Assembly (NCBI RefSeq): GCF_013415325.1
Contig: NZ_JACBYE010000033.1
Span: 1 to 47,589 of the forward strand
Length of the DNA: 47,589 nucleotides
DNA from: Sanguibacter inulinus
GTDB lineage: Bacteria; Actinomycetota; Actinomycetes; Actinomycetales; Cellulomonadaceae
Direction of reading: 5' to 3'
A program made the position numbers and the translations under genes. Positions 1 to 47,589 of this stretch are shown here, piece by piece. How positions within the stretch are numbered: the first letter of the stretch is position 1; the number at the start of each line of letters is the position of its first letter. Below the pieces are notes generated by a model. It searched no databases, was not told where the DNA came from, and worked only from the letters and a program-made list of their open reading frames with translations.

Positions 1-1071
1 CCTGCAGGCTGGACGCCCCCGCCCGGCTGGAGCCCGGACCCCTCGTGGCCGTCGCCGCCCCCGGGCTGGCAGCTCTGGGTCGAGGACGGCGCCGACGGTG
101 GCCCGGCCGGGGCCTCCGACGACGTGTCACGGTTCTCCAAGCCTGACGCCCAGTCCGCCCCGACGTCGGTCATGCCGACGTACCAGGCACCCGGAGCCCC
201 CCAGCCGGGCGCTGTCCCGCCGAGCGGCTCTGTCCCCACAGCACCTCCAGCGCCGTGGTCGGCGCAGGGCTCGGCCCCGTCGTGGCAGCAGGGTCCGTCC
301 GGGCCCGGCGGCCCCGGCGCCGGCGGTGCTGACGGCTCCGGACCGTCGCGCTCGGGCGGCAAGCAGTGGCTCATCCCCGTGATCATCGCGATCGTCGCGA
401 TCGGTGCCATCATCGCCGTCCTCTTCGCGACAGGCGTGCTCGGCGGGAGCGACGACCCGGAGCCCAAGCCGACCACCTCGTCCACGGCCGCAGAGACCGA
501 GGACCCGACCGACGAGCCGACGACCGACGACGCGACGGACGAGCCGACCGACGAGCCGACGACCGACGACGCCACGGACGAGCCGACGGTCGAGCCGACC
601 GATGAGGCGTCCGCCCCCGTGACCGGAGACGGTGGCTCGCGCACCTCTCCGCTCGCTCCCGGCGAGACTGCCCCGCTCGGGGAGTGGACGACCTCCTTCG
701 CGGCGACGAACACCGATGCCTGGACCGAGATCTCTGCGTCGGGCGAGGTGTCGGACTACTACGCGCCGACCGACGGGAACAGCTTCCTCATGGCGCCCGT
801 GACCGTCACCTTCCTGGGTGAGGGCAGCGAGCCGCTGTACATGCTGGAGTACGTCTTCGTCTCGGCCGACGGCGTCACCTACAAGGACAAGTGCGGCTAC
901 GCACCGCTCCCGAACGAGCTCGACACCGGCCAGGAGCTCTACACCGACGCGTCGGTGACGGGCAACGTCTGCATCACCGTCCCGACCGACAAGATCGACG
1001 GCGGTGTCTGGCGCATGAGCGGCTGGGACCGTGTCAACAAGGACACCGAGGCGTACTTCGGCCTCAAGTGA
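1..1071 (+). CDS. Membrane-anchored secreted protein with acidic stalk (5' end outside window)
   Basis: The frame is open from base 1, so the true start lies upstream. The visible N-terminus carries two W-P-x-P-P-G-W type repeats followed by a Pro/Gly-rich stretch, an arrangement common in actinobacterial cytoplasmic-facing tails. One hydrophobic helix follows (bases about 367-441), then a Thr/Asp/Glu/Pro-rich stalk made of a duplicated unit, then a globular C-terminal domain of about 140 residues with two cysteines that may pair. The outer domain resembles the beta-sandwich DUF4352 class, but I recognise it only by general pattern. Function unknown; the topology suggests a cell-surface or envelope protein. 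Two hairpins directly after the stop end the transcript. Confidence 0.75.
   Translation, partial: PAGWTPPPGWSPDPSWPSPPPGWQLWVEDGADGGPAGASDDVSRFSKPDAQSAPTSVMPTYQAPGAPQPGAVPPSGSVPTAPPAPWSAQGSAPSWQQGPSGPGGPGAGGADGSGPSRSGGKQWLIPVIIAIVAIGAIIAVLFATGVLGGSDDPEPKPTTSSTAAETEDPTDEPTTDDATDEPTDEPTTDDATDEPTVEPTDEASAPVTGDGGSRTSPLAPGETAPLGEWTTSFAATNTDAWTEISASGEVSDYYAPTDGNSFLMAPVTVTFLGEGSEPLYMLEYVFVSADGVTYKDKCGYAPLPNELDTGQELYTDASVTGNVCITVPTDKIDGGVWRMSGWDRVNKDTEAYFGLK
511..588 (+). repeat. 39-bp direct repeat, two copies, coding the acidic stalk
   Basis: Copies 511-549 and 550-588 differ at only a couple of bases and encode a D-E-P-T-x-D-D-A-T type unit. A further partial unit follows. It sets the stalk length of the first gene and could vary between strains. 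Confidence 0.8.
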
Positions 1072-1075
1072 CCTG

Positions 1076-1106
1076 ACGGGACCTCGGCTCGCGCCGACGG
1101 TCCCGT
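1076..1106 (+). terminator. Hairpin just after the first gene
   Basis: Arms 1076-1088 and 1093-1106 pair, with one bulged C at 1098 and a 4-base loop, starting 5 bases after the stop codon. There is no T run, as is usual in GC-rich actinobacteria. Confidence 0.6.
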
Positions 1107-1112
1107 GCCCTG

Positions 1113-1150
1113 ACGGAGCCAGGTGGTGGACACGCACCGCCTGGCTCCGT
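1113..1150 (+). terminator. Second tandem hairpin before ftsK
   Basis: A 16-bp stem (1113-1128 with 1135-1150, one G-T pair) and a 6-base loop. With the hairpin at 1076-1106 it forms a double terminator insulating ftsK from the upstream gene. Confidence 0.65.
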
Positions 1151-1171
1151 CGTTCGCGGCCTGAGCACGGA

Positions 1172-1177
1172 TAGATT
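1172..1177 (+). promoter_or_regulatory. Candidate -10 box of a leaderless ftsK transcript
   Basis: TAGATT lies 7 bases before the ATG at 1185, and there is no Shine-Dalgarno sequence. This is the arrangement of leaderless actinobacterial mRNAs. Confidence 0.45.
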
Positions 1178-1184
1178 GGCGCCT

Positions 1185-4010
1185 ATGGCTACGCGGACTA
1201 CCCCCACCCCTCGCTCGACCTCGGGTGGCGCGAGGGGCGGCAAGACAGCCGCCCCCCGGACCGCTGCCAAGAAGGCACCCGTCGTCGAGACCCGCCCCCC
1301 GTGGTTCGTCCGGGCGGTGCGTGGTTTCTTCATGGGCATCGCCCACCTCTTCGGAGGCACGGCCCGCAGGGTCGGCCGCGGAGCACGTGACCTCGACCCG
1401 GCCCACAGGCGCGACGGGCTGGCCTTCGTCCTGCTGGCCTTCGCCCTCGTCGTCGCCGCCCGTGAGTGGTGGGGCGTCGAAGGGTCGGTCGCCGAGGGTC
1501 TGCACGTCCTGGTCGCCGGCACGCTCGGCGTCGTGGCCATCGCGCTGCCCGTCGTGCTGCTCGGCATGGCTGTGCGCATCATGCGCCACCCGGACCGCGA
1601 GCAGGCCAACTCCCGCATGACCATCGGGCTGTGCGCGATCACCGTCGCGGTCTGCGGCGTGGTGCACATCGGGTCTGGACGTCCCGTCCCCGCAGAAGGC
1701 TTCGAGCAGCTGCGCGAGGCCGGCGGGATCGTCGGGTACGCGATCGGTCACCCCCTCTCCGCAGGGCTGAGCACGTGGGTCGCCGTGCCGATCCTGCTGC
1801 TGCTCGCCTTCTTCGGCGTCCTCGTGGTCACCGCCACACCCGTGCACGCCATCCCGACGCGGCTGCGAGGCGTGTACGACAGGCTCACGGGCAACGACCA
1901 GCACGGCCTCGGCCGCGACGCAGCCGACGTCGAGCACGACGACGACGACCTCCACCTCGCCGAGGGCGTCTCGCGCCACGACGGCACCGACCCCGAGCCC
2001 GCACCGGCTGCGAAGCCGCGACGGGTCCGCGGCTCGCGAAAGTCACGCGAGCAGACCGCCGACGACTCTACGACGGTGCTCCCCGGGGGCTACGTGGGCG
2101 ACGAGGCCTTCGAGCGCGCCGCAGCCCTCGAGCGCGAGCTGCTCGAGAACGCCGCCGCCGACGGGGGAGACGTGTACGCCGACCCCGAGACCGAGATGCT
2201 CGCCGCCGCCGTCGTGTACGGGGAGGACGACCCCTCCGACGCCTCACGCCCGGCGGCACCCTCGGACGCCCCGACCGCGGCCATCGCGACGGTCGTCGAA
2301 GACCGCACCGCCCGGGTCTTCGACGCACCTCCGACGACCGCCGTGCCGCCCGGCGAGCAGCCCATGCTCGACGGCGACACCGTGTACGTGCTCCCCGACG
2401 AGGACACCCTGGTCAAGGGCGCGCCGCACAAGGTCCGCTCCGCGGCGAACGACAGGGTCGTCGAGGCCCTCACGACGGTCTTCGAGCAGTTCGACATCGC
2501 CGCGAAGGTCACCGGCTTCACGCGCGGCCCGACGGTCACCCGGTACGAGGTCGAGGTCGGTCCCGGCCTCAAGGTCGAGCGCGTCACCGCGCTCAGCAAG
2601 AACATCGCGTACGCGGTCGCCTCGGCCGACGTCCGCATCCTCTCCCCCATCCCCGGCAAGTCCGCGATCGGCATCGAGATCCCGAACACGGACCGTGAGA
2701 CCGTCGTGCTCGGAGACGTGCTGCGCTCAGCCGTCGCGCGGCGGTCCGAGCACCCGATGATCATGGGTGTCGGCAAAGACGTCGAGGGTGGCTACGTCGT
2801 CGCGAACCTCGCCAAGATGCCGCACATCCTCGTGGCCGGGGCGACCGGAGCCGGTAAGTCGAGCTTCGTCAACTCGATGATCACCTCGATCCTCATGCGC
2901 GCGACCCCTGACGAGGTGCGCATGGTGCTCGTCGACCCCAAGCGTGTCGAGCTGACGATCTACGAGGGCATCCCGCACCTCATCACCCCGATCATCACCA
3001 ACCCGAAGAAGGCTGCCGAGGCCCTCGAGTGGGTCGTCCGCGAGATGGACGCCCGCTACGACGACCTCGCGATGTTCGGGTACAAGCACATCGACGACTT
3101 CAACGCCGCGGTCCGCTCCGGCAAGGTCAAGCCGCTGCCCGGCTCCGAGCGCAAGATCGCGCCGTACCCCTACCTGCTGATCGTCGTCGACGAGCTCGCC
3201 GACCTCATGATGGTGGCCCCCCGCGACGTCGAGGCGTCGATCCAGCGGATCACCCAGCTCGCCCGCGCGGCAGGCATCCACCTCGTGCTCGCCACGCAGC
3301 GTCCGAGCGTCGACGTGGTCACCGGGCTCATCAAGGCCAACGTCCCGTCGCGGCTCGCCTTCGCGACGTCGTCGCTCGCCGACTCGCGCGTGGTGCTCGA
3401 CCAGCCCGGGGCGGAGAAGCTCGTCGGTCAGGGTGACGCCCTGTTCCTGCCGATGGGGGCGTCCAAGCCGATCCGTGTCCAGGGTGCGTGGGTGGGGGAG
3501 AGCGAGGTCCACGCCGTCGTCGAGCACGTCAAGGCCCAGCTCAAGCCCGTCTACAGGGCCGACGTCGCCGTCACGGCGACCAAGAAGCAGGTCGACGAAG
3601 ACATCGGCGACGACCTCGACCTGCTGCTGCAGGCCGCCGAGCTCGTCGTGACCACCCAGTTCGGGTCGACGTCGATGCTGCAGCGCAAGCTGCGGGTCGG
3701 CTTCGCCAAGGCTGGGCGCCTCATGGACCTGCTCGAGTCCCGTGAGATCGTCGGCCCGTCGGAGGGGTCCAAGGCGCGCGACGTCATGGTCCAGCCCGAC
3801 GACCTCCCGGCCACCCTCGCGATGCTCCGCGGAGACGGCGGGGCCGCTGGCGGCGCGTCCCAGGGGCCAGGTGCACCCTTCGACGCCCAGGCCGACGAGC
3901 CGCCGCCGTCGCACTACGAAGACCTCAGCGCGAACATGCCACCGACGGCCGTGGACTACCACGACAGCGCCGACACCGAGGACGACGGCTGGAGCGGCCC
4001 AGTCAGGTGA
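1185..4010 (+). CDS. ftsK: DNA translocase FtsK
   Basis: ATP-driven double-stranded DNA pump that acts at the division septum and clears chromosome termini. The 941-residue protein has a basic N-terminal tail, several hydrophobic segments within about the first 215 residues, an acidic linker, and the motor. The motor shows Walker A (G-A-T-G-A-G-K-S, about residues 552-559), Walker B (L-L-I-V-V-D-E-L) near residue 664, an A-T-Q-R-P motif, and a C-terminal winged-helix gamma domain that reads polar DNA sequences. I chose ATG 1185 over the in-frame TTG at 1176 because the latter overlaps the candidate -10 box. pgsA follows after 168 bases. Family assignment is secure. Confidence 0.97.
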   Translation: MATRTTPTPRSTSGGARGGKTAAPRTAAKKAPVVETRPPWFVRAVRGFFMGIAHLFGGTARRVGRGARDLDPAHRRDGLAFVLLAFALVVAAREWWGVEGSVAEGLHVLVAGTLGVVAIALPVVLLGMAVRIMRHPDREQANSRMTIGLCAITVAVCGVVHIGSGRPVPAEGFEQLREAGGIVGYAIGHPLSAGLSTWVAVPILLLLAFFGVLVVTATPVHAIPTRLRGVYDRLTGNDQHGLGRDAADVEHDDDDLHLAEGVSRHDGTDPEPAPAAKPRRVRGSRKSREQTADDSTTVLPGGYVGDEAFERAAALERELLENAAADGGDVYADPETEMLAAAVVYGEDDPSDASRPAAPSDAPTAAIATVVEDRTARVFDAPPTTAVPPGEQPMLDGDTVYVLPDEDTLVKGAPHKVRSAANDRVVEALTTVFEQFDIAAKVTGFTRGPTVTRYEVEVGPGLKVERVTALSKNIAYAVASADVRILSPIPGKSAIGIEIPNTDRETVVLGDVLRSAVARRSEHPMIMGVGKDVEGGYVVANLAKMPHILVAGATGAGKSSFVNSMITSILMRATPDEVRMVLVDPKRVELTIYEGIPHLITPIITNPKKAAEALEWVVREMDARYDDLAMFGYKHIDDFNAAVRSGKVKPLPGSERKIAPYPYLLIVVDELADLMMVAPRDVEASIQRITQLARAAGIHLVLATQRPSVDVVTGLIKANVPSRLAFATSSLADSRVVLDQPGAEKLVGQGDALFLPMGASKPIRVQGAWVGESEVHAVVEHVKAQLKPVYRADVAVTATKKQVDEDIGDDLDLLLQAAELVVTTQFGSTSMLQRKLRVGFAKAGRLMDLLESREIVGPSEGSKARDVMVQPDDLPATLAMLRGDGGAAGGASQGPGAPFDAQADEPPPSHYEDLSANMPPTAVDYHDSADTEDDGWSGPVR

Positions 4011-4166
4011 GGCCGGTGTGCTCAGTGCTGGCCGGGCGAGGCCCGCGCTGCGATGTCCTCTGCGGCGGGTCTGGCGTCGCGAGGGACGCGCCCGATCGTG
4101 CGGCCTGACGGAGGAGCCGCGGACTGGCTGTCGCCGTGGGGTGGCGCAGGCTGACTCACGAGCGCC

Positions 4167-4172
4167 TACGCT
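4167..4172 (+). promoter_or_regulatory. Candidate -10 box of a leaderless pgsA transcript
   Basis: TACGCT stands 6 bases before the GTG at 4179, and no ribosome binding site is visible. I see no gene in the 168 bases between ftsK and pgsA. Confidence 0.45.
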
Positions 4173-4178
4173 GGTCGG

Positions 4179-4814
4179 GTGAGTACCCAGACAGCGTCGC
4201 CGTGGAACATCGCGAACATCATCACGATGGTGCGCATCGCCCTCGTCCCCGTCTTCGGGTGGGCGTTGATGCAGGAGGGCGGCGACGACGTCACCTGGCG
4301 GCTCGTGGCCGTCGTGATCTTCGGGGTCGCGGCGATCACCGACAGGCTCGACGGCTACCTCGCCCGCAAGAACGACCTGGTGACAGACCTCGGCAAGATC
4401 CTCGACCCGATCGCCGACAAGGTCCTCATCGGGACGGCGCTCGTCCTGCTCTCCGTCCTCGGAGAGCTCTGGTGGTGGGTCACGATCGCGATCTTGGTCC
4501 GTGAGCTGGGCATCACCCTCATGCGGATGGTCATCCTGCGCTACGTCGTCATGCCGGCCTCGCGCGGGGGCAAGCTCAAGACCGTCCTGCAGTCCGTGGC
4601 GATCCCCATCTTGCTGCTCCCGCTCGACCACCTCCCCGCCTTCGTCGGGTGGGTCGGCAACCTGGCGATGGGGGCTGCCTTCGTCGTCACGATCGCGACG
4701 GGTGTCGACTACGCCCTCCAGGGATGGCGGGTGGTCCGCGAGCACAGGGCAGAGCAGCGGCTCTCGGGTGCCGACGGCACCGAGACCGTGCGGCACGGCT
4801 CGCAGCAGCCGTGA
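4179..4814 (+). CDS. pgsA: CDP-diacylglycerol--glycerol-3-phosphate 3-phosphatidyltransferase
   Basis: Makes phosphatidylglycerophosphate from CDP-diacylglycerol and glycerol-3-phosphate, the committed step to phosphatidylglycerol, in the cytoplasmic membrane. The 211-residue protein carries the full CDP-alcohol phosphotransferase signature: D55, D58, G59, A62, R63, G72, D76 and D80. Several membrane helices surround it, and the length is normal for the family. Start GTG 4179 gives the expected N-terminus. The last codons overlap the start of cinA by 4 bases (GTGA), so the two are translationally coupled. The ftsK-pgsA-cinA-clgR order is conserved in actinobacteria. A closely related phosphatidylinositol-phosphate-type transferase cannot be fully excluded from sequence alone. 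Confidence 0.93.
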   Translation: MSTQTASPWNIANIITMVRIALVPVFGWALMQEGGDDVTWRLVAVVIFGVAAITDRLDGYLARKNDLVTDLGKILDPIADKVLIGTALVLLSVLGELWWWVTIAILVRELGITLMRMVILRYVVMPASRGGKLKTVLQSVAIPILLLPLDHLPAFVGWVGNLAMGAAFVVTIATGVDYALQGWRVVREHRAEQRLSGADGTETVRHGSQQP

Positions 4815-5296
4815 ACAGCCCTGCGGGCAGCCCGACCCGGCTGGTCGGTCTGCTTGCGGCGTCCGGACGGACGCTCGCCACGGCTGAGTCGCTGACCGGA
4901 GGGGCTCTCGCCGCGCGCGTGGTCGACGTCCCTGGGGCGTCGGCAGTCTTCAGGGGTGGTGTGGTCGCCTATGCGACCGAGCTCAAGGCACGGCTTCTCG
5001 ACGTCGACGCGGACCTGCTCGCGCGCCGCGGCGCTGTCGACCCCGACGTGGCTCTCGCGATGGCGGCCGGGGTCCGCGCGCGTCTGGGCGCTGACGTCGG
5101 CGTGTCGACGACAGGTGTCGCCGGACCCGACCCCCAGGACGGCGTCGCCCCGGGCACCGTGTACGTCGCCGTCGACGACGGGACGGGTGAACCTCGCGTC
5201 CGCCGGCTCCAGGTCGAGGGACCGCGCGACGCGGTCCGGGCCGCGAGCGTGGAGGCTGCGCTCGGTCTGCTCGACGAGGTGCTGTCTGCGGGGTGA
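4811..5296 (+). CDS. cinA: CinA-family nicotinamide-nucleotide amidohydrolase
   Basis: Probably deamidates nicotinamide mononucleotide to nicotinate mononucleotide (PncC activity) in NAD recycling. The 161-residue protein corresponds to the CinA C-terminal domain alone; the N-terminal MoCF-like domain of long CinA proteins is absent, as is common in actinobacteria. Visible signatures are A-E-S-L-T-G-G near residue 23, a G-V-V-A-Y motif near residue 52, and S-T-T-G-V-A-G-P-D near residue 98. The GTG start at 4811 overlaps the pgsA stop; longer in-frame starts would run far into pgsA. It is likely cotranscribed with pgsA. Confidence 0.9.
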   Translation: MNSPAGSPTRLVGLLAASGRTLATAESLTGGALAARVVDVPGASAVFRGGVVAYATELKARLLDVDADLLARRGAVDPDVALAMAAGVRARLGADVGVSTTGVAGPDPQDGVAPGTVYVAVDDGTGEPRVRRLQVEGPRDAVRAASVEAALGLLDEVLSAG

Positions 5297-5438
5297 ACCC
5301 TGTCCCACCTGGTGCAGCGCGGGAACAACGGGGCAGCCCGTCGCGTTGGACAGGGCGTGATGACAAATCGTGGTGACCGCCGGACCGATGTGACGAGACC
5401 GTCGAGATCTGGCGTCGGTGTTCCCCTCGCAGGGCAGC

Positions 5439-5461
5439 CTGTCGGTCGATCAGGGTACGGT
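5439..5461 (+). promoter_or_regulatory. RecA-NDp/PafBC-like promoter of clgR
   Basis: The 9-mer CTGTCGGTC (5439-5447; 7 of 9 match TTGTCRGTG) is followed by exactly 8 bases and then TACGGT (5456-5461), a TANNNT -10 box. This is the layout of the LexA-independent DNA-damage promoter class. Otherwise the 261-base region 5297-5557 holds no gene I can support. Confidence 0.45.
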
Positions 5462-5557
5462 AGAACAGACGCAGCGTCGACGTCCGCACGACCGGACGGA
5501 CGACGGAGCGTCATCATGAGACCACAGCCAGCACCGGACACGAGAGGAGGACGTCAG

Positions 5558-5887
5558 ATGGTCGTACTACGCCGCGAGATCGGTGACGTACTGCGAGATG
5601 CTCGCCAGCTTCAAGGACGCACGCTCCGCGAGGTGTCCTCGGCAGCACGGGTGTCGCTCGGGTACCTCAGCGAGGTCGAGCGAGGCCAGAAGGAAGCATC
5701 GTCGGAGCTCCTCGGTTCGATCTGCGAGGCTCTCGACATCCCCCTCTCCTCGATCCTGCGAGAGGTCAGCGACCGCATCGCGGTCGCCGAGGGTCTGCTC
5801 ATCCCCGACACCGTCCCGGCAGACCTTGCCGCCATGGGTCGGGACCAGCTCGGGCGTCCCGTGAAGGACCTCCAGCCGATCGGTTGA
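5558..5887 (+). CDS. clgR: ClgR-type XRE transcriptional regulator
   Basis: Activator of protease and chaperone genes (clpP1P2, clpC, lon and others in corynebacteria, streptomycetes and mycobacteria). The 109-residue protein has a Cro/CI helix-turn-helix over residues about 8-62, including the family hallmark [19 protein letters not shown]. The start ATG 5558 has a strong site (GAGGAGG at 5545-5551); an in-frame ATG at 5516 is possible but would add a non-conserved tail. Its position after pgsA-cinA matches other actinobacteria. A PafBC-like promoter about 100 bases upstream suggests induction by DNA damage. The downstream neighbour nei2 is convergent. Confidence 0.92.
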
Positions 5888-5934
5888 CGGCTCGGCCCTC
5901 CGGGGCCCCGCGGTCAGACCGCACGCACGACCTC

Positions 5935-5970
5935 GATCAGGCCGCGTACCCCAGGGTGCGCGGCCTGATC
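5935..5970. terminator. Bidirectional hairpin between clgR and nei2
   Basis: Perfect 12-bp arms 5935-5946 and 5959-5970 around a 12-base loop that can pair further, followed by a short pyrimidine run. It lies between convergent genes and can serve both. Confidence 0.7.
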
Positions 5971-6018
5971 GTCTTCTGTCTCGAGTCCCTGCTCAGGTTC
6001 GCGGGAGCCCGCGCTCGT

Positions 6019-6807
6019 TCAGGCCCGGCCGGGCGGCGGAGGCTGGCACGTCGGGCAGTAGAACATCGGGCGCTCCATCGGGGCGACCCCCGCGAGACCG
6101 CGGACGATCGTGGTGCCGCAGCGGTGGCACGGAGACCCTGACCTCGAGTGCACGTGCACGATCCGACCGTCGACAGGTCGAGCGATCCCTCGTCCGAGGT
6201 TGCGCCGTATGCTGCCCAGGAGCGGGCGCAGGTCGACCTCGGCCGCAGGGGTCCACGGCCAGATCTTCTGGTCGAAGAGGCCTTCGGCCGCGAAGAGGGT
6301 GCCGACACCGACCATGAGCGTCTGGTCGAGCAGGCAGTCTCCGACGGGTCGGGCCCCCTGCTCCTGATAGCTGCGGATCACCGCGGTGAGCCCGTCGGGC
6401 GAGCTGGCGAAGTCTGGCGCGAGGATGTCCGGGCCGAGATGGTCGAGCAGCGTGTGCTCGTCTTGGGTCCTCACCAGGTCGAGCATGCCGAGCCTGTCGC
6501 CGACGCAGGTCCAGGTCTCGTTGGCGAGCACGGCGCGGACCGTCGGGCTCCGGGCCAGGCGCGCGGCGGGGTCTGTCCTGTGCACCCGCCACGTGCCGTC
6601 CATCCGCAGGTGGGTGTGGAGCGTCCACCCGGTGTCGACGGTCGTCAGGACGTGCTTGCCGTAGGCGCGAGAGCGCAGCACCGTGGCTCCGGACAGAGCG
6701 GTCGGGTCCAGGTTCGGCCACCGGAGCTCGGCCCAGGTGAGGACCGTGCCGCTGAGCGCCTCGTCCAGCCGGCGGGCCGTCAGGTAGACGGTGTCGCCCT
6801 CAGGCAC
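6019..6807 (-). CDS. nei2: Fpg/Nei-family DNA glycosylase (Nei2)
   Basis: Base-excision repair glycosylase/AP lyase that removes oxidised pyrimidines. The 262-residue protein starts M-P-E-G-D, giving the catalytic Pro2 and Glu3. It has the helix-two-turn-helix core and a C-terminal zinc finger with C227, C230, C251 and C254 just before the end. The GTG start at 6807 overlaps the end of lhr by 8 bases, so the two are cotranslated. The lhr-nei pairing is also found in Mycobacterium tuberculosis (Rv3296-Rv3297), which supports a joint role in repair. The substrate range within the Nei1/Nei2 classes cannot be settled from the sequence. Confidence 0.92.
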   Translation of the reverse strand: MPEGDTVYLTARRLDEALSGTVLTWAELRWPNLDPTALSGATVLRSRAYGKHVLTTVDTGWTLHTHLRMDGTWRVHRTDPAARLARSPTVRAVLANETWTCVGDRLGMLDLVRTQDEHTLLDHLGPDILAPDFASSPDGLTAVIRSYQEQGARPVGDCLLDQTLMVGVGTLFAAEGLFDQKIWPWTPAAEVDLRPLLGSIRRNLGRGIARPVDGRIVHVHSRSGSPCHRCGTTIVRGLAGVAPMERPMFYCPTCQPPPPGRA

Positions 6808-9800
6808 GGCCCGCTCCTGACGCAGGACGGCCTGCTGGCAGACCGGAGAGCCGCAGGCCGGAGGGCGTCGGGCCGAAGCCCGCTCCGACGAGGGCAGCCA
6901 CGCCAGCGGTGCGGCTCGAACCGCCGACAGTCAGCGACTCGTCGCCGTCGACCCTGCGGAGCGTCACCTTGCCGAGCCTGCCGTCGGAGACGGCGCGTGC
7001 GAGCGCTCGGGCGGCCGCGTCGAGCACGACAGGGTCGTCGCTGAAGGTCAGGAGGCTGCGCCCCCCGCGCTCGAGGTACAGGGCGAGCTCACCGCGGACC
7101 ACGACGACGTGCGCCCCAGCCTTGCGTCCCGGTCGGTGCCCCGAACGTCCTGCCTCGTCAGCCCCCGGCGAGGCAGGCCAGGCGAGCGCCGCGCCGTAGG
7201 GCTGCGCGGGGTCGGTCGCGGCCAGGCACAGGGCTGTCGGCGGATCGATCCGCTCGGCCTCTCGGAGCCTGTCGTTCTCGGCCGTGCGGAGCTGGTCGAC
7301 AGCGCCGGGGAGCGCGAACTGCGACCCCCCGAGATGCTCGACGAAGTACCCGCGACGGACCTGACCGGCCGACTCGAGGGCGCCGAGCACCTTGTAGACC
7401 CCCCTGTACTCCGAGGTCACCTGCTCGGCGCCGGTGACGGCCCGGGTGAGCACACCGTGCCGGTCCAGCAGGACCGTCGCGAGCGCATGGGCGCGACGGG
7501 TCGTGTCGACGTCGCGCACCGGGAGGGCAGACCATCTCCCGCCGCCTGACGGGTCGGCGGCTGCCTCTCGGAGCGACGAGGCGGTGGCTCCGAGCGAGGA
7601 GAAGCGCGGACGACGGCTCAGCGGTCGCGGCCTGGCCGCCGGGGTGGACCTGCTCGCCGCTCGGCGACCGCTCAGCCGGCCGCGCAGGGGGCCGAGGGTG
7701 TCGTTGGTGACCTGGCCGGACCAGACGAGCTCCCAGAGCGCCGCGAGCACGTCGGGGCCGGGGTGCTCGAGCGACGAGGCGAGCCGAGGGTAGAAGAACC
7801 CGCCCGCTGCCTCGAGGAGCCCGAGGACTGCCGCCTGCAGCTCGGTCAGGGGTGCGTCGTCGGTCTCCACGGGGCGCAGCGTCAGGTGGGCCGACTCGGC
7901 GAGGTGCAGGCTGACCATGGCGTCCGCCGTACCTCGACCGCCCGGGAGCTCGTGGTGGCCGCACCAGACGACCTCGCCCGAGGTGGTGAGCTCGTCGAGC
8001 ATCGAGGGTCTGTAGTCGACGACACGGGCGGGGAGGATCTGGGACTCGAGGGCGGAGACGGGCACGGGTGCGCCTGAGAGCTGTTCGACGACCCTGTAGA
8101 GCCCGTCGACGCCTCGCAGGCCGCCGACAGACTGCCAGCGGGGCAAGAAGACACCGAGGGCCGGGTGCTGGACGGGCTCGACCTCGGCGCGCAGGGCAGC
8201 GAGAGACCTGCGGCGCAGGGTGCGCAGGACGTCGGCGTCGCAGTACTCCTCGCCCGTCCCGCCGAGGACGTCGGGCCGGAGGCGTCCCGTGACGAGCTGC
8301 CCCGCCTGCACGTGGCGTCGAAGGACGTCTGCGACGACAGCGACCCCGAGCCCGTACCGTGCCGCGAGGTCGCGTGCTGCGAAGGGGCCGTGCGTGCGGG
8401 AGTACCGCCTCACGAGGTCACCGAGCGGGTCGGGCACGAGCTCCGTGACGCTCTCGGGCAGCCCGACGGGCAGCGCGACACCGAGGGCGTCGCGCAGACG
8501 TCCGGCGTCCTCGGCGACGGCCCACCGCTCTGCGGGATCGACCCCTGCGATCCTCACCTGGATGACCCGCCGGCTCGCGGCCAGCGCGTCGAGCCACGCC
8601 GGCGCCTCGGACCTGACGTCCTCGCGGGTGCGCTCGACCACCTCGGCGGTGGTCAGCGGTCCGGTGCGACGGAGCAGGTCCCACACGTCTTCGCCGTGGC
8701 GGGCGTGCCGCTCGGGCGTGAGCCCGCTGAGCTCTTGCTCGGTGCGGACCACGGCGTCGGGGTCGAGCAGGTCGGCGATCTGCGAGCTGCCGTCGCTGCC
8801 GAGCAGCTCGGCGAGCAGGTCCGGGTCGAGGGTCAGCGCGGCCGCGCGGCGCTCGGCGAGCGGGGCGTCTCCGTCGTAGAGGAACTGAGCCGTGTACCCG
8901 AACAGCAAGGACTGGGCGAAGGGCGACGGTGTCCGCGTGGTCACCTCGACGACGCGCACGGCGCCGTTCTCGACGTCTCGCATGAGGGAGACGAGGGACG
9001 CGACGTCGAAGTCGTCCTGCAGGCACTCGCGGATCGCCTCGAGGACGATCGGGAAGTCGGGGAACCCCGACGCGACGCTCAGCAGCTGGGCGGACCTGTG
9101 GCGCTGCTGCCAGAGCGGCTGGCGTCTGTCGGGCCGGCGCCGGGGGAGCAGGAGCGCTCGCGCGGCGGCCTCGCGGAACCGTGCGCCGAACAGGTTGGAG
9201 CCGCTGAGCTCGGTGCGCACAGCCGTCTCGACGGCCTCGGGGTCGAGCAACAGCTCGGCGAGGTCGACCTGGTCTCGCGACCCGTCGGTGCTCGTGCCGT
9301 CGGGGAGCTCGGCGAAGGGGTCGGAGACGTCCGGCATGCGCAGCACGATGCCGTCGTCGGAGTGCATGGCCGCGGCGTCGATGCCGAAGCGTTCCCTGAT
9401 CCGCGCGGCGAGCACCAGCGCCCAGGGGGCGTGGACCTTCGCGCCGTAGGGGGAGTGGATGACCACACGCCAGTCTCCGAGCTCGTCGCGGAACCTCTCG
9501 ACCAGCAGCGTCTTGTCGTCGGGGACGACACCCGTGGCCTCGCGCTGCTCGTCGAGGTAGGCGCGGAGGTTGTCTGTCGCCCAGGGGTCGAGCCCGGCCC
9601 AGGGGCTGTCGTCGGTACGTGATGTCTCGGTGCCCGGGGACGCTCCGGGCTCCCGGGCGGGTCCGGCGGCTCCTGCGGGGCCTGTCGCCTCGCGGACCCA
9701 GGCGCCGATGGCGCGGCCGAGCTCGGCGGGTCGTCCTGGGGAGTCGCCCTTCCAGAACGGCAACCGGCCCGGCACACCGGGCGCCGGGCTGACGAGCACC

Positions 9801-11875
9801 TGGTCGGGGGTGATGTCCTCGATCCGCCACGTGCTCGAGCCGAGGGTGAAGGTGTCCCCGACGCGTGACTCGTAGACCATCTCCTCGTCGAGCTCACCGA
9901 CCCGTTTGCCACCTCGTGGTGCCCCGGAGTCGCCTGTCGCGTCGGTCGCGCCGGAGGCGAGGAACACCCCGTAGAGCCCGCGGTCGGGGATCGTCCCGCC
10001 GCTCGTGACAGCGAGCCGTAGCGCGCCGGGCCGCGCGGAGAGGGTGTCCGTCACGCGGTCCCACACGATGCGCGCGCGGAGCTCGCCGAAGTCTTCGCTC
10101 GGGTACCGGCCGGCCAGCATGTCGAGGACGGCCCGCAGCGTACGGTCACCCAGGGTGGTGTACGGGTCCGAGCGGCGCAGGACTGTCGCGAGCTCGTCGA
10201 GGTGCCAGTCTTCGGTCGCCACCATCGCGACGATCTGCTGCGCCAGGACGTCGAGGGGGTTGCGCAGCACGTGCACGGGTTCGATGCTCCCGGTCCGCAT
10301 GCGCCCGGCGATGACTGTCGACGGGACGAGGTCACCTCGGTGCATCGGGAAGACGACGCCGTGCGAGACAGCGCCCACCTGGTGCCCTGCGCGCCCGATC
10401 CGCTGGAGCCCGCTCGCGACGGAGGGCGGAGAGCCGATCTGGACGACGAGGTCGATGGCACCCATGTCGATGCCGAGCTCGAGAGACGAGGTCGAGACGA
10501 CGGCGGGCAGCCGCCCTTCTTTGAGCTCGGTCTCGGTGTGGGTGCGCTCGGCGCGGCTCATCGAGCCGTGGTGGGCGCGGGCGAGGACGCCGGGTGCCCC
10601 GGTCGAGGCACCAGACTGACCGGAGACGAGCGCCGGGTGCACCTCGCCGTGGTCGACGGTGCGCTCGCCCTGACGCTCGGCCCACACCTCGTTCATGCGG
10701 GAGGTGAGCCTCTCGGCGCCGCGCCGGGAGTTGGTGAACACGAGCGTCGAACGGTGCGCCGCGACGAGGTCGACCACGCGTTCTTCGATGTGGGGCCAGA
10801 CCGAGGGTCGGGCCCGAGGCCCTGCGGCAGCACCGGAGAGGTCCGGCACGCCCGGGGCGGGCTGGGACGTGCTCGACCTGTCGGTGCTCACGGCGGGTGC
10901 TCCGCCTGCGGGTGCTCCGCCTGCGGGTGAGGTGCCTGCGGGTGAGGTAACTGACGCGTCGAGGCCCTGCGGGTCTGTCGTCACGGCGGAGCCGGCCAGG
11001 CCGGTCTGCTCAGGTCCACCTCCGACCGACGGCGCCGACCGCAGGTCGGCGAGGTCGGGGACCGGCACCACGACGTCGACCTCGATCGTCTTCGATGCCG
11101 GCGGCTGGACCACGTCGACAGGTCGACCACCCTCGGACGGAGTCCTGCCCCCCGCGAGGAAGGCTGCCACGGCCGCCACCGGGGTGACTGTCGCCGAGAG
11201 CCCGATCCGCTGGACCGGAGCCTCGACGAGGGCGTCCAGCCGCTCGAGCGAGACGGCGAGGTGGGCACCGCGCTTGGTGCCGGCGACGGCGTGGATCTCG
11301 TCGAGGATCACCGTGGTGACACCTCGGAGGCCTTCCCTGGCCCCTGAGGTGAGGATGAGGAACAACGACTCCGGTGTCGTGATGAGGATGTCGGGGGGAG
11401 TGGTCGCGAAGGCGCGGCGCTCGCTCGCCGGGGTGTCCCCGGTGCGGGTGCCGACACGGACCTCACGGATGCTCTCGCCGCGGCGCGCTGCGGCCTGCCG
11501 GACCCCGGCGAGCGGAGACCGCAGGTTCCGCTCGACGTCGGCGGCCAGGGCCTTGAGGGGTGAGACGTAGACCACGCGGCACCGAGCAGCAGGGTCGGGC
11601 TCGGGACCTGAGGCGTCCAGGAGCCCGTCGAGCGCCCACAAGAAGGCGGCCAGCGTCTTGCCCGAGCCTGTCGGTGCGACGACGAGGGCGTGGTGGCCGT
11701 CCGCGACGGCGTCCCAGGTGCCGCTCTGTGCGGCGGTCGGCGCGTGGAAGGCACCGTCGAACCAGTCCTGAGTGGCGGGCCTGAAGCGACGCAAGCCGCT
11801 CAGAGGAGTCGTGCGGGCGCTCCCTGCGGGAGGGCGGGTGCCGCTCGACGTCTCGTCCTGCTCTGGTGTGGCCAC
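6800..11875 (-). CDS. lhr: ATP-dependent helicase Lhr (long form)
   Basis: Superfamily 2 helicase that moves 3'-to-5' on DNA and unwinds RNA:DNA hybrids. With the GTG at 11875 the protein has 1691 residues, within the range of Lhr-Core plus C-terminal domain proteins. Seen: Walker A A-P-T-G-S-G-K-T (residues 67-74), D-E-I-H box, S-A-T motif III, and Q-R-I-G-R-A-G-H motif VI. A winged-helix/beta-barrel region and the long C-terminal part then run to the stop. The frame stays open to 12250, but the extra 125 residues are low-complexity and not conserved. A PafBC-like promoter with CACAAT lies 6 bases before the GTG. A Pro/Ala/Gly insertion with tandem repeats interrupts the helicase core between the two RecA lobes. 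Confidence 0.93.
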   Translation of the reverse strand: MATPEQDETSSGTRPPAGSARTTPLSGLRRFRPATQDWFDGAFHAPTAAQSGTWDAVADGHHALVVAPTGSGKTLAAFLWALDGLLDASGPEPDPAARCRVVYVSPLKALAADVERNLRSPLAGVRQAAARRGESIREVRVGTRTGDTPASERRAFATTPPDILITTPESLFLILTSGAREGLRGVTTVILDEIHAVAGTKRGAHLAVSLERLDALVEAPVQRIGLSATVTPVAAVAAFLAGGRTPSEGGRPVDVVQPPASKTIEVDVVVPVPDLADLRSAPSVGGGPEQTGLAGSAVTTDPQGLDASVTSPAGTSPAGGAPAGGAPAVSTDRSSTSQPAPGVPDLSGAAAGPRARPSVWPHIEERVVDLVAAHRSTLVFTNSRRGAERLTSRMNEVWAERQGERTVDHGEVHPALVSGQSGASTGAPGVLARAHHGSMSRAERTHTETELKEGRLPAVVSTSSLELGIDMGAIDLVVQIGSPPSVASGLQRIGRAGHQVGAVSHGVVFPMHRGDLVPSTVIAGRMRTGSIEPVHVLRNPLDVLAQQIVAMVATEDWHLDELATVLRRSDPYTTLGDRTLRAVLDMLAGRYPSEDFGELRARIVWDRVTDTLSARPGALRLAVTSGGTIPDRGLYGVFLASGATDATGDSGAPRGGKRVGELDEEMVYESRVGDTFTLGSSTWRIEDITPDQVLVSPAPGVPGRLPFWKGDSPGRPAELGRAIGAWVREATGPAGAAGPAREPGASPGTETSRTDDSPWAGLDPWATDNLRAYLDEQREATGVVPDDKTLLVERFRDELGDWRVVIHSPYGAKVHAPWALVLAARIRERFGIDAAAMHSDDGIVLRMPDVSDPFAELPDGTSTDGSRDQVDLAELLLDPEAVETAVRTELSGSNLFGARFREAAARALLLPRRRPDRRQPLWQQRHRSAQLLSVASGFPDFPIVLEAIRECLQDDFDVASLVSLMRDVENGAVRVVEVTTRTPSPFAQSLLFGYTAQFLYDGDAPLAERRAAALTLDPDLLAELLGSDGSSQIADLLDPDAVVRTEQELSGLTPERHARHGEDVWDLLRRTGPLTTAEVVERTREDVRSEAPAWLDALAASRRVIQVRIAGVDPAERWAVAEDAGRLRDALGVALPVGLPESVTELVPDPLGDLVRRYSRTHGPFAARDLAARYGLGVAVVADVLRRHVQAGQLVTGRLRPDVLGGTGEEYCDADVLRTLRRRSLAALRAEVEPVQHPALGVFLPRWQSVGGLRGVDGLYRVVEQLSGAPVPVSALESQILPARVVDYRPSMLDELTTSGEVVWCGHHELPGGRGTADAMVSLHLAESAHLTLRPVETDDAPLTELQAAVLGLLEAAGGFFYPRLASSLEHPGPDVLAALWELVWSGQVTNDTLGPLRGRLSGRRAASRSTPAARPRPLSRRPRFSSLGATASSLREAAADPSGGGRWSALPVRDVDTTRRAHALATVLLDRHGVLTRAVTGAEQVTSEYRGVYKVLGALESAGQVRRGYFVEHLGGSQFALPGAVDQLRTAENDRLREAERIDPPTALCLAATDPAQPYGAALAWPASPGADEAGRSGHRPGRKAGAHVVVVRGELALYLERGGRSLLTFSDDPVVLDAAARALARAVSDGRLGKVTLRRVDGDESLTVGGSSRTAGVAALVGAGFGPTPSGLRLSGLPAGRPASGAGRA
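10893..10949 (-). repeat. 15-bp tandem repeat inside lhr (about 3.8 copies)
   Basis: Units at 10893, 10908, 10923 and 10938. The first two are identical and the next two share a variant second half. They encode P-A-G-[GT]-[AS]-type repeats in a linker between the helicase lobes of Lhr. The unit is a multiple of three, so copy changes keep the frame. Confidence 0.8.
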
Positions 11876-11881
11876 CCTGAC

Positions 11882-11904
11882 ATTGTGTCTGGTCCCGCCG
11901 ACAC
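11882..11904 (-). promoter_or_regulatory. RecA-NDp/PafBC-like leaderless promoter of lhr-nei2
   Basis: Read on the minus strand: GTGTCGGCG (7 of 9 to TTGTCRGTG), exactly 8 bases, CACAAT (-10, 5 of 6 to TACAAT), then 6 bases to the GTG at 11875. No Shine-Dalgarno sequence is present. The divergent DUF3046 start lies only 54 bases away. Confidence 0.45.
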
Positions 11905-11929
11905 ACGACGGACGTGGCACCCTACTGGT

Positions 11930-12163
11930 GTGCGAAACAGAGAGTTCTGGGACCTGGTGGACGAGGTGTTCGGCCGTGGGTACGGGCGGACGCTGGCTGA
12001 CGACCAGATGCTCACCGCCCTCGGAGACCGCACAGCGGCCCAGGCGATCGAGGCGGGTGTCGAGCCGCGGGTGGTGTGGCACGCGCTGTGCGACGCCATG
12101 GACGTGCCCGACGAGCGCCGCTGGGGGCACGACAGGTTCCGGCAGGCACCGCCGCCGCGCTGA
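11930..12163 (+). CDS. DUF3046 protein upstream of recA
   Basis: A 77-residue soluble protein of the DUF3046 family, found next to recA across actinobacteria (Rv2738c in M. tuberculosis). Conserved features are the N-terminal R-x-x-E-F-W, a G-R-T-L-A-D-D-Q stretch, and a C-terminal R-W-G-H. Start GTG 11930 gives the expected length; no ribosome site is visible, so it may be translated from a leaderless message, though the -10 box is not clear. Its function is unknown. It is divergent from lhr, and recA begins about 300 bases downstream with its own promoters, so cotranscription with recA is not required. Confidence 0.85.
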   Translation: MRNREFWDLVDEVFGRGYGRTLADDQMLTALGDRTAAQAIEAGVEPRVVWHALCDAMDVPDERRWGHDRFRQAPPPR

Positions 12164-12260
12164 CAGGTCCCGACGGGCGCTGACGGTCGCCGACGGGCGC
12201 TGACGGCACCGCCGCCGCGCTGACGGGAGCTGACGTGCACTGACGGGCACTGTCGGTCAG
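12161..12260 (+). repeat. Degenerate decamer repeat array between DUF3046 and recA
   Basis: Ten consecutive 10-base units begin at 12161, 12171 and so on to 12251. Six start with TGAC, two with CGAC, one with TGTC, and one (12211) is divergent; most end in C. Two units (12171, 12191) are identical. A 20-base stretch at 12145-12164 recurs exactly at 12205-12224. The 10-base period is close to one DNA helical turn. Confidence 0.7.
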
Positions 12261-12293
12261 CATCCGCAGACACGCCGGGGCCGCACTGGATCT

Positions 12294-12309
12294 TCGAACA
12301 GATGTTCGG
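12294..12309 (+). promoter_or_regulatory. LexA (SOS) box of recA
   Basis: TCGAAC-AGAT-GTTCGG differs from the perfect dyad TCGAAC-N4-GTTCGA at only the last base. It lies about 150 bases before the recA start codon. Confidence 0.85.
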
Positions 12310-12374
12310 TTATCGTTGTCCGCAGGGCGCCTCTTCTGATGCGTCGTCCACAGGTCCGCACGGCCGAGAGGTCG

Positions 12375-12397
12375 TTGTCAGTGGGTGGACGTAGCGT
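12375..12397 (+). promoter_or_regulatory. RecA-NDp (PafBC-dependent) promoter of recA
   Basis: TTGTCAGTG (12375-12383), 8 bases, then TAGCGT (12392-12397). This is an exact match to the published LexA-independent damage motif TTGTCRGTG-N8-TANNNT. Transcription would start near 12404, leaving a leader of about 55 bases with a ribosome site at 12445-12450. Confidence 0.8.
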
Positions 12398-12459
12398 CCT
12401 CACCAACGACAGGCACCACACCGAGCGGGCTACCGCTCACAGACGGAGAGGCGGCAGAC

Positions 12460-13539
12460 ATGCCCGCACCAGCAGACCGCGAGAAGGCCCTCGAGGCGGC
12501 GCTCGCACAGATCGACCGGAACTTCGGCAAGGGCTCGATCATGCGGCTCGGCGAAGAAGGCCGCGCCCCCGTCGAGGTCATCCCGACCGGCTCGATCGCG
12601 CTGGACATCGCACTCGGCATCGGTGGGCTCCCGCGCGGCCGCGTCGTGGAGATCTACGGCCCCGAGTCGAGCGGTAAGACGACGGTCGCCCTCCACGCCG
12701 TCGCGAGCGCCCAGCGCAACGGTGGCATCGCCGCCTTCATCGACGCCGAGCACGCTCTCGACCCCGACTACGCGAAGAAGCTCGGCGTCGACACCGACGC
12801 GCTGCTGGTCTCGCAGCCGGACACCGGAGAGCAGGCCCTCGAGATCGCCGACATGCTGATCCGCTCCGGTGCGATCGACATCATCGTCATCGACTCTGTC
12901 GCGGCCCTCGTGCCCAAGGCTGAGATCGAGGGCGAGATGGGTGACAGCCACGTCGGTCTGCAGGCTCGCCTCATGTCGCAGGCGCTCCGCAAGATCACCG
13001 GTGCGCTCAGCTCCTCAGGGACCACCGCGGTGTTCATCAACCAGCTGCGCGAGAAGATCGGCGTGATGTTCGGCTCGCCCGAGACGACCACAGGTGGAAA
13101 GGCGCTAAAGTTCTACGCCTCGGTCCGCCTGGACATCCGACGCATCGAGACCCTCAAGGAGGGCACCGAGCCCGTCGGCAACAGGACCCGCGTCAAGGTC
13201 GTCAAGAACAAGATGGCCCCGCCGTTCAAGCAGGCTGAGTTCGACATCCTCTACGGTCACGGCATCTCCCGCGAGGGTGGGCTGATCGACATGGGTGTCG
13301 AGCACGGCTTCGTCCGCAAGTCCGGCTCGTGGTTCACCTACGACGGCGACCAGCTCGGGCAGGGCAAGGAGAACGCCCGCACCTTCCTCAAGGACAACCC
13401 CGACCTCGCCAACGAGCTCGAGAAGCGCATCAAGGAGAAGCTCGGCGTGGGCGCTCAGGTCGACGCCCCGGCCGTCCCAGCGCCGATCGACGCAGCGCCC
13501 GCCAAGGCTGCTGCCAAGGGGAAGAAGAGCGACTCCTGA
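12460..13539 (+). CDS. recA: Recombinase RecA
   Basis: DNA strand-exchange ATPase and LexA co-protease. The 359-residue protein has Walker [10 protein letters not shown] (67-75), Walker B I-I-V-I-D-S-V, and the usual C-terminal domain with an Ala/Lys-rich tail. ATG 12460 has GGAGAG 9 bases upstream and gives the family N-terminus (D-R-E-K-A-L-E); an in-frame GTG at 12385 sits inside the -10 region of the damage promoter and is unlikely. There is no intein. Control appears double: a LexA box at 12294 and a PafBC-type promoter at 12375. recX follows with an unusual overlap. Confidence 0.98.
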
Positions 13540-14153
13540 GTCGCTCGACAGGCTCGCAGAGGCCGCAGACCGCTCCTGGGGAAGAGGAGAGGGCTGCGGT
13601 CTCTGCGCTGTCCCACGCCGAGAAGATCGAGAGCGCTCGCAACCGTGCGCTCAAGATCCTCACCGCCACGGCCAAGAGCAGGCACCAGCTCGAAGAGCGG
13701 CTGCTGAAGGCCGGGGAAGAACCTGAGATCGTCACCGAGCTGCTCGACAGGCTCGAGAACGTCGGGCTCCTCGACGACGCCCAGCTGGCGGCCATGATCG
13801 TCCGGACGCGGTTCTCCGAGCGTGGCCAGACGCGGCGTGCTATCGCCCAGGAGCTCCGCCGCAAGGGGATCGACGGGGAGGTCGCCGAGGAGGCTCTCGC
13901 GCAGGTGGACGACGCCGACGAGGCCGGTGCAGCCGTCGAGGTCGCCCGCAAGAAGCTCCGGCAGACCGCGTCGCTCGACCGCCCTGTGCGTATCCGTCGG
14001 GCTCTCGGAGCCCTCGGACGCAAGGGCTACTCCTCAGGTGTCGCGATGCAGGCGATCCAGAGCGTGCTCGCCGAGGAGCCGGCGATCCCGGACGACGGCG
14101 GGTCGACGGAGGACGATCTCGGCGACACGGGCCCTGGAGACGACTGGATCTAG
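13536..14153 (+). CDS. recX: RecX regulatory protein, apparently CTG-initiated
   Basis: Inhibitor or modulator of RecA filaments. The conserved part begins near [14 protein letters not shown] and continues through three-helix RecX repeats to an acidic tail ending at 14153. No ATG, GTG or TTG occurs in this frame between 13332 (well inside recA) and the conserved region. The best candidates are CTG at 13536, which overlaps the recA stop as CTGA and follows a purine run (13519-13529), or CTG at 13608 after GAGGAGAG. I list the first, giving 205 residues. The alternative start at 13329 would overlap recA by 211 bases with a non-conserved product. Function is secure, start is not. Confidence 0.85.
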
Positions 14154-14222
14154 CGGCGGTCGGTGATGATGGGACCCGCGCCCGTCCGAGGTGCCCGCCC
14201 AACCTCGAAGGAGTGCCCCGCC

Positions 14223-15689
14223 GTGACCGGTGCAGAGCTCGGAGTCGTCCTCGCGCTGCTCCTTACCTGCCTGGTCGCGCTCCTGCTCGTCCAGACCGCC
14301 CGTCGCGAGGCAGCGGCGGTCCGTGCCCGGGCAGCTGACGACGTCGCGGACCTGCGTGCCGACAGCCGCCGCAGGGACGAAGAGTCCAGGGCGCGGGTCG
14401 ACGAGGTCCGAGCACTCGAGAAGGACCTCGTTGCTCGCCGTGCACGGCTCGAGGCTGCCGAGGCGCGGCACCAGGACCAGGTCCTCTCCGCCGCCGGAGC
14501 GGCCCGGCTCGCCTCGGAGGAGCTCGCCGGTCGTCAGGCCGAGGTCGAGCGAGAGCTCGAGAGCGCTGCTGGCCTGAGCCGGGAGGACGCGCTCGCCAGG
14601 CTCACCGACGTACTCCGGACGCAGGCCACCCGCCAGGCGGAGGCGACCGTCCGCACGGCGGAGGCCTCGGCGCGGCGCACGGCGGACCAGACCGCGCGAC
14701 GCATCGTCGCCGCTGCCGTGCAACGCCTGAGCGTCCCCACCAGCTCGGCAGTCGCGGTGACCCTCGTCCCGCTGCCCTCGGACGACCTCCGCGGTCGGAT
14801 CATCGGACGGGAAGGACGCAACATCCGGACCTTCGAGGCTGTCACCGGGGTCAACCTCCTCGTCGACGACGACTCGTCCACAGTCCAGCTCTCGTCCTTC
14901 GACCCCGAGCGCAGAGAGGTCGCGCACGCGACCCTCCAGATGCTCTTCGACGACGGGCGGATCCACCCGCAGCGCATCGAGTCCGCCTACGCCCTCGCCC
15001 TCGCCGGGAGCGACGACCGCGCTGTCGCGGCCGGGCACGACGCCGCCGAGCGCGCCGGGGTGCTACGCCTGCCCCACGACCTCGTGGTCGTCGTCGGTGC
15101 GCTCCGGCTCCGGACCTCCTACGGCCAGGACGTCCTCGAGCACAGCGTCGAGGCTGCTCTCGTCGCGGCTGCCCTGGCGGCCGAGCTCGGGGCGGACGTC
15201 GAGGTCGCGCGGCGCGCCGCGTTCCTCCACGACATCGGCAAGGCCCGCAGCCTCACGGCTGGCGGTACCCACGCGGCTGCGGGTGCGGACCTGCTGCGTG
15301 ATGCGGGGGAGTCCGCCGAGGTGGTCAACGCTGTCGCCGCCCACCACGGCGAGGTCGCTGCCGAGACCGTCGAGGCCGTCCTGGTCCAGGCGGCCGACGC
15401 GATCTCGGCGGCGCGGCCCGGTGCACGCCGTGACGAGCTCGAACGGTACGTCGAACGGATGGAGCGGCTCGAGGGTCTCGCCGCAGCGCACCACGGGGTC
15501 GTGCGCGCCCTCGCCCTGGCGAGCGGCCACGAGCTCAGGGTGGTCGTCGAGCCGGCAGCCGTCCCCGATGCCGACCTGCCCGGCCTGGCCCGCGAGATCG
15601 CCCGAGACATCGAGGCTGCGCTGAGCTTCCCCGGGGAGATCTCGATCACCGTGGTCCGTGAGCTCCGCGCGCACGCGACCGCCGGCTGA
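14223..15689 (+). CDS. rny: Ribonuclease Y
   Basis: Membrane-bound endoribonuclease that starts mRNA decay. The 488-residue protein has an N-terminal helix (about residues 5-24), a long charged coiled coil to about residue 160, a KH RNA-binding domain with [12 protein letters not shown], and an HD hydrolase domain with H307 and H336-D337 (F-L-H-D-I-G-K). The GTG start at 14223 has AAGGAG 9 bases upstream; an earlier in-frame start at 14163 lacks a site and precedes the anchor with non-conserved residues. It lies between recX and miaB, as in several Micrococcales, and is probably in the recA-recX transcription unit. Confidence 0.93.
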
Positions 15690-15761
15690 TCCCAGCCCGC
15701 CGACCTTGGGCACGGCCTGTCAGGGGCTCCAGAGTCGTCAGCCGATGCCTCGCGCGGGTCG

Positions 15762-15767
15762 TAAACT
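15762..15767 (+). promoter_or_regulatory. Candidate -10 box of a leaderless miaB transcript
   Basis: TAAACT is 7 bases before the ATG at 15775, with no ribosome site between. It would allow miaB expression independent of the damage-induced recA unit. Confidence 0.5.
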
Positions 15768-15774
15768 GGGGCCG

Positions 15775-17460
15775 ATGTCATCGAACACCCTGCCGCTCGA
15801 CGCGCTGACCCAGACCCCGTCGGACACCGGCCACGAGACCCCCCGGACCTACGTCGTCCGTACCCTCGGGTGCCAGATGAACGTCCACGACTCCGAGCAC
15901 ATGTCCGGCATGCTCGAGCAGGCCGGCTACAGCCGCGCGACCCCCGAGGCGGCGTCCCGGGACGAGGCCGACGTCGTCGTCATCAACACCTGCGCGGTCC
16001 GCGAGAACGCCGCGACCCGCCTCTACGGCAACCTCGGCCAGCTGGCAGGGGTCAAGAGCAGGCGTCCTGGGATGCAGATCGCCGTGGGCGGCTGCCTCGC
16101 GCAGAAAGACCGGTCCACGATCGTCGAGCGTGCTCCGTGGGTCGACGTCGTCTTCGGCACCCACAACCTCGATGCGTTGCCGGTGCTCCTCGAGAGGGCT
16201 CGGCACAACGAGGCCGCGCAGGTCGAGATCGCCGAGTCGCTCCAGGTGTTCCCGTCCACGCTGCCCACCCGCCGAGAGTCCGTGTACGCGGGATGGGTGT
16301 CGATCTCCGTCGGCTGCAACAACACCTGCACCTTCTGCATCGTGCCCCACCTGCGGGGCAAGGAGCGGGACAGGCGTCCGGGCCAGGTGCTCGCCGAGGT
16401 CGAGGCGCTCGTCGCGCAGGGCGCCATCGAGGTGACGCTGCTGGGCCAGAACGTCAACAGCTACGGCGTCGAGTTCGGAGACCGCGGCGCGTTCGCGCAC
16501 CTGCTGCGGGCGTGCGGGCAGATCGACGGTCTCGAGCGGGTGCGCTTCACCTCCCCGCACCCCGCGGCCTTCACCGACGACGTCATCGAGGCGATGGCGC
16601 AGACGCCGAACGTCATGCCGCAGCTGCACATGCCCCTCCAGGCCGGGTCCGACAGGATCTTGCGCGCCATGCGCCGTTCGTACAGGTCCGACAAGTTCCT
16701 CGGGATCTTGGACCGCGTCCGTGCCGCGATGCCTGAGGCGGCGATCACGACAGACCTCATCGTCGGCTTCCCGGGGGAGACCGAAGAGGACTTCCGCGAG
16801 ACGCTGCGTGTGGTCGAGGCGAGCCGTTTTGCCTCGGCCTTCACCTTCCAGTACTCACCGCGCCCCGGTACCCCCGCCGCGACGCTCGAGGACCAGGTGC
16901 CGAAGGAGGTCGTCCAGGAGCGCTACGAGAGGCTCATGGCGCTCCAGGACTCGGTCTCCGCGAGCGAGAGCGCGCGGCAGGTGGGCCGCACCGTCGAGGT
17001 CCTGGTCGCCGAGGGTGCGGGACGCAAGGACGGCGCGACGCACAGGCTCACCGGGCGTGCCCAGGACAACCGCCTCGTGCACCTCGCCGTCCCCGCTCAC
17101 CTGACCCACGCCCTGCGGGACGGACCGACAGCGCCGGTCGACGACCCGCGCCTGAGCGAGAGCATCGATCCGGAGCTTCCTCGTCCCGGCGACGTCGTCA
17201 CCGTCCAGGTCACGGGGTCTGCGCCCTACCACCTGGTCGCCGACTCGGTCCTCGCTGGAGAGCAGCCCGTCGGGCACGACGGGGTGACCTCGGCCGGTGG
17301 CCGGGTCTACGCGGTCCGTCGCACCCGGTCTGGCGACGCGTGGGCGGCTCGCGAGCGAGCCAGGGCCGGGCTCGGAGACGACGCGCACTCGCACGGCGAC
17401 GCGGCCGCACCGGCAGGTGGGCCCGTGGTCCTCGGGATGCCCGTCCTGCGCCGCAGCTGA
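15775..17460 (+). CDS. miaB: tRNA-2-methylthio-N6-dimethylallyladenosine synthase MiaB
   Basis: Radical-SAM enzyme that adds the methylthio group at C2 of i6A37 in tRNAs reading U-starting codons. The 561-residue protein has the N-terminal MTTase domain with cluster cysteines C33, C73 and C107, then the radical SAM CxxxCxxC motif C181, C185, C188, then a TRAM domain. The roughly 100 residues after TRAM are more variable and end in a Gly-Met-Pro motif, making it longer than the E. coli protein (474). ATG 15775 is preferred over the open frame from 15658, which overlaps rny. The partner miaA, which makes its substrate, lies 6.9 kb downstream beyond the chaperone block. Confidence 0.95.
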
Positions 17461-17557
17461 CGCGGTCCGACCGGCACCGTGCACGTCAGCGGGTCGACCG
17501 CTGTCATGCTCCGTCGTTCGCGAGCTCGGTGGTTGACGTGCTCAGCCGTCGTCGTGC

Positions 17558-18148
17558 TCAGTCGTCGTCGACGGGGCCGTCGTTGTCGTCCATGTCGCCG
17601 TCGTCCTCGTAGACCTGCGGCCTGAGCGATGCGGCGACCGAGGCGAACAGCTGGAGAGAGTTCCCGAGGCCACCTGCGAGGGTCTCGTCGATCTGGTCCT
17701 GCGTCGCTCCAGGGCCGAAGTCGACCGAGTGCTCGGTGTACAGCGACAGGGCTCCGTTCTCACGGCGCACGTAGGCCTTCGGCCAGATCCTGTCCCTGTT
17801 CCAGTCGTTGACGATCTGCAGGGTGGCCACCCGGTTCGACTCGGCGAGCGGGCGGTGCCAGCGGCCGCGCACCTGGATGATGTCTTTGTCGACGCCCAGG
17901 AGCATGAACCAGAAGCGGTTGCCGTCCCACGTCCCGGTGATGTCACCGTCTTCGTCGAGCCGGAAGGTGTACCCGCGGGACCCGAGGTACGACGCCAACC
18001 TGTCGCGGGTGACCGCCGTCGGGACGTCGAGCAGGTTCGCGCTGGTCTCTTCGGCAGGCAGCGGGCCGGTCCGTTGGCGCGGGACGGCGTCGGGCAGCAC
18101 GGACAGCAGCCTCGACAGCCACGCGCGACGCGGCGCAGGGGTGCTCAT
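17558..18148 (-). CDS. YbjN-fold protein, paralog 1
   Basis: A 196-residue protein of the YbjN family, whose fold resembles type III secretion chaperones; the biochemical role is unknown. Residues about 45-170 hold the core shared with two other genes here: D-E-D-G-D, I-I-Q-V-R-G-R-W, N-D-W-N-R-D-R-I-W-P-K. The C-terminus is a run of Asp-rich residues. ATG 18148 overlaps the upstream gene stop as ATGA, so paralogs 1 and 2 are translationally coupled. It is the most divergent of the three copies. miaB is convergent, with a 97-base gap holding no strong terminator. Confidence 0.85.
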   Translation of the reverse strand: MSTPAPRRAWLSRLLSVLPDAVPRQRTGPLPAEETSANLLDVPTAVTRDRLASYLGSRGYTFRLDEDGDITGTWDGNRFWFMLLGVDKDIIQVRGRWHRPLAESNRVATLQIVNDWNRDRIWPKAYVRRENGALSLYTEHSVDFGPGATQDQIDETLAGGLGNSLQLFASVAASLRPQVYEDDGDMDDNDGPVDDD

Positions 18149-18756
18149 GGGGCCGCCTTCGCAGGGTCGGGGTAGTGGGCGTCGAGAGAGTCGAAGAGCA
18201 TCGCGGCCGTGCTCAGCCCGCAGCTGAGCAGCCTGTCGAGCTGTTCGTCGGTCGCGCCGTGCTCGAGGTCGACCGACATCTCGGCGTAGACCTGGATCAT
18301 GCCGTTGTCGCGCACCCGGAAGTACGCCTTGGGCCAGATGCGGTCGGTGTTCCACTCGTTGCAGAGGTCGAGGACCTCTTCGATCCGCTCGATGCTGATC
18401 TCACGGTTCCACTGGCCACGGACCTGGAGGATCTCGGAGCGGGACCCGAAGATGAGGAAGTAGAAGAGCCGAGAGTGCCACAGCCCTCCGACGTCCCCGT
18501 CCGAGTCGATGAAGTACGAATAGCCGTAGTCGCTGATCCACTCGATGACGCGCGCCCGTGTGACAGGGCGGACGCCGTGGACCTGGTCGAGAGCTGTCGC
18601 TGCACCGAGCTCGCGGGCGATGACCTCTTCGACGTCGAGACGCAGCTGCTCGTCGTCCCTGTCAGCCCCGCCGACGGCGGCCTGGGCCTCGTGAGAGGCG
18701 TGCGTGCCGGAGAGGCCACCCGTCCTGCGGTGACGCCGGTCCTTGAAGAGCCCCAT
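18145..18756 (-). CDS. YbjN-fold protein, paralog 2
   Basis: A 203-residue YbjN-family protein, probably cytosolic. The N-terminal 60 residues are variable and charged, beginning M-G-L-F as paralog 3 begins M-G-F-F. The core from about residue 75 shares D-x-D-G-D-V-G-G-x-W, I-L-Q-V-R-G-x-W, N-x-D-x-I-W-P-K and V-D-L-E-H-G-A-T with paralog 3, to which it is closer than to paralog 1. TAGGCT stands 6 bases before the ATG, suggesting a leaderless transcript covering paralogs 2 and 1. It is divergent from the gene at 18835. No catalytic motif is visible, and binding of partner proteins is an inference from the fold. Confidence 0.87.
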   Translation of the reverse strand: MGLFKDRRHRRTGGLSGTHASHEAQAAVGGADRDDEQLRLDVEEVIARELGAATALDQVHGVRPVTRARVIEWISDYGYSYFIDSDGDVGGLWHSRLFYFLIFGSRSEILQVRGQWNREISIERIEEVLDLCNEWNTDRIWPKAYFRVRDNGMIQVYAEMSVDLEHGATDEQLDRLLSCGLSTAAMLFDSLDAHYPDPAKAAP

Positions 18757-18762
18757 CCGTCC

Positions 18763-18768
18763 AGCCTA
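18763..18768 (-). promoter_or_regulatory. Candidate -10 box for the paired YbjN genes
   Basis: Minus-strand TAGGCT, 6 bases before the ATG at 18756 and without a ribosome site. It faces a second leaderless promoter for the divergent gene 55 bases away. Confidence 0.45.
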
Positions 18769-18822
18769 CAGCCGGTCCTGGGACCCGCGTCCGCTCGACA
18801 GCCGACGGTCAGGTGGTTGACG

Positions 18823-18828
18823 TACGGT
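18823..18828 (+). promoter_or_regulatory. Candidate -10 box for the gene at 18835
   Basis: TACGGT, 6 bases before the ATG; a TTGACG lies close upstream at 18817-18822 but is too near to be a normal -35. Confidence 0.4.
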
Positions 18829-18834
18829 GACACG

Positions 18835-19479
18835 ATGCACGCCATCCTCGCTCGTCTCACGCTGTCTCCGGTGCTGCTCCCCGGTGCCTCAGGACGCACG
18901 GACGTGTCTGCGCGGGCTCGCGCGGTCGTCGTCGCCCGGATCACCTCGCTGCTCGAGGAGGCAGGACTCAGCAGGCTCGGGGCGGGCGCGGAGGCCGACC
19001 ACCCCCACGTGCTCGTCGTCGCGCCTGCCCGTCGGCCGATGATCGCTGTCGACGCACGGCCCGACCTCGGCGCTCTCGGGCTCGAGACCTCCAGCGCTCC
19101 CGGCGGGCCAGGCTCCGGCGTCGGCGGTGGTTCGCCGGCCCTCGACGTGACGTCGGCCCTCGACGTGACCGCGACCGTCGCCGTCACGCTGCTGAGGCTG
19201 GCGGGCTGGCACGGGGCCGTCGAGACCATCGAGGTCGCCGGGCACGCCGACGACGGGGCGAACAGTGCCCATGACGCGCTCGCCGCCCTCGACTCTCTCG
19301 AGGCCGTGGTGTCGGCAAGGCTCCCAGGGCGCAGGCTGGTGCTGCTCGCGACGGGGTCGGACGAGGCCGAGCTGCCCGCCGGTGCGCGACCCGCGCTCGC
19401 CGTAGCGCACGCGAGGGTCCGCACGCTGGGCGACCGGCTGGGTGTCGCGCGGGTCAGCCCGGACGCTCTGGTCGACTGA
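18835..19479 (+). CDS. Hypothetical protein within the chaperone block
   Basis: A 214-residue protein that I do not recognise. It is Ala/Val/Leu-rich without a signal peptide or clear membrane helix. It has a short Gly/Ser/Pro linker near residue 95 and a small internal duplication (A-L-D-V-T twice, 19140-19168). Two alpha/beta-looking halves flank the linker, and the C-terminal half has a L-V-L-L-A-T-G-S-D strand-loop. ATG 18835 lies behind a leaderless-type -10 box. It runs opposite to the surrounding YbjN, TPR and Hsp90 genes and is divergent from the paired YbjN genes. Codon use is like its neighbours, so I believe it is a real gene. Confidence 0.65.
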   Translation: MHAILARLTLSPVLLPGASGRTDVSARARAVVVARITSLLEEAGLSRLGAGAEADHPHVLVVAPARRPMIAVDARPDLGALGLETSSAPGGPGSGVGGGSPALDVTSALDVTATVAVTLLRLAGWHGAVETIEVAGHADDGANSAHDALAALDSLEAVVSARLPGRRLVLLATGSDEAELPAGARPALAVAHARVRTLGDRLGVARVSPDALVD

Positions 19480-19535
19480 GCCTGTTCCAGCGCCCAGCGC
19501 CCCTGCGCCCAGCGGCACGCAGGCTTCCCTCGAGT

Positions 19536-19555
19536 CTCTGAGCGGCTGCTCAGAG
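19536..19555. terminator. Short hairpin between convergent genes
   Basis: Perfect 8-bp stem (19536-19543 with 19548-19555), loop of 4. It overlaps the stop codon of the TPR gene. Weak in size but well placed for the gene ending at 19479. Confidence 0.4.
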
Positions 19556-21721
19556 CGACAGGCGTCGGACCAGGTCCTCGGCCTCGGACGTCCGGCCCAG
19601 TGCTGTCAGCACCTCGACCAGCTCGCCCGTGACCTCAGCACGGGGCGCTGTCGACCGCACCATGGCGAAGCCCTCCGCTGCTGACTCGAGGAGCCAGACG
19701 GCGTCCTCGAGGCGGCCCTCGGCGCGGTCGAGCCGACCGGCGAGCCAGAAGGCGTGGGCGGCGTCCTCGACCATCCCGAGCTCGGCGAACGCCTCGGCAG
19801 CGGTCCTGGCTGCTGCCGTCGCCTCGTCGGTCTGGCCTGCGGAGGCCTGCGCACGAGCGAGGGTGTCGAGCAGCTGGGCGTGCTCCGCCGCGAGGACCGT
19901 CGCCCGACGCGCTCGGGTCGTGGCCTCGTCGGCCATCTCGGCCTCCGCGGCACCTGCGACGGCCTGGACCGCTCCGCGCGCCGCGGCCGTCTCGATCTCT
20001 GCGGCAGCCACGAGCGGCCCGAGGACGGACACGGCCGTCGGCACGGCGCCGACCGACACGCAGACCCGTGCGTAGGCCCTGGCGACAGGTCCTGTGTACT
20101 CGATGCCCGTCTCGGCGCGGGCGAGCAGCGCGAGGGCCTCGCGGAACGAGGACTCTGCCCCCTCGTCGTCTCCGAGCGAGCCGGCCAGGGCTGCTGCCTC
20201 GGCCAGGGCGAACCCGGCGGCCTCCGGCTCGTCGATCACCTCGAACATCTCAGCCGCCTGCGCGTACAGCCGCGCGGCGCTGACGGTCTCGCCCCGCGCT
20301 GCCGAGCTCTCGGCGGCCGAGACCAGGGCGTCGGGTCCGACACCGGCGCGGCCAGCGGTCTGGTCTCGCGACGGCTCAGCCGATGCCGCGGCGGTCGGAG
20401 CGCCTGCAGGCGCGCCGTCGTGCTCGGTCTCGTCCAGCAGGTATCCGGGTACGTCGCCCGCACCTGTGCCATGGTCTGCACCCACGGGCGACCCTGTCGA
20501 CCCCGTCGGTGCGGCAGCGGCCGCGGAGCCCGCAGGCGCGTCAGGCGCACCGGAGCCTGCGACCTCGTCCCGTCCAGCAGTCAGGTCGCCGCCCCGTCCC
20601 GCGGGCAGGTCCGCGCCGTGGCCTGTGAGCACGCTGAGGTCGACGCGGAGCTCGCTGTGCCCGCCCGACCAGGCGCGCAGCACACGCTCGGTCGAGGCGC
20701 TGGTGCCACCCCGCCTGTCGAAGGCGGCGGCGAGCTCGAGGGCCTCTCCGTGCATCCAGTCGTCGAGCTCGGCGACTGTCGTCGCAGGGACCCCCGGGTA
20801 CGAGACGGCCCGCAGCGGGTGGTGCCGGCGCAGGACGCTGACCCCGGTCCCGGCGTGCAGCAAGAACGAGAGCCTGTCGGCCGGGGTCTCGGCCTTCGTG
20901 AGCAGCCCGGCGGACCTGTCGAGGAACCTCCAGGCCGCGGAGTGGTTGCCCGACCGTGCGAGGAGCTGGACGTGTCGCCCTTGCGCCCCCGCCAGCTCAC
21001 CGCTCGTCGGCAGGCTCTGCAGGCCGTGCCGGTGCGCCCTGGCCGCGCCCTCGGCGTCCCCGACCTCGAGATAGGCGAGCTGGAGCTGGGAGAGCCTGTC
21101 TGCCGGTTCGGAGTGGCACGAGGCCGACGTGGCCTCGGCGGACTCCAGCAGGCGGATGCCCTCCTCGTAGCGGCCAGCCTCGAAGAGGTAGGCGGTGCGG
21201 TCGCCCGGCTCGCAGGCCGGGCACTGCGAGAAGTCGTCACGCTCGGTCGTGATCCACCGCTCGTAGGCGGCAGGCAGCTCGTCGTCGCCGAGCAGGTGGT
21301 GCCACTGGAAGGTGAGGTGGTTGACGGCGCTCATCCCGTTGCCCGCCAGCTGGTAGCGGCGACGCATGTCGTCGAGCGTCGAGGTGATCTGCGCGGCCGG
21401 GATGGCCGGGAACTCCATGAGGTTGCCGACCATCCACTTGAACGACCAGAACAGGGAGTGCACGTCGTGCTGGTCGAAGAGCTCGGGGTGCTCGTCCCAC
21501 AGCCTCACGGACTGGGTGAACGGGAGGTACGCCTTCTCGACCTCGTCAGAGAAGGCGTAGGACTCGGTGAGGGCGAACAGCGCGAAGGCGCGTGCCTCCT
21601 GGGGGCCTTCGGTGGTGACCTCGCGGACGAGTGCCGCGGCCACCTCGTTGCGGGCCGAGCCGAAGGGCAGGTCACGGGCCTTCATGATCGCGCGGTTCAT
21701 GTCGTCGAGCTGGCGTGCCAT
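19550..21721 (-). CDS. Large tetratricopeptide-repeat protein paired with Hsp90
   Basis: A 723-residue soluble protein. Residues about 15-330 form a helical, TPR-like N-terminal half with a C-P-A-C pair near residue 163. A disordered Ala/Gly/Pro/Thr linker (about 385-450) follows, then a second TPR-like array to the end, rich in E-A-A-A-x-x-G and A-E-x-x-x-x-L-G repeats. Its start codon overlaps the stop of the Hsp90-family gene (TGATG), so the two are translationally coupled. TPR proteins are classical Hsp90 partners in eukaryotes, so a co-chaperone or client-scaffold role is a reasonable inference, but nothing in the sequence proves it. No signal peptide and no enzyme motif are present. Confidence 0.85.
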   Translation of the reverse strand: MARQLDDMNRAIMKARDLPFGSARNEVAAALVREVTTEGPQEARAFALFALTESYAFSDEVEKAYLPFTQSVRLWDEHPELFDQHDVHSLFWSFKWMVGNLMEFPAIPAAQITSTLDDMRRRYQLAGNGMSAVNHLTFQWHHLLGDDELPAAYERWITTERDDFSQCPACEPGDRTAYLFEAGRYEEGIRLLESAEATSASCHSEPADRLSQLQLAYLEVGDAEGAARAHRHGLQSLPTSGELAGAQGRHVQLLARSGNHSAAWRFLDRSAGLLTKAETPADRLSFLLHAGTGVSVLRRHHPLRAVSYPGVPATTVAELDDWMHGEALELAAAFDRRGGTSASTERVLRAWSGGHSELRVDLSVLTGHGADLPAGRGGDLTAGRDEVAGSGAPDAPAGSAAAAAPTGSTGSPVGADHGTGAGDVPGYLLDETEHDGAPAGAPTAAASAEPSRDQTAGRAGVGPDALVSAAESSAARGETVSAARLYAQAAEMFEVIDEPEAAGFALAEAAALAGSLGDDEGAESSFREALALLARAETGIEYTGPVARAYARVCVSVGAVPTAVSVLGPLVAAAEIETAAARGAVQAVAGAAEAEMADEATTRARRATVLAAEHAQLLDTLARAQASAGQTDEATAAARTAAEAFAELGMVEDAAHAFWLAGRLDRAEGRLEDAVWLLESAAEGFAMVRSTAPRAEVTGELVEVLTALGRTSEAEDLVRRLSL

Positions 21722-23628
21722 CAGGCTGCGCCCCCGTCCAGGTGGTCGTGGCGCTCGGGGTCTCGCGGCGCGGCGGCGCTGCGCATCAGGGTCGAGAGCG
21801 CATCGGTCATGAGGTTCGCCTCGTGGGCGGGCAGCGGGCGGCCGGACTGCAGCAGCGCCGTGACGTACAGCGCCTGGGCACCGGCCTCGCGGACCACCCG
21901 GTCAGCGACGTCGAGCACGTCGCGCACGGCAGGGTTGGCGTCGTTGAGCACGAGCCGGCGTCGGTGCTGCGGCTTGGAGAACTGCCCGAGGACGCCGCCC
22001 CACAGGTCGGCAGCCTCGGACACCGTCGAGGTGACCTCCTGCTCGTGGTCTGCGTCGCGGTCGTCGAGGAGCATCGACGGGATCTGCGCAGGCTCGAAGG
22101 TCCGCAGGTCCACGTCGCACCCGCCTGCTGCGAGGACCTCACGGATGCTCACGAGAGCGTCGGTCGTCTCGAGGGCACGCAGCGGCTCGAGGGGGAGCAG
22201 CACCTGGGAGACGTCCGAGGCCGAGACCGGCATGACGGTCCACGACGGCCTGCGGGTGCGCACGCGCTCGAGGAGGTCGGCGTCGTAGACGTACCCGGCG
22301 TTGACGACGGGGAGGTCCTGGGCGTGCGCGACAGGCGCGATCCGCCGGTATCCCTCGACCGTCGGTGTGAAGTGGATCTGGCCGTAGCGCTCGTGGATCT
22401 CGGCGAGGGTCGCCTGGCCCGTCGTGCACTCGAAGGGCAGCACCTCGACGGCCAGGTCGAGCATGTCGTCGTCGACGAGGGCCAGGGCGCGCACCGCGAG
22501 GTGGTGCACGGCGAGGAGCTGGGCCGAGCCCGCGTCGCGCAGAGCGAGGGTCTCGAGGGTCCACCGGCGGATCCGCGCGCCGAGAGCGTCACGGGTGGCG
22601 AGCAGCACGTCGTCCTCGTACAGGCCCTCTCGTGAGGCTGTCGGGCGCACCGCGGTCGTGTTGACGACGCAGCGCACGAAGAAGGCCCACGGCGGCAGCA
22701 GCTCGTCGACCTTGGTGCCCAGCAGCATCCTCTTGAGGTAGACCCTGTGGGCGCTGCTCGTCGTGGGGGACACCGCCGTCGGCAGCACGAAGGCCACGCC
22801 GCTCAGCCCGGCGAGCGGCAGGTCGAGGTCGATCGAGGCGAGCGGCGTGAACCCGAGGGCCGACTCGCAGTACGACCTCAGGGCGAGCTCCCGCGCTCGG
22901 GGGGTCTCGTAGGTCTGCTCCCACGGGAGCACGGGCTCGCTGAGGGAGCGGGAACGGACCGAGCCGTCGGCGTCCTCGACCTCGAGCAGCAGCTCGACGG
23001 GCAGGAGCGAGCCGAAGTCGGCGGCGAGGGCCGCCACGGTCTCGGGCTCGAGCCAGTGCTCGAGGTCTCGGCGCGGCGCGAGACGCACCGTGCTGCCCGG
23101 CTGCTCAGGTCTCCTCGGGTCGTCGTCGGAGAGCTCGACCAGCGTGTACCGCCCGTCCGCGTGACCTGTCCACCGCACGGCCGGGGCCTGGGGGTGACGG
23201 GCCGAGCGCGAGACGAGCTCGATCTCGTCGGCGACCATGAAGGCCGACAGCAGCCCGATGCCGAACTGCCCCAAGAACTGCTCGCGGCCCGTGCCCATCT
23301 CCAGGTCGCGCTTGGAGCTGCGCCCGATGGTCGCGAGGAGCTCTTCGGCCTCGGCCAAGGTCAGCCCCACACCGGTGTCGGTCACCTCCAGGCTGCCGTC
23401 GGGACGGCAGCGCAGGGTGACCCGGGGGGTGGTCGCCCCCGGACCCGCCGTCGACGGGTCGCCGGGGGACGAGACACCGGGGGACGAGTCGCCCACCTCG
23501 GCCAGCGCGGTGATGGCGTCGGTCCCGTTCTGCAAGAGCTCCCTGAGGTACACCCGAGGGCTGCTGTAGAGGTGGCGGGCGAGGAGGTCGACGATCCCGC
23601 CGAGGTCGACCTGGAAGGTCTGGCTCAT
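21721..23628 (-). CDS. Hsp90-family protein (actinobacterial type, HtpG-like)
   Basis: GHKL-type ATPase chaperone of 635 residues. Present are the N-box E30 and N34 (R-E-L-L-Q-N-G-T-D-A), D-T-G-V-G (84-88), and Q-F-G-I-G-L-L-S-A-F (121-130), followed by middle- and C-terminal regions of HtpG length. It diverges from standard HtpG: the usual E-L-I-S-N-A-S-D-A reads E-L-L-Q-N-G-T-D-A. A Ser/Pro/Gly-rich loop (residues about 47-68) also interrupts the ATPase domain. It sits 10 bases after the third YbjN gene, with a GAGGAG site inside that gene's 3' end, and is coupled to the TPR gene. I infer a YbjN3-Hsp90-TPR operon. Whether it complements housekeeping HtpG functions is unknown. Confidence 0.92.
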   Translation of the reverse strand: MSQTFQVDLGGIVDLLARHLYSSPRVYLRELLQNGTDAITALAEVGDSSPGVSSPGDPSTAGPGATTPRVTLRCRPDGSLEVTDTGVGLTLAEAEELLATIGRSSKRDLEMGTGREQFLGQFGIGLLSAFMVADEIELVSRSARHPQAPAVRWTGHADGRYTLVELSDDDPRRPEQPGSTVRLAPRRDLEHWLEPETVAALAADFGSLLPVELLLEVEDADGSVRSRSLSEPVLPWEQTYETPRARELALRSYCESALGFTPLASIDLDLPLAGLSGVAFVLPTAVSPTTSSAHRVYLKRMLLGTKVDELLPPWAFFVRCVVNTTAVRPTASREGLYEDDVLLATRDALGARIRRWTLETLALRDAGSAQLLAVHHLAVRALALVDDDMLDLAVEVLPFECTTGQATLAEIHERYGQIHFTPTVEGYRRIAPVAHAQDLPVVNAGYVYDADLLERVRTRRPSWTVMPVSASDVSQVLLPLEPLRALETTDALVSIREVLAAGGCDVDLRTFEPAQIPSMLLDDRDADHEQEVTSTVSEAADLWGGVLGQFSKPQHRRRLVLNDANPAVRDVLDVADRVVREAGAQALYVTALLQSGRPLPAHEANLMTDALSTLMRSAAAPRDPERHDHLDGGAA

Positions 23629-23638
23629 GCGCGGGCCG

Positions 23639-24109
23639 TCACTCCTCGGGGATGCCGAGGCGCTCGGCCAGCCGCTCGAAGGAGCGCAGACCCGTGAAGA
23701 GGCCGCAGGAGATGAGCTGGCCCAGCTGCGCGTCGCTCACACCGTGCTCGAGGTCCGTCGAGACCTCGGCGTACACGCCGATCTCGTCGTCCTCGGCCCT
23801 GACGTAGAGCTTGGGCCAGATGAGGTCGCGATTGTACTCGTTGAGCAGGAGGGCGAACTCCGCCTCGCGGGCGACCGGGAAGGAGTGCTTCCACCGCCCG
23901 CGCACCTGCAGCACCTCCTGGGACTCGCCCATGAGGAAGAAGTAGAAGACGTTGTCGTCCCACTGGCCCCCGACGTCGCCGTCAGGGTCGATCCCGAAGT
24001 TCCAGCCCTGCTCGGTGAGGAAGGACTCGATGCGCGCCCGGGTGAGCGGTGCGTTGTCGCCGGAGGCGGCGAGTGCCGGAGCAGTCTCCGGCTTGTTGAA
24101 GAAGCCCAT
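23639..24109 (-). CDS. YbjN-fold protein, paralog 3, first gene of the Hsp90 operon
   Basis: A 156-residue YbjN-family protein, the shortest of the three and nearly all core: D-P-D-G-D-V-G-G-Q-W, V-L-Q-V-R-G-R-W, N-R-D-L-I-W-P-K and T-D-L-E-H-G-V-S. ATG 24109 has AGGAG 9 bases upstream. The frame stays open for 120 codons before it, but that stretch is Pro/Ala-rich, has no start after the likely transcription start near 24290, and is treated as a leader of about 180 bases. The next gene, Hsp90, is 10 bases away. A YbjN protein leading a chaperone operon suggests it binds clients or the chaperone itself; this is inference. Confidence 0.88.
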   Translation of the reverse strand: MGFFNKPETAPALAASGDNAPLTRARIESFLTEQGWNFGIDPDGDVGGQWDDNVFYFFLMGESQEVLQVRGRWKHSFPVAREAEFALLLNEYNRDLIWPKLYVRAEDDEIGVYAEVSTDLEHGVSDAQLGQLISCGLFTGLRSFERLAERLGIPEE

Positions 24110-24296
24110 CGTGTCGTTCTCCTGGGGTGGTGTCGGTGCGTGCTGGTGCCACGGCGCCGTGCTCCTGGTGGGGCCAGGCGGTGCCGTCGGCCCCTCGGCG
24201 GGGCGGGCGCCGCTGTCGGCCCCGGGAGCGGGGTCGGGCGGTGCTGGCGAGGGTGCCGCGGTCGAGGACGCCGCGGTCGTCTGCTGATTCCCGTTC

Positions 24297-24319
24297 ACCC
24301 TAGGTCCACACGGCGACAA
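24297..24319 (-). promoter_or_regulatory. RecA-NDp/PafBC-like promoter of the YbjN3-Hsp90-TPR operon
   Basis: Minus strand: TTGTCGCCG (7 of 9 to TTGTCRGTG), exactly 8 bases, TAGGGT. The two hexamers are 11 bases apart, too close for an ordinary -35/-10 pair, which favours the PafBC-type reading. The leader from about 24290 to 24110 is Pro/Ala-coding in frame but untranslated by my start choice. Confidence 0.45.
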
Positions 24320-24354
24320 GCACCAAGGGCTTCGGGCCCGGCCCGGCGAGCCTG

Positions 24355-24360
24355 TACCGT
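24355..24360 (+). promoter_or_regulatory. Candidate -10 box of a leaderless miaA transcript
   Basis: TACCGT, 6 bases before the GTG at 24367; no ribosome site. Confidence 0.45.
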
Positions 24361-24366
24361 CTCGGT

Positions 24367-25341
24367 GTGCTGATCGTCGCAGTGGTAGGCCCCACGGCCA
24401 CCGGAAAATCGGACCTCGCCCTCGATCTCGCCGAGGCTCTCCAGGGCGCCGGCGGGGACTTCTCCCCACCGGAGGTCGTCAACGCCGACGCCTACCAGCT
24501 CTACCGCGGCATGGACGTCGGGACGGCGAAGGTGCCCGTCGACGAGCGCCGCGGCGTGGTCCACCACCAGCTCGACGTCCTCGACGTCCAGGACGACGCG
24601 TCCGTGGCCACGTACCAGACCCAGGCGCGCGCAGACCTCGCCGCGATCGAGTCCCGGGGCGCACGTCCCCTCGTCGTGGGAGGTTCGGGCCTCTACCTCC
24701 GAGCCCTCCTCGACGACATGCGCTTCCCGGGGACCGACCCGCAGGTCCGTGCTGCTCTCGAGGCGCGCGCGGAGGCCGAGGGCACCCGCCGTCTCTACGA
24801 CGAGCTCGCCGAGCGCGACCCCGCTGCCGCTGCGGCCGTCGAGCCCCGCAACACCCGCCGGATCGTCCGCGCCCTCGAGGTCATCGAGCTGACCGGGGCC
24901 CCGTACTCCGCGAACCTCCCACGCCAGGAGTACGTCAGGCCTGCCGTGCAGATCGGCCTCGACATCGACCGCGGTCTCCTCGACGACCGCGCGCAGGCAC
25001 GCGTGGACGCCATGTGGGAGCGCGGCCTCGTCGACGAGGTCGTCGCGCTCGCGGACCGCGGCCTGGGCACGACGGCGTCGCGCGCCGTCGGCTACGCCGA
25101 GATCCTGCGCCACCTCGCGGGGGAGACCACGCTCGACCAGGCCAGGGCGGACATCGTCGCGAACACCCGACGGCTCGCCCGCAAGCAGATGGGGTGGTTC
25201 GGCCGCGACCCGCGCGTGCACTGGCTGCGGGCCGAGTCGCCCACTCTCGTCGAGGAGGCCCTCGCCGTCGTCGCGTCGGCCGACCGCGGGACACCGCCCC
25301 CGCCCGCGGACGGACCCGTGCGCCGTAGTCTGGGCTCATGA
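24367..25341 (+). CDS. miaA: tRNA dimethylallyltransferase MiaA
   Basis: Transfers the dimethylallyl group from DMAPP to A37 of tRNA, giving i6A, the substrate of MiaB. The 324-residue protein has the P-loop G-P-T-A-T-G-K-S (8-15), the N-A-D-A-Y-Q-L-Y-R-G substrate motif, G-G-S-G-L-Y-L-R, and the C-terminal T-R-R-L-A-R-K-Q-M-G-W-F tRNA-binding segment, all in the right order. GTG 24367 gives a normal N-terminus. The stop overlaps dapF as ATGA, so the pair is coupled. The miaA-dapF order is common in actinobacteria; here miaB is separated from it by the YbjN/Hsp90/TPR block. Confidence 0.95.
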   Translation: MLIVAVVGPTATGKSDLALDLAEALQGAGGDFSPPEVVNADAYQLYRGMDVGTAKVPVDERRGVVHHQLDVLDVQDDASVATYQTQARADLAAIESRGARPLVVGGSGLYLRALLDDMRFPGTDPQVRAALEARAEAEGTRRLYDELAERDPAAAAAVEPRNTRRIVRALEVIELTGAPYSANLPRQEYVRPAVQIGLDIDRGLLDDRAQARVDAMWERGLVDEVVALADRGLGTTASRAVGYAEILRHLAGETTLDQARADIVANTRRLARKQMGWFGRDPRVHWLRAESPTLVEEALAVVASADRGTPPPPADGPVRRSLGS

Positions 25342-26279
25342 CGCCAGGAACGATCCCCACGACGCCCCTGCCCTTCACCAAGGGCCACGGCACCGAGAAC
25401 GACTTCGTGCTGCTCGACGACCGCGAGGCGCTCCTCGACCTCACGCCGGCGCTCGTGCGGGCGCTCGCAGACCGCCGCGCCGGGATCGGCGCAGACGGCG
25501 TCATCCGGGTGGTCCCCTCGTCGGCCCTGCCCGAGGGACAGGCTGTGCTCGCCCACGAGCCCGCAGCCCACTGGTTCATGGACTACCGCAACGCCGACGG
25601 GTCCGTCGCCCAGATGTGCGGCAACGGCGTCCGCGTCTTCGCCGCCTACCTCGAAGAGCTCGGCCTGGCGACCTTCGCCGACGGGCGCGACCTCGTCCTG
25701 GGCACGCGCGCCGGAGCTCGGCGGGTCCGCAAGGAAGACAGCGGCTGGTACGCGGTCGACATGGGCGTCTGGTCCTTCCCCGGGGGAGACTCCGCAGTCA
25801 GCGACGGCTTCGACGCCGAGGTGACCGTCGCCGGGCTCGAGCCTGCCGACGCCCAGGTCCCCAGACCCGCACTGAGCGTCGACCTCGGCAACCCGCACAC
25901 CGTCGTCGCGCTCGCGAGCCTCGACGACCTCGAGCGCGCCGACCTCACGACAGCGCCCGACGTGCTCCCGCTGCCCGCCGACGGGACCAACGTCGAGCTC
26001 GTGGTCCCTCTCGGCGAGGAGACCAGCGTCGACGGCACCGTCGTCGGCAGGGTCCGCATGCGCGTCCACGAGCGCGGCGTGGGGGAGACCCGCTCGTGCG
26101 GGACCGGTGCCTGCGCGGCGGCGCTCGCGGTCCGCGCGTGGGCCGGACCGCAGGCACCCGACGTCTGGCTCGTCGACGTGCCCGGCGGGACCGTGCGGGT
26201 CACCCTGCTCGAGGACGGGCACGTCGAGCTCGCCGGACCCGCGGTGCTCGTGGCCGAGGGCACGGTGCGTCGGGACTGA
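25338..26279 (+). CDS. dapF: Diaminopimelate epimerase
   Basis: Converts LL- to meso-diaminopimelate for lysine and peptidoglycan synthesis. The 313-residue protein has both active-site cysteines in their motifs: C94 in M-C-G-N-G-V-R and C254 in S-C-G-T-G-A-C. The N-terminal G-H-G-T-E-N-D-F and the A-G-I-G-A-D-G signature are also present. The protein is about 30 residues longer than E. coli DapF, mainly through small insertions, as is typical in actinobacteria. ATG 25338 overlaps the miaA stop. A short hairpin separates it from the convergent methyltransferase. Confidence 0.95.
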   Translation: MTPGTIPTTPLPFTKGHGTENDFVLLDDREALLDLTPALVRALADRRAGIGADGVIRVVPSSALPEGQAVLAHEPAAHWFMDYRNADGSVAQMCGNGVRVFAAYLEELGLATFADGRDLVLGTRAGARRVRKEDSGWYAVDMGVWSFPGGDSAVSDGFDAEVTVAGLEPADAQVPRPALSVDLGNPHTVVALASLDDLERADLTTAPDVLPLPADGTNVELVVPLGEETSVDGTVVGRVRMRVHERGVGETRSCGTGACAAALAVRAWAGPQAPDVWLVDVPGGTVRVTLLEDGHVELAGPAVLVAEGTVRRD

Positions 26280-26281
26280 CC

Positions 26282-26299
26282 GCCCGCGCAGCAGCGGGC
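26282..26299. terminator. Short bidirectional hairpin
   Basis: GCCCGC (26282-26287) pairs with GCGGGC (26294-26299) around a 6-base loop. It occupies almost the whole 21-base gap between convergent dapF and the methyltransferase gene. Confidence 0.45.
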
Positions 26300-26300
26300 C

Positions 26301-26954
26301 TCAGCCTGCGACGACCTCGATCACCCGGAAGCCCTTGGCCGACGCGAGCTTGGTCGCCACGGCCTCGAAGGGAGCGCCCTCGGGCGTGCGGACCTCCGCA
26401 GTCGTCCCGTCGTAGCGGTCGTTCATCCACCCCATGAGCGAGTCCGCGCCGAGGTTGCGCTGCACCACCAGGTAGGCCGACCCGCCGGGCACGAGGCGCG
26501 GCAGCCACCTGTCGAGCATCGAGTGCAGCATCTCCTTGCCGACCCGGATCGGCGGGTTGGACCAGATCTGGGCGAGACGGACGTCCGCCGGGACGTCGTC
26601 GGGCGTGCACGCGGTGATCCCGTCGAGGCCGAGCCGTGACGCGTTGCGGCGCGTGAGGTCGAGCGAGCGCTCGTTGACGTCGACGGCCCACACCCGCGCC
26701 AGCGGGTTCTGCATCGCCATGGTCAGCGCCACGGGCCCCCAGCCGCACCCGAGGTCGAGCACGTCACCCGTCGGCGGGCCGGACACCGTGCGCAGGAGCA
26801 CCTGGGTGCCGAGGTCCAGCCGGCCGGGCGAGAAGATGCCCCCTGCGGTCTCGACGTCCACGCTCGTGCCGTCGAGGACGACGGTGAGTGCCCGGCGCTC
26901 GGCAGAGGAGGCCGGCTCAGCGGTGAAGTAGTGGTCTGGGGTCTGATCGCTCAC
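26301..26954 (-). CDS. Class I SAM-dependent methyltransferase (RsmC-like)
   Basis: A 217-residue protein with the MTS domain pattern: D-L-G-C-G-W-G SAM-binding loop near residue 67, acidic D-V-N-E after the second strand, and a S-N-P-P-I-R motif near residue 131. That motif matches the N-P-P-[YFWI] of enzymes that methylate exocyclic amino groups of bases, such as 16S rRNA G1207 (RsmC). The N-terminal half of two-domain RsmC is missing, as in other actinobacterial homologs. The GTG start at 26954 is preceded at 8 bases by TACGAT and no ribosome site. The exact substrate is not certain. Confidence 0.88.
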   Translation of the reverse strand: MSDQTPDHYFTAEPASSAERRALTVVLDGTSVDVETAGGIFSPGRLDLGTQVLLRTVSGPPTGDVLDLGCGWGPVALTMAMQNPLARVWAVDVNERSLDLTRRNASRLGLDGITACTPDDVPADVRLAQIWSNPPIRVGKEMLHSMLDRWLPRLVPGGSAYLVVQRNLGADSLMGWMNDRYDGTTAEVRTPEGAPFEAVATKLASAKGFRVIEVVAG

Positions 26955-26962
26955 AACGCGTC

Positions 26963-26968
26963 ATCGTA
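26963..26968 (-). promoter_or_regulatory. Candidate -10 box of the methyltransferase gene
   Basis: Minus-strand TACGAT, 8 bases before the GTG at 26954; no Shine-Dalgarno sequence. Confidence 0.35.
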
Positions 26969-27076
26969 GGCCCAGCCGGGCCGCAGCAGTTCATCTGTGC
27001 GCAAAAAGTCTTCGGCGCAGGCGGCCCTCGTGGGAACCTAGAGGGACACGAACACCACCATCCACGAAGGACGTGC

Positions 27077-28624
27077 ATGACGAACAGCCACGAACCGCGC
27101 CCCGAACCTGCTCAGGGTCCGTCGCCGACGACAGACCAGCACGTCGGCGTCGCGGCACCGTCGGCGCGGGACATCGCGAGCGACGTCGTCGCCCGTGTCC
27201 TCGCGCGGGCGGGGACGGCACGAGCAGACGGCGGGACCCAGCACTCCGCCCACGACGGCGACCAGCTCGACCTCGCCGAGCGGTCTGCGTTGCGACGTGT
27301 CGCGAACCTCTCGACCGAGCTCGAGGACGTCACCGAGGTCGAGTACCGCCAGCTGCGCCTGGAGAAGGTCGTCCTCGTCGGGCTCTGGGCCCGCGACGCG
27401 GCCGACGCCGAGGTCTCGCTCCGCGAGCTCGCGGCGCTCGCCGAGACCGCCGGGTCCCAGGTGCTCGACGGCCTCCTGCAGCGCCGCCAGACCCCCGACC
27501 CGGGGACCTACCTCGGCTCGGGCAAGGCCGCCGAGCTCGCGGCCGTCGTCGCCGGGACCGGCGCCGACACCGTGATCGTCGACGGCGACCTCGCCCCGTC
27601 CCAGCGTCGTGCACTCGAGGACATCATCAAGGTCAAGGTCGTCGACCGGACAGCGCTGATCCTCGACATCTTCGCCCAGCACGCGAAGTCCCGAGAGGGC
27701 AAGGCCCAGGTCGAGCTCGCCCAGCTCGAGTACCTCCTCCCGCGCCTGCGAGGCTGGGGAGAGTCGATGTCCCGCCAGGCCGGTGGCCAGGTCGGTGGCG
27801 CCGGGGCAGGCATGGGCTCGCGCGGACCGGGTGAGACGAAGATCGAGCTCGACCGTCGTCGCATCCGCAACCGCATGGCCAAGCTGCGCCGGGAGATCGC
27901 CGCGATGGCGCCCTCCCGCGAGACCAAGCGGTCCTCGCGCAAGCGCAACGCGATCCCGTCGGTCGCGATCGCCGGCTACACCAACGCCGGCAAGTCGAGC
28001 CTGCTCAACGCCCTGACGGGTGCCGGGGTGCTCGTCGAGAACGCGCTCTTCGCGACCCTCGACCCGACGGTGCGACGCACCAAGACCCCTGACGGTCGCG
28101 TGTACACGCTCGCGGACACCGTCGGGTTCGTCAGGTCGCTGCCGCACCAGCTCGTCGAGGCCTTCAGGTCGACCCTCGAAGAGGTCGCCGACTCCGACCT
28201 CCTGCTGCACGTGGTCGACGCCTCGCACCCCGACCCCGAAGGTCAGATCGCTGCCGTGAGGCACGTGCTCGAGGGGATCCCCGGGGCGCTCGACGTCCCC
28301 GAGGTCATCGTGCTCAACAAGGCCGACCTCGCCGACCCCGACACCATCGCCCGGCTGCGCAGCCGGGAGCGCACGACCCTCGTGGTGTCTGCGCACACGG
28401 GGGAGGGCATCACCGAGCTGCTCGACTTCATCTCGGCGGCGCTCCCGCACCCCGGGGTGACGGTCGACCTGATCGTCCCGTACAGCCGGGGAGACCTCGT
28501 CAACCGCGTGCACCTCGAGGGTGAGATCGACCACCTCGAGCACGTCGGCGAGGGCACCCTGCTGCGTGGTCGGGTGGACGACGAGCTCGCAGCAGAGCTC
28601 GCCGCCGTGGCCGTCCGCTCCTGA
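27077..28624 (+). CDS. hflX: GTPase HflX
   Basis: Ribosome-associated GTPase that splits stalled or hibernating 70S ribosomes. The 515-residue protein has an N-terminal nucleotide-binding domain with G-S-G-K-A-A-E-L, the family linker G-P-G-E-T-K-I-E-L-D-R-R-R, then the G domain with G1 G-Y-T-N-A-G-K-S-S (300-308), G3 D-T-V-G-F-V and G4 N-K-A-D. The first 70 residues are variable. ATG 27077 has GAAGG 6 bases upstream. The long paired segment after the stop merges into the dinG promoter. Mycobacterial and listerial HflX-class proteins affect macrolide tolerance; whether this one does is unknown. Confidence 0.95.
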   Translation: MTNSHEPRPEPAQGPSPTTDQHVGVAAPSARDIASDVVARVLARAGTARADGGTQHSAHDGDQLDLAERSALRRVANLSTELEDVTEVEYRQLRLEKVVLVGLWARDAADAEVSLRELAALAETAGSQVLDGLLQRRQTPDPGTYLGSGKAAELAAVVAGTGADTVIVDGDLAPSQRRALEDIIKVKVVDRTALILDIFAQHAKSREGKAQVELAQLEYLLPRLRGWGESMSRQAGGQVGGAGAGMGSRGPGETKIELDRRRIRNRMAKLRREIAAMAPSRETKRSSRKRNAIPSVAIAGYTNAGKSSLLNALTGAGVLVENALFATLDPTVRRTKTPDGRVYTLADTVGFVRSLPHQLVEAFRSTLEEVADSDLLLHVVDASHPDPEGQIAAVRHVLEGIPGALDVPEVIVLNKADLADPDTIARLRSRERTTLVVSAHTGEGITELLDFISAALPHPGVTVDLIVPYSRGDLVNRVHLEGEIDHLEHVGEGTLLRGRVDDELAAELAAVAVRS

Positions 28625-28630
28625 GCACCC

Positions 28631-28671
28631 ACGGTCCGGGGCCGGTCTCGATGAGGCCTTCCCCGGACCGT
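28631..28671 (+). terminator. hflX hairpin abutting the dinG promoter
   Basis: An 11-bp perfect stem (28631-28641 with 28661-28671), plus an inner 6-bp paired segment with one G-T. The last stem base is the first T of the dinG -10 box. Confidence 0.6.
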
Positions 28672-28676
28672 AGACT
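28671..28676 (+). promoter_or_regulatory. Candidate -10 box of a leaderless dinG transcript
   Basis: TAGACT, 6 bases before the GTG at 28683. I found no LexA box here, so dinG does not look SOS-controlled by its proximal promoter. Confidence 0.5.
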
Positions 28677-28682
28677 CCTCGG

Positions 28683-30761
28683 GTGAAGGACACCCCGCAC
28701 GCCACGACCACAGGCTCGGCCGACGAGGTGCACACGCTGCTCGACCTCGCCGTCGGCGCACTCGGCGGCGGCCGCCGCGACGGGCAGCACGACATGGCCG
28801 AGGCCGTGTCGACCGCCATGACCTCTGGCGAGCACCTGCTGGTCCAGGCCGGGACCGGCACCGGCAAGTCGCTCGGCTATCTCGTGCCGGCCGTCCACCA
28901 CGCCGTCAACGCCGGCGAGCGCGTGATCGTCTCGACCGCGACCCTCGCGCTCCAGCGCCAGATCATGTCCCGCGACCTCCCCCTGGTCGCGGAGGCTCTC
29001 GCGGACCACCTGCCCCGCCGTCCCACGCTCGCCCTGCTCAAGGGCTGGCACAACTACGCCTGCCTGCACAAGATCGACGGCGGCTACCCGGCCGACGACG
29101 CGGGCACCCTCTTCGACATGCCCCGCTCCGAGGGCCCTGCAGAGCCGCTCACCGGCGGCGAAGCCGTCCCGGCGGCGGAGGCCGCGAGCCTCGGGCAGCA
29201 GGTCGTCAGGCTCCGCGAGTGGGCACGGACGACCGACACCGGTGACCGGGACGACCTCGTCCCCGGCGTCCCGGACCGTGCGTGGCGCCAGGTCTCGGTG
29301 ACCTCGCTCGAGTGCCTGGGCCAGCGCTGCCCGCTCATCGAGGAGTGCTTCCCGGAGCAGGCCAGGGCCCTGGCCCGCGAGGCCGACGTCGTGGTGACCA
29401 ACCACGCGATGCTCGGCATCGCGGCGACGGGCTCGCCCAACGTCCTGCCCGAGCACTCGGTCGTCGTGGCCGACGAGGCGCACGAGCTGGCCGACAGGGT
29501 CACCGCCGCGGCGACAGTCGAGCTCTCGGTCGCCTCGATCGAGCACGCAGCGCGCCAGGCTCGCCGCCACGGCGGTGTGCTGACGACCGACCTGGACGCG
29601 GCCACCTCGGACTTCGGCTCTCTCGTCGCCGGCCTGCCCGCGGAGCGTTTCCCCGACGGGCTCCCCGAGGGGGCCCGGCTCGCGGTCGCGGGCGTCCGCG
29701 ACGCCGCCCGCGGCGTGCTGAGCGAGCTCAAGCCCGAACCGCGGGCCGGGGGCGGTGAGGGCGGAGCCGACTCGGGACTCAAGATGGCCCAGTCGAGCAT
29801 GCTGCAGATCTTCGAGATCGCCGAGCGGATGACCGGTGAGGCCACGGGCTTCGACGTGCTGTGGTGCTCACGAGGTGCCGAGGGCGGCTTCGGTGCCGGG
29901 ATGTCCAAGCTGCACGCCGCCCCGCTCGGGGTGTCCGGGCTGCTCCGGACGAACCTCTGGAGCGAGAAGGTCGGCGTGCTCACGTCCGCGACTCTCGCGC
30001 TCGGCGACTCCTTCGACCCCGTCGCCCGCTCGGTCGGCCTCGAGCGTGCGGCGACCGAGGCTGACGGAACGGAGTCGAGCGGGCCTGCGCCGCGGTGGCG
30101 CGGGCTCGACGTCGGCAGCCCCTTCGACTACCCGCGCCAGGGGATCCTCTACGTCGCGAAGAGCCTGCCGACCCCGGGGCAGCAGAGCACGACCGACGAC
30201 CAGGTCGACGAGATGGCTGCGCTCATCACCGCGGCCGGCGGGCGGACGCTCGGGCTGTTCTCCTCGCGCCGGGCCGCGGAGCGCGCGGCCGAGCTGTTGC
30301 GGGAGCGCCTGGACGTGCCGATCCTCTGCCAGGGTGACGACCAGCTGCCCACCCTCGTCAAGCAGTTCGCTGCCGACGAGGCCACGTGCCTGTTCGGCAC
30401 CCTCTCGCTCTGGCAGGGGGTCGACGTCCCGGGTCCGTCCTGCCGCCTGGTGATGATCGACCGCATCCCGTTCCCTCGGCCCGACGACCCCGTCAAGGCG
30501 GCGCGCGCCCGGTACGTCGAGAGCCACGGCGGCAACGGGTTCATGCAGGTCGCGGCCACCCACGCGGCGCTCCTGCTCGCCCAGGGCGCGGGGCGGCTCG
30601 TGCGGACGGTCGAGGACAAGGGCGTGGTGGCGATCTTGGACCCCCGCCTCGTGACAGCCCGCTACGGGAAGTTCCTGGTCAGCTCGCTGCCCGACTTCTG
30701 GCGGACGACCGACCGACAGGTCGCCACTTCTGCGCTCGAGCGCCTCTCGGCCCTAGGCTGA
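28683..30761 (+). CDS. dinG: ATP-dependent helicase, DinG/XPD family
   Basis: Iron-sulfur superfamily 2 helicase that unwinds 5'-to-3', acting on R-loops and damaged forks. In 692 residues: Walker A G-T-G-T-G-K-S (57-63), four cluster cysteines C127, C211, C216 and C222 (the C-x4-C-x5-C tail of the XPD/DinG type), D-E-A-H box 264-267, and the late motifs F-G-T-L-S-L-W-Q-G-V-D and Q-G-A-G-R-L-V-R. All catalytic elements are intact. GTG 28683 gives the usual start. Bacterial annotations of this family vary between DinG and YoaA; I cannot separate the two from sequence alone. Confidence 0.93.
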   Translation: MKDTPHATTTGSADEVHTLLDLAVGALGGGRRDGQHDMAEAVSTAMTSGEHLLVQAGTGTGKSLGYLVPAVHHAVNAGERVIVSTATLALQRQIMSRDLPLVAEALADHLPRRPTLALLKGWHNYACLHKIDGGYPADDAGTLFDMPRSEGPAEPLTGGEAVPAAEAASLGQQVVRLREWARTTDTGDRDDLVPGVPDRAWRQVSVTSLECLGQRCPLIEECFPEQARALAREADVVVTNHAMLGIAATGSPNVLPEHSVVVADEAHELADRVTAAATVELSVASIEHAARQARRHGGVLTTDLDAATSDFGSLVAGLPAERFPDGLPEGARLAVAGVRDAARGVLSELKPEPRAGGGEGGADSGLKMAQSSMLQIFEIAERMTGEATGFDVLWCSRGAEGGFGAGMSKLHAAPLGVSGLLRTNLWSEKVGVLTSATLALGDSFDPVARSVGLERAATEADGTESSGPAPRWRGLDVGSPFDYPRQGILYVAKSLPTPGQQSTTDDQVDEMAALITAAGGRTLGLFSSRRAAERAAELLRERLDVPILCQGDDQLPTLVKQFAADEATCLFGTLSLWQGVDVPGPSCRLVMIDRIPFPRPDDPVKAARARYVESHGGNGFMQVAATHAALLLAQGAGRLVRTVEDKGVVAILDPRLVTARYGKFLVSSLPDFWRTTDRQVATSALERLSALG

Positions 30762-30804
30762 TCCCAGCGCGCCCCTCACCAGCGCCCGACTTCATGGAGG
30801 ACCG

Positions 30805-31800
30805 ATGAGCCAGCCTGAGACCCACCGAGCACCCGACGAGACGCCCCGCACGCGCAAGACCACGAAGGTGGCGGTCGTCGGAGCCGGCGCCGTCGGCTCG
30901 ACGATGGCCTACGCCGCGCTCATGCGCGGCTCCGCCCGCCACATCGCCCTCTACGACATCAACCGGGCCAAGGTCGAGGCAGAGGCTCTCGACCTGTCCC
31001 ACGGCATCCAGTTCATGCCGATGGCCGAGGTCGTGGGCTCTGACGACGTCGCGGTCTGCGCCGACGCCGACATCATCATGGTGACCGCCGGTGCCAAGCA
31101 GAAGCCTGGCCAGACCCGGCTCGACCTCGCCGAGGCGACCATCAGCCTGGTGTCGAAGATCCTCCCCGAGCTCCTCGCGGTCGCCCCCGACGCCACCTAC
31201 GTCATGGTGACCAACCCCGTCGACATCGTCACCTACGCGGCGCTCAAGATCTCAGGCCTGCCCCCCACGCAGCTCTTCGGCTCGGGCACCGTGCTCGACT
31301 CGTCCCGCCTGCGGTTCCTCATCGCCCAGCACTGCGGGGTCGCGGTCCAGAACGTCCACGCGTACATGGCCGGCGAGCACGGGGACAGCGAGATCCCGCT
31401 GTGGAGCTCGGCCACCATCGGTGGGGTGCCCCTGCTCGAGTGGGACGCGATCGACGGCCGCGAGCCCCTCACTGCCCAGGTCCGCGACGAGATCGCCCAC
31501 GAGGTCATCAACTCCGCCTACCGCATCATCGAGGGCAAGGGGGCGACCAACTACGCCGTCGCGCTCGCCGGGTCCAGGATCATCGAGGCCGTCCTCAACG
31601 ACGAGCACCGCGTGCTGCCCGTCTCGACGCTGCTCGACGACTACTACGGCATCAGCGACATCTGCCTCTCGGTCCCCTCGATCGTCGGACGGCACGGCGT
31701 GACCGACAAGCTGCAGGTCCCGCTCTCCCCGGTCGAGATCCGTGGGCTCCAGCACTCGGCGACCTCCCTCAAGGAGGTTGCTCGCCGCTTCGGCGTCTGA
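30805..31800 (+). CDS. ldh: L-lactate dehydrogenase
   Basis: Reduces pyruvate to L-lactate with NADH, regenerating NAD in fermentation. The 331-residue protein has the Rossmann motif V-G-A-G-A-V-G-S, the mobile loop segment G-Q-T-R-L-D-L, V-T-N-P-V-D, and the catalytic H192 within G-E-H-G-D-S-E. Gln in the loop favours lactate over malate dehydrogenase specificity. ATG 30805 has GGAGG (30796-30800) 4 bases upstream. TAGGCT at 30754-30759 could be its -10 box, overlapping the end of dinG. It ends at a very strong hairpin shared with lexA. It implies a facultatively fermentative metabolism. Confidence 0.95.
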   Translation: MSQPETHRAPDETPRTRKTTKVAVVGAGAVGSTMAYAALMRGSARHIALYDINRAKVEAEALDLSHGIQFMPMAEVVGSDDVAVCADADIIMVTAGAKQKPGQTRLDLAEATISLVSKILPELLAVAPDATYVMVTNPVDIVTYAALKISGLPPTQLFGSGTVLDSSRLRFLIAQHCGVAVQNVHAYMAGEHGDSEIPLWSSATIGGVPLLEWDAIDGREPLTAQVRDEIAHEVINSAYRIIEGKGATNYAVALAGSRIIEAVLNDEHRVLPVSTLLDDYYGISDICLSVPSIVGRHGVTDKLQVPLSPVEIRGLQHSATSLKEVARRFGV

Positions 31801-31807
31801 CCCGCAC

Positions 31808-31869
31808 CCCCAGCACGCAGCAGAGCGCCGCACCCCTCGTGGGGTGCGGCGCTCTGCTGCGTGCTGGGG
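31808..31869. terminator. Large perfect palindrome between ldh and lexA
   Basis: Arms 31808-31836 and 31841-31869 are 29 bases long, fully complementary, with a TCGT tetraloop. Convergent genes flank it, so it can stop transcription from both sides. No T run follows. Confidence 0.85.
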
Positions 31870-31916
31870 AGCTGGGGAGCTGGCTGGCCAGCCGGGCCAC
31901 GGCCCGCGCGTCGCTG

Positions 31917-32717
31917 TCAGAGGCTGCGCAGGACCGTGACGATGCGGCCGAGGATGGTCGCCTCGTCGCCCAGGATCGGTGAGAACGCGTCGTTGTGCGG
32001 CATGAGCCACACGTGCCCGTCGATGCGCTTGAAGGTCTTCACGGTCGCCTCTCCGTCGATCATCGCGGCGACGATCTCACCGTTCTCCGCCACGGGCTGA
32101 CGGCGCACCACGACCCAGTCGCCGTCGCAGATCGCGGCGTCGATCATCGACTCGCCGGAGACCTTGAGCAGGAACAGCTCGCCGTCTCCCACCAGCTGAC
32201 GGGGGAGGGGGAAGACGTCTTCGACCATCTGCTCCGCGAGGATCGGGCCACCCGCGGCGATGCGGCCGACGACAGGCACGTAGGACGGCGACGGGTGGTT
32301 GTCCTGGTCCTCGTCGGTCGACGCACGGACGGGCAGCGGGACCGAGCGCAGCGTGCGTCCGGTGGTGCGCCCGGTCAGCTCGGTCGTGCTGGAGTCGGCG
32401 GCGGGCCCCTGGGTGACGAGCTCCATCGCGCGCGGCCGGTTCGGGTCGCGACGCAGGTAGCCCTTGCGCTCGAGGGTGGTCAGCTGGTGCTTGACGCTCG
32501 ACGGGCTGGTCAGCCCGACGGCCTCACCGATCTCGCGCATGCTCGGCGCGTAGCCGCGCGTCTCGACCGACGTGCGGATCGTGTCCAGCACGCCGCGCTG
32601 CCGCGGGGTCAGGCCGTCCGCAGCGCCGATCACCGACACAGGGTCCGTGGCAGCAGCGCTCACGCCGTCGCCCTCGGTCGTGGTCGCTCCTGACGGCGTG
32701 CTGTCCTGCGTCTTCAC
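31917..32717 (-). CDS. lexA: SOS repressor LexA
   Basis: Represses DNA-damage genes and self-cleaves on contact with RecA filaments. From the GTG at 32717 (GGAGG about 8 bases upstream) it has 266 residues. A non-conserved head of about 35 residues comes first. Next is the winged helix-turn-helix beginning L-T-P-R-Q-R-G-V-L with the recognition helix near S-S-V-K-H-Q-L. A variable linker, the Ala-Gly cleavage site in R-I-A-A-G-G-P, and the catalytic S190 and K227 follow. The frame extends to 32861, but that part overlaps the promoter. Its promoter holds a LexA box over the -35, so it is autoregulated. Confidence 0.96.
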
Positions 32718-32860
32718 GTCGGGCCTCCGGTCGGTGCTGCGTGCTGCGGTCTGGTCGTCCCTGCCCCGGGTGGTCGTCGTCGCGCCGGCGCTGAGGCGGA
32801 GCCAGCAGCAGCGGCAGCAATGTCGGTGGCCCGTGGTCGAGTGTCCTTGCTGGTGGTTCA

Positions 32861-32889
32861 ACAGTAGGGCCCGGCCCCCACGACTTCAA
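32861..32889 (-). promoter_or_regulatory. lexA promoter
   Basis: Minus strand: TTGAAG (32884-32889), 17-base spacer, TACTGT (32861-32866). The -35 overlaps the SOS box at 32886-32901. Confidence 0.65.
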
Positions 32890-32901
32890 ACACCTGTTCG
32901 A
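32886..32901. promoter_or_regulatory. LexA (SOS) box in the lexA/LysM intergenic region
   Basis: TCAAAC-ACCT-GTTCGA: one base differs from the perfect dyad. It overlaps the lexA -35 and lies just upstream of the LysM gene's -35. Confidence 0.85.
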
Positions 32902-32920
32902 GCGTGTCGCGCCAGACCCC

Positions 32921-32948
32921 TTGCAATATTCTCGATCCTTCGTACAGT
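32921..32948 (+). promoter_or_regulatory. Promoter of the LysM gene
   Basis: TTGCAA (32921-32926), 16-base spacer, TACAGT (32943-32948). It is flanked by LexA-type sites at 32886 and 32955. Confidence 0.6.
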
Positions 32949-32954
32949 TGTACG

Positions 32955-32970
32955 ACGTACACATGTTCGA
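32955..32970. promoter_or_regulatory. Weaker second LexA-type site
   Basis: ACGTAC-ACAT-GTTCGA has one perfect half and a left half matching 4 of 6. It lies over the expected transcription start of the LysM gene. Confidence 0.45.
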
Positions 32971-33019
32971 ACGCGTCGCCCGGTCACCCCGACCGACGAC
33001 GATCAGGAGAGGAGTCGAC

Positions 33020-33418
33020 ATGGCCCACACCGCACAGGTGCTGACGCCCCGGCCAGAGCTGCGCCTGGTGCGAGACGGTGACGGGCGGCGCTCGTCCGCC
33101 GCGACGGCCTCTCGCGAGGGTTCGCTCCGCGACCTCCGCCTGACCCGGCGCGGGTGGTGGGTGCTGTCGGCTCTCGCTGTCGCGCTCGTCGCTGTCGGCA
33201 TGTTCCTCGGCGACCGCGCCTTCGCGAGCGCCCCGGCCGAGCCCGTCGCCGTGGCTGACCATTTCGTGGCCCCGGGGGAGACGCTGTGGCAGATCGCCGG
33301 CGCCGTCGCGCTCCCTGGCGAAGACCGCCGCGACGTGGTCGACATGCTCGTCGAGCTCAACGGTCGGTCGACGGCCTCCCTCGAGGTGGGCGAGCGCATC
33401 CTGGTCCCGGCTCGGTGA
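33020..33418 (+). CDS. LysM membrane protein divergent from lexA (SOS cell-division regulator candidate)
   Basis: A 132-residue protein with a charged cytoplasmic N-terminus (about 1-43), one membrane helix (about 45-64), and an extracytoplasmic LysM peptidoglycan-binding domain (80-131: G-E-T-L-W-Q-I-A and the V-E-L-N-G repeat). ATG 33020 follows AGGAG. Position and architecture match the lexA-divergent, damage-induced cell-wall/division proteins of actinobacteria: Rv2719c (ChiZ) in mycobacteria, and DivS in corynebacteria by position. A role in delaying division during DNA damage is therefore likely but inferred. No hydrolase domain is present here. Confidence 0.85.
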   Translation: MAHTAQVLTPRPELRLVRDGDGRRSSAATASREGSLRDLRLTRRGWWVLSALAVALVAVGMFLGDRAFASAPAEPVAVADHFVAPGETLWQIAGAVALPGEDRRDVVDMLVELNGRSTASLEVGERILVPAR

Positions 33419-33472
33419 CACGCGATATCGTCTCGACATGTGAGAAGGCAGCTGAGGAGAGTTGCTCGCCCT

Positions 33473-33493
33473 CTTAGGTCGCCCTAAGTTAGG
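33473..33493. promoter_or_regulatory. Overlapping dyads resembling a DtxR/IdeR-type operator
   Basis: CTTAGG-TCGC-CCTAAG (33473-33488) overlaps CCTAA-G-TTAGG (33483-33493). By eye the first shares about 13 of 19 positions with the iron-box consensus TTAGGTTAGSCTAACCTAA. Function unknown. Confidence 0.35.
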
Positions 33494-33627
33494 ACTACCT
33501 CATCAACCGGCTGGGGGCCGGGTTGTGAGGCGGGGTGCACGGGTGGTCATCACCAGGTACTCCGACAGCACGCCGGTGTCATGACGAGGCGAGTCGTCCA
33601 GGCACTGTGGGGACGGGGGCGTCCCGG

Positions 33628-33657
33628 ACGGAGGTGGTCGACCATGACCACCTCCGT
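33628..33657. repeat. Perfect inverted repeat in the nrdR upstream region
   Basis: Twelve-base arms 33628-33639 and 33646-33657 with a 6-base spacer. It could be an RNA hairpin ending the LysM transcript or an operator. Confidence 0.6.
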
Positions 33658-33769
33658 CTCTGTCTCCAGGCGCCGGCTGGTGGGGTATGTGCGCAGGTCT
33701 CGGAGACGCGCGTACCCTTGCGAGTGCCGCGGAGCCGTGGCATCCGAGCACGTCCAGATGGAGGCCACT

Positions 33770-34252
33770 GTGCACTGCCCGTTCTGCCGCCACGCGGACT
33801 CCCGGGTCGTCGACTCGCGAACCTCGGACGACGGCGCGTCGATCCGTCGCCGCCGGCAGTGCCCTGCGTGCTCTCGGCGCTTCACCACGCTCGAGACCGC
33901 GAGCCTCTCTGTCGTCAAGCGTTCTGGTGTCACAGAGCCGTTCAGCCGCGAGAAGGTCGTCAACGGGGTGCGCAAGGCGTGCCAGGGTCGACCCGTGAGC
34001 GAAGACGACCTCGCTCTGCTCGCCCAGCGTGTCGAGGAGAGCGTGCGGGCCACCGGCATCGCCGAGCTCGACGCCTACGAGATCGGTCTGACGATCCTCG
34101 GGCCGCTCCGTGAGCTCGACGAGGTCGCCTATCTGCGGTTCGCCTCCGTGTACCAGGCCTTCGACTCCCTCGAAGACTTCGAGGCGGCGATCAACCTGCT
34201 GCGTGCCGAGCACGAGCAGAACGACCGCGACGCAGCGTCCTCGCAGGACTGA
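33770..34252 (+). CDS. nrdR: Transcriptional repressor NrdR
   Basis: Represses ribonucleotide reductase genes in response to dATP/ATP. The 160-residue protein has the N-terminal zinc ribbon with C3, C6, C31 and C34, then an ATP-cone (about 49-139) containing [18 protein letters not shown] 33770 with GGAGG 5 bases upstream gives the universal M-H-C-P-F-C start; an ATG four codons earlier falls on the ribosome site. In many actinobacteria nrdJ sits nearby; here no reductase gene is in the window. The downstream aldo/keto reductase gene is convergent. Confidence 0.96.
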
Positions 34253-34302
34253 TCGTCGGTCGACCCGGTCTCACCTGCAGCGTGGCCTGAGGGCTGGACC
34301 GT

Positions 34303-35346
34303 TCAGAGCTCGCTCGAGCGGGACGCCCACAGGTTGAGCCCGCCCTCGACCGCAGCCGCGTCGATGGCGTCGAGCTCCTCGGCCGAGAACGGGAGTGCCT
34401 CGAGCGCTGCCAGGTTCTCGTCGAGCTGCGCGGTCGTGCGGGCGCCGACGAGGACCGCGCTCACCCGCTCGTCCCGCAGGCACCACGCGAGGGCCATCTG
34501 CGCGAGGGTCTGACCACGTCGCAGGGCGATCTCCCGCAGGCTGCGCACCGAGGCGAGGTTCTGCTCCGACAGGTACTGCCGCTGGAAGGACGTCCCCTTC
34601 GCGGCGCGCGAGTCTGCCGGCACGCCGTCCAGGTACCGGTCGGTCAGGAGTCCTTGGGCCAGGGGAGAGAACGTCACGAGGCCCGTGCCCGCCGCTGCGG
34701 CGACCTCGACGAGCGAGCGACCTGAGTCGTCCGGGACCTCGATCCACCGGTTGAGGAGCGAGTACGACGGCTGGTGCACGGTGAGCCGCAGCCCGAGAGC
34801 GTCGGCGATCTCGAGCGCCTGGAGCGTCCGGGTCGCCGAGTACGAGGAGATGCCCGCGTAGAGGGCTCGCCCGGACCGCACGGCAGTGTCGAGCGCGCCG
34901 ATGGTCTCCTCGAGCGGGGTGCTCGGGTCGAACCTGTGGCTGTAGAAGATGTCGACCTCGTCGACGCCGAGCCTGCGCAGCGACTGGTCGAGCGAGGCGA
35001 GCAGATATCCGCGGGAGCCGCCCTCGCCGCGTGGGCCGGGCCACTGCCTGTACCCGGCCTTGGTGCTGATGCTCAGCTCGTGCCGGTGCGCGGCGAGGTC
35101 GCGCCTCAGGATCCGGCCGAAGCCCGTCTCGGCCGACCCCGGTGGTGGGCCGTAGTTGTTCGCGAGGTCGAAGTGCACGACCCCTGAGTCGACGGCGTGC
35201 AGCACGAGGGACCGCTGGTCGTCGGCGGGTGCGGCGTCGCCGAAGTTCTGCCAGAGCCCCAGGCTCAGCGCGGAGACGCCGAGACCAGACCTGCCGACAC
35301 GGCGGACGGGGAGGCTGTCGTGACGGTCGTGGGCGGGGGAGCGCAT
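34303..35346 (-). CDS. Aldo/keto reductase, YghZ-like (AKR14 type)
   Basis: NADPH-dependent oxidoreductase with a TIM barrel, 347 residues. The catalytic tetrad is visible: D60, Y65, K97, H138. The motif D-L-A-N-N-Y-G-P-P-P-G-S-A-E and the overall order match the L-glyceraldehyde-3-phosphate reductase / potassium-channel beta-subunit-like group, suggesting detoxification of aldehydes such as methylglyoxal. The real substrate is unknown. ATG 35346 is preceded at 6 bases by TACCGT, a leaderless arrangement; the longer frame to 35472 has no support. It is divergent from DUF5302. Confidence 0.9.
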   Translation of the reverse strand: MRSPAHDRHDSLPVRRVGRSGLGVSALSLGLWQNFGDAAPADDQRSLVLHAVDSGVVHFDLANNYGPPPGSAETGFGRILRRDLAAHRHELSISTKAGYRQWPGPRGEGGSRGYLLASLDQSLRRLGVDEVDIFYSHRFDPSTPLEETIGALDTAVRSGRALYAGISSYSATRTLQALEIADALGLRLTVHQPSYSLLNRWIEVPDDSGRSLVEVAAAAGTGLVTFSPLAQGLLTDRYLDGVPADSRAAKGTSFQRQYLSEQNLASVRSLREIALRRGQTLAQMALAWCLRDERVSAVLVGARTTAQLDENLAALEALPFSAEELDAIDAAAVEGGLNLWASRSSEL

Positions 35347-35352
35347 GACTGT

Positions 35353-35358
35353 ACGGTA
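35353..35358 (-). promoter_or_regulatory. Candidate -10 box of the aldo/keto reductase gene
   Basis: Minus-strand TACCGT, 6 bases before the ATG at 35346. A TACAGT also overlaps, one base from the ATG, and is too close to use. Confidence 0.4.
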
Positions 35359-35494
35359 CCGCTGCGATACTCGAGGCTGCCGTCCCTGTCTCTCGTGGCG
35401 ACCACGTCGGCGAGAGAAATGCCTGGCGTCCCACGCCGGGCTGCGGGAGGGTTGGTCTGCATCGGCAGACATCGAGACGAGGAGGCCGGAGCAG

Positions 35495-35683
35495 ATGACT
35501 CAGGACCGAGAAGTTCCCGAGACCGCGATCAGCGCGGACACGAAGGCGAAGTTCAAAGAGGCGCTCGACCGCAAGAACGCGGCTCGGCACCTGACCTCCG
35601 AGGGTGACACGAACACCGGCAGCGTCCACGGCTCCGAGCCGATCGGCAAGACGCAGCGCACCTTCCGCCGCAAGTCTGGGTGA
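35495..35683 (+). CDS. DUF5302 small protein
   Basis: A 62-residue, highly charged, probably disordered protein of the actinobacterial DUF5302 family. It has an acidic N-terminus, a K-x-K-F-K-E-A-L-D-R-K segment, and a basic C-terminal K-T-Q-R-T-F-R-R-K-S-G. ATG 35495 has GAGGAGG about 9 bases upstream. The function of the family is unknown; the basic tail would allow nucleic-acid binding, which is only a guess. It ends before a large palindrome shared with the convergent serA. Confidence 0.85.
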   Translation: MTQDREVPETAISADTKAKFKEALDRKNAARHLTSEGDTNTGSVHGSEPIGKTQRTFRRKSG

Positions 35684-35715
35684 CCAGGCGTGCGCCCGGC
35701 AGCAGCCGGGCCTAG

Positions 35716-35768
35716 AGCAGACAGCGAGGGTGGTACGGGATCTTCCCGTACCACCCTCGCTGTCTGCT
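35716..35768. terminator. Large perfect palindrome between DUF5302 and serA
   Basis: Arms 35716-35740 and 35744-35768, 25 bases each and fully complementary, with a 3-base loop. I see no gene in the remaining 110 bases before the serA stop. Confidence 0.85.
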
Positions 35769-35878
35769 GTCTGCCGGATGCTGAGCGGCGACGTCCGCCC
35801 CGCGGAGCGGCGACGCCACCGTGCTGAGCGGGCCCCCTGCGGGCGTCCCTCCGGGGGATGCGGCCCGGCCGGAGGGGC

Positions 35879-37090
35879 TCAGCCCTTGATGTCGGTGAGC
35901 ACCCGCAGCTTGATCGTCTGGCCCATCGCCCGCAGCGCCTCGACGACAGCAGCCTCGACGCTCGAGCCGGCGTCGGTCACCACGTAGCCGACCTCACCGC
36001 GGGTCGCGAGCAGCTGACCCTCGATGTTGGTGCCGTGCTCGGCGAGCGTGCGGTTGACCTCGGCGAGGACACCCGGGGTGTTGCGGTGCAGGTGAGCCAC
36101 GCGAGCGACACCTGTCGAGCTCTCGAGAGCCAGGTTCGGCAGGTTGACGCTGAGGGTCGTCGAGCCCGAGCGGACGTAGTCGCGGATCTTGTTCGCCACG
36201 AAGACTCCGATCGCCTCCTGCGCCTCGAGCGTCGAACCACCGATGTGCGGGGTGAGGATGACGTTGGGCAGGCCACGGAGCTCAGACTCGAAGGCGTCGC
36301 CGCGCTTCTTCGGCTCTTCGGGGAACACGTCGATCGCCGCACCCGCGAGGTGGTGGGACAAGATCGCCTCGCGCAGGGCGTGGGTGTCCACCACGAAGCC
36401 ACGCGACAGGTTGAGGAAGATCGCACCGGGCTTCATCTGCGAGAACTGCTGGGCGCCGAAGAGACCCGCGTTGCCGCTGCGGCCGTCGACGTGGAGCGTG
36501 ACGACGTCCGCGACGGCGAGCAGCTCGTCGAGAGACCCGAGGCGACGCGCGTTGCCGAGCGCCAGCTTCTCCGAGGTGTCGTAGAAGACGACGGACATAC
36601 CGAGGTTCTCGGCGAGGACCGACAGCTGGGTGCCGATGTTGCCGTAGCCGATGATGCCGAGCGTGCGCCCACGGACCTCGTGCGAGCCTTCCGCCGACTT
36701 GTCCCACACCCCGGCGTGGAGCGCCTTGTCGCGCTCCGTGAGGCGACGGGTGAGCGAGATGATCTCGGCGAGCGCGATCTCGACGACAGACCGCGTGTTC
36801 GAGAACGGCGCGTTGAAGACCGCGACCCCGTGGCTCGCAGCCGACCTGAGGTCGATCTGGTTGGTCCCGATGCAGAACGCACCGATCGTCAGGAGCTCCG
36901 GAGAGGCGGCGATCACCGCGTCGGTCACCTGCGTCTTGGAACGGATACCGAGGATGTGGACGCCCTCGAGGGCGTGGATCAGCTCGGACTCGTCCAGGGC
37001 GCCAGACCGGACCTCGACCTCGACGCCGTGGGCGGCCAAGATCTCGACGGTGAGCGGGTGGACATTTTCAAGGAGGAGGGCCTTCAGCAC
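35879..37090 (-). CDS. serA: D-3-phosphoglycerate dehydrogenase
   Basis: First step of serine synthesis: oxidises 3-phosphoglycerate with NAD. The 403-residue protein has the catalytic and nucleotide-binding domains (G-Y-G-N-I-G at 148-153), the catalytic Arg in N-L-S-R-G, the His in P-H-I-G-G-S-T, and a C-terminal ACT domain. This is the short E. coli-like type, without the ASB domain of mycobacterial SerA. GTG 37090 gives the family start V-L-K-A-L-L-L-E; GGGAGG lies 11 bases upstream, a rather long spacing. helD is codirectional 95 bases upstream, so read-through is possible. The ACT domain suggests feedback inhibition by serine. Confidence 0.94.
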   Translation of the reverse strand: MLKALLLENVHPLTVEILAAHGVEVEVRSGALDESELIHALEGVHILGIRSKTQVTDAVIAASPELLTIGAFCIGTNQIDLRSAASHGVAVFNAPFSNTRSVVEIALAEIISLTRRLTERDKALHAGVWDKSAEGSHEVRGRTLGIIGYGNIGTQLSVLAENLGMSVVFYDTSEKLALGNARRLGSLDELLAVADVVTLHVDGRSGNAGLFGAQQFSQMKPGAIFLNLSRGFVVDTHALREAILSHHLAGAAIDVFPEEPKKRGDAFESELRGLPNVILTPHIGGSTLEAQEAIGVFVANKIRDYVRSGSTTLSVNLPNLALESSTGVARVAHLHRNTPGVLAEVNRTLAEHGTNIEGQLLATRGEVGYVVTDAGSSVEAAVVEALRAMGQTIKLRVLTDIKG

Positions 37091-37185
37091 GCAGTCATCG
37101 TCCTCCCCCCGCGCGCTGCGACCAAAACGGTCTTGGCACGTGGACGGATCTCGCTGGCGCCCCGGGGCGAGGCCGCCCACGGGGG

Positions 37186-39396
37186 TCAGCCGACGAGACC
37201 CGCAGGGAGGTCCCGGGAGTGGGTGACATGCAGATAGCGGGTCGGCCGGGTCATCGCGACGTACAGGTCTGACGCGCCGCCGGGCCCGTCGACGAGGGCA
37301 GCCGGTTCTTCGAGCACGACGGCGTCGAACTCGAGCCCCTTGACCTCGCGGGCGGAGGCGACCACCAGACCGTCACCTGCGGACGCAGCCGCGGGGATCT
37401 CCCGGAGCATCTTCTCGACATCGGCCACGTCCGCGGCCGGCACGACGACCGCGACCTGTCCCGCGCCGCCCGAGCGGATGTCGGCGAGCAGCCCGACGGC
37501 GATCTCCACGGTGCGCGCACGCACCTCGTCTGCCGCGAGCCTGTGGACCGTGAGGGCAGCCGGGACCTCGCGCGCGGACGTGAGCCTCGAGACGGGTAGC
37601 CCGGCCTCGACGGCCATGCGCTGCGCGGCCGACGCGATCTCCTCGGGCGTGCGGTAGTTGACGGTGAGCTCGGTCAGGCGCCAGGAGTCGCGCAGCAGCG
37701 GCGTGAGCATCGCGTCCCACGAGCGGGCCCCAGCGGGCGAGGACGTCTGGGCCACGTCGCCGACGATTGTCATCGACCGCGTCGGGCAGCGGCGCACGAG
37801 CATCCGCCAGGCCATCGCCGACAGCTCTTGGGCCTCGTCGACGACCAGGTGCGCGAAGGTCCAGCTGCGGTCCTTCTCCGCACGCTCTGCGGTCGTCAGG
37901 TAGGGACCAGAGGTCGCGAACCTGTCGGCGAGAGCCTCGGCGCTCACCATGCCGTTCCCGCCCGAGCCCTCGAGCACCTGACGGGCGTACTCGAGCCGCT
38001 CCTCACGCTGCTCCGCGTCCTGGCGCGCCTGCGCCCGGGCCACCTGGTCGTCCTCGCCGAGCAGCTCGGCAGCCTCGTCGAGGATCGGCACGTCGGCCTC
38101 GGTCCACGGCGAGCCCGGGGCCCGCACGAGGGCGTCCCTGTCGGCTGCGGAGAGCTCGGGGGCGGCCTCGGCGAGCCTGTGCGGCTTGGCGTAGAGGTCC
38201 TCGACCAGCTTCTGGGGCGACATCGGCATCCACGCGAGGTTGAGCGCGACCCGGATCTCCTTCGTGCTGCGCAGCTCTTCCAGGATCTCGCCGCGCTCGT
38301 CCGACTCGACCGAATAGCTCAGCTGCTCGGTGTACTGCGCCGCGAGACGGTTGAGCATCTCGCGGACGAAGGTCACCCTTGCGAGGTTGTGCGGCTTGCG
38401 GTGACGCCGCGCCTTCGCGATGGCGTCACGGATGTCGCGCCGCCGGATCACGAGGTCGTATCCGTCGACGCGCACCCTGGTGTCCTGCGCGGGGACGCGC
38501 TCGCGTGCGCTCACCGCGCGCCTGACGATCGCGCCGAAGACCGAGCGTCCCTTGATCTCGGCGACCTTCGGGTCCTCGGTCCCGCGCGCCTCGATCCCGG
38601 GCAGGATGTCGGCGATCGTCGTGCTCACGACCCCGGTCTCGCCGAGCGAGGGGAGCACCTGGTCGATGTACCGCAAGAACGACTGGCTCGGGCCGACGAG
38701 CAGCACGCCCGAGCGCTCGAGCAGACGACGGTGGGCGTAGAGCAGGTACGCCGCGCGGTGCAGGGCGACAGCGGTCTTCCCCGTGCCGGGGCCACCCTGG
38801 ACCACGAGGGCACCCTGCAGGTCGGAGCGGATGATGGTGTCCTGCTCGGCCTGGATGGTCGCGACGATGTCGCCCATGCGCCCTGTGCGCCCCGCAGACA
38901 GTGCCGCGAGCAGCGCGCCCTCGCCCGAGAGGTTGAGGTCCGAGGCGGCGTCACCCGAGAGGTCGAGGACCTCGTCCTCGAGACCCGTGACGCGACGACC
39001 CGACGTCACGAGGTGCCGGCGGCGCAGCACACCGTCGCGCTGGGCCGCCGTCGCCCTGTAGAAGGCCTGGGCCGCAGGGGCACGCCAGTCCGTGAGGATC
39101 GAGGAGTGCTGCTCGTCGGTCAGCCCGATGCGCCCGATGTACCGGGTGGTCTCGTCGTCGAAGTCGAGCCGGCCGAAGCACAGCCTGTCCTCGACGGCGT
39201 CCAGCAGCGCGGCCCGGTCTTCGTAGAGCGTCGCGAAGGCGTCGCGCTCGCTGCGGTTCTGGGGGGACCCGCTCGGTCCGGACCGGCGCACCTCGGCGAG
39301 GCGCTCGCGCGTGACGGCGCGCAGCTCGTCCAGCCGTGCGTAGAGGACGTCGAGGGTGTCCTGCTCGACCCTGATCTCGTCGGGCTGCTCGGTCAC
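37186..39396 (-). CDS. helD: HelD-family RNA-polymerase-associated helicase-like ATPase
   Basis: UvrD/Rep-like ATPase. HelD proteins bind RNA polymerase and release it from DNA; some actinobacterial members (HelR) also displace rifamycins. The 736-residue protein has an N-terminal charged coiled-coil arm (about 1-75), Walker A G-G-P-G-T-G-K-T (201-208), Walker B V-D-E-A-Q-E-L, motif III V-G-D-V-A-Q-T, and the C-terminal motif K-G-L-E-F-D-A-V and M-T-R-P-T-R. The arm and its length favour HelD over UvrD. GTG 39396 has AAGGA 6 bases upstream. It is divergent from the signalling operon. Rifamycin action is an inference. Confidence 0.9.
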   Translation of the reverse strand: MTEQPDEIRVEQDTLDVLYARLDELRAVTRERLAEVRRSGPSGSPQNRSERDAFATLYEDRAALLDAVEDRLCFGRLDFDDETTRYIGRIGLTDEQHSSILTDWRAPAAQAFYRATAAQRDGVLRRRHLVTSGRRVTGLEDEVLDLSGDAASDLNLSGEGALLAALSAGRTGRMGDIVATIQAEQDTIIRSDLQGALVVQGGPGTGKTAVALHRAAYLLYAHRRLLERSGVLLVGPSQSFLRYIDQVLPSLGETGVVSTTIADILPGIEARGTEDPKVAEIKGRSVFGAIVRRAVSARERVPAQDTRVRVDGYDLVIRRRDIRDAIAKARRHRKPHNLARVTFVREMLNRLAAQYTEQLSYSVESDERGEILEELRSTKEIRVALNLAWMPMSPQKLVEDLYAKPHRLAEAAPELSAADRDALVRAPGSPWTEADVPILDEAAELLGEDDQVARAQARQDAEQREERLEYARQVLEGSGGNGMVSAEALADRFATSGPYLTTAERAEKDRSWTFAHLVVDEAQELSAMAWRMLVRRCPTRSMTIVGDVAQTSSPAGARSWDAMLTPLLRDSWRLTELTVNYRTPEEIASAAQRMAVEAGLPVSRLTSAREVPAALTVHRLAADEVRARTVEIAVGLLADIRSGGAGQVAVVVPAADVADVEKMLREIPAAASAGDGLVVASAREVKGLEFDAVVLEEPAALVDGPGGASDLYVAMTRPTRYLHVTHSRDLPAGLVG

Positions 39397-39577
39397 GCTG
39401 GTCCTTCCCTCGCGGGGGTACGGAGATGAGATGGCGACTGGAGGCTGCTGGTGCCGCAGTCCCACGTTCGCGACCGTCCATTATTGCTGATCGTGGCACC
39501 CCGACGCGCCGCGCAGATGGGCCGGGAGGGCCGTGGCGACTAAGATCAGCGGATATTCGTCTGGGGGGAGGAGTGCG

Positions 39578-40849
39578 GTGAGCGTGAGAGACGGGTCGAC
39601 CGGCGAGACCGCCCCGGTCCGGGTGCTCATCGTCGACGACGACGACGGCGACGCGATGCTGGTCGAAGAGCTCTTCGCCGACAGCGCCCTCGAGGTGACC
39701 CTCGACCGCGCGCGATCGATCGACGAGGCCCTCGGTCGGCTCGACGTCGACTGCGTCCTCCTCGACCTGGGCCTCCCCGACGCGACAGGCCTCTCGGGCG
39801 TCGAGCGCATCAACGCGACGGGGACCAGCGCAGCGCTCGTGGTCCTCACCGGCATGACCAGCTCTGACCTCGGTGTCGACGCCGTCGCAGCAGGGGCCCA
39901 GGACTACCTCGTCAAGCACGAGGTCGACCCCGACCTCCTCGCCAGGTCGGTCCGCTACGCCGTCCAGCGCCGGCTCTCCGACGAGCAGGCACGGACGATC
40001 TACAAGAGCTCGGTCCGGGCCCGCGAGACCGCCCGCCTCGAGCGTGCGCTGCTGCCCACACCCTCGATCGTCGACCCACGGCTCTCCGTCCTCGTCGGCT
40101 ACCTGCCCGGGGGAGACGGCCTGCTCGGAGGTGACTTCTACGACGTCGTCGAGCGCGCCGACGGCACGCTCGCCTGCATCATCGGCGACGTCGCCGGCCA
40201 CGGACCCGACGAGGCTGCCCTCGGAGCCACCCTGCGCACCGCCTGGCGGACCCTCGTCCTGGCCGAGATCGACCCCGAGCGCATCCTCCCGCTGCTCGAG
40301 CGCGTCATGCTCGACGAGCGCTCGCGGCCCGAGACCTTCACGACGCTCTGCCAGCTGGTCATCTCGGCCGACAGGTCGTCGGCCGAGCTCTACCTCGCCG
40401 GTCACCACGCGCCCATCCTCGTCTCCGAGCAGTCCCGTGCCATCGAGCCGACCCACCGCGGCCGTGCCCTCGGCATCCCTGTCGACTCGCCCTGGAAGTC
40501 CCAGCGGCTCGAGCTCGCCGGCAGCTGGTGGCTCATGCTCTACACCGACGGTCTGCTCGAGGCCACGGTCCGCGACCCCGGCAGCGACCAGGACCGTCCC
40601 CACGACGCCGACCGCCGAGACCGCGGCGGGCGCTCGCGGATCGGCATCGACGGGCTCCTCGCCGCCGTGAGCGCCGAGTTCCGCGACGGCACAGAGGAGC
40701 TCGTCGAGCGCATCTTGCGCACCGTCCATGCCGTGCACGGTGGACGCCTCGTCGACGACGCGGCCGTGCTGATCCTCGGCTGGCCCGGCTGCGACGCCGG
40801 GCACGGGCAGCGGTCCGCGACCCTGGCCGACTCGGAGGAGTGGAGTTGA
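39578..40849 (+). CDS. Response regulator with PP2C (SpoIIE-type) phosphatase output
   Basis: A 423-residue two-domain protein. The N-terminal receiver (about 12-130) has the acidic pocket D-D-D-D-G-D and phospho-acceptor D63. The C-terminal PPM phosphatase domain has the metal-binding G-G-D-F-Y-D, G-D-V-A-G-H-G and Y-T-D-G-L-L-E-A motifs. Such RsbU/RssB-like proteins act on anti-anti-sigma factors in partner-switching pathways, or in other Ser/Thr phosphorelays. GTG 39578 has a strong GGGGGGAGGAG site. The stop overlaps the kinase start (TTGA), so input to the receiver probably comes from that kinase. The target STAS protein is not in the window. Confidence 0.92.
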   Translation: MSVRDGSTGETAPVRVLIVDDDDGDAMLVEELFADSALEVTLDRARSIDEALGRLDVDCVLLDLGLPDATGLSGVERINATGTSAALVVLTGMTSSDLGVDAVAAGAQDYLVKHEVDPDLLARSVRYAVQRRLSDEQARTIYKSSVRARETARLERALLPTPSIVDPRLSVLVGYLPGGDGLLGGDFYDVVERADGTLACIIGDVAGHGPDEAALGATLRTAWRTLVLAEIDPERILPLLERVMLDERSRPETFTTLCQLVISADRSSAELYLAGHHAPILVSEQSRAIEPTHRGRALGIPVDSPWKSQRLELAGSWWLMLYTDGLLEATVRDPGSDQDRPHDADRRDRGGRSRIGIDGLLAAVSAEFRDGTEELVERILRTVHAVHGGRLVDDAAVLILGWPGCDAGHGQRSATLADSEEWS

Positions 40850-42531
40850 GGCGTCCTGCCGCGGCGCAGCGTGCAGGGTCGACGCTGCGCCGCCAGCTCG
40901 GCGTGACCGTGGCGAGCGCCGGAGCGGTCCTCCTGGTGATCCTGCTGTACGCCGTCTACTCCCTGCTCCAGGTGGTCCACTACCAGAACAGGGTCACCGA
41001 CATCTACGCGAGCGCGATCTCCTACTCCGACGGGCTCACCTCACGGATCGGTGACATCGGCTCGGCCGTCGACGCCTACCTGCAGTCGGGTGTCGACTCG
41101 GCGCTCGGCTCCTACAGGACCGCCGACACCGAGGCTGCCCGAGCCATCCGGACGGCGTTCCTCGAGGACTACGGCCCCGACTCTGAGGTGGTCGTCGCGC
41201 TCGACAGGACGCTCGGCCTCGTCGCGACCTGGCGCTCTCAGTTCGCGGACCCTGCCGTCGCCGAGGTCTCGGTCGAAGGACCCGGCGCCGTCAGCGACGC
41301 GACGGTCGAACGCGGCGAGCGGCTGCTCGCCGACGCCCGCGACGCGGCCCTCGACCTCGAGACCGTCCTCGAGACGGGCCGCGAGGAGGCCTCCGACGCC
41401 CTCGCTGCCTGGACGCGCAACCTCTTCCTCGCCGTCGTCGTGCTCGCGGGTGCAGCCGTGGTCGTGGCTGTCGGGACGTGGCGGACGCTGCGCCGACGGG
41501 TCCTCGAGCCTCTCGCCGACCTCGCGGCCAAGGCGGAGGCGGTGAGCACCGGCGAGCTCGACCTGCCGGTGCGGACCGAAGGGCCTGGCGAGATCGCCTC
41601 CCTCGCGCACGCCGTCGACGCGATGCGGGTCGAGCTCGTGGCACGGATGGCCTCCGAGGCCCGCTCCCGGGCCGAGATCGCCGAGGCGCACGAGCAGGTG
41701 CTCGAGCAGGCCGAAGAGCTCCGACGCTCGAACCGGGACCTCGAGCAGTTCGCCTACGTCGCCTCGCACGACCTCCAGGAGCCGCTGCGCAAGGTCGCGA
41801 GCTTCACCCAGCTGCTGCAGAAGCGCTACGGCGGTGAGCTCGACGAGCGCGCAGACCAGTACATCGAGTTCGCGGTCGACGGTGCCAAGCGGATGCAACG
41901 ACTCATCCAGGACCTGCTCGGCTTCTCGCGCGTCGGGCGGTCGGCGGGCGAGGCCGTCGAGGTCGACCTCGTCGAGGCCTGCGCGACGGCGGTCACGACC
42001 TTGGACGCCGCCGTCGAGGAGTCGGGCGGCCAGGTCGAGGTCGGCGACCTCCCCGTGGTCCTCGGGCAGCAGACGCTCCTCGTCCAGCTCTTCCAGAACC
42101 TCGTCGGCAACGCGCTGAAGTTCAGGCACCCCGACAGGACGCCCCACGTCATCCTCGGGGCTGTGCGCCGCGAGGACGCCTGGGAGCTGTGGTGCTCCGA
42201 CAACGGCATCGGGATCGACCAGCAGTATGCCGACAGGGTCTTCGTGATCTTCCAGCGGCTGCACGCCAAGGACGCCTACGAGGGCACGGGCATCGGCCTC
42301 GCGCTGTGCAAGAAGATCGTCGAGTTCCACGGCGGTGAGATCTGGCTCGACACCGACGTCTCGCAGGGCACGACGATCCGCTGGACGCTGCCAGACCCCC
42401 GCGAGGTAGGCTCTGCGGGGCCCGAGGACCAGTCCCAGGCCGAGGGTGCTGACGGCACCACGCCCGCGACGACGACCGCAGGGACGGGCGACCTGCCCGG
42501 ACCAGGACAGCACGACGAGGAGAGCTCATGA
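40846..42531 (+). CDS. Membrane sensor histidine kinase (CHASE3-like sensor, HAMP)
   Basis: A 561-residue kinase with two membrane helices (about 18-42 and 192-212). They flank an extracellular helical domain that resembles CHASE3. HAMP, a short coiled coil, a dimerisation domain with H308 ([11 protein letters not shown]), and an ATPase domain with [15 protein letters not shown] and G-T-G-I-G-L-A-L follow. The H-box is of the phytochrome-associated class. The TTG start at 40846 fits GGAGG 7 bases upstream and overlaps the previous stop; GTG 40840 sits on the ribosome site. It is coupled to the next gene by ATGA. The signal sensed is unknown. Confidence 0.93.
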
Positions 42532-42968
42532 CCGTGGCACCCGGAGTGATCGAGGTCCTGCTGGTCGAAGACGACCCGGGCGACGTCCTCATGACGCGCG
42601 AGGCCTTCGAGCACAACAAGGTGGCCAACCGGCTCTCGGTCGTCAACGACGGCGTCACCGCGATGGACTTCTTGCGCAAGCGCGGTGAGTACGCGGACGC
42701 CGTGACGCCCGACCTCATCCTGCTCGACCTCAACCTGCCGCGCATGGACGGCCGAGAGGTCCTCGCCGAGCTCAAGGAAGACCCCGAGCTCCGCCGCATC
42801 CCCGTCGTCGTGCTCACGACCTCCGAGGCCGAGGAAGACGTCGCGCGCAGCTATTCGCTCTACGCCAACGCCTTCGTCACCAAGCCCGTCGACTTCGAGA
42901 GGTTCATCGAGGTCGTCCGGCAGATCGACGACTTCTTCGTGACCGTCGTCAGGCTGCCCTCGCGCTGA
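42528..42968 (+). CDS. Single-domain response regulator (Rcp1/CheY-like)
   Basis: A 146-residue receiver without an output domain. The acidic pair E14-D15-D16, phospho-acceptor D67 in [11 protein letters not shown] and conserved K119 in T-K-P are present. The sequence is of the Rcp1 type that pairs with phytochrome-class kinases. ATG 42528 overlaps the kinase stop, so phosphatase, kinase and this regulator form one coupled operon. Two receivers for one kinase suggest either a branched pathway or a phosphate sink; which one cannot be told from sequence. The following 164 bases before the PAC2 gene hold no gene I can support. Confidence 0.93.
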
Positions 42969-43132
42969 TCGGTCCCGGACCCTGCGGAGAGCTGCACCGA
43001 CGACCGGAGGTCGTGGTCTGGCCTGCGGGAAGAAACTCCGGCGCGGCGGTGTTCTGGTCCTCAGACGACGTTCGTGACGTCACCGGTCAGGCCTGAGCCT
43101 GGTGGTGCGTCGAGGCTGACAGGAGGCCCACC

Positions 43133-44071
43133 ATGCTCGATCCGCAGGAGCTCTACACGGTCGACGCCACAGTCGAGTCCGCTCTCCGGCTCTCGCCGGA
43201 CGAGGCGGGGACGGGGCCCGTGCTCGTCAACGCGCTGCGCGGGTTCGTCGACGCCGGGCACGTCGGGCAGATCGCGCTCGAGCACATCCTCGACCTCGGC
43301 GAGACGACCCGCCTGGTCACCTTCGACGCCGACCAGCTGGTCGACTACAGGTCGAAGCGCCCCACCATCGTCTTCGACACGCAGCGCTGGACCGAGTACT
43401 CGGGTCCGAGCATCGCGATCGACGTCGCACGAGACCGCGAGGGGACGACCTTCCTCGTGCTCCACGGCAACGAGCCCGACGTCCAGTGGGAACGCTTCGT
43501 CGAGGCCGTCCTGTCCCTCGTCGACAGGTTCCGGGTCTCGCTGACCGTGGGCACGTACGGCATCCCGATGGGGATCCCGCACACCCGTCTGCTCTCCGCG
43601 ACGCCGCACGCCTCGCGCGACGAGCTGATCCCCGACGCCTCGCCGTGGTTCGGGCGCGTCACGGTCCCGGCGACCGCGGCCAACCTGCTCGAGCTCAGGC
43701 TCGCGGAGCGCGGCCACGACACCGTGGGCTACGCCGTCCACGTGCCGCACTACCTGGCCCAGTCGACCTACCCGCCCGCAGCGCTGGTGGCCCTCGACAA
43801 GCTCGAGTCCGCGACCGGGCTGGACCTGGACCTCGAGACCCTCGAGGAGGCGGCGAACGAGGCGCGTGCCGAGGTCGTGCGTCAGGTCGCCGAGTCGCCC
43901 GAGATCGCGGAGGTCGTCCGAGGGCTCGAAGAGCAGTACGACGCCTTCACCATCTCGGCCGAGCGCCAGAGCCTGCTCGCCGACACCGCAGAGATCCCGA
44001 CCGCCGACGAGATCGGCGAAGAGCTCGAGCGCTTCCTCGCCCAGCAGGGTCCCGACGGGCAGTCGTCCTGA
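43133..44071 (+). CDS. PAC2-family protein
   Basis: A 312-residue soluble protein of the PAC2 family, related to proteasome assembly chaperones and widespread in actinobacteria. The fold signature is the N-terminal G-F-V-D-A-G segment, S-x-T-x-G-T-Y-G-I-P-M-G-I-P-H-T-R in the middle, and the Y-A-V-H-V-P-H-Y strand. The C-terminal 80 residues are charged helices. ATG 43133 has AGGAGG about 6 bases upstream. The bacterial function is not established; the eukaryotic relatives assist 20S proteasome assembly, but no proteasome genes are in view here. It is convergent with the spermidine-synthase-like gene. Confidence 0.9.
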   Translation: MLDPQELYTVDATVESALRLSPDEAGTGPVLVNALRGFVDAGHVGQIALEHILDLGETTRLVTFDADQLVDYRSKRPTIVFDTQRWTEYSGPSIAIDVARDREGTTFLVLHGNEPDVQWERFVEAVLSLVDRFRVSLTVGTYGIPMGIPHTRLLSATPHASRDELIPDASPWFGRVTVPATAANLLELRLAERGHDTVGYAVHVPHYLAQSTYPPAALVALDKLESATGLDLDLETLEEAANEARAEVVRQVAESPEIAEVVRGLEEQYDAFTISAERQSLLADTAEIPTADEIGEELERFLAQQGPDGQSS

Positions 44072-44097
44072 CCTGAGCCCGGTATCGCCGGCATCAC

Positions 44098-44151
44098 CAG
44101 CACGGCCCGGTCGCCATCACCTCTGGAGGGGATGGCGACCGGGCCGTGCTG
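44098..44151. terminator. Large palindrome between PAC2 and the spermidine-synthase-like gene
   Basis: Perfect 21-base arms 44098-44118 and 44131-44151; the 12-base loop can form a further small stem. Shared by convergent genes. Confidence 0.85.
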
Positions 44152-44153
44152 CG

Positions 44154-45074
44154 TCAGGCGGGCGGTGCGGGGTCGACGAGAGGGACCGCGGTCCCCGCGA
44201 AGCGTGACACCTCGTCCGGGCCGCAGAGGATGTGCGCCGGGACCGCAAGACTGCGCAGTGCACGCGCAAGGCCCGCGCTGGCGAGGCCGTCCCCGTCGCG
44301 AGGGCCGCCCGGAGCCGTCGCGGCGAGCACGATGTTGCCGTAGCGGCGCGCCTTGAGCACCGCGGGCTCGGTGATCAGGGCGAGGTCGTCGTCGGTGCGG
44401 GGGACGCTGTCCGTCGCGACGCTGTCCAGCGCCGCACGGATCGTGGCGACCTCGGCACGGGCTGTGGACAGCGGAGGCTTGTCGGCGCAGTTCACGAGGT
44501 ACAGGCCTCCTGGACGCAGGACGCGCAGCACGTCGACGACGAACTCGACGGTCAGCAGGTGACCCGGCGTGCTGTCGCCGGCGAACACGTCTCGGACGAC
44601 GACGTCGACGCTCGAGGTCGCGAGCGTGGCCAGCTGCTCCCGGGCGTCGCCGGCGCGCAGGCGCAGACGGGGTGAGCGGGGGAGGTCGAACCACGACCGC
44701 GCGAGCTCCAGCAGCCGGGCGTCGATGTCGATGCCGATCTGGCGTGAACCGGGCCGGCGGGCGTCGACCGACCGGGCCATCGCGCAGCCTGCGGCCCCGA
44801 GGTGGACCACGTCGAGCGGCCCCTCGGTCGTGTCGTCGAGGACCGCCGACATGATCTCCATGTACTCGAAGCCCACGTTGGTCGGGTCGTCGAGATCGAT
44901 GAAGGAGCTCGGGACGCCGTTGAGCATGACGGTGATGGACCTGTGGTCGTCGCGGTCGAGGACGAGCTCGACGGTTCCCGAGGACGTCTCGACGGGCCCT
45001 GCGGGCAGGTCAGGCTGCCCGGTCTGTGTCAGTGGTCCGGAGGAGGATGAGCGGCGTGAGGTTCGGCGTGCCAT
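44154..45074 (-). CDS. Spermidine-synthase-like SAM-fold protein
   Basis: A 306-residue protein with a Rossmann methyltransferase fold of the spermidine-synthase type: L-G-A-A-G-C-A-M near residue 94, G-I-D-I-D at the end of the second strand, V-V-V-R-D-V-F-A-G-D in the active-site region, and L-R-P-G-G-L-Y. The catalytic Asp pattern of true polyamine synthases is not clearly conserved, so the activity may be a methyl or aminopropyl transfer, or none. The first 30 residues are a basic, Ser-rich tail. TAGGCT lies 6 bases before the ATG at 45074, and no ribosome site is seen. It is divergent from the HEPN-dinB operon. Confidence 0.85.
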   Translation of the reverse strand: MARRTSRRSSSSGPLTQTGQPDLPAGPVETSSGTVELVLDRDDHRSITVMLNGVPSSFIDLDDPTNVGFEYMEIMSAVLDDTTEGPLDVVHLGAAGCAMARSVDARRPGSRQIGIDIDARLLELARSWFDLPRSPRLRLRAGDAREQLATLATSSVDVVVRDVFAGDSTPGHLLTVEFVVDVLRVLRPGGLYLVNCADKPPLSTARAEVATIRAALDSVATDSVPRTDDDLALITEPAVLKARRYGNIVLAATAPGGPRDGDGLASAGLARALRSLAVPAHILCGPDEVSRFAGTAVPLVDPAPPA

Positions 45075-45080
45075 CCCGCA

Positions 45081-45086
45081 AGCCTA
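45081..45086 (-). promoter_or_regulatory. Candidate -10 box of the spermidine-synthase-like gene
   Basis: Minus-strand TAGGCT, 6 bases before the ATG at 45074. Confidence 0.45.
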
Positions 45087-45131
45087 GGCGGGCGGGAGGG
45101 GACCGGCGGAGCACCGAGAGGCGACCACCTC

Positions 45132-45161
45132 TTGACTTCGTTCGAACAGGTGTTCGATACT
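45132..45161 (+). promoter_or_regulatory. Promoter of the HEPN-dinB operon
   Basis: TTGACT (45132-45137), 18-base spacer, GATACT (45156-45161). The LexA box fills the spacer, so LexA binding would block polymerase. AAGGAGG follows at 45167-45173. Confidence 0.7.
45142..45157. promoter_or_regulatory. Perfect LexA (SOS) box before HEPN-dinB
   Basis: TCGAAC-AGGT-GTTCGA is a perfect 6-4-6 dyad, the best of the SOS boxes in this window. Confidence 0.92.
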
Positions 45162-45179
45162 TGAGCAAGGAGGTTCGAC

Positions 45180-45761
45180 ATGGCAGCGACACGGATGACC
45201 GCAGCGACATCAGGAGCACGCGCTCTGGGGACGGCTTCAGCGGGCGCGTCGCGATCAGCACGCCACGGTCGGCCCACCCGAGCTCCGCACGCCGTCTCGG
45301 CAGCACCTGTCTCCGCTGAGGCTGCGGGTCTGACCTCGGCTCTGCGTCGCCAGGCTGCCAGCGACCTCTTGGACCGTGCCGACGCCGAGCTCGTGGCCGC
45401 ACAGCTGGCCACCGATGCCGCTGAGCGGTTCACCCACGCGCACATGGCGGCGCTGAGGGTCTCGGGTGCCGTCCTCGCGGTCCTCGGCACCCGGCCGCCG
45501 CGCGGACGCACGCGCAGCGCGTGGGAGCGTCTCTCGGCGGCCTCCGACGACTTCGTCCCGTGGGCGTCGTTCTTCGCCTCCGGGGCGCACCTGCGCTCCT
45601 CGATCGACGCCGGCCGGTTCGACGCCGTCGACGAAGACGGGGCTGCTCGCTGGGTCGCCGCCGCGGAGGACTTCCGCGACGAGGTCGGCGCCTGGGTCGA
45701 CGACGCCGAGGTCCCGCTCGCGCGCAGCGGCATGCTCGTCGACGGTCCGGTGAGCGCATGA
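45180..45761 (+). CDS. SAV_6107-type HEPN-domain protein, SOS controlled
   Basis: A 193-residue protein. After a disordered Ala/Arg/Thr-rich head (about 1-50) comes an all-helical domain of the SAV_6107 HEPN family. It contains R83-F-T-H-A-H88, an R-x4-H arrangement as in HEPN ribonucleases, though its place in the fold needs a structure to judge. ATG 45180 follows AAGGAGG. The stop overlaps dinB as ATGA, so the HEPN protein and Pol IV are made together from a LexA-controlled promoter. Its activity is unknown; RNase, nucleotidyl-transfer accessory and pure binding roles are all seen among HEPN proteins. Confidence 0.85.
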   Translation: MAATRMTAATSGARALGTASAGASRSARHGRPTRAPHAVSAAPVSAEAAGLTSALRRQAASDLLDRADAELVAAQLATDAAERFTHAHMAALRVSGAVLAVLGTRPPRGRTRSAWERLSAASDDFVPWASFFASGAHLRSSIDAGRFDAVDEDGAARWVAAAEDFRDEVGAWVDDAEVPLARSGMLVDGPVSA

Positions 45762-47029
45762 GCAAGGGTCCGCGGTCGACGACAGTCCCGCGTGACCTCG
45801 GCGAGAAAGACTCGGACTGCTCGATACTCCACGTCGACATGGATGCGTTCTTCGCCTCGGTCGAGGTGGCTCGTCGGCCTGAGCTCAAGGGGCGCCCGGT
45901 GATCGTCGGTGGCTCGGACCGGTCCGTAGTCCTGGCTGCGACCTACGAGGCGCGAGCCTTCGGCGTGCACTCGGCCATGCCCGCGGCCACAGCACGTCGC
46001 CTCTGCCCGCAGGCTGTCTTCATCCAGCCCGACAGGACGGCGTATCACGACGCCTCGACGGCTGTCATGGAGATCCTCGGAGAGGTCACGACCCTCGTCG
46101 AGCCCGTCAGCATCGACGAGGCCTTCCTCGACGTCGAGGGTGCCCGACGTCGGTTGGGCTCGTCGAGCGAGATCGCCCGGAAGATCCGGGCGAGGGTCTA
46201 CCGCGAGCTGGGTCTGACCTGCTCCGTCGGCGTGGCCTCGACCAAGTTCGTCGCGAAGCTGGCGTCGACCCACGCGAAGCCTGACGGCATGATGCTCGTC
46301 CCGCGCGAGTCGACGGTCCGGTTCTTGCACTCCCTGCCCGTGGGTGCGCTGTGGGGCGTGGGGGAGAAGACCGAGAAGAACCTCGCCGCGTGGGGCATCA
46401 CGACGGTCGAGCAGCTCGCCAGGACCGATCCGCTCGTGCTGCGACAGGCTGTCGGCACTGCTGCTGCCGCCCACCTGTTCGACCTGTCGTGGGGACGTGA
46501 CCCGAGGCCTGTCGAGCCGACGCGTCGCGAGCGGAGCATCGGGGCCGAGACGACCTTCGGGCACGACGTGACCGACCTCAGCGTCGTCGAGTCCAAGCTC
46601 CTCGAGCTCTCTGACCGGTGTGCAGACAGGCTGCGGGCCCAGGGGTATCTCGCGCGGACCATCAGCGTGAAGGTGCGCTCGAGCGACTTCCGCACCCTGA
46701 GCCGTTCGAGGTCTCTCGTCTCGCCGACGGACAGTGTCCGTGAGATCTACGCGGTCGCCCGTGAGCTCGTCTCCTCGGTCGACCTCAAGGGCCTGCCGGT
46801 CCGGCTCGTGGGGGTCCGGGGCGAAGGTCTCGAGGCGCGGGGGAGTGCCGCTCTGCAGCTCACCCTCGAAGACGCCGTGGCCGGTGATACCGAGCAGCAG
46901 CGACTGGCGGATGCTGCGATCGACCAGGTACGTCTGCGCTTCGGACGATCGGCCATCCGGCAGGCGGCGGTCGCCACGACTTCCTCACAGCGCTCGACTA
47001 CCGTTGTGCCGGATGTCGAACTATCCTGA
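45758..47029 (+). CDS. dinB: DNA polymerase IV (Y-family)
   Basis: Error-prone translesion polymerase of 423 residues. The catalytic acidic residues are D27 (H-V-D-M-D-A-F-F) and D120-E121 (S-I-D-E-A-F). The palm, fingers (Y-E-A-R-A-F-G-V), thumb with G-V-G-E-K-T, and little finger are all present. The C-terminus lacks a clear beta-clamp peptide of the Q-L-x-L-F type; Q-L-T-L-E near residue 369 lies inside the little finger. ATG 45758 overlaps the HEPN stop. Control is by the perfect LexA box 38 bases before the operon start codon. Not the ImuB or DinB3 type, since the catalytic triad is intact. Confidence 0.95.
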   Translation: MSKGPRSTTVPRDLGEKDSDCSILHVDMDAFFASVEVARRPELKGRPVIVGGSDRSVVLAATYEARAFGVHSAMPAATARRLCPQAVFIQPDRTAYHDASTAVMEILGEVTTLVEPVSIDEAFLDVEGARRRLGSSSEIARKIRARVYRELGLTCSVGVASTKFVAKLASTHAKPDGMMLVPRESTVRFLHSLPVGALWGVGEKTEKNLAAWGITTVEQLARTDPLVLRQAVGTAAAAHLFDLSWGRDPRPVEPTRRERSIGAETTFGHDVTDLSVVESKLLELSDRCADRLRAQGYLARTISVKVRSSDFRTLSRSRSLVSPTDSVREIYAVARELVSSVDLKGLPVRLVGVRGEGLEARGSAALQLTLEDAVAGDTEQQRLADAAIDQVRLRFGRSAIRQAAVATTSSQRSTTVVPDVELS

Positions 47030-47067
47030 ACTCTGACAAGGTCCGATCGAACAGTGCGGGGGTTGCG

Positions 47068-47475
47068 ATGCCTCTGTCCGAATACGAGCAGCGTGTTCTG
47101 GAGCAGATGGAGCGAGAGCTCACGTCTGATGATCCGCGCCTTGCGACAAGTATGAAGACGACGTCCCAGCGGTCTTCGGTCCGCTACGTGATCGCGGGGG
47201 TAGGGCTGATCGTCGGGCTCCTCGCGCTGGTGGTCGGTGTGGCACAGTCTGTGCCCGTCGTGGGAGTGGTCGGCTTCGCGGTGATGTTCGCCGCCGTCGC
47301 CTACGCCTTCGCCCAGCCGTCGAAGTCCAGCGGCCCGGTCGGTGTGGTCTCGCCTGACGGGACCGTGAGGCCGGCTGCGAAGCAGCAGAAGACCAAGCGT
47401 GGGGGCAAGGCCGGCAAGGCACCCTTCATGCAGCGCATGGAAGAGCGATGGGACAAGCGCCGCGACGAGCAGTGA
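47068..47475 (+). CDS. DUF3040 membrane protein
   Basis: A 135-residue protein of the actinobacterial DUF3040 family. The N-terminal signature M-P-L-S-E-Y-E-Q-R-x-L-E-Q-M-E and D-D-P-R-L-A are followed by two membrane helices (about 38-59 and 62-82) and a basic cytoplasmic tail of 50 residues. ATG 47068 has only a weak G-rich site upstream. DUF3040 genes usually sit between dinB and mraZ at the head of the division/cell-wall cluster, so mraZ probably starts just past the window. Function unknown. The last 114 bases of the window hold no gene, only a nested weak dyad (47495-47536). Confidence 0.88.
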   Translation: MPLSEYEQRVLEQMERELTSDDPRLATSMKTTSQRSSVRYVIAGVGLIVGLLALVVGVAQSVPVVGVVGFAVMFAAVAYAFAQPSKSSGPVGVVSPDGTVRPAAKQQKTKRGGKAGKAPFMQRMEERWDKRRDEQ

Positions 47476-47589
47476 CGCTCAAAGGCACCGCGGCCTAGAT
47501 CGTAGGTCGGCAGACCTCTTCGCTCCGATGATCTAGCTCTCCACAGTCAGTACCTAGAGATCTTCTCCAGCGCGGGCTGGGCGTATGAA

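Follow-up and report, generated by a model that had tools for sequence, protein, structure and literature searches.

A candidate chaperone unit in Sanguibacter inulinus comprising a divergent Hsp90, an adjacent helical-repeat partner and a YbjN-family protein

The eukaryotic co-chaperones Sti1/Hop and Cpr6 are described, in the available text of PMC11687934, as docking on the MEEVD motif of Hsp90. For bacteria, the available text of Press et al. (2013) states that no obligate Hsp90 co-chaperones have been identified; the hsp90B and hsp90C paralogues were left out of that analysis, and the partner gene considered here is undescribed in the same text (PMC3708813). Two Hsp90 copies belonging to different groups, one of 615 aa, are reported for S. 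coelicolor in the accessible part of PMC1525184. The subfamily NF010683/PRK14083 ('HSP90 family protein'), to which the Hsp90 of this study belongs, is itself already known and named; it constitutes a little-studied branch of bacterial Hsp90 and is probably the Group C, or hsp90C, paralogue (Chen 2006; Press 2013). Among YbjN-family proteins, a type III secretion chaperone-like dimer fold has been described for AmyR (PMC5398634) and DR1245 (PMC3575483). DR1245, a YbjN relative, was reported to bind DdrB, and a role as a protein stabilizer was put forward for E. coli YbjN (PMC3575483, as far as its text was available).

Organization of the locus

The window, i.e. the whole stretch of 47,589 nt of S. 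inulinus DNA that was analysed, was found to contain three YbjN genes, an Hsp90-family gene and a gene encoding a 723-residue helical-repeat protein, clustered on the minus strand at 17558-24109 between miaB and miaA. This confirmed the cluster and the placement claimed in an earlier note, except that the end given there (24319) was too far, as the ATG of YbjN3 is located at 24109. The features are as follows:

23639..24109, minus strand: YbjN3, 156 aa (PF10722, E 4.9e-25, 88.6 bits)
21721..23628, minus strand: Hsp90-family protein, 635 aa (NF010683/PRK14083 type)
19550..21721, minus strand: TPR-like partner, 723 aa (all Pfam models below cut-off)
20630..21721, minus strand: conserved N-terminal domain of the partner (TPR-N), first row of search profile A1
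18835..19479, plus strand: ORF separating the two units, 214 aa from its ATG, outside the module
18145..18756, minus strand: YbjN2, 203 aa (PF10722), miaB-side pair
17558..18148, minus strand: YbjN1, 196 aa (PF10722), miaB-side pair

The couplings claimed for these genes were likewise confirmed: 10 nt separate the stop of YbjN3 from the start of Hsp90, the Hsp90 stop shares 1 nt with the ATG of the TPR-like gene, and YbjN2 and YbjN1 overlap by 4 nt (ATGA). YbjN3, Hsp90 and the TPR-like gene (24109-19550, minus strand) form a tightly coupled operon, and YbjN2-YbjN1 (18756-17558) represents a second, separate coupled pair; the two units do not constitute a single operon, as the ORF at 18835-19479 lies between them on the opposite strand. 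This ORF returned no match in Pfam or NCBIfam, and a similar ORF was detected in 2 of the 85 loci searched (L007 and L008, both Sanguibacter, 33-37%).

The flanking MiaB (TIGR01574) and MiaA (TIGR00174) exceeded their NCBIfam cut-offs, as did DapF and HflX in the surroundings; a nearby RNase Y scored 450.9 bits, slightly below its cut-off of 454.35. The three YbjN genes, with scores of 88.6, 102.2 and 99.2 bits (E 4.9e-25, 3.2e-29 and 2.6e-28; gathering cut-off 22 bits), were the only PF10722 matches in the whole genome.

The Hsp90 and its helical-repeat partner

The window Hsp90 passed the NF010683 model (766.4 bits, cut-off 455) and failed the canonical HtpG model NF003555 (130.7 bits, cut-off 371). 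It was the sole Hsp90 found in the genome by NF010683, two further matches being weak (E 7.5e-4 and 1.9e-3). Residues R27, E28, N32, D35, D82, G84, G86, G118-x-FGIG and S330-R331-E332 were at least 98% conserved in a 127-row alignment, in which some rows represent one gene fetched twice. The Hsp90 ATPase residues, which we take to be the Glu (E28) and Asn (N32) of the first motif, Asp-x-Gly-x-Gly (D82-G84-G86), GxFGIG (G118..G123) and the middle-domain Arg (R331), are contained in this set. The closest solved relatives by sequence were TRAP1 and HtpG, and the ATPase motifs of the window protein align with those of TRAP1.

The 723-aa partner begins with an N-domain (about residues 1-365), which is better preserved than the remainder; a low-complexity linker follows and leads to the second half of the protein (about 470-723). 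Its motifs comprise C167-x2-C170, C202, P206 and FDxR (F334-D335-x-R337). Across 37 aligned N-domains (A1), G21, W96, C167, C170, C202 and P206 were invariant, and across 47 full-length rows (A2) the same was true of C167, C170, C202, P206 and R337, with F334 and D335 conserved in at least 90%. In a set of 15 sequences read by eye, including those of Listeria, Paenibacillus, Streptomyces-type, Actinomyces oris, a free-standing copy and both fusions described below, the three cysteines were present in all 15, the proline in 14 (G171 differs) and FDxR in 14 (L076 has FGAR). The partners from Listeria and Paenibacillus are 320-354 aa long and barely exceed the N-domain.

The partner represents an unnamed protein family, outside Pfam models over cut-off and outside NCBIfam models: scanning the window protein against Pfam yielded nothing over cut-off (best TPR model TPR_19, 14.3 bits versus 25), and NCBIfam yielded no match. 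TPR_8 was barely passed by one of two Listeria homologues (26.1 versus 25.7 bits), and a profile search against solved structures returned 33 PDB matches (E 3e-6 to about 0.8), mostly TPR or PPR proteins and mostly with no stretch passing alone. The label 'TPR-like' is, on these grounds, fair but unproven; the earlier designation as a TPR gene is weak for the window protein itself, in which every Pfam TPR model fell short of its cut-off.

Pairing of Hsp90, partner and YbjN genes across genomes

To place the locus in context, two overlapping genome samples were surveyed, a class sample (n=197) and an order sample (n=149), in which TPR-N hits were counted at E values up to 1e-5 and a neighbourhood was defined as within 5 kb. 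NF010683 genes over cut-off, TPR-N and YbjN were present in 24, 26 and 174 genomes of the class sample and in 25, 24 and 77 genomes of the order sample, respectively. TPR-N was located downstream on the same strand for 46 of the 49 NF010683 genes (42 genomes; both samples, window gene included), at a profile-match distance of at most 121 nt in 41 of the 46 and of 0.9-1.5 kb in the other 5. The three exceptions carry a TPR gene downstream (G419) or a helical gene that is weakly similar, either downstream (G597) or upstream (G598), the similarity E-values referring to a three-sequence database; CxxC is absent from the similar region of the helical genes adjoining G597 and G598.

Viewed from the partner, 52 of 66 TPR-N hits were within 5 kb of an NF010683-type Hsp90 and 14 were away from it, some of the free-standing hits being in long proteins with unrelated neighbours. 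As a control, 37 Hsp90-like genes scoring below the cut-off were considered, 32 from the class and 5 from the order sample, with G584, a fragment of a broken gene, set aside; none had TPR-N within 5 kb, and the nearest on the same contig was 176 kb distant. Nine sub-cut-off genes typed from a phylum sample were all canonical HtpG; the genomes carrying six of these genes belong to the class sample as well. Within the class sample, both genes occurred in 23 genomes, Hsp90 only in 1, TPR-N only in 3 and neither in 170 (Fisher p = 1e-25, uncorrected for relatedness). The neighbourhood survey, therefore, supports the claim of an Hsp90 with a dedicated partner, and homologues of the TPR protein do not occur mostly without this Hsp90.

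The pair was observed in 23 genus codes and 12 family codes of the two samples, and also in another phylum. Outside the Actinomycetota it was found in Paenibacillus cellulosilyticus and Listeria monocytogenes (met in a plasmid collection), where the Hsp90s exceed the NF010683 cut-off with 714 and 799 bits, respectively; in L. monocytogenes, Hsp90 is followed by two proteins slightly longer than the N-domain and then by a SUKH gene. Among relatives' loci (the best 80 of 151 Hsp90 matches, a set consequently biased to near relatives), TPR-N lay directly downstream of Hsp90 in 78 of 80, and the other two (L054 and L081) stop at a contig end, indicative of a coupling that is more than chance. In 111 Hsp90-TPR-N pairs, a few of which are duplicate loci, 94 were overlapping or separated by at most 10 nt and 57 displayed an exact 4-nt overlap, a count that favours overlaps because, among the possible start codons of the TPR-like gene, the one closest to the Hsp90 stop was used.

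Phylogenetic comparison of Hsp90 and TPR-N (108 loci plus the window) showed that their tree distances are correlated (r = 0.92) and that 68 of 106 splits are common to both trees. Considering strong splits (74 for Hsp90, 64 for TPR-N), 49 were common, and 10 strong Hsp90 splits were contradicted by the TPR-N tree. For two Rhodococcus copies, the nearest others by tree distance were Leucobacter copies in both trees, which suggests a joint transfer of Hsp90 and TPR-N. A 329-aa gene without a Pfam match lies 5' of Hsp90 in one Streptomyces-type group (L121-L124, L142), and ten scanned neighbour proteins, eight by free-standing TPR-N (L127, L145, L147) and two by Streptomyces-type Hsp90, had nothing in common.

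A same-strand YbjN gene adjoined Hsp90 or the pair in 76 of these 80 loci (best 80 of 151), being upstream within 1.2 kb in 62 and only downstream in 14; 4 had none. Discarding near-duplicates reduced 158 YbjN domains to 81; in the tree of these, 48 Hsp90-linked YbjNs, 38 upstream and 10 downstream of Hsp90-TPR, formed one clade (support 0.957) that includes the window YbjN3, the Hsp90-only membership of this clade being a weak test since nearly all domains were drawn from loci around Hsp90 or TPR-N. Genes of the YbjN1 and YbjN2 types sit in other clades, and the YbjN pairs by Hsp90 in L160 and L161 also fall outside the YbjN3 clade. No credible relative of YbjN3 was identified by sequence when phmmer was run against solved structures.

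Of the 107 YbjN genes in the order sample, 50 (29 of 77 YbjN genomes) had miaB within 5 kb, 13 (7 genomes) had an NF010683-type Hsp90 and 4 had both; only places possibly sharing a contig with YbjN entered this count, the remainder being judged by eye to be on other contigs. Conversely, YbjN was within 5 kb in only 7 of the 25 order-sample genomes with an NF010683-type Hsp90. A five-gene module, as the earlier note had envisaged, was rejected on these counts: YbjN3-Hsp90-TPR was retained, whereas YbjN2-YbjN1 is of the miaB-linked type and is set apart by the opposite-strand ORF. The module comprises three genes, not five, because YbjN genes in general (174 versus 24 of the 197 class genomes) and the miaB-linked pair occur mostly without Hsp90; the YbjN3 clade does not, within the limits of the weak test mentioned above. 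Judged by gene neighbourhoods, the YbjN2-YbjN1 type appears tied to the miaB neighbourhood, often without an NF010683-type Hsp90. On the basis of clade membership and miaB linkage, YbjN3 thus seems to be dedicated to the module, and YbjN2-YbjN1 seem to be neighbours. YbjN is not a core part of the pairing, as no YbjN adjoined Hsp90-TPR-N in any of the examined loci of Streptomyces type or from Paenibacillus and Listeria.

TPR-N was also found fused to a YbjN domain in two genomes (G204 and G466) of one other genus, with a separate YbjN gene in front and no adjoining Hsp90; the fused YbjNs cluster with the YbjN2 type (support 0.853) and not with YbjN3. In Actinomyces oris, two YbjN genes are followed by a TPR-N gene, without Hsp90. 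Together with the fusions, this arrangement indicates that both Hsp90 and YbjN recur as partners of TPR-N. A miaB match by fusion locus L129 was merely 30% identical.

Interpretation and comparison with known systems

The reading we favour, with a probability of roughly 0.6, is that of a putative chaperone unit in which a divergent bacterial Hsp90 would work with a dedicated adjacent helical adaptor and, in Actinomycetales relatives, also with YbjN. It is based on the order and translational coupling of the genes, their co-inheritance, the clade of YbjN3, the fusion of TPR-N with YbjN and the conserved ATPase and cysteine residues; functional linkage is evidenced by adjacency and fusion, while physical contact between Hsp90 and partner, the direction in which clients pass and a binding of metal by the cysteines are what we infer. 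In such a unit, Hsp90 would act as the ATP-driven clamp, and the N-domain of the partner, with its CxxC...C and FDxR motifs, may dock on Hsp90 and serve as a regulatory platform. The variable C-terminal part of the partner would recruit or select clients, which YbjN3 may hold or stabilise, in line with what has been proposed for E. coli YbjN and for DR1245 (available text of PMC3575483).

The main rival holds that the helical protein is not an adaptor. Being large, difficult to fold and equipped with a cysteine cluster, it would instead be the principal client to which Hsp90 is dedicated, and its own function, e.g. in signalling or as a scaffold, would explain the operon. An operon of Hsp90 and TPR genes suits a chaperone-client pair equally, and the 14 of 66 TPR-N hits away from an NF010683-type Hsp90 also speak for this rival; yet the Listeria and Paenibacillus partners of just 320-354 aa are about the size of the N-domain, the N-domain is conserved better than the rest, and one obligate client preserved across phyla would be unusual, so that we regard this explanation as unlikely. 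Passive inheritance of an operon-like order among neighbours without joint function would account for adjacency in close relatives, where it is expected to persist, and for miaB being near Hsp90 in 31 of the 80 relatives' loci (best 80 of 151). Against it stand the spread of the pair over genera, families and another phylum, a YbjN3 type that shifts position yet remains by the pair, and the TPR-N-YbjN fusions, and it is given very little credence.

Combinations of a GHKL ATPase with a TPR protein are a common defence design, and the patchy spread of the genes (24 of 197 class and 25 of 149 order genomes), together with the apparent co-transfer of Hsp90 and TPR-N, would fit a horizontally mobile island serving in stress or defence, with the two proteins acting on invaders rather than in general folding. 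PADLOC, however, returned GHKL-type matches that were all weak (best E 0.005), a pattern-based scan of viral_contigs for close relatives found none, and the window neighbours (miaA, miaB, dapF and hflX) are housekeeping genes, which renders this possibility improbable. A phage-borne unit was rejected, as that scan, sensitive to close relatives only, revealed no relative. A phages collection gave 33 records; among the 10 listed, 2 reach a query coverage of at least 80%, and one of these is an unannotated faecal record of 6.6 kb (39%).

With its near-constant partner gene, the subfamily offers a testable candidate for how bacterial Hsp90s choose their clients, and bears on whether control by co-chaperones evolved repeatedly. 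The candidate pair is present in laboratory organisms such as Streptomyces, and the locus provides a first context for the unnamed partner family, as well as for some members of the YbjN family, which is poorly understood. No report of the Hsp90-TPR-N pairing was recognised among the titles and abstract starts listed by a literature search, with bioRxiv and most subscription papers outside its scope.

Compared with described systems, the window Hsp90 resembles the NF010683/PRK14083 proteins in exceeding the equivalog cut-off and in keeping the Hsp90 ATPase residues. It shares superfamily and ATPase motifs with canonical HtpG (NF003555), but differs in its scores, since actinobacterial HtpGs reach 697-797 bits with NF003555 and 155-199 with NF010683 (9 of 9 typed), as opposed to 131 versus the cut-off of 371 for the window protein, and in its neighbourhood, the 37 sub-cut-off relatives being without TPR-N within 5 kb. 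The three window YbjN proteins are family members well over the PF10722 cut-off, whereas AmyR and DR1245 are without a reported Hsp90 or TPR gene link in the available texts (PMC3575483, PMC5398634).

As in the eukaryotic Hsp90-TPR co-chaperone systems, an Hsp90 is paired with a helical-repeat partner. The differences are that the weak structure matches of the partner profile are to generic TPR/PPR proteins, not to Hop-type ones, and that none of the 24 Hsp90 C-termini compared ends in EEVD, the tails being variable; EEVD-type docking was therefore rejected on these 24 tails, and the analogy to eukaryotic TPR co-chaperones drawn in the earlier note is unsupported as regards mechanism. A bolder proposal, which we advance tentatively and rate at somewhat less than even odds, is that an ancient Hsp90 branch possesses its own obligate helical-repeat co-chaperone with a three-cysteine, possibly metal- or redox-sensing site, extending from Firmicutes to Actinobacteria, and that a dedicated YbjN protein would have been recruited to it as client adaptor in Actinomycetales relatives; the system would then represent an independent counterpart of the eukaryotic Hsp90-TPR partnership.

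YbjN neighbourhoods with and without Hsp90

An open reading frame lies between the two gene units of the window; it matches no known family, and similar ORFs were observed in 2 of the 85 loci searched, both from Sanguibacter.

Window 18835-19479, + strand: ORF between the YbjN3-Hsp90-TPR and YbjN2-YbjN1 units

YbjN was also linked by gene neighbourhood to the tRNA modification gene miaB, which was located within 5 kb of YbjN genes in 29 of the 77 YbjN-bearing genomes of the order sample, the miaB-proximal YbjN genes frequently representing a tandem pair.

The conserved N-terminal domain of the TPR-like partner (TPR-N) also occurs in the three loci listed below, in which Hsp90 (NF010683-type for the fusions) is absent beside the YbjN and TPR-N genes. 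Two YbjN genes accompany a TPR-N protein of 1011 aa in Actinomyces oris; L128 and L129 encode natural fusions of TPR-N to YbjN, each preceded by a standalone YbjN gene.

L143:7208-11925, Actinomyces oris NZ_CP116225.1: YbjN-YbjN-TPR-N group
L128:6382-8106, genome G204: TPR-N-YbjN fusion region
L129:6169-8016, genome G466: TPR-N-YbjN fusion region

Variant Hsp90-TPR-N loci

A gene without a Pfam family match occurs in one Streptomyces-type group (L121-L124, L142).

L121:8699-9685: conserved gene (329 aa) immediately 5' of Hsp90, with counterparts in L122-L124 and L142

Two TPR-N genes occur in tandem in L151, L152 and L153; Hsp90 is separated from the first by 1.2-1.5 kb in L151 and L152, and its reading frame is disrupted in L153.

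The Listeria locus

L140:8989-13616, Listeria monocytogenes NZ_LR134399.1: Hsp90/TPR-like/SUKH gene group

Here, an HSP90 family protein gene is followed by genes for two TPR-like proteins, both scarcely longer than the N-domain, and an SMI1/KNR4 (SUKH) gene. The group adjoins fri, and the Hsp90 gene is probably lmo0942, as this occupies the same position beside fri in PMC3534079.
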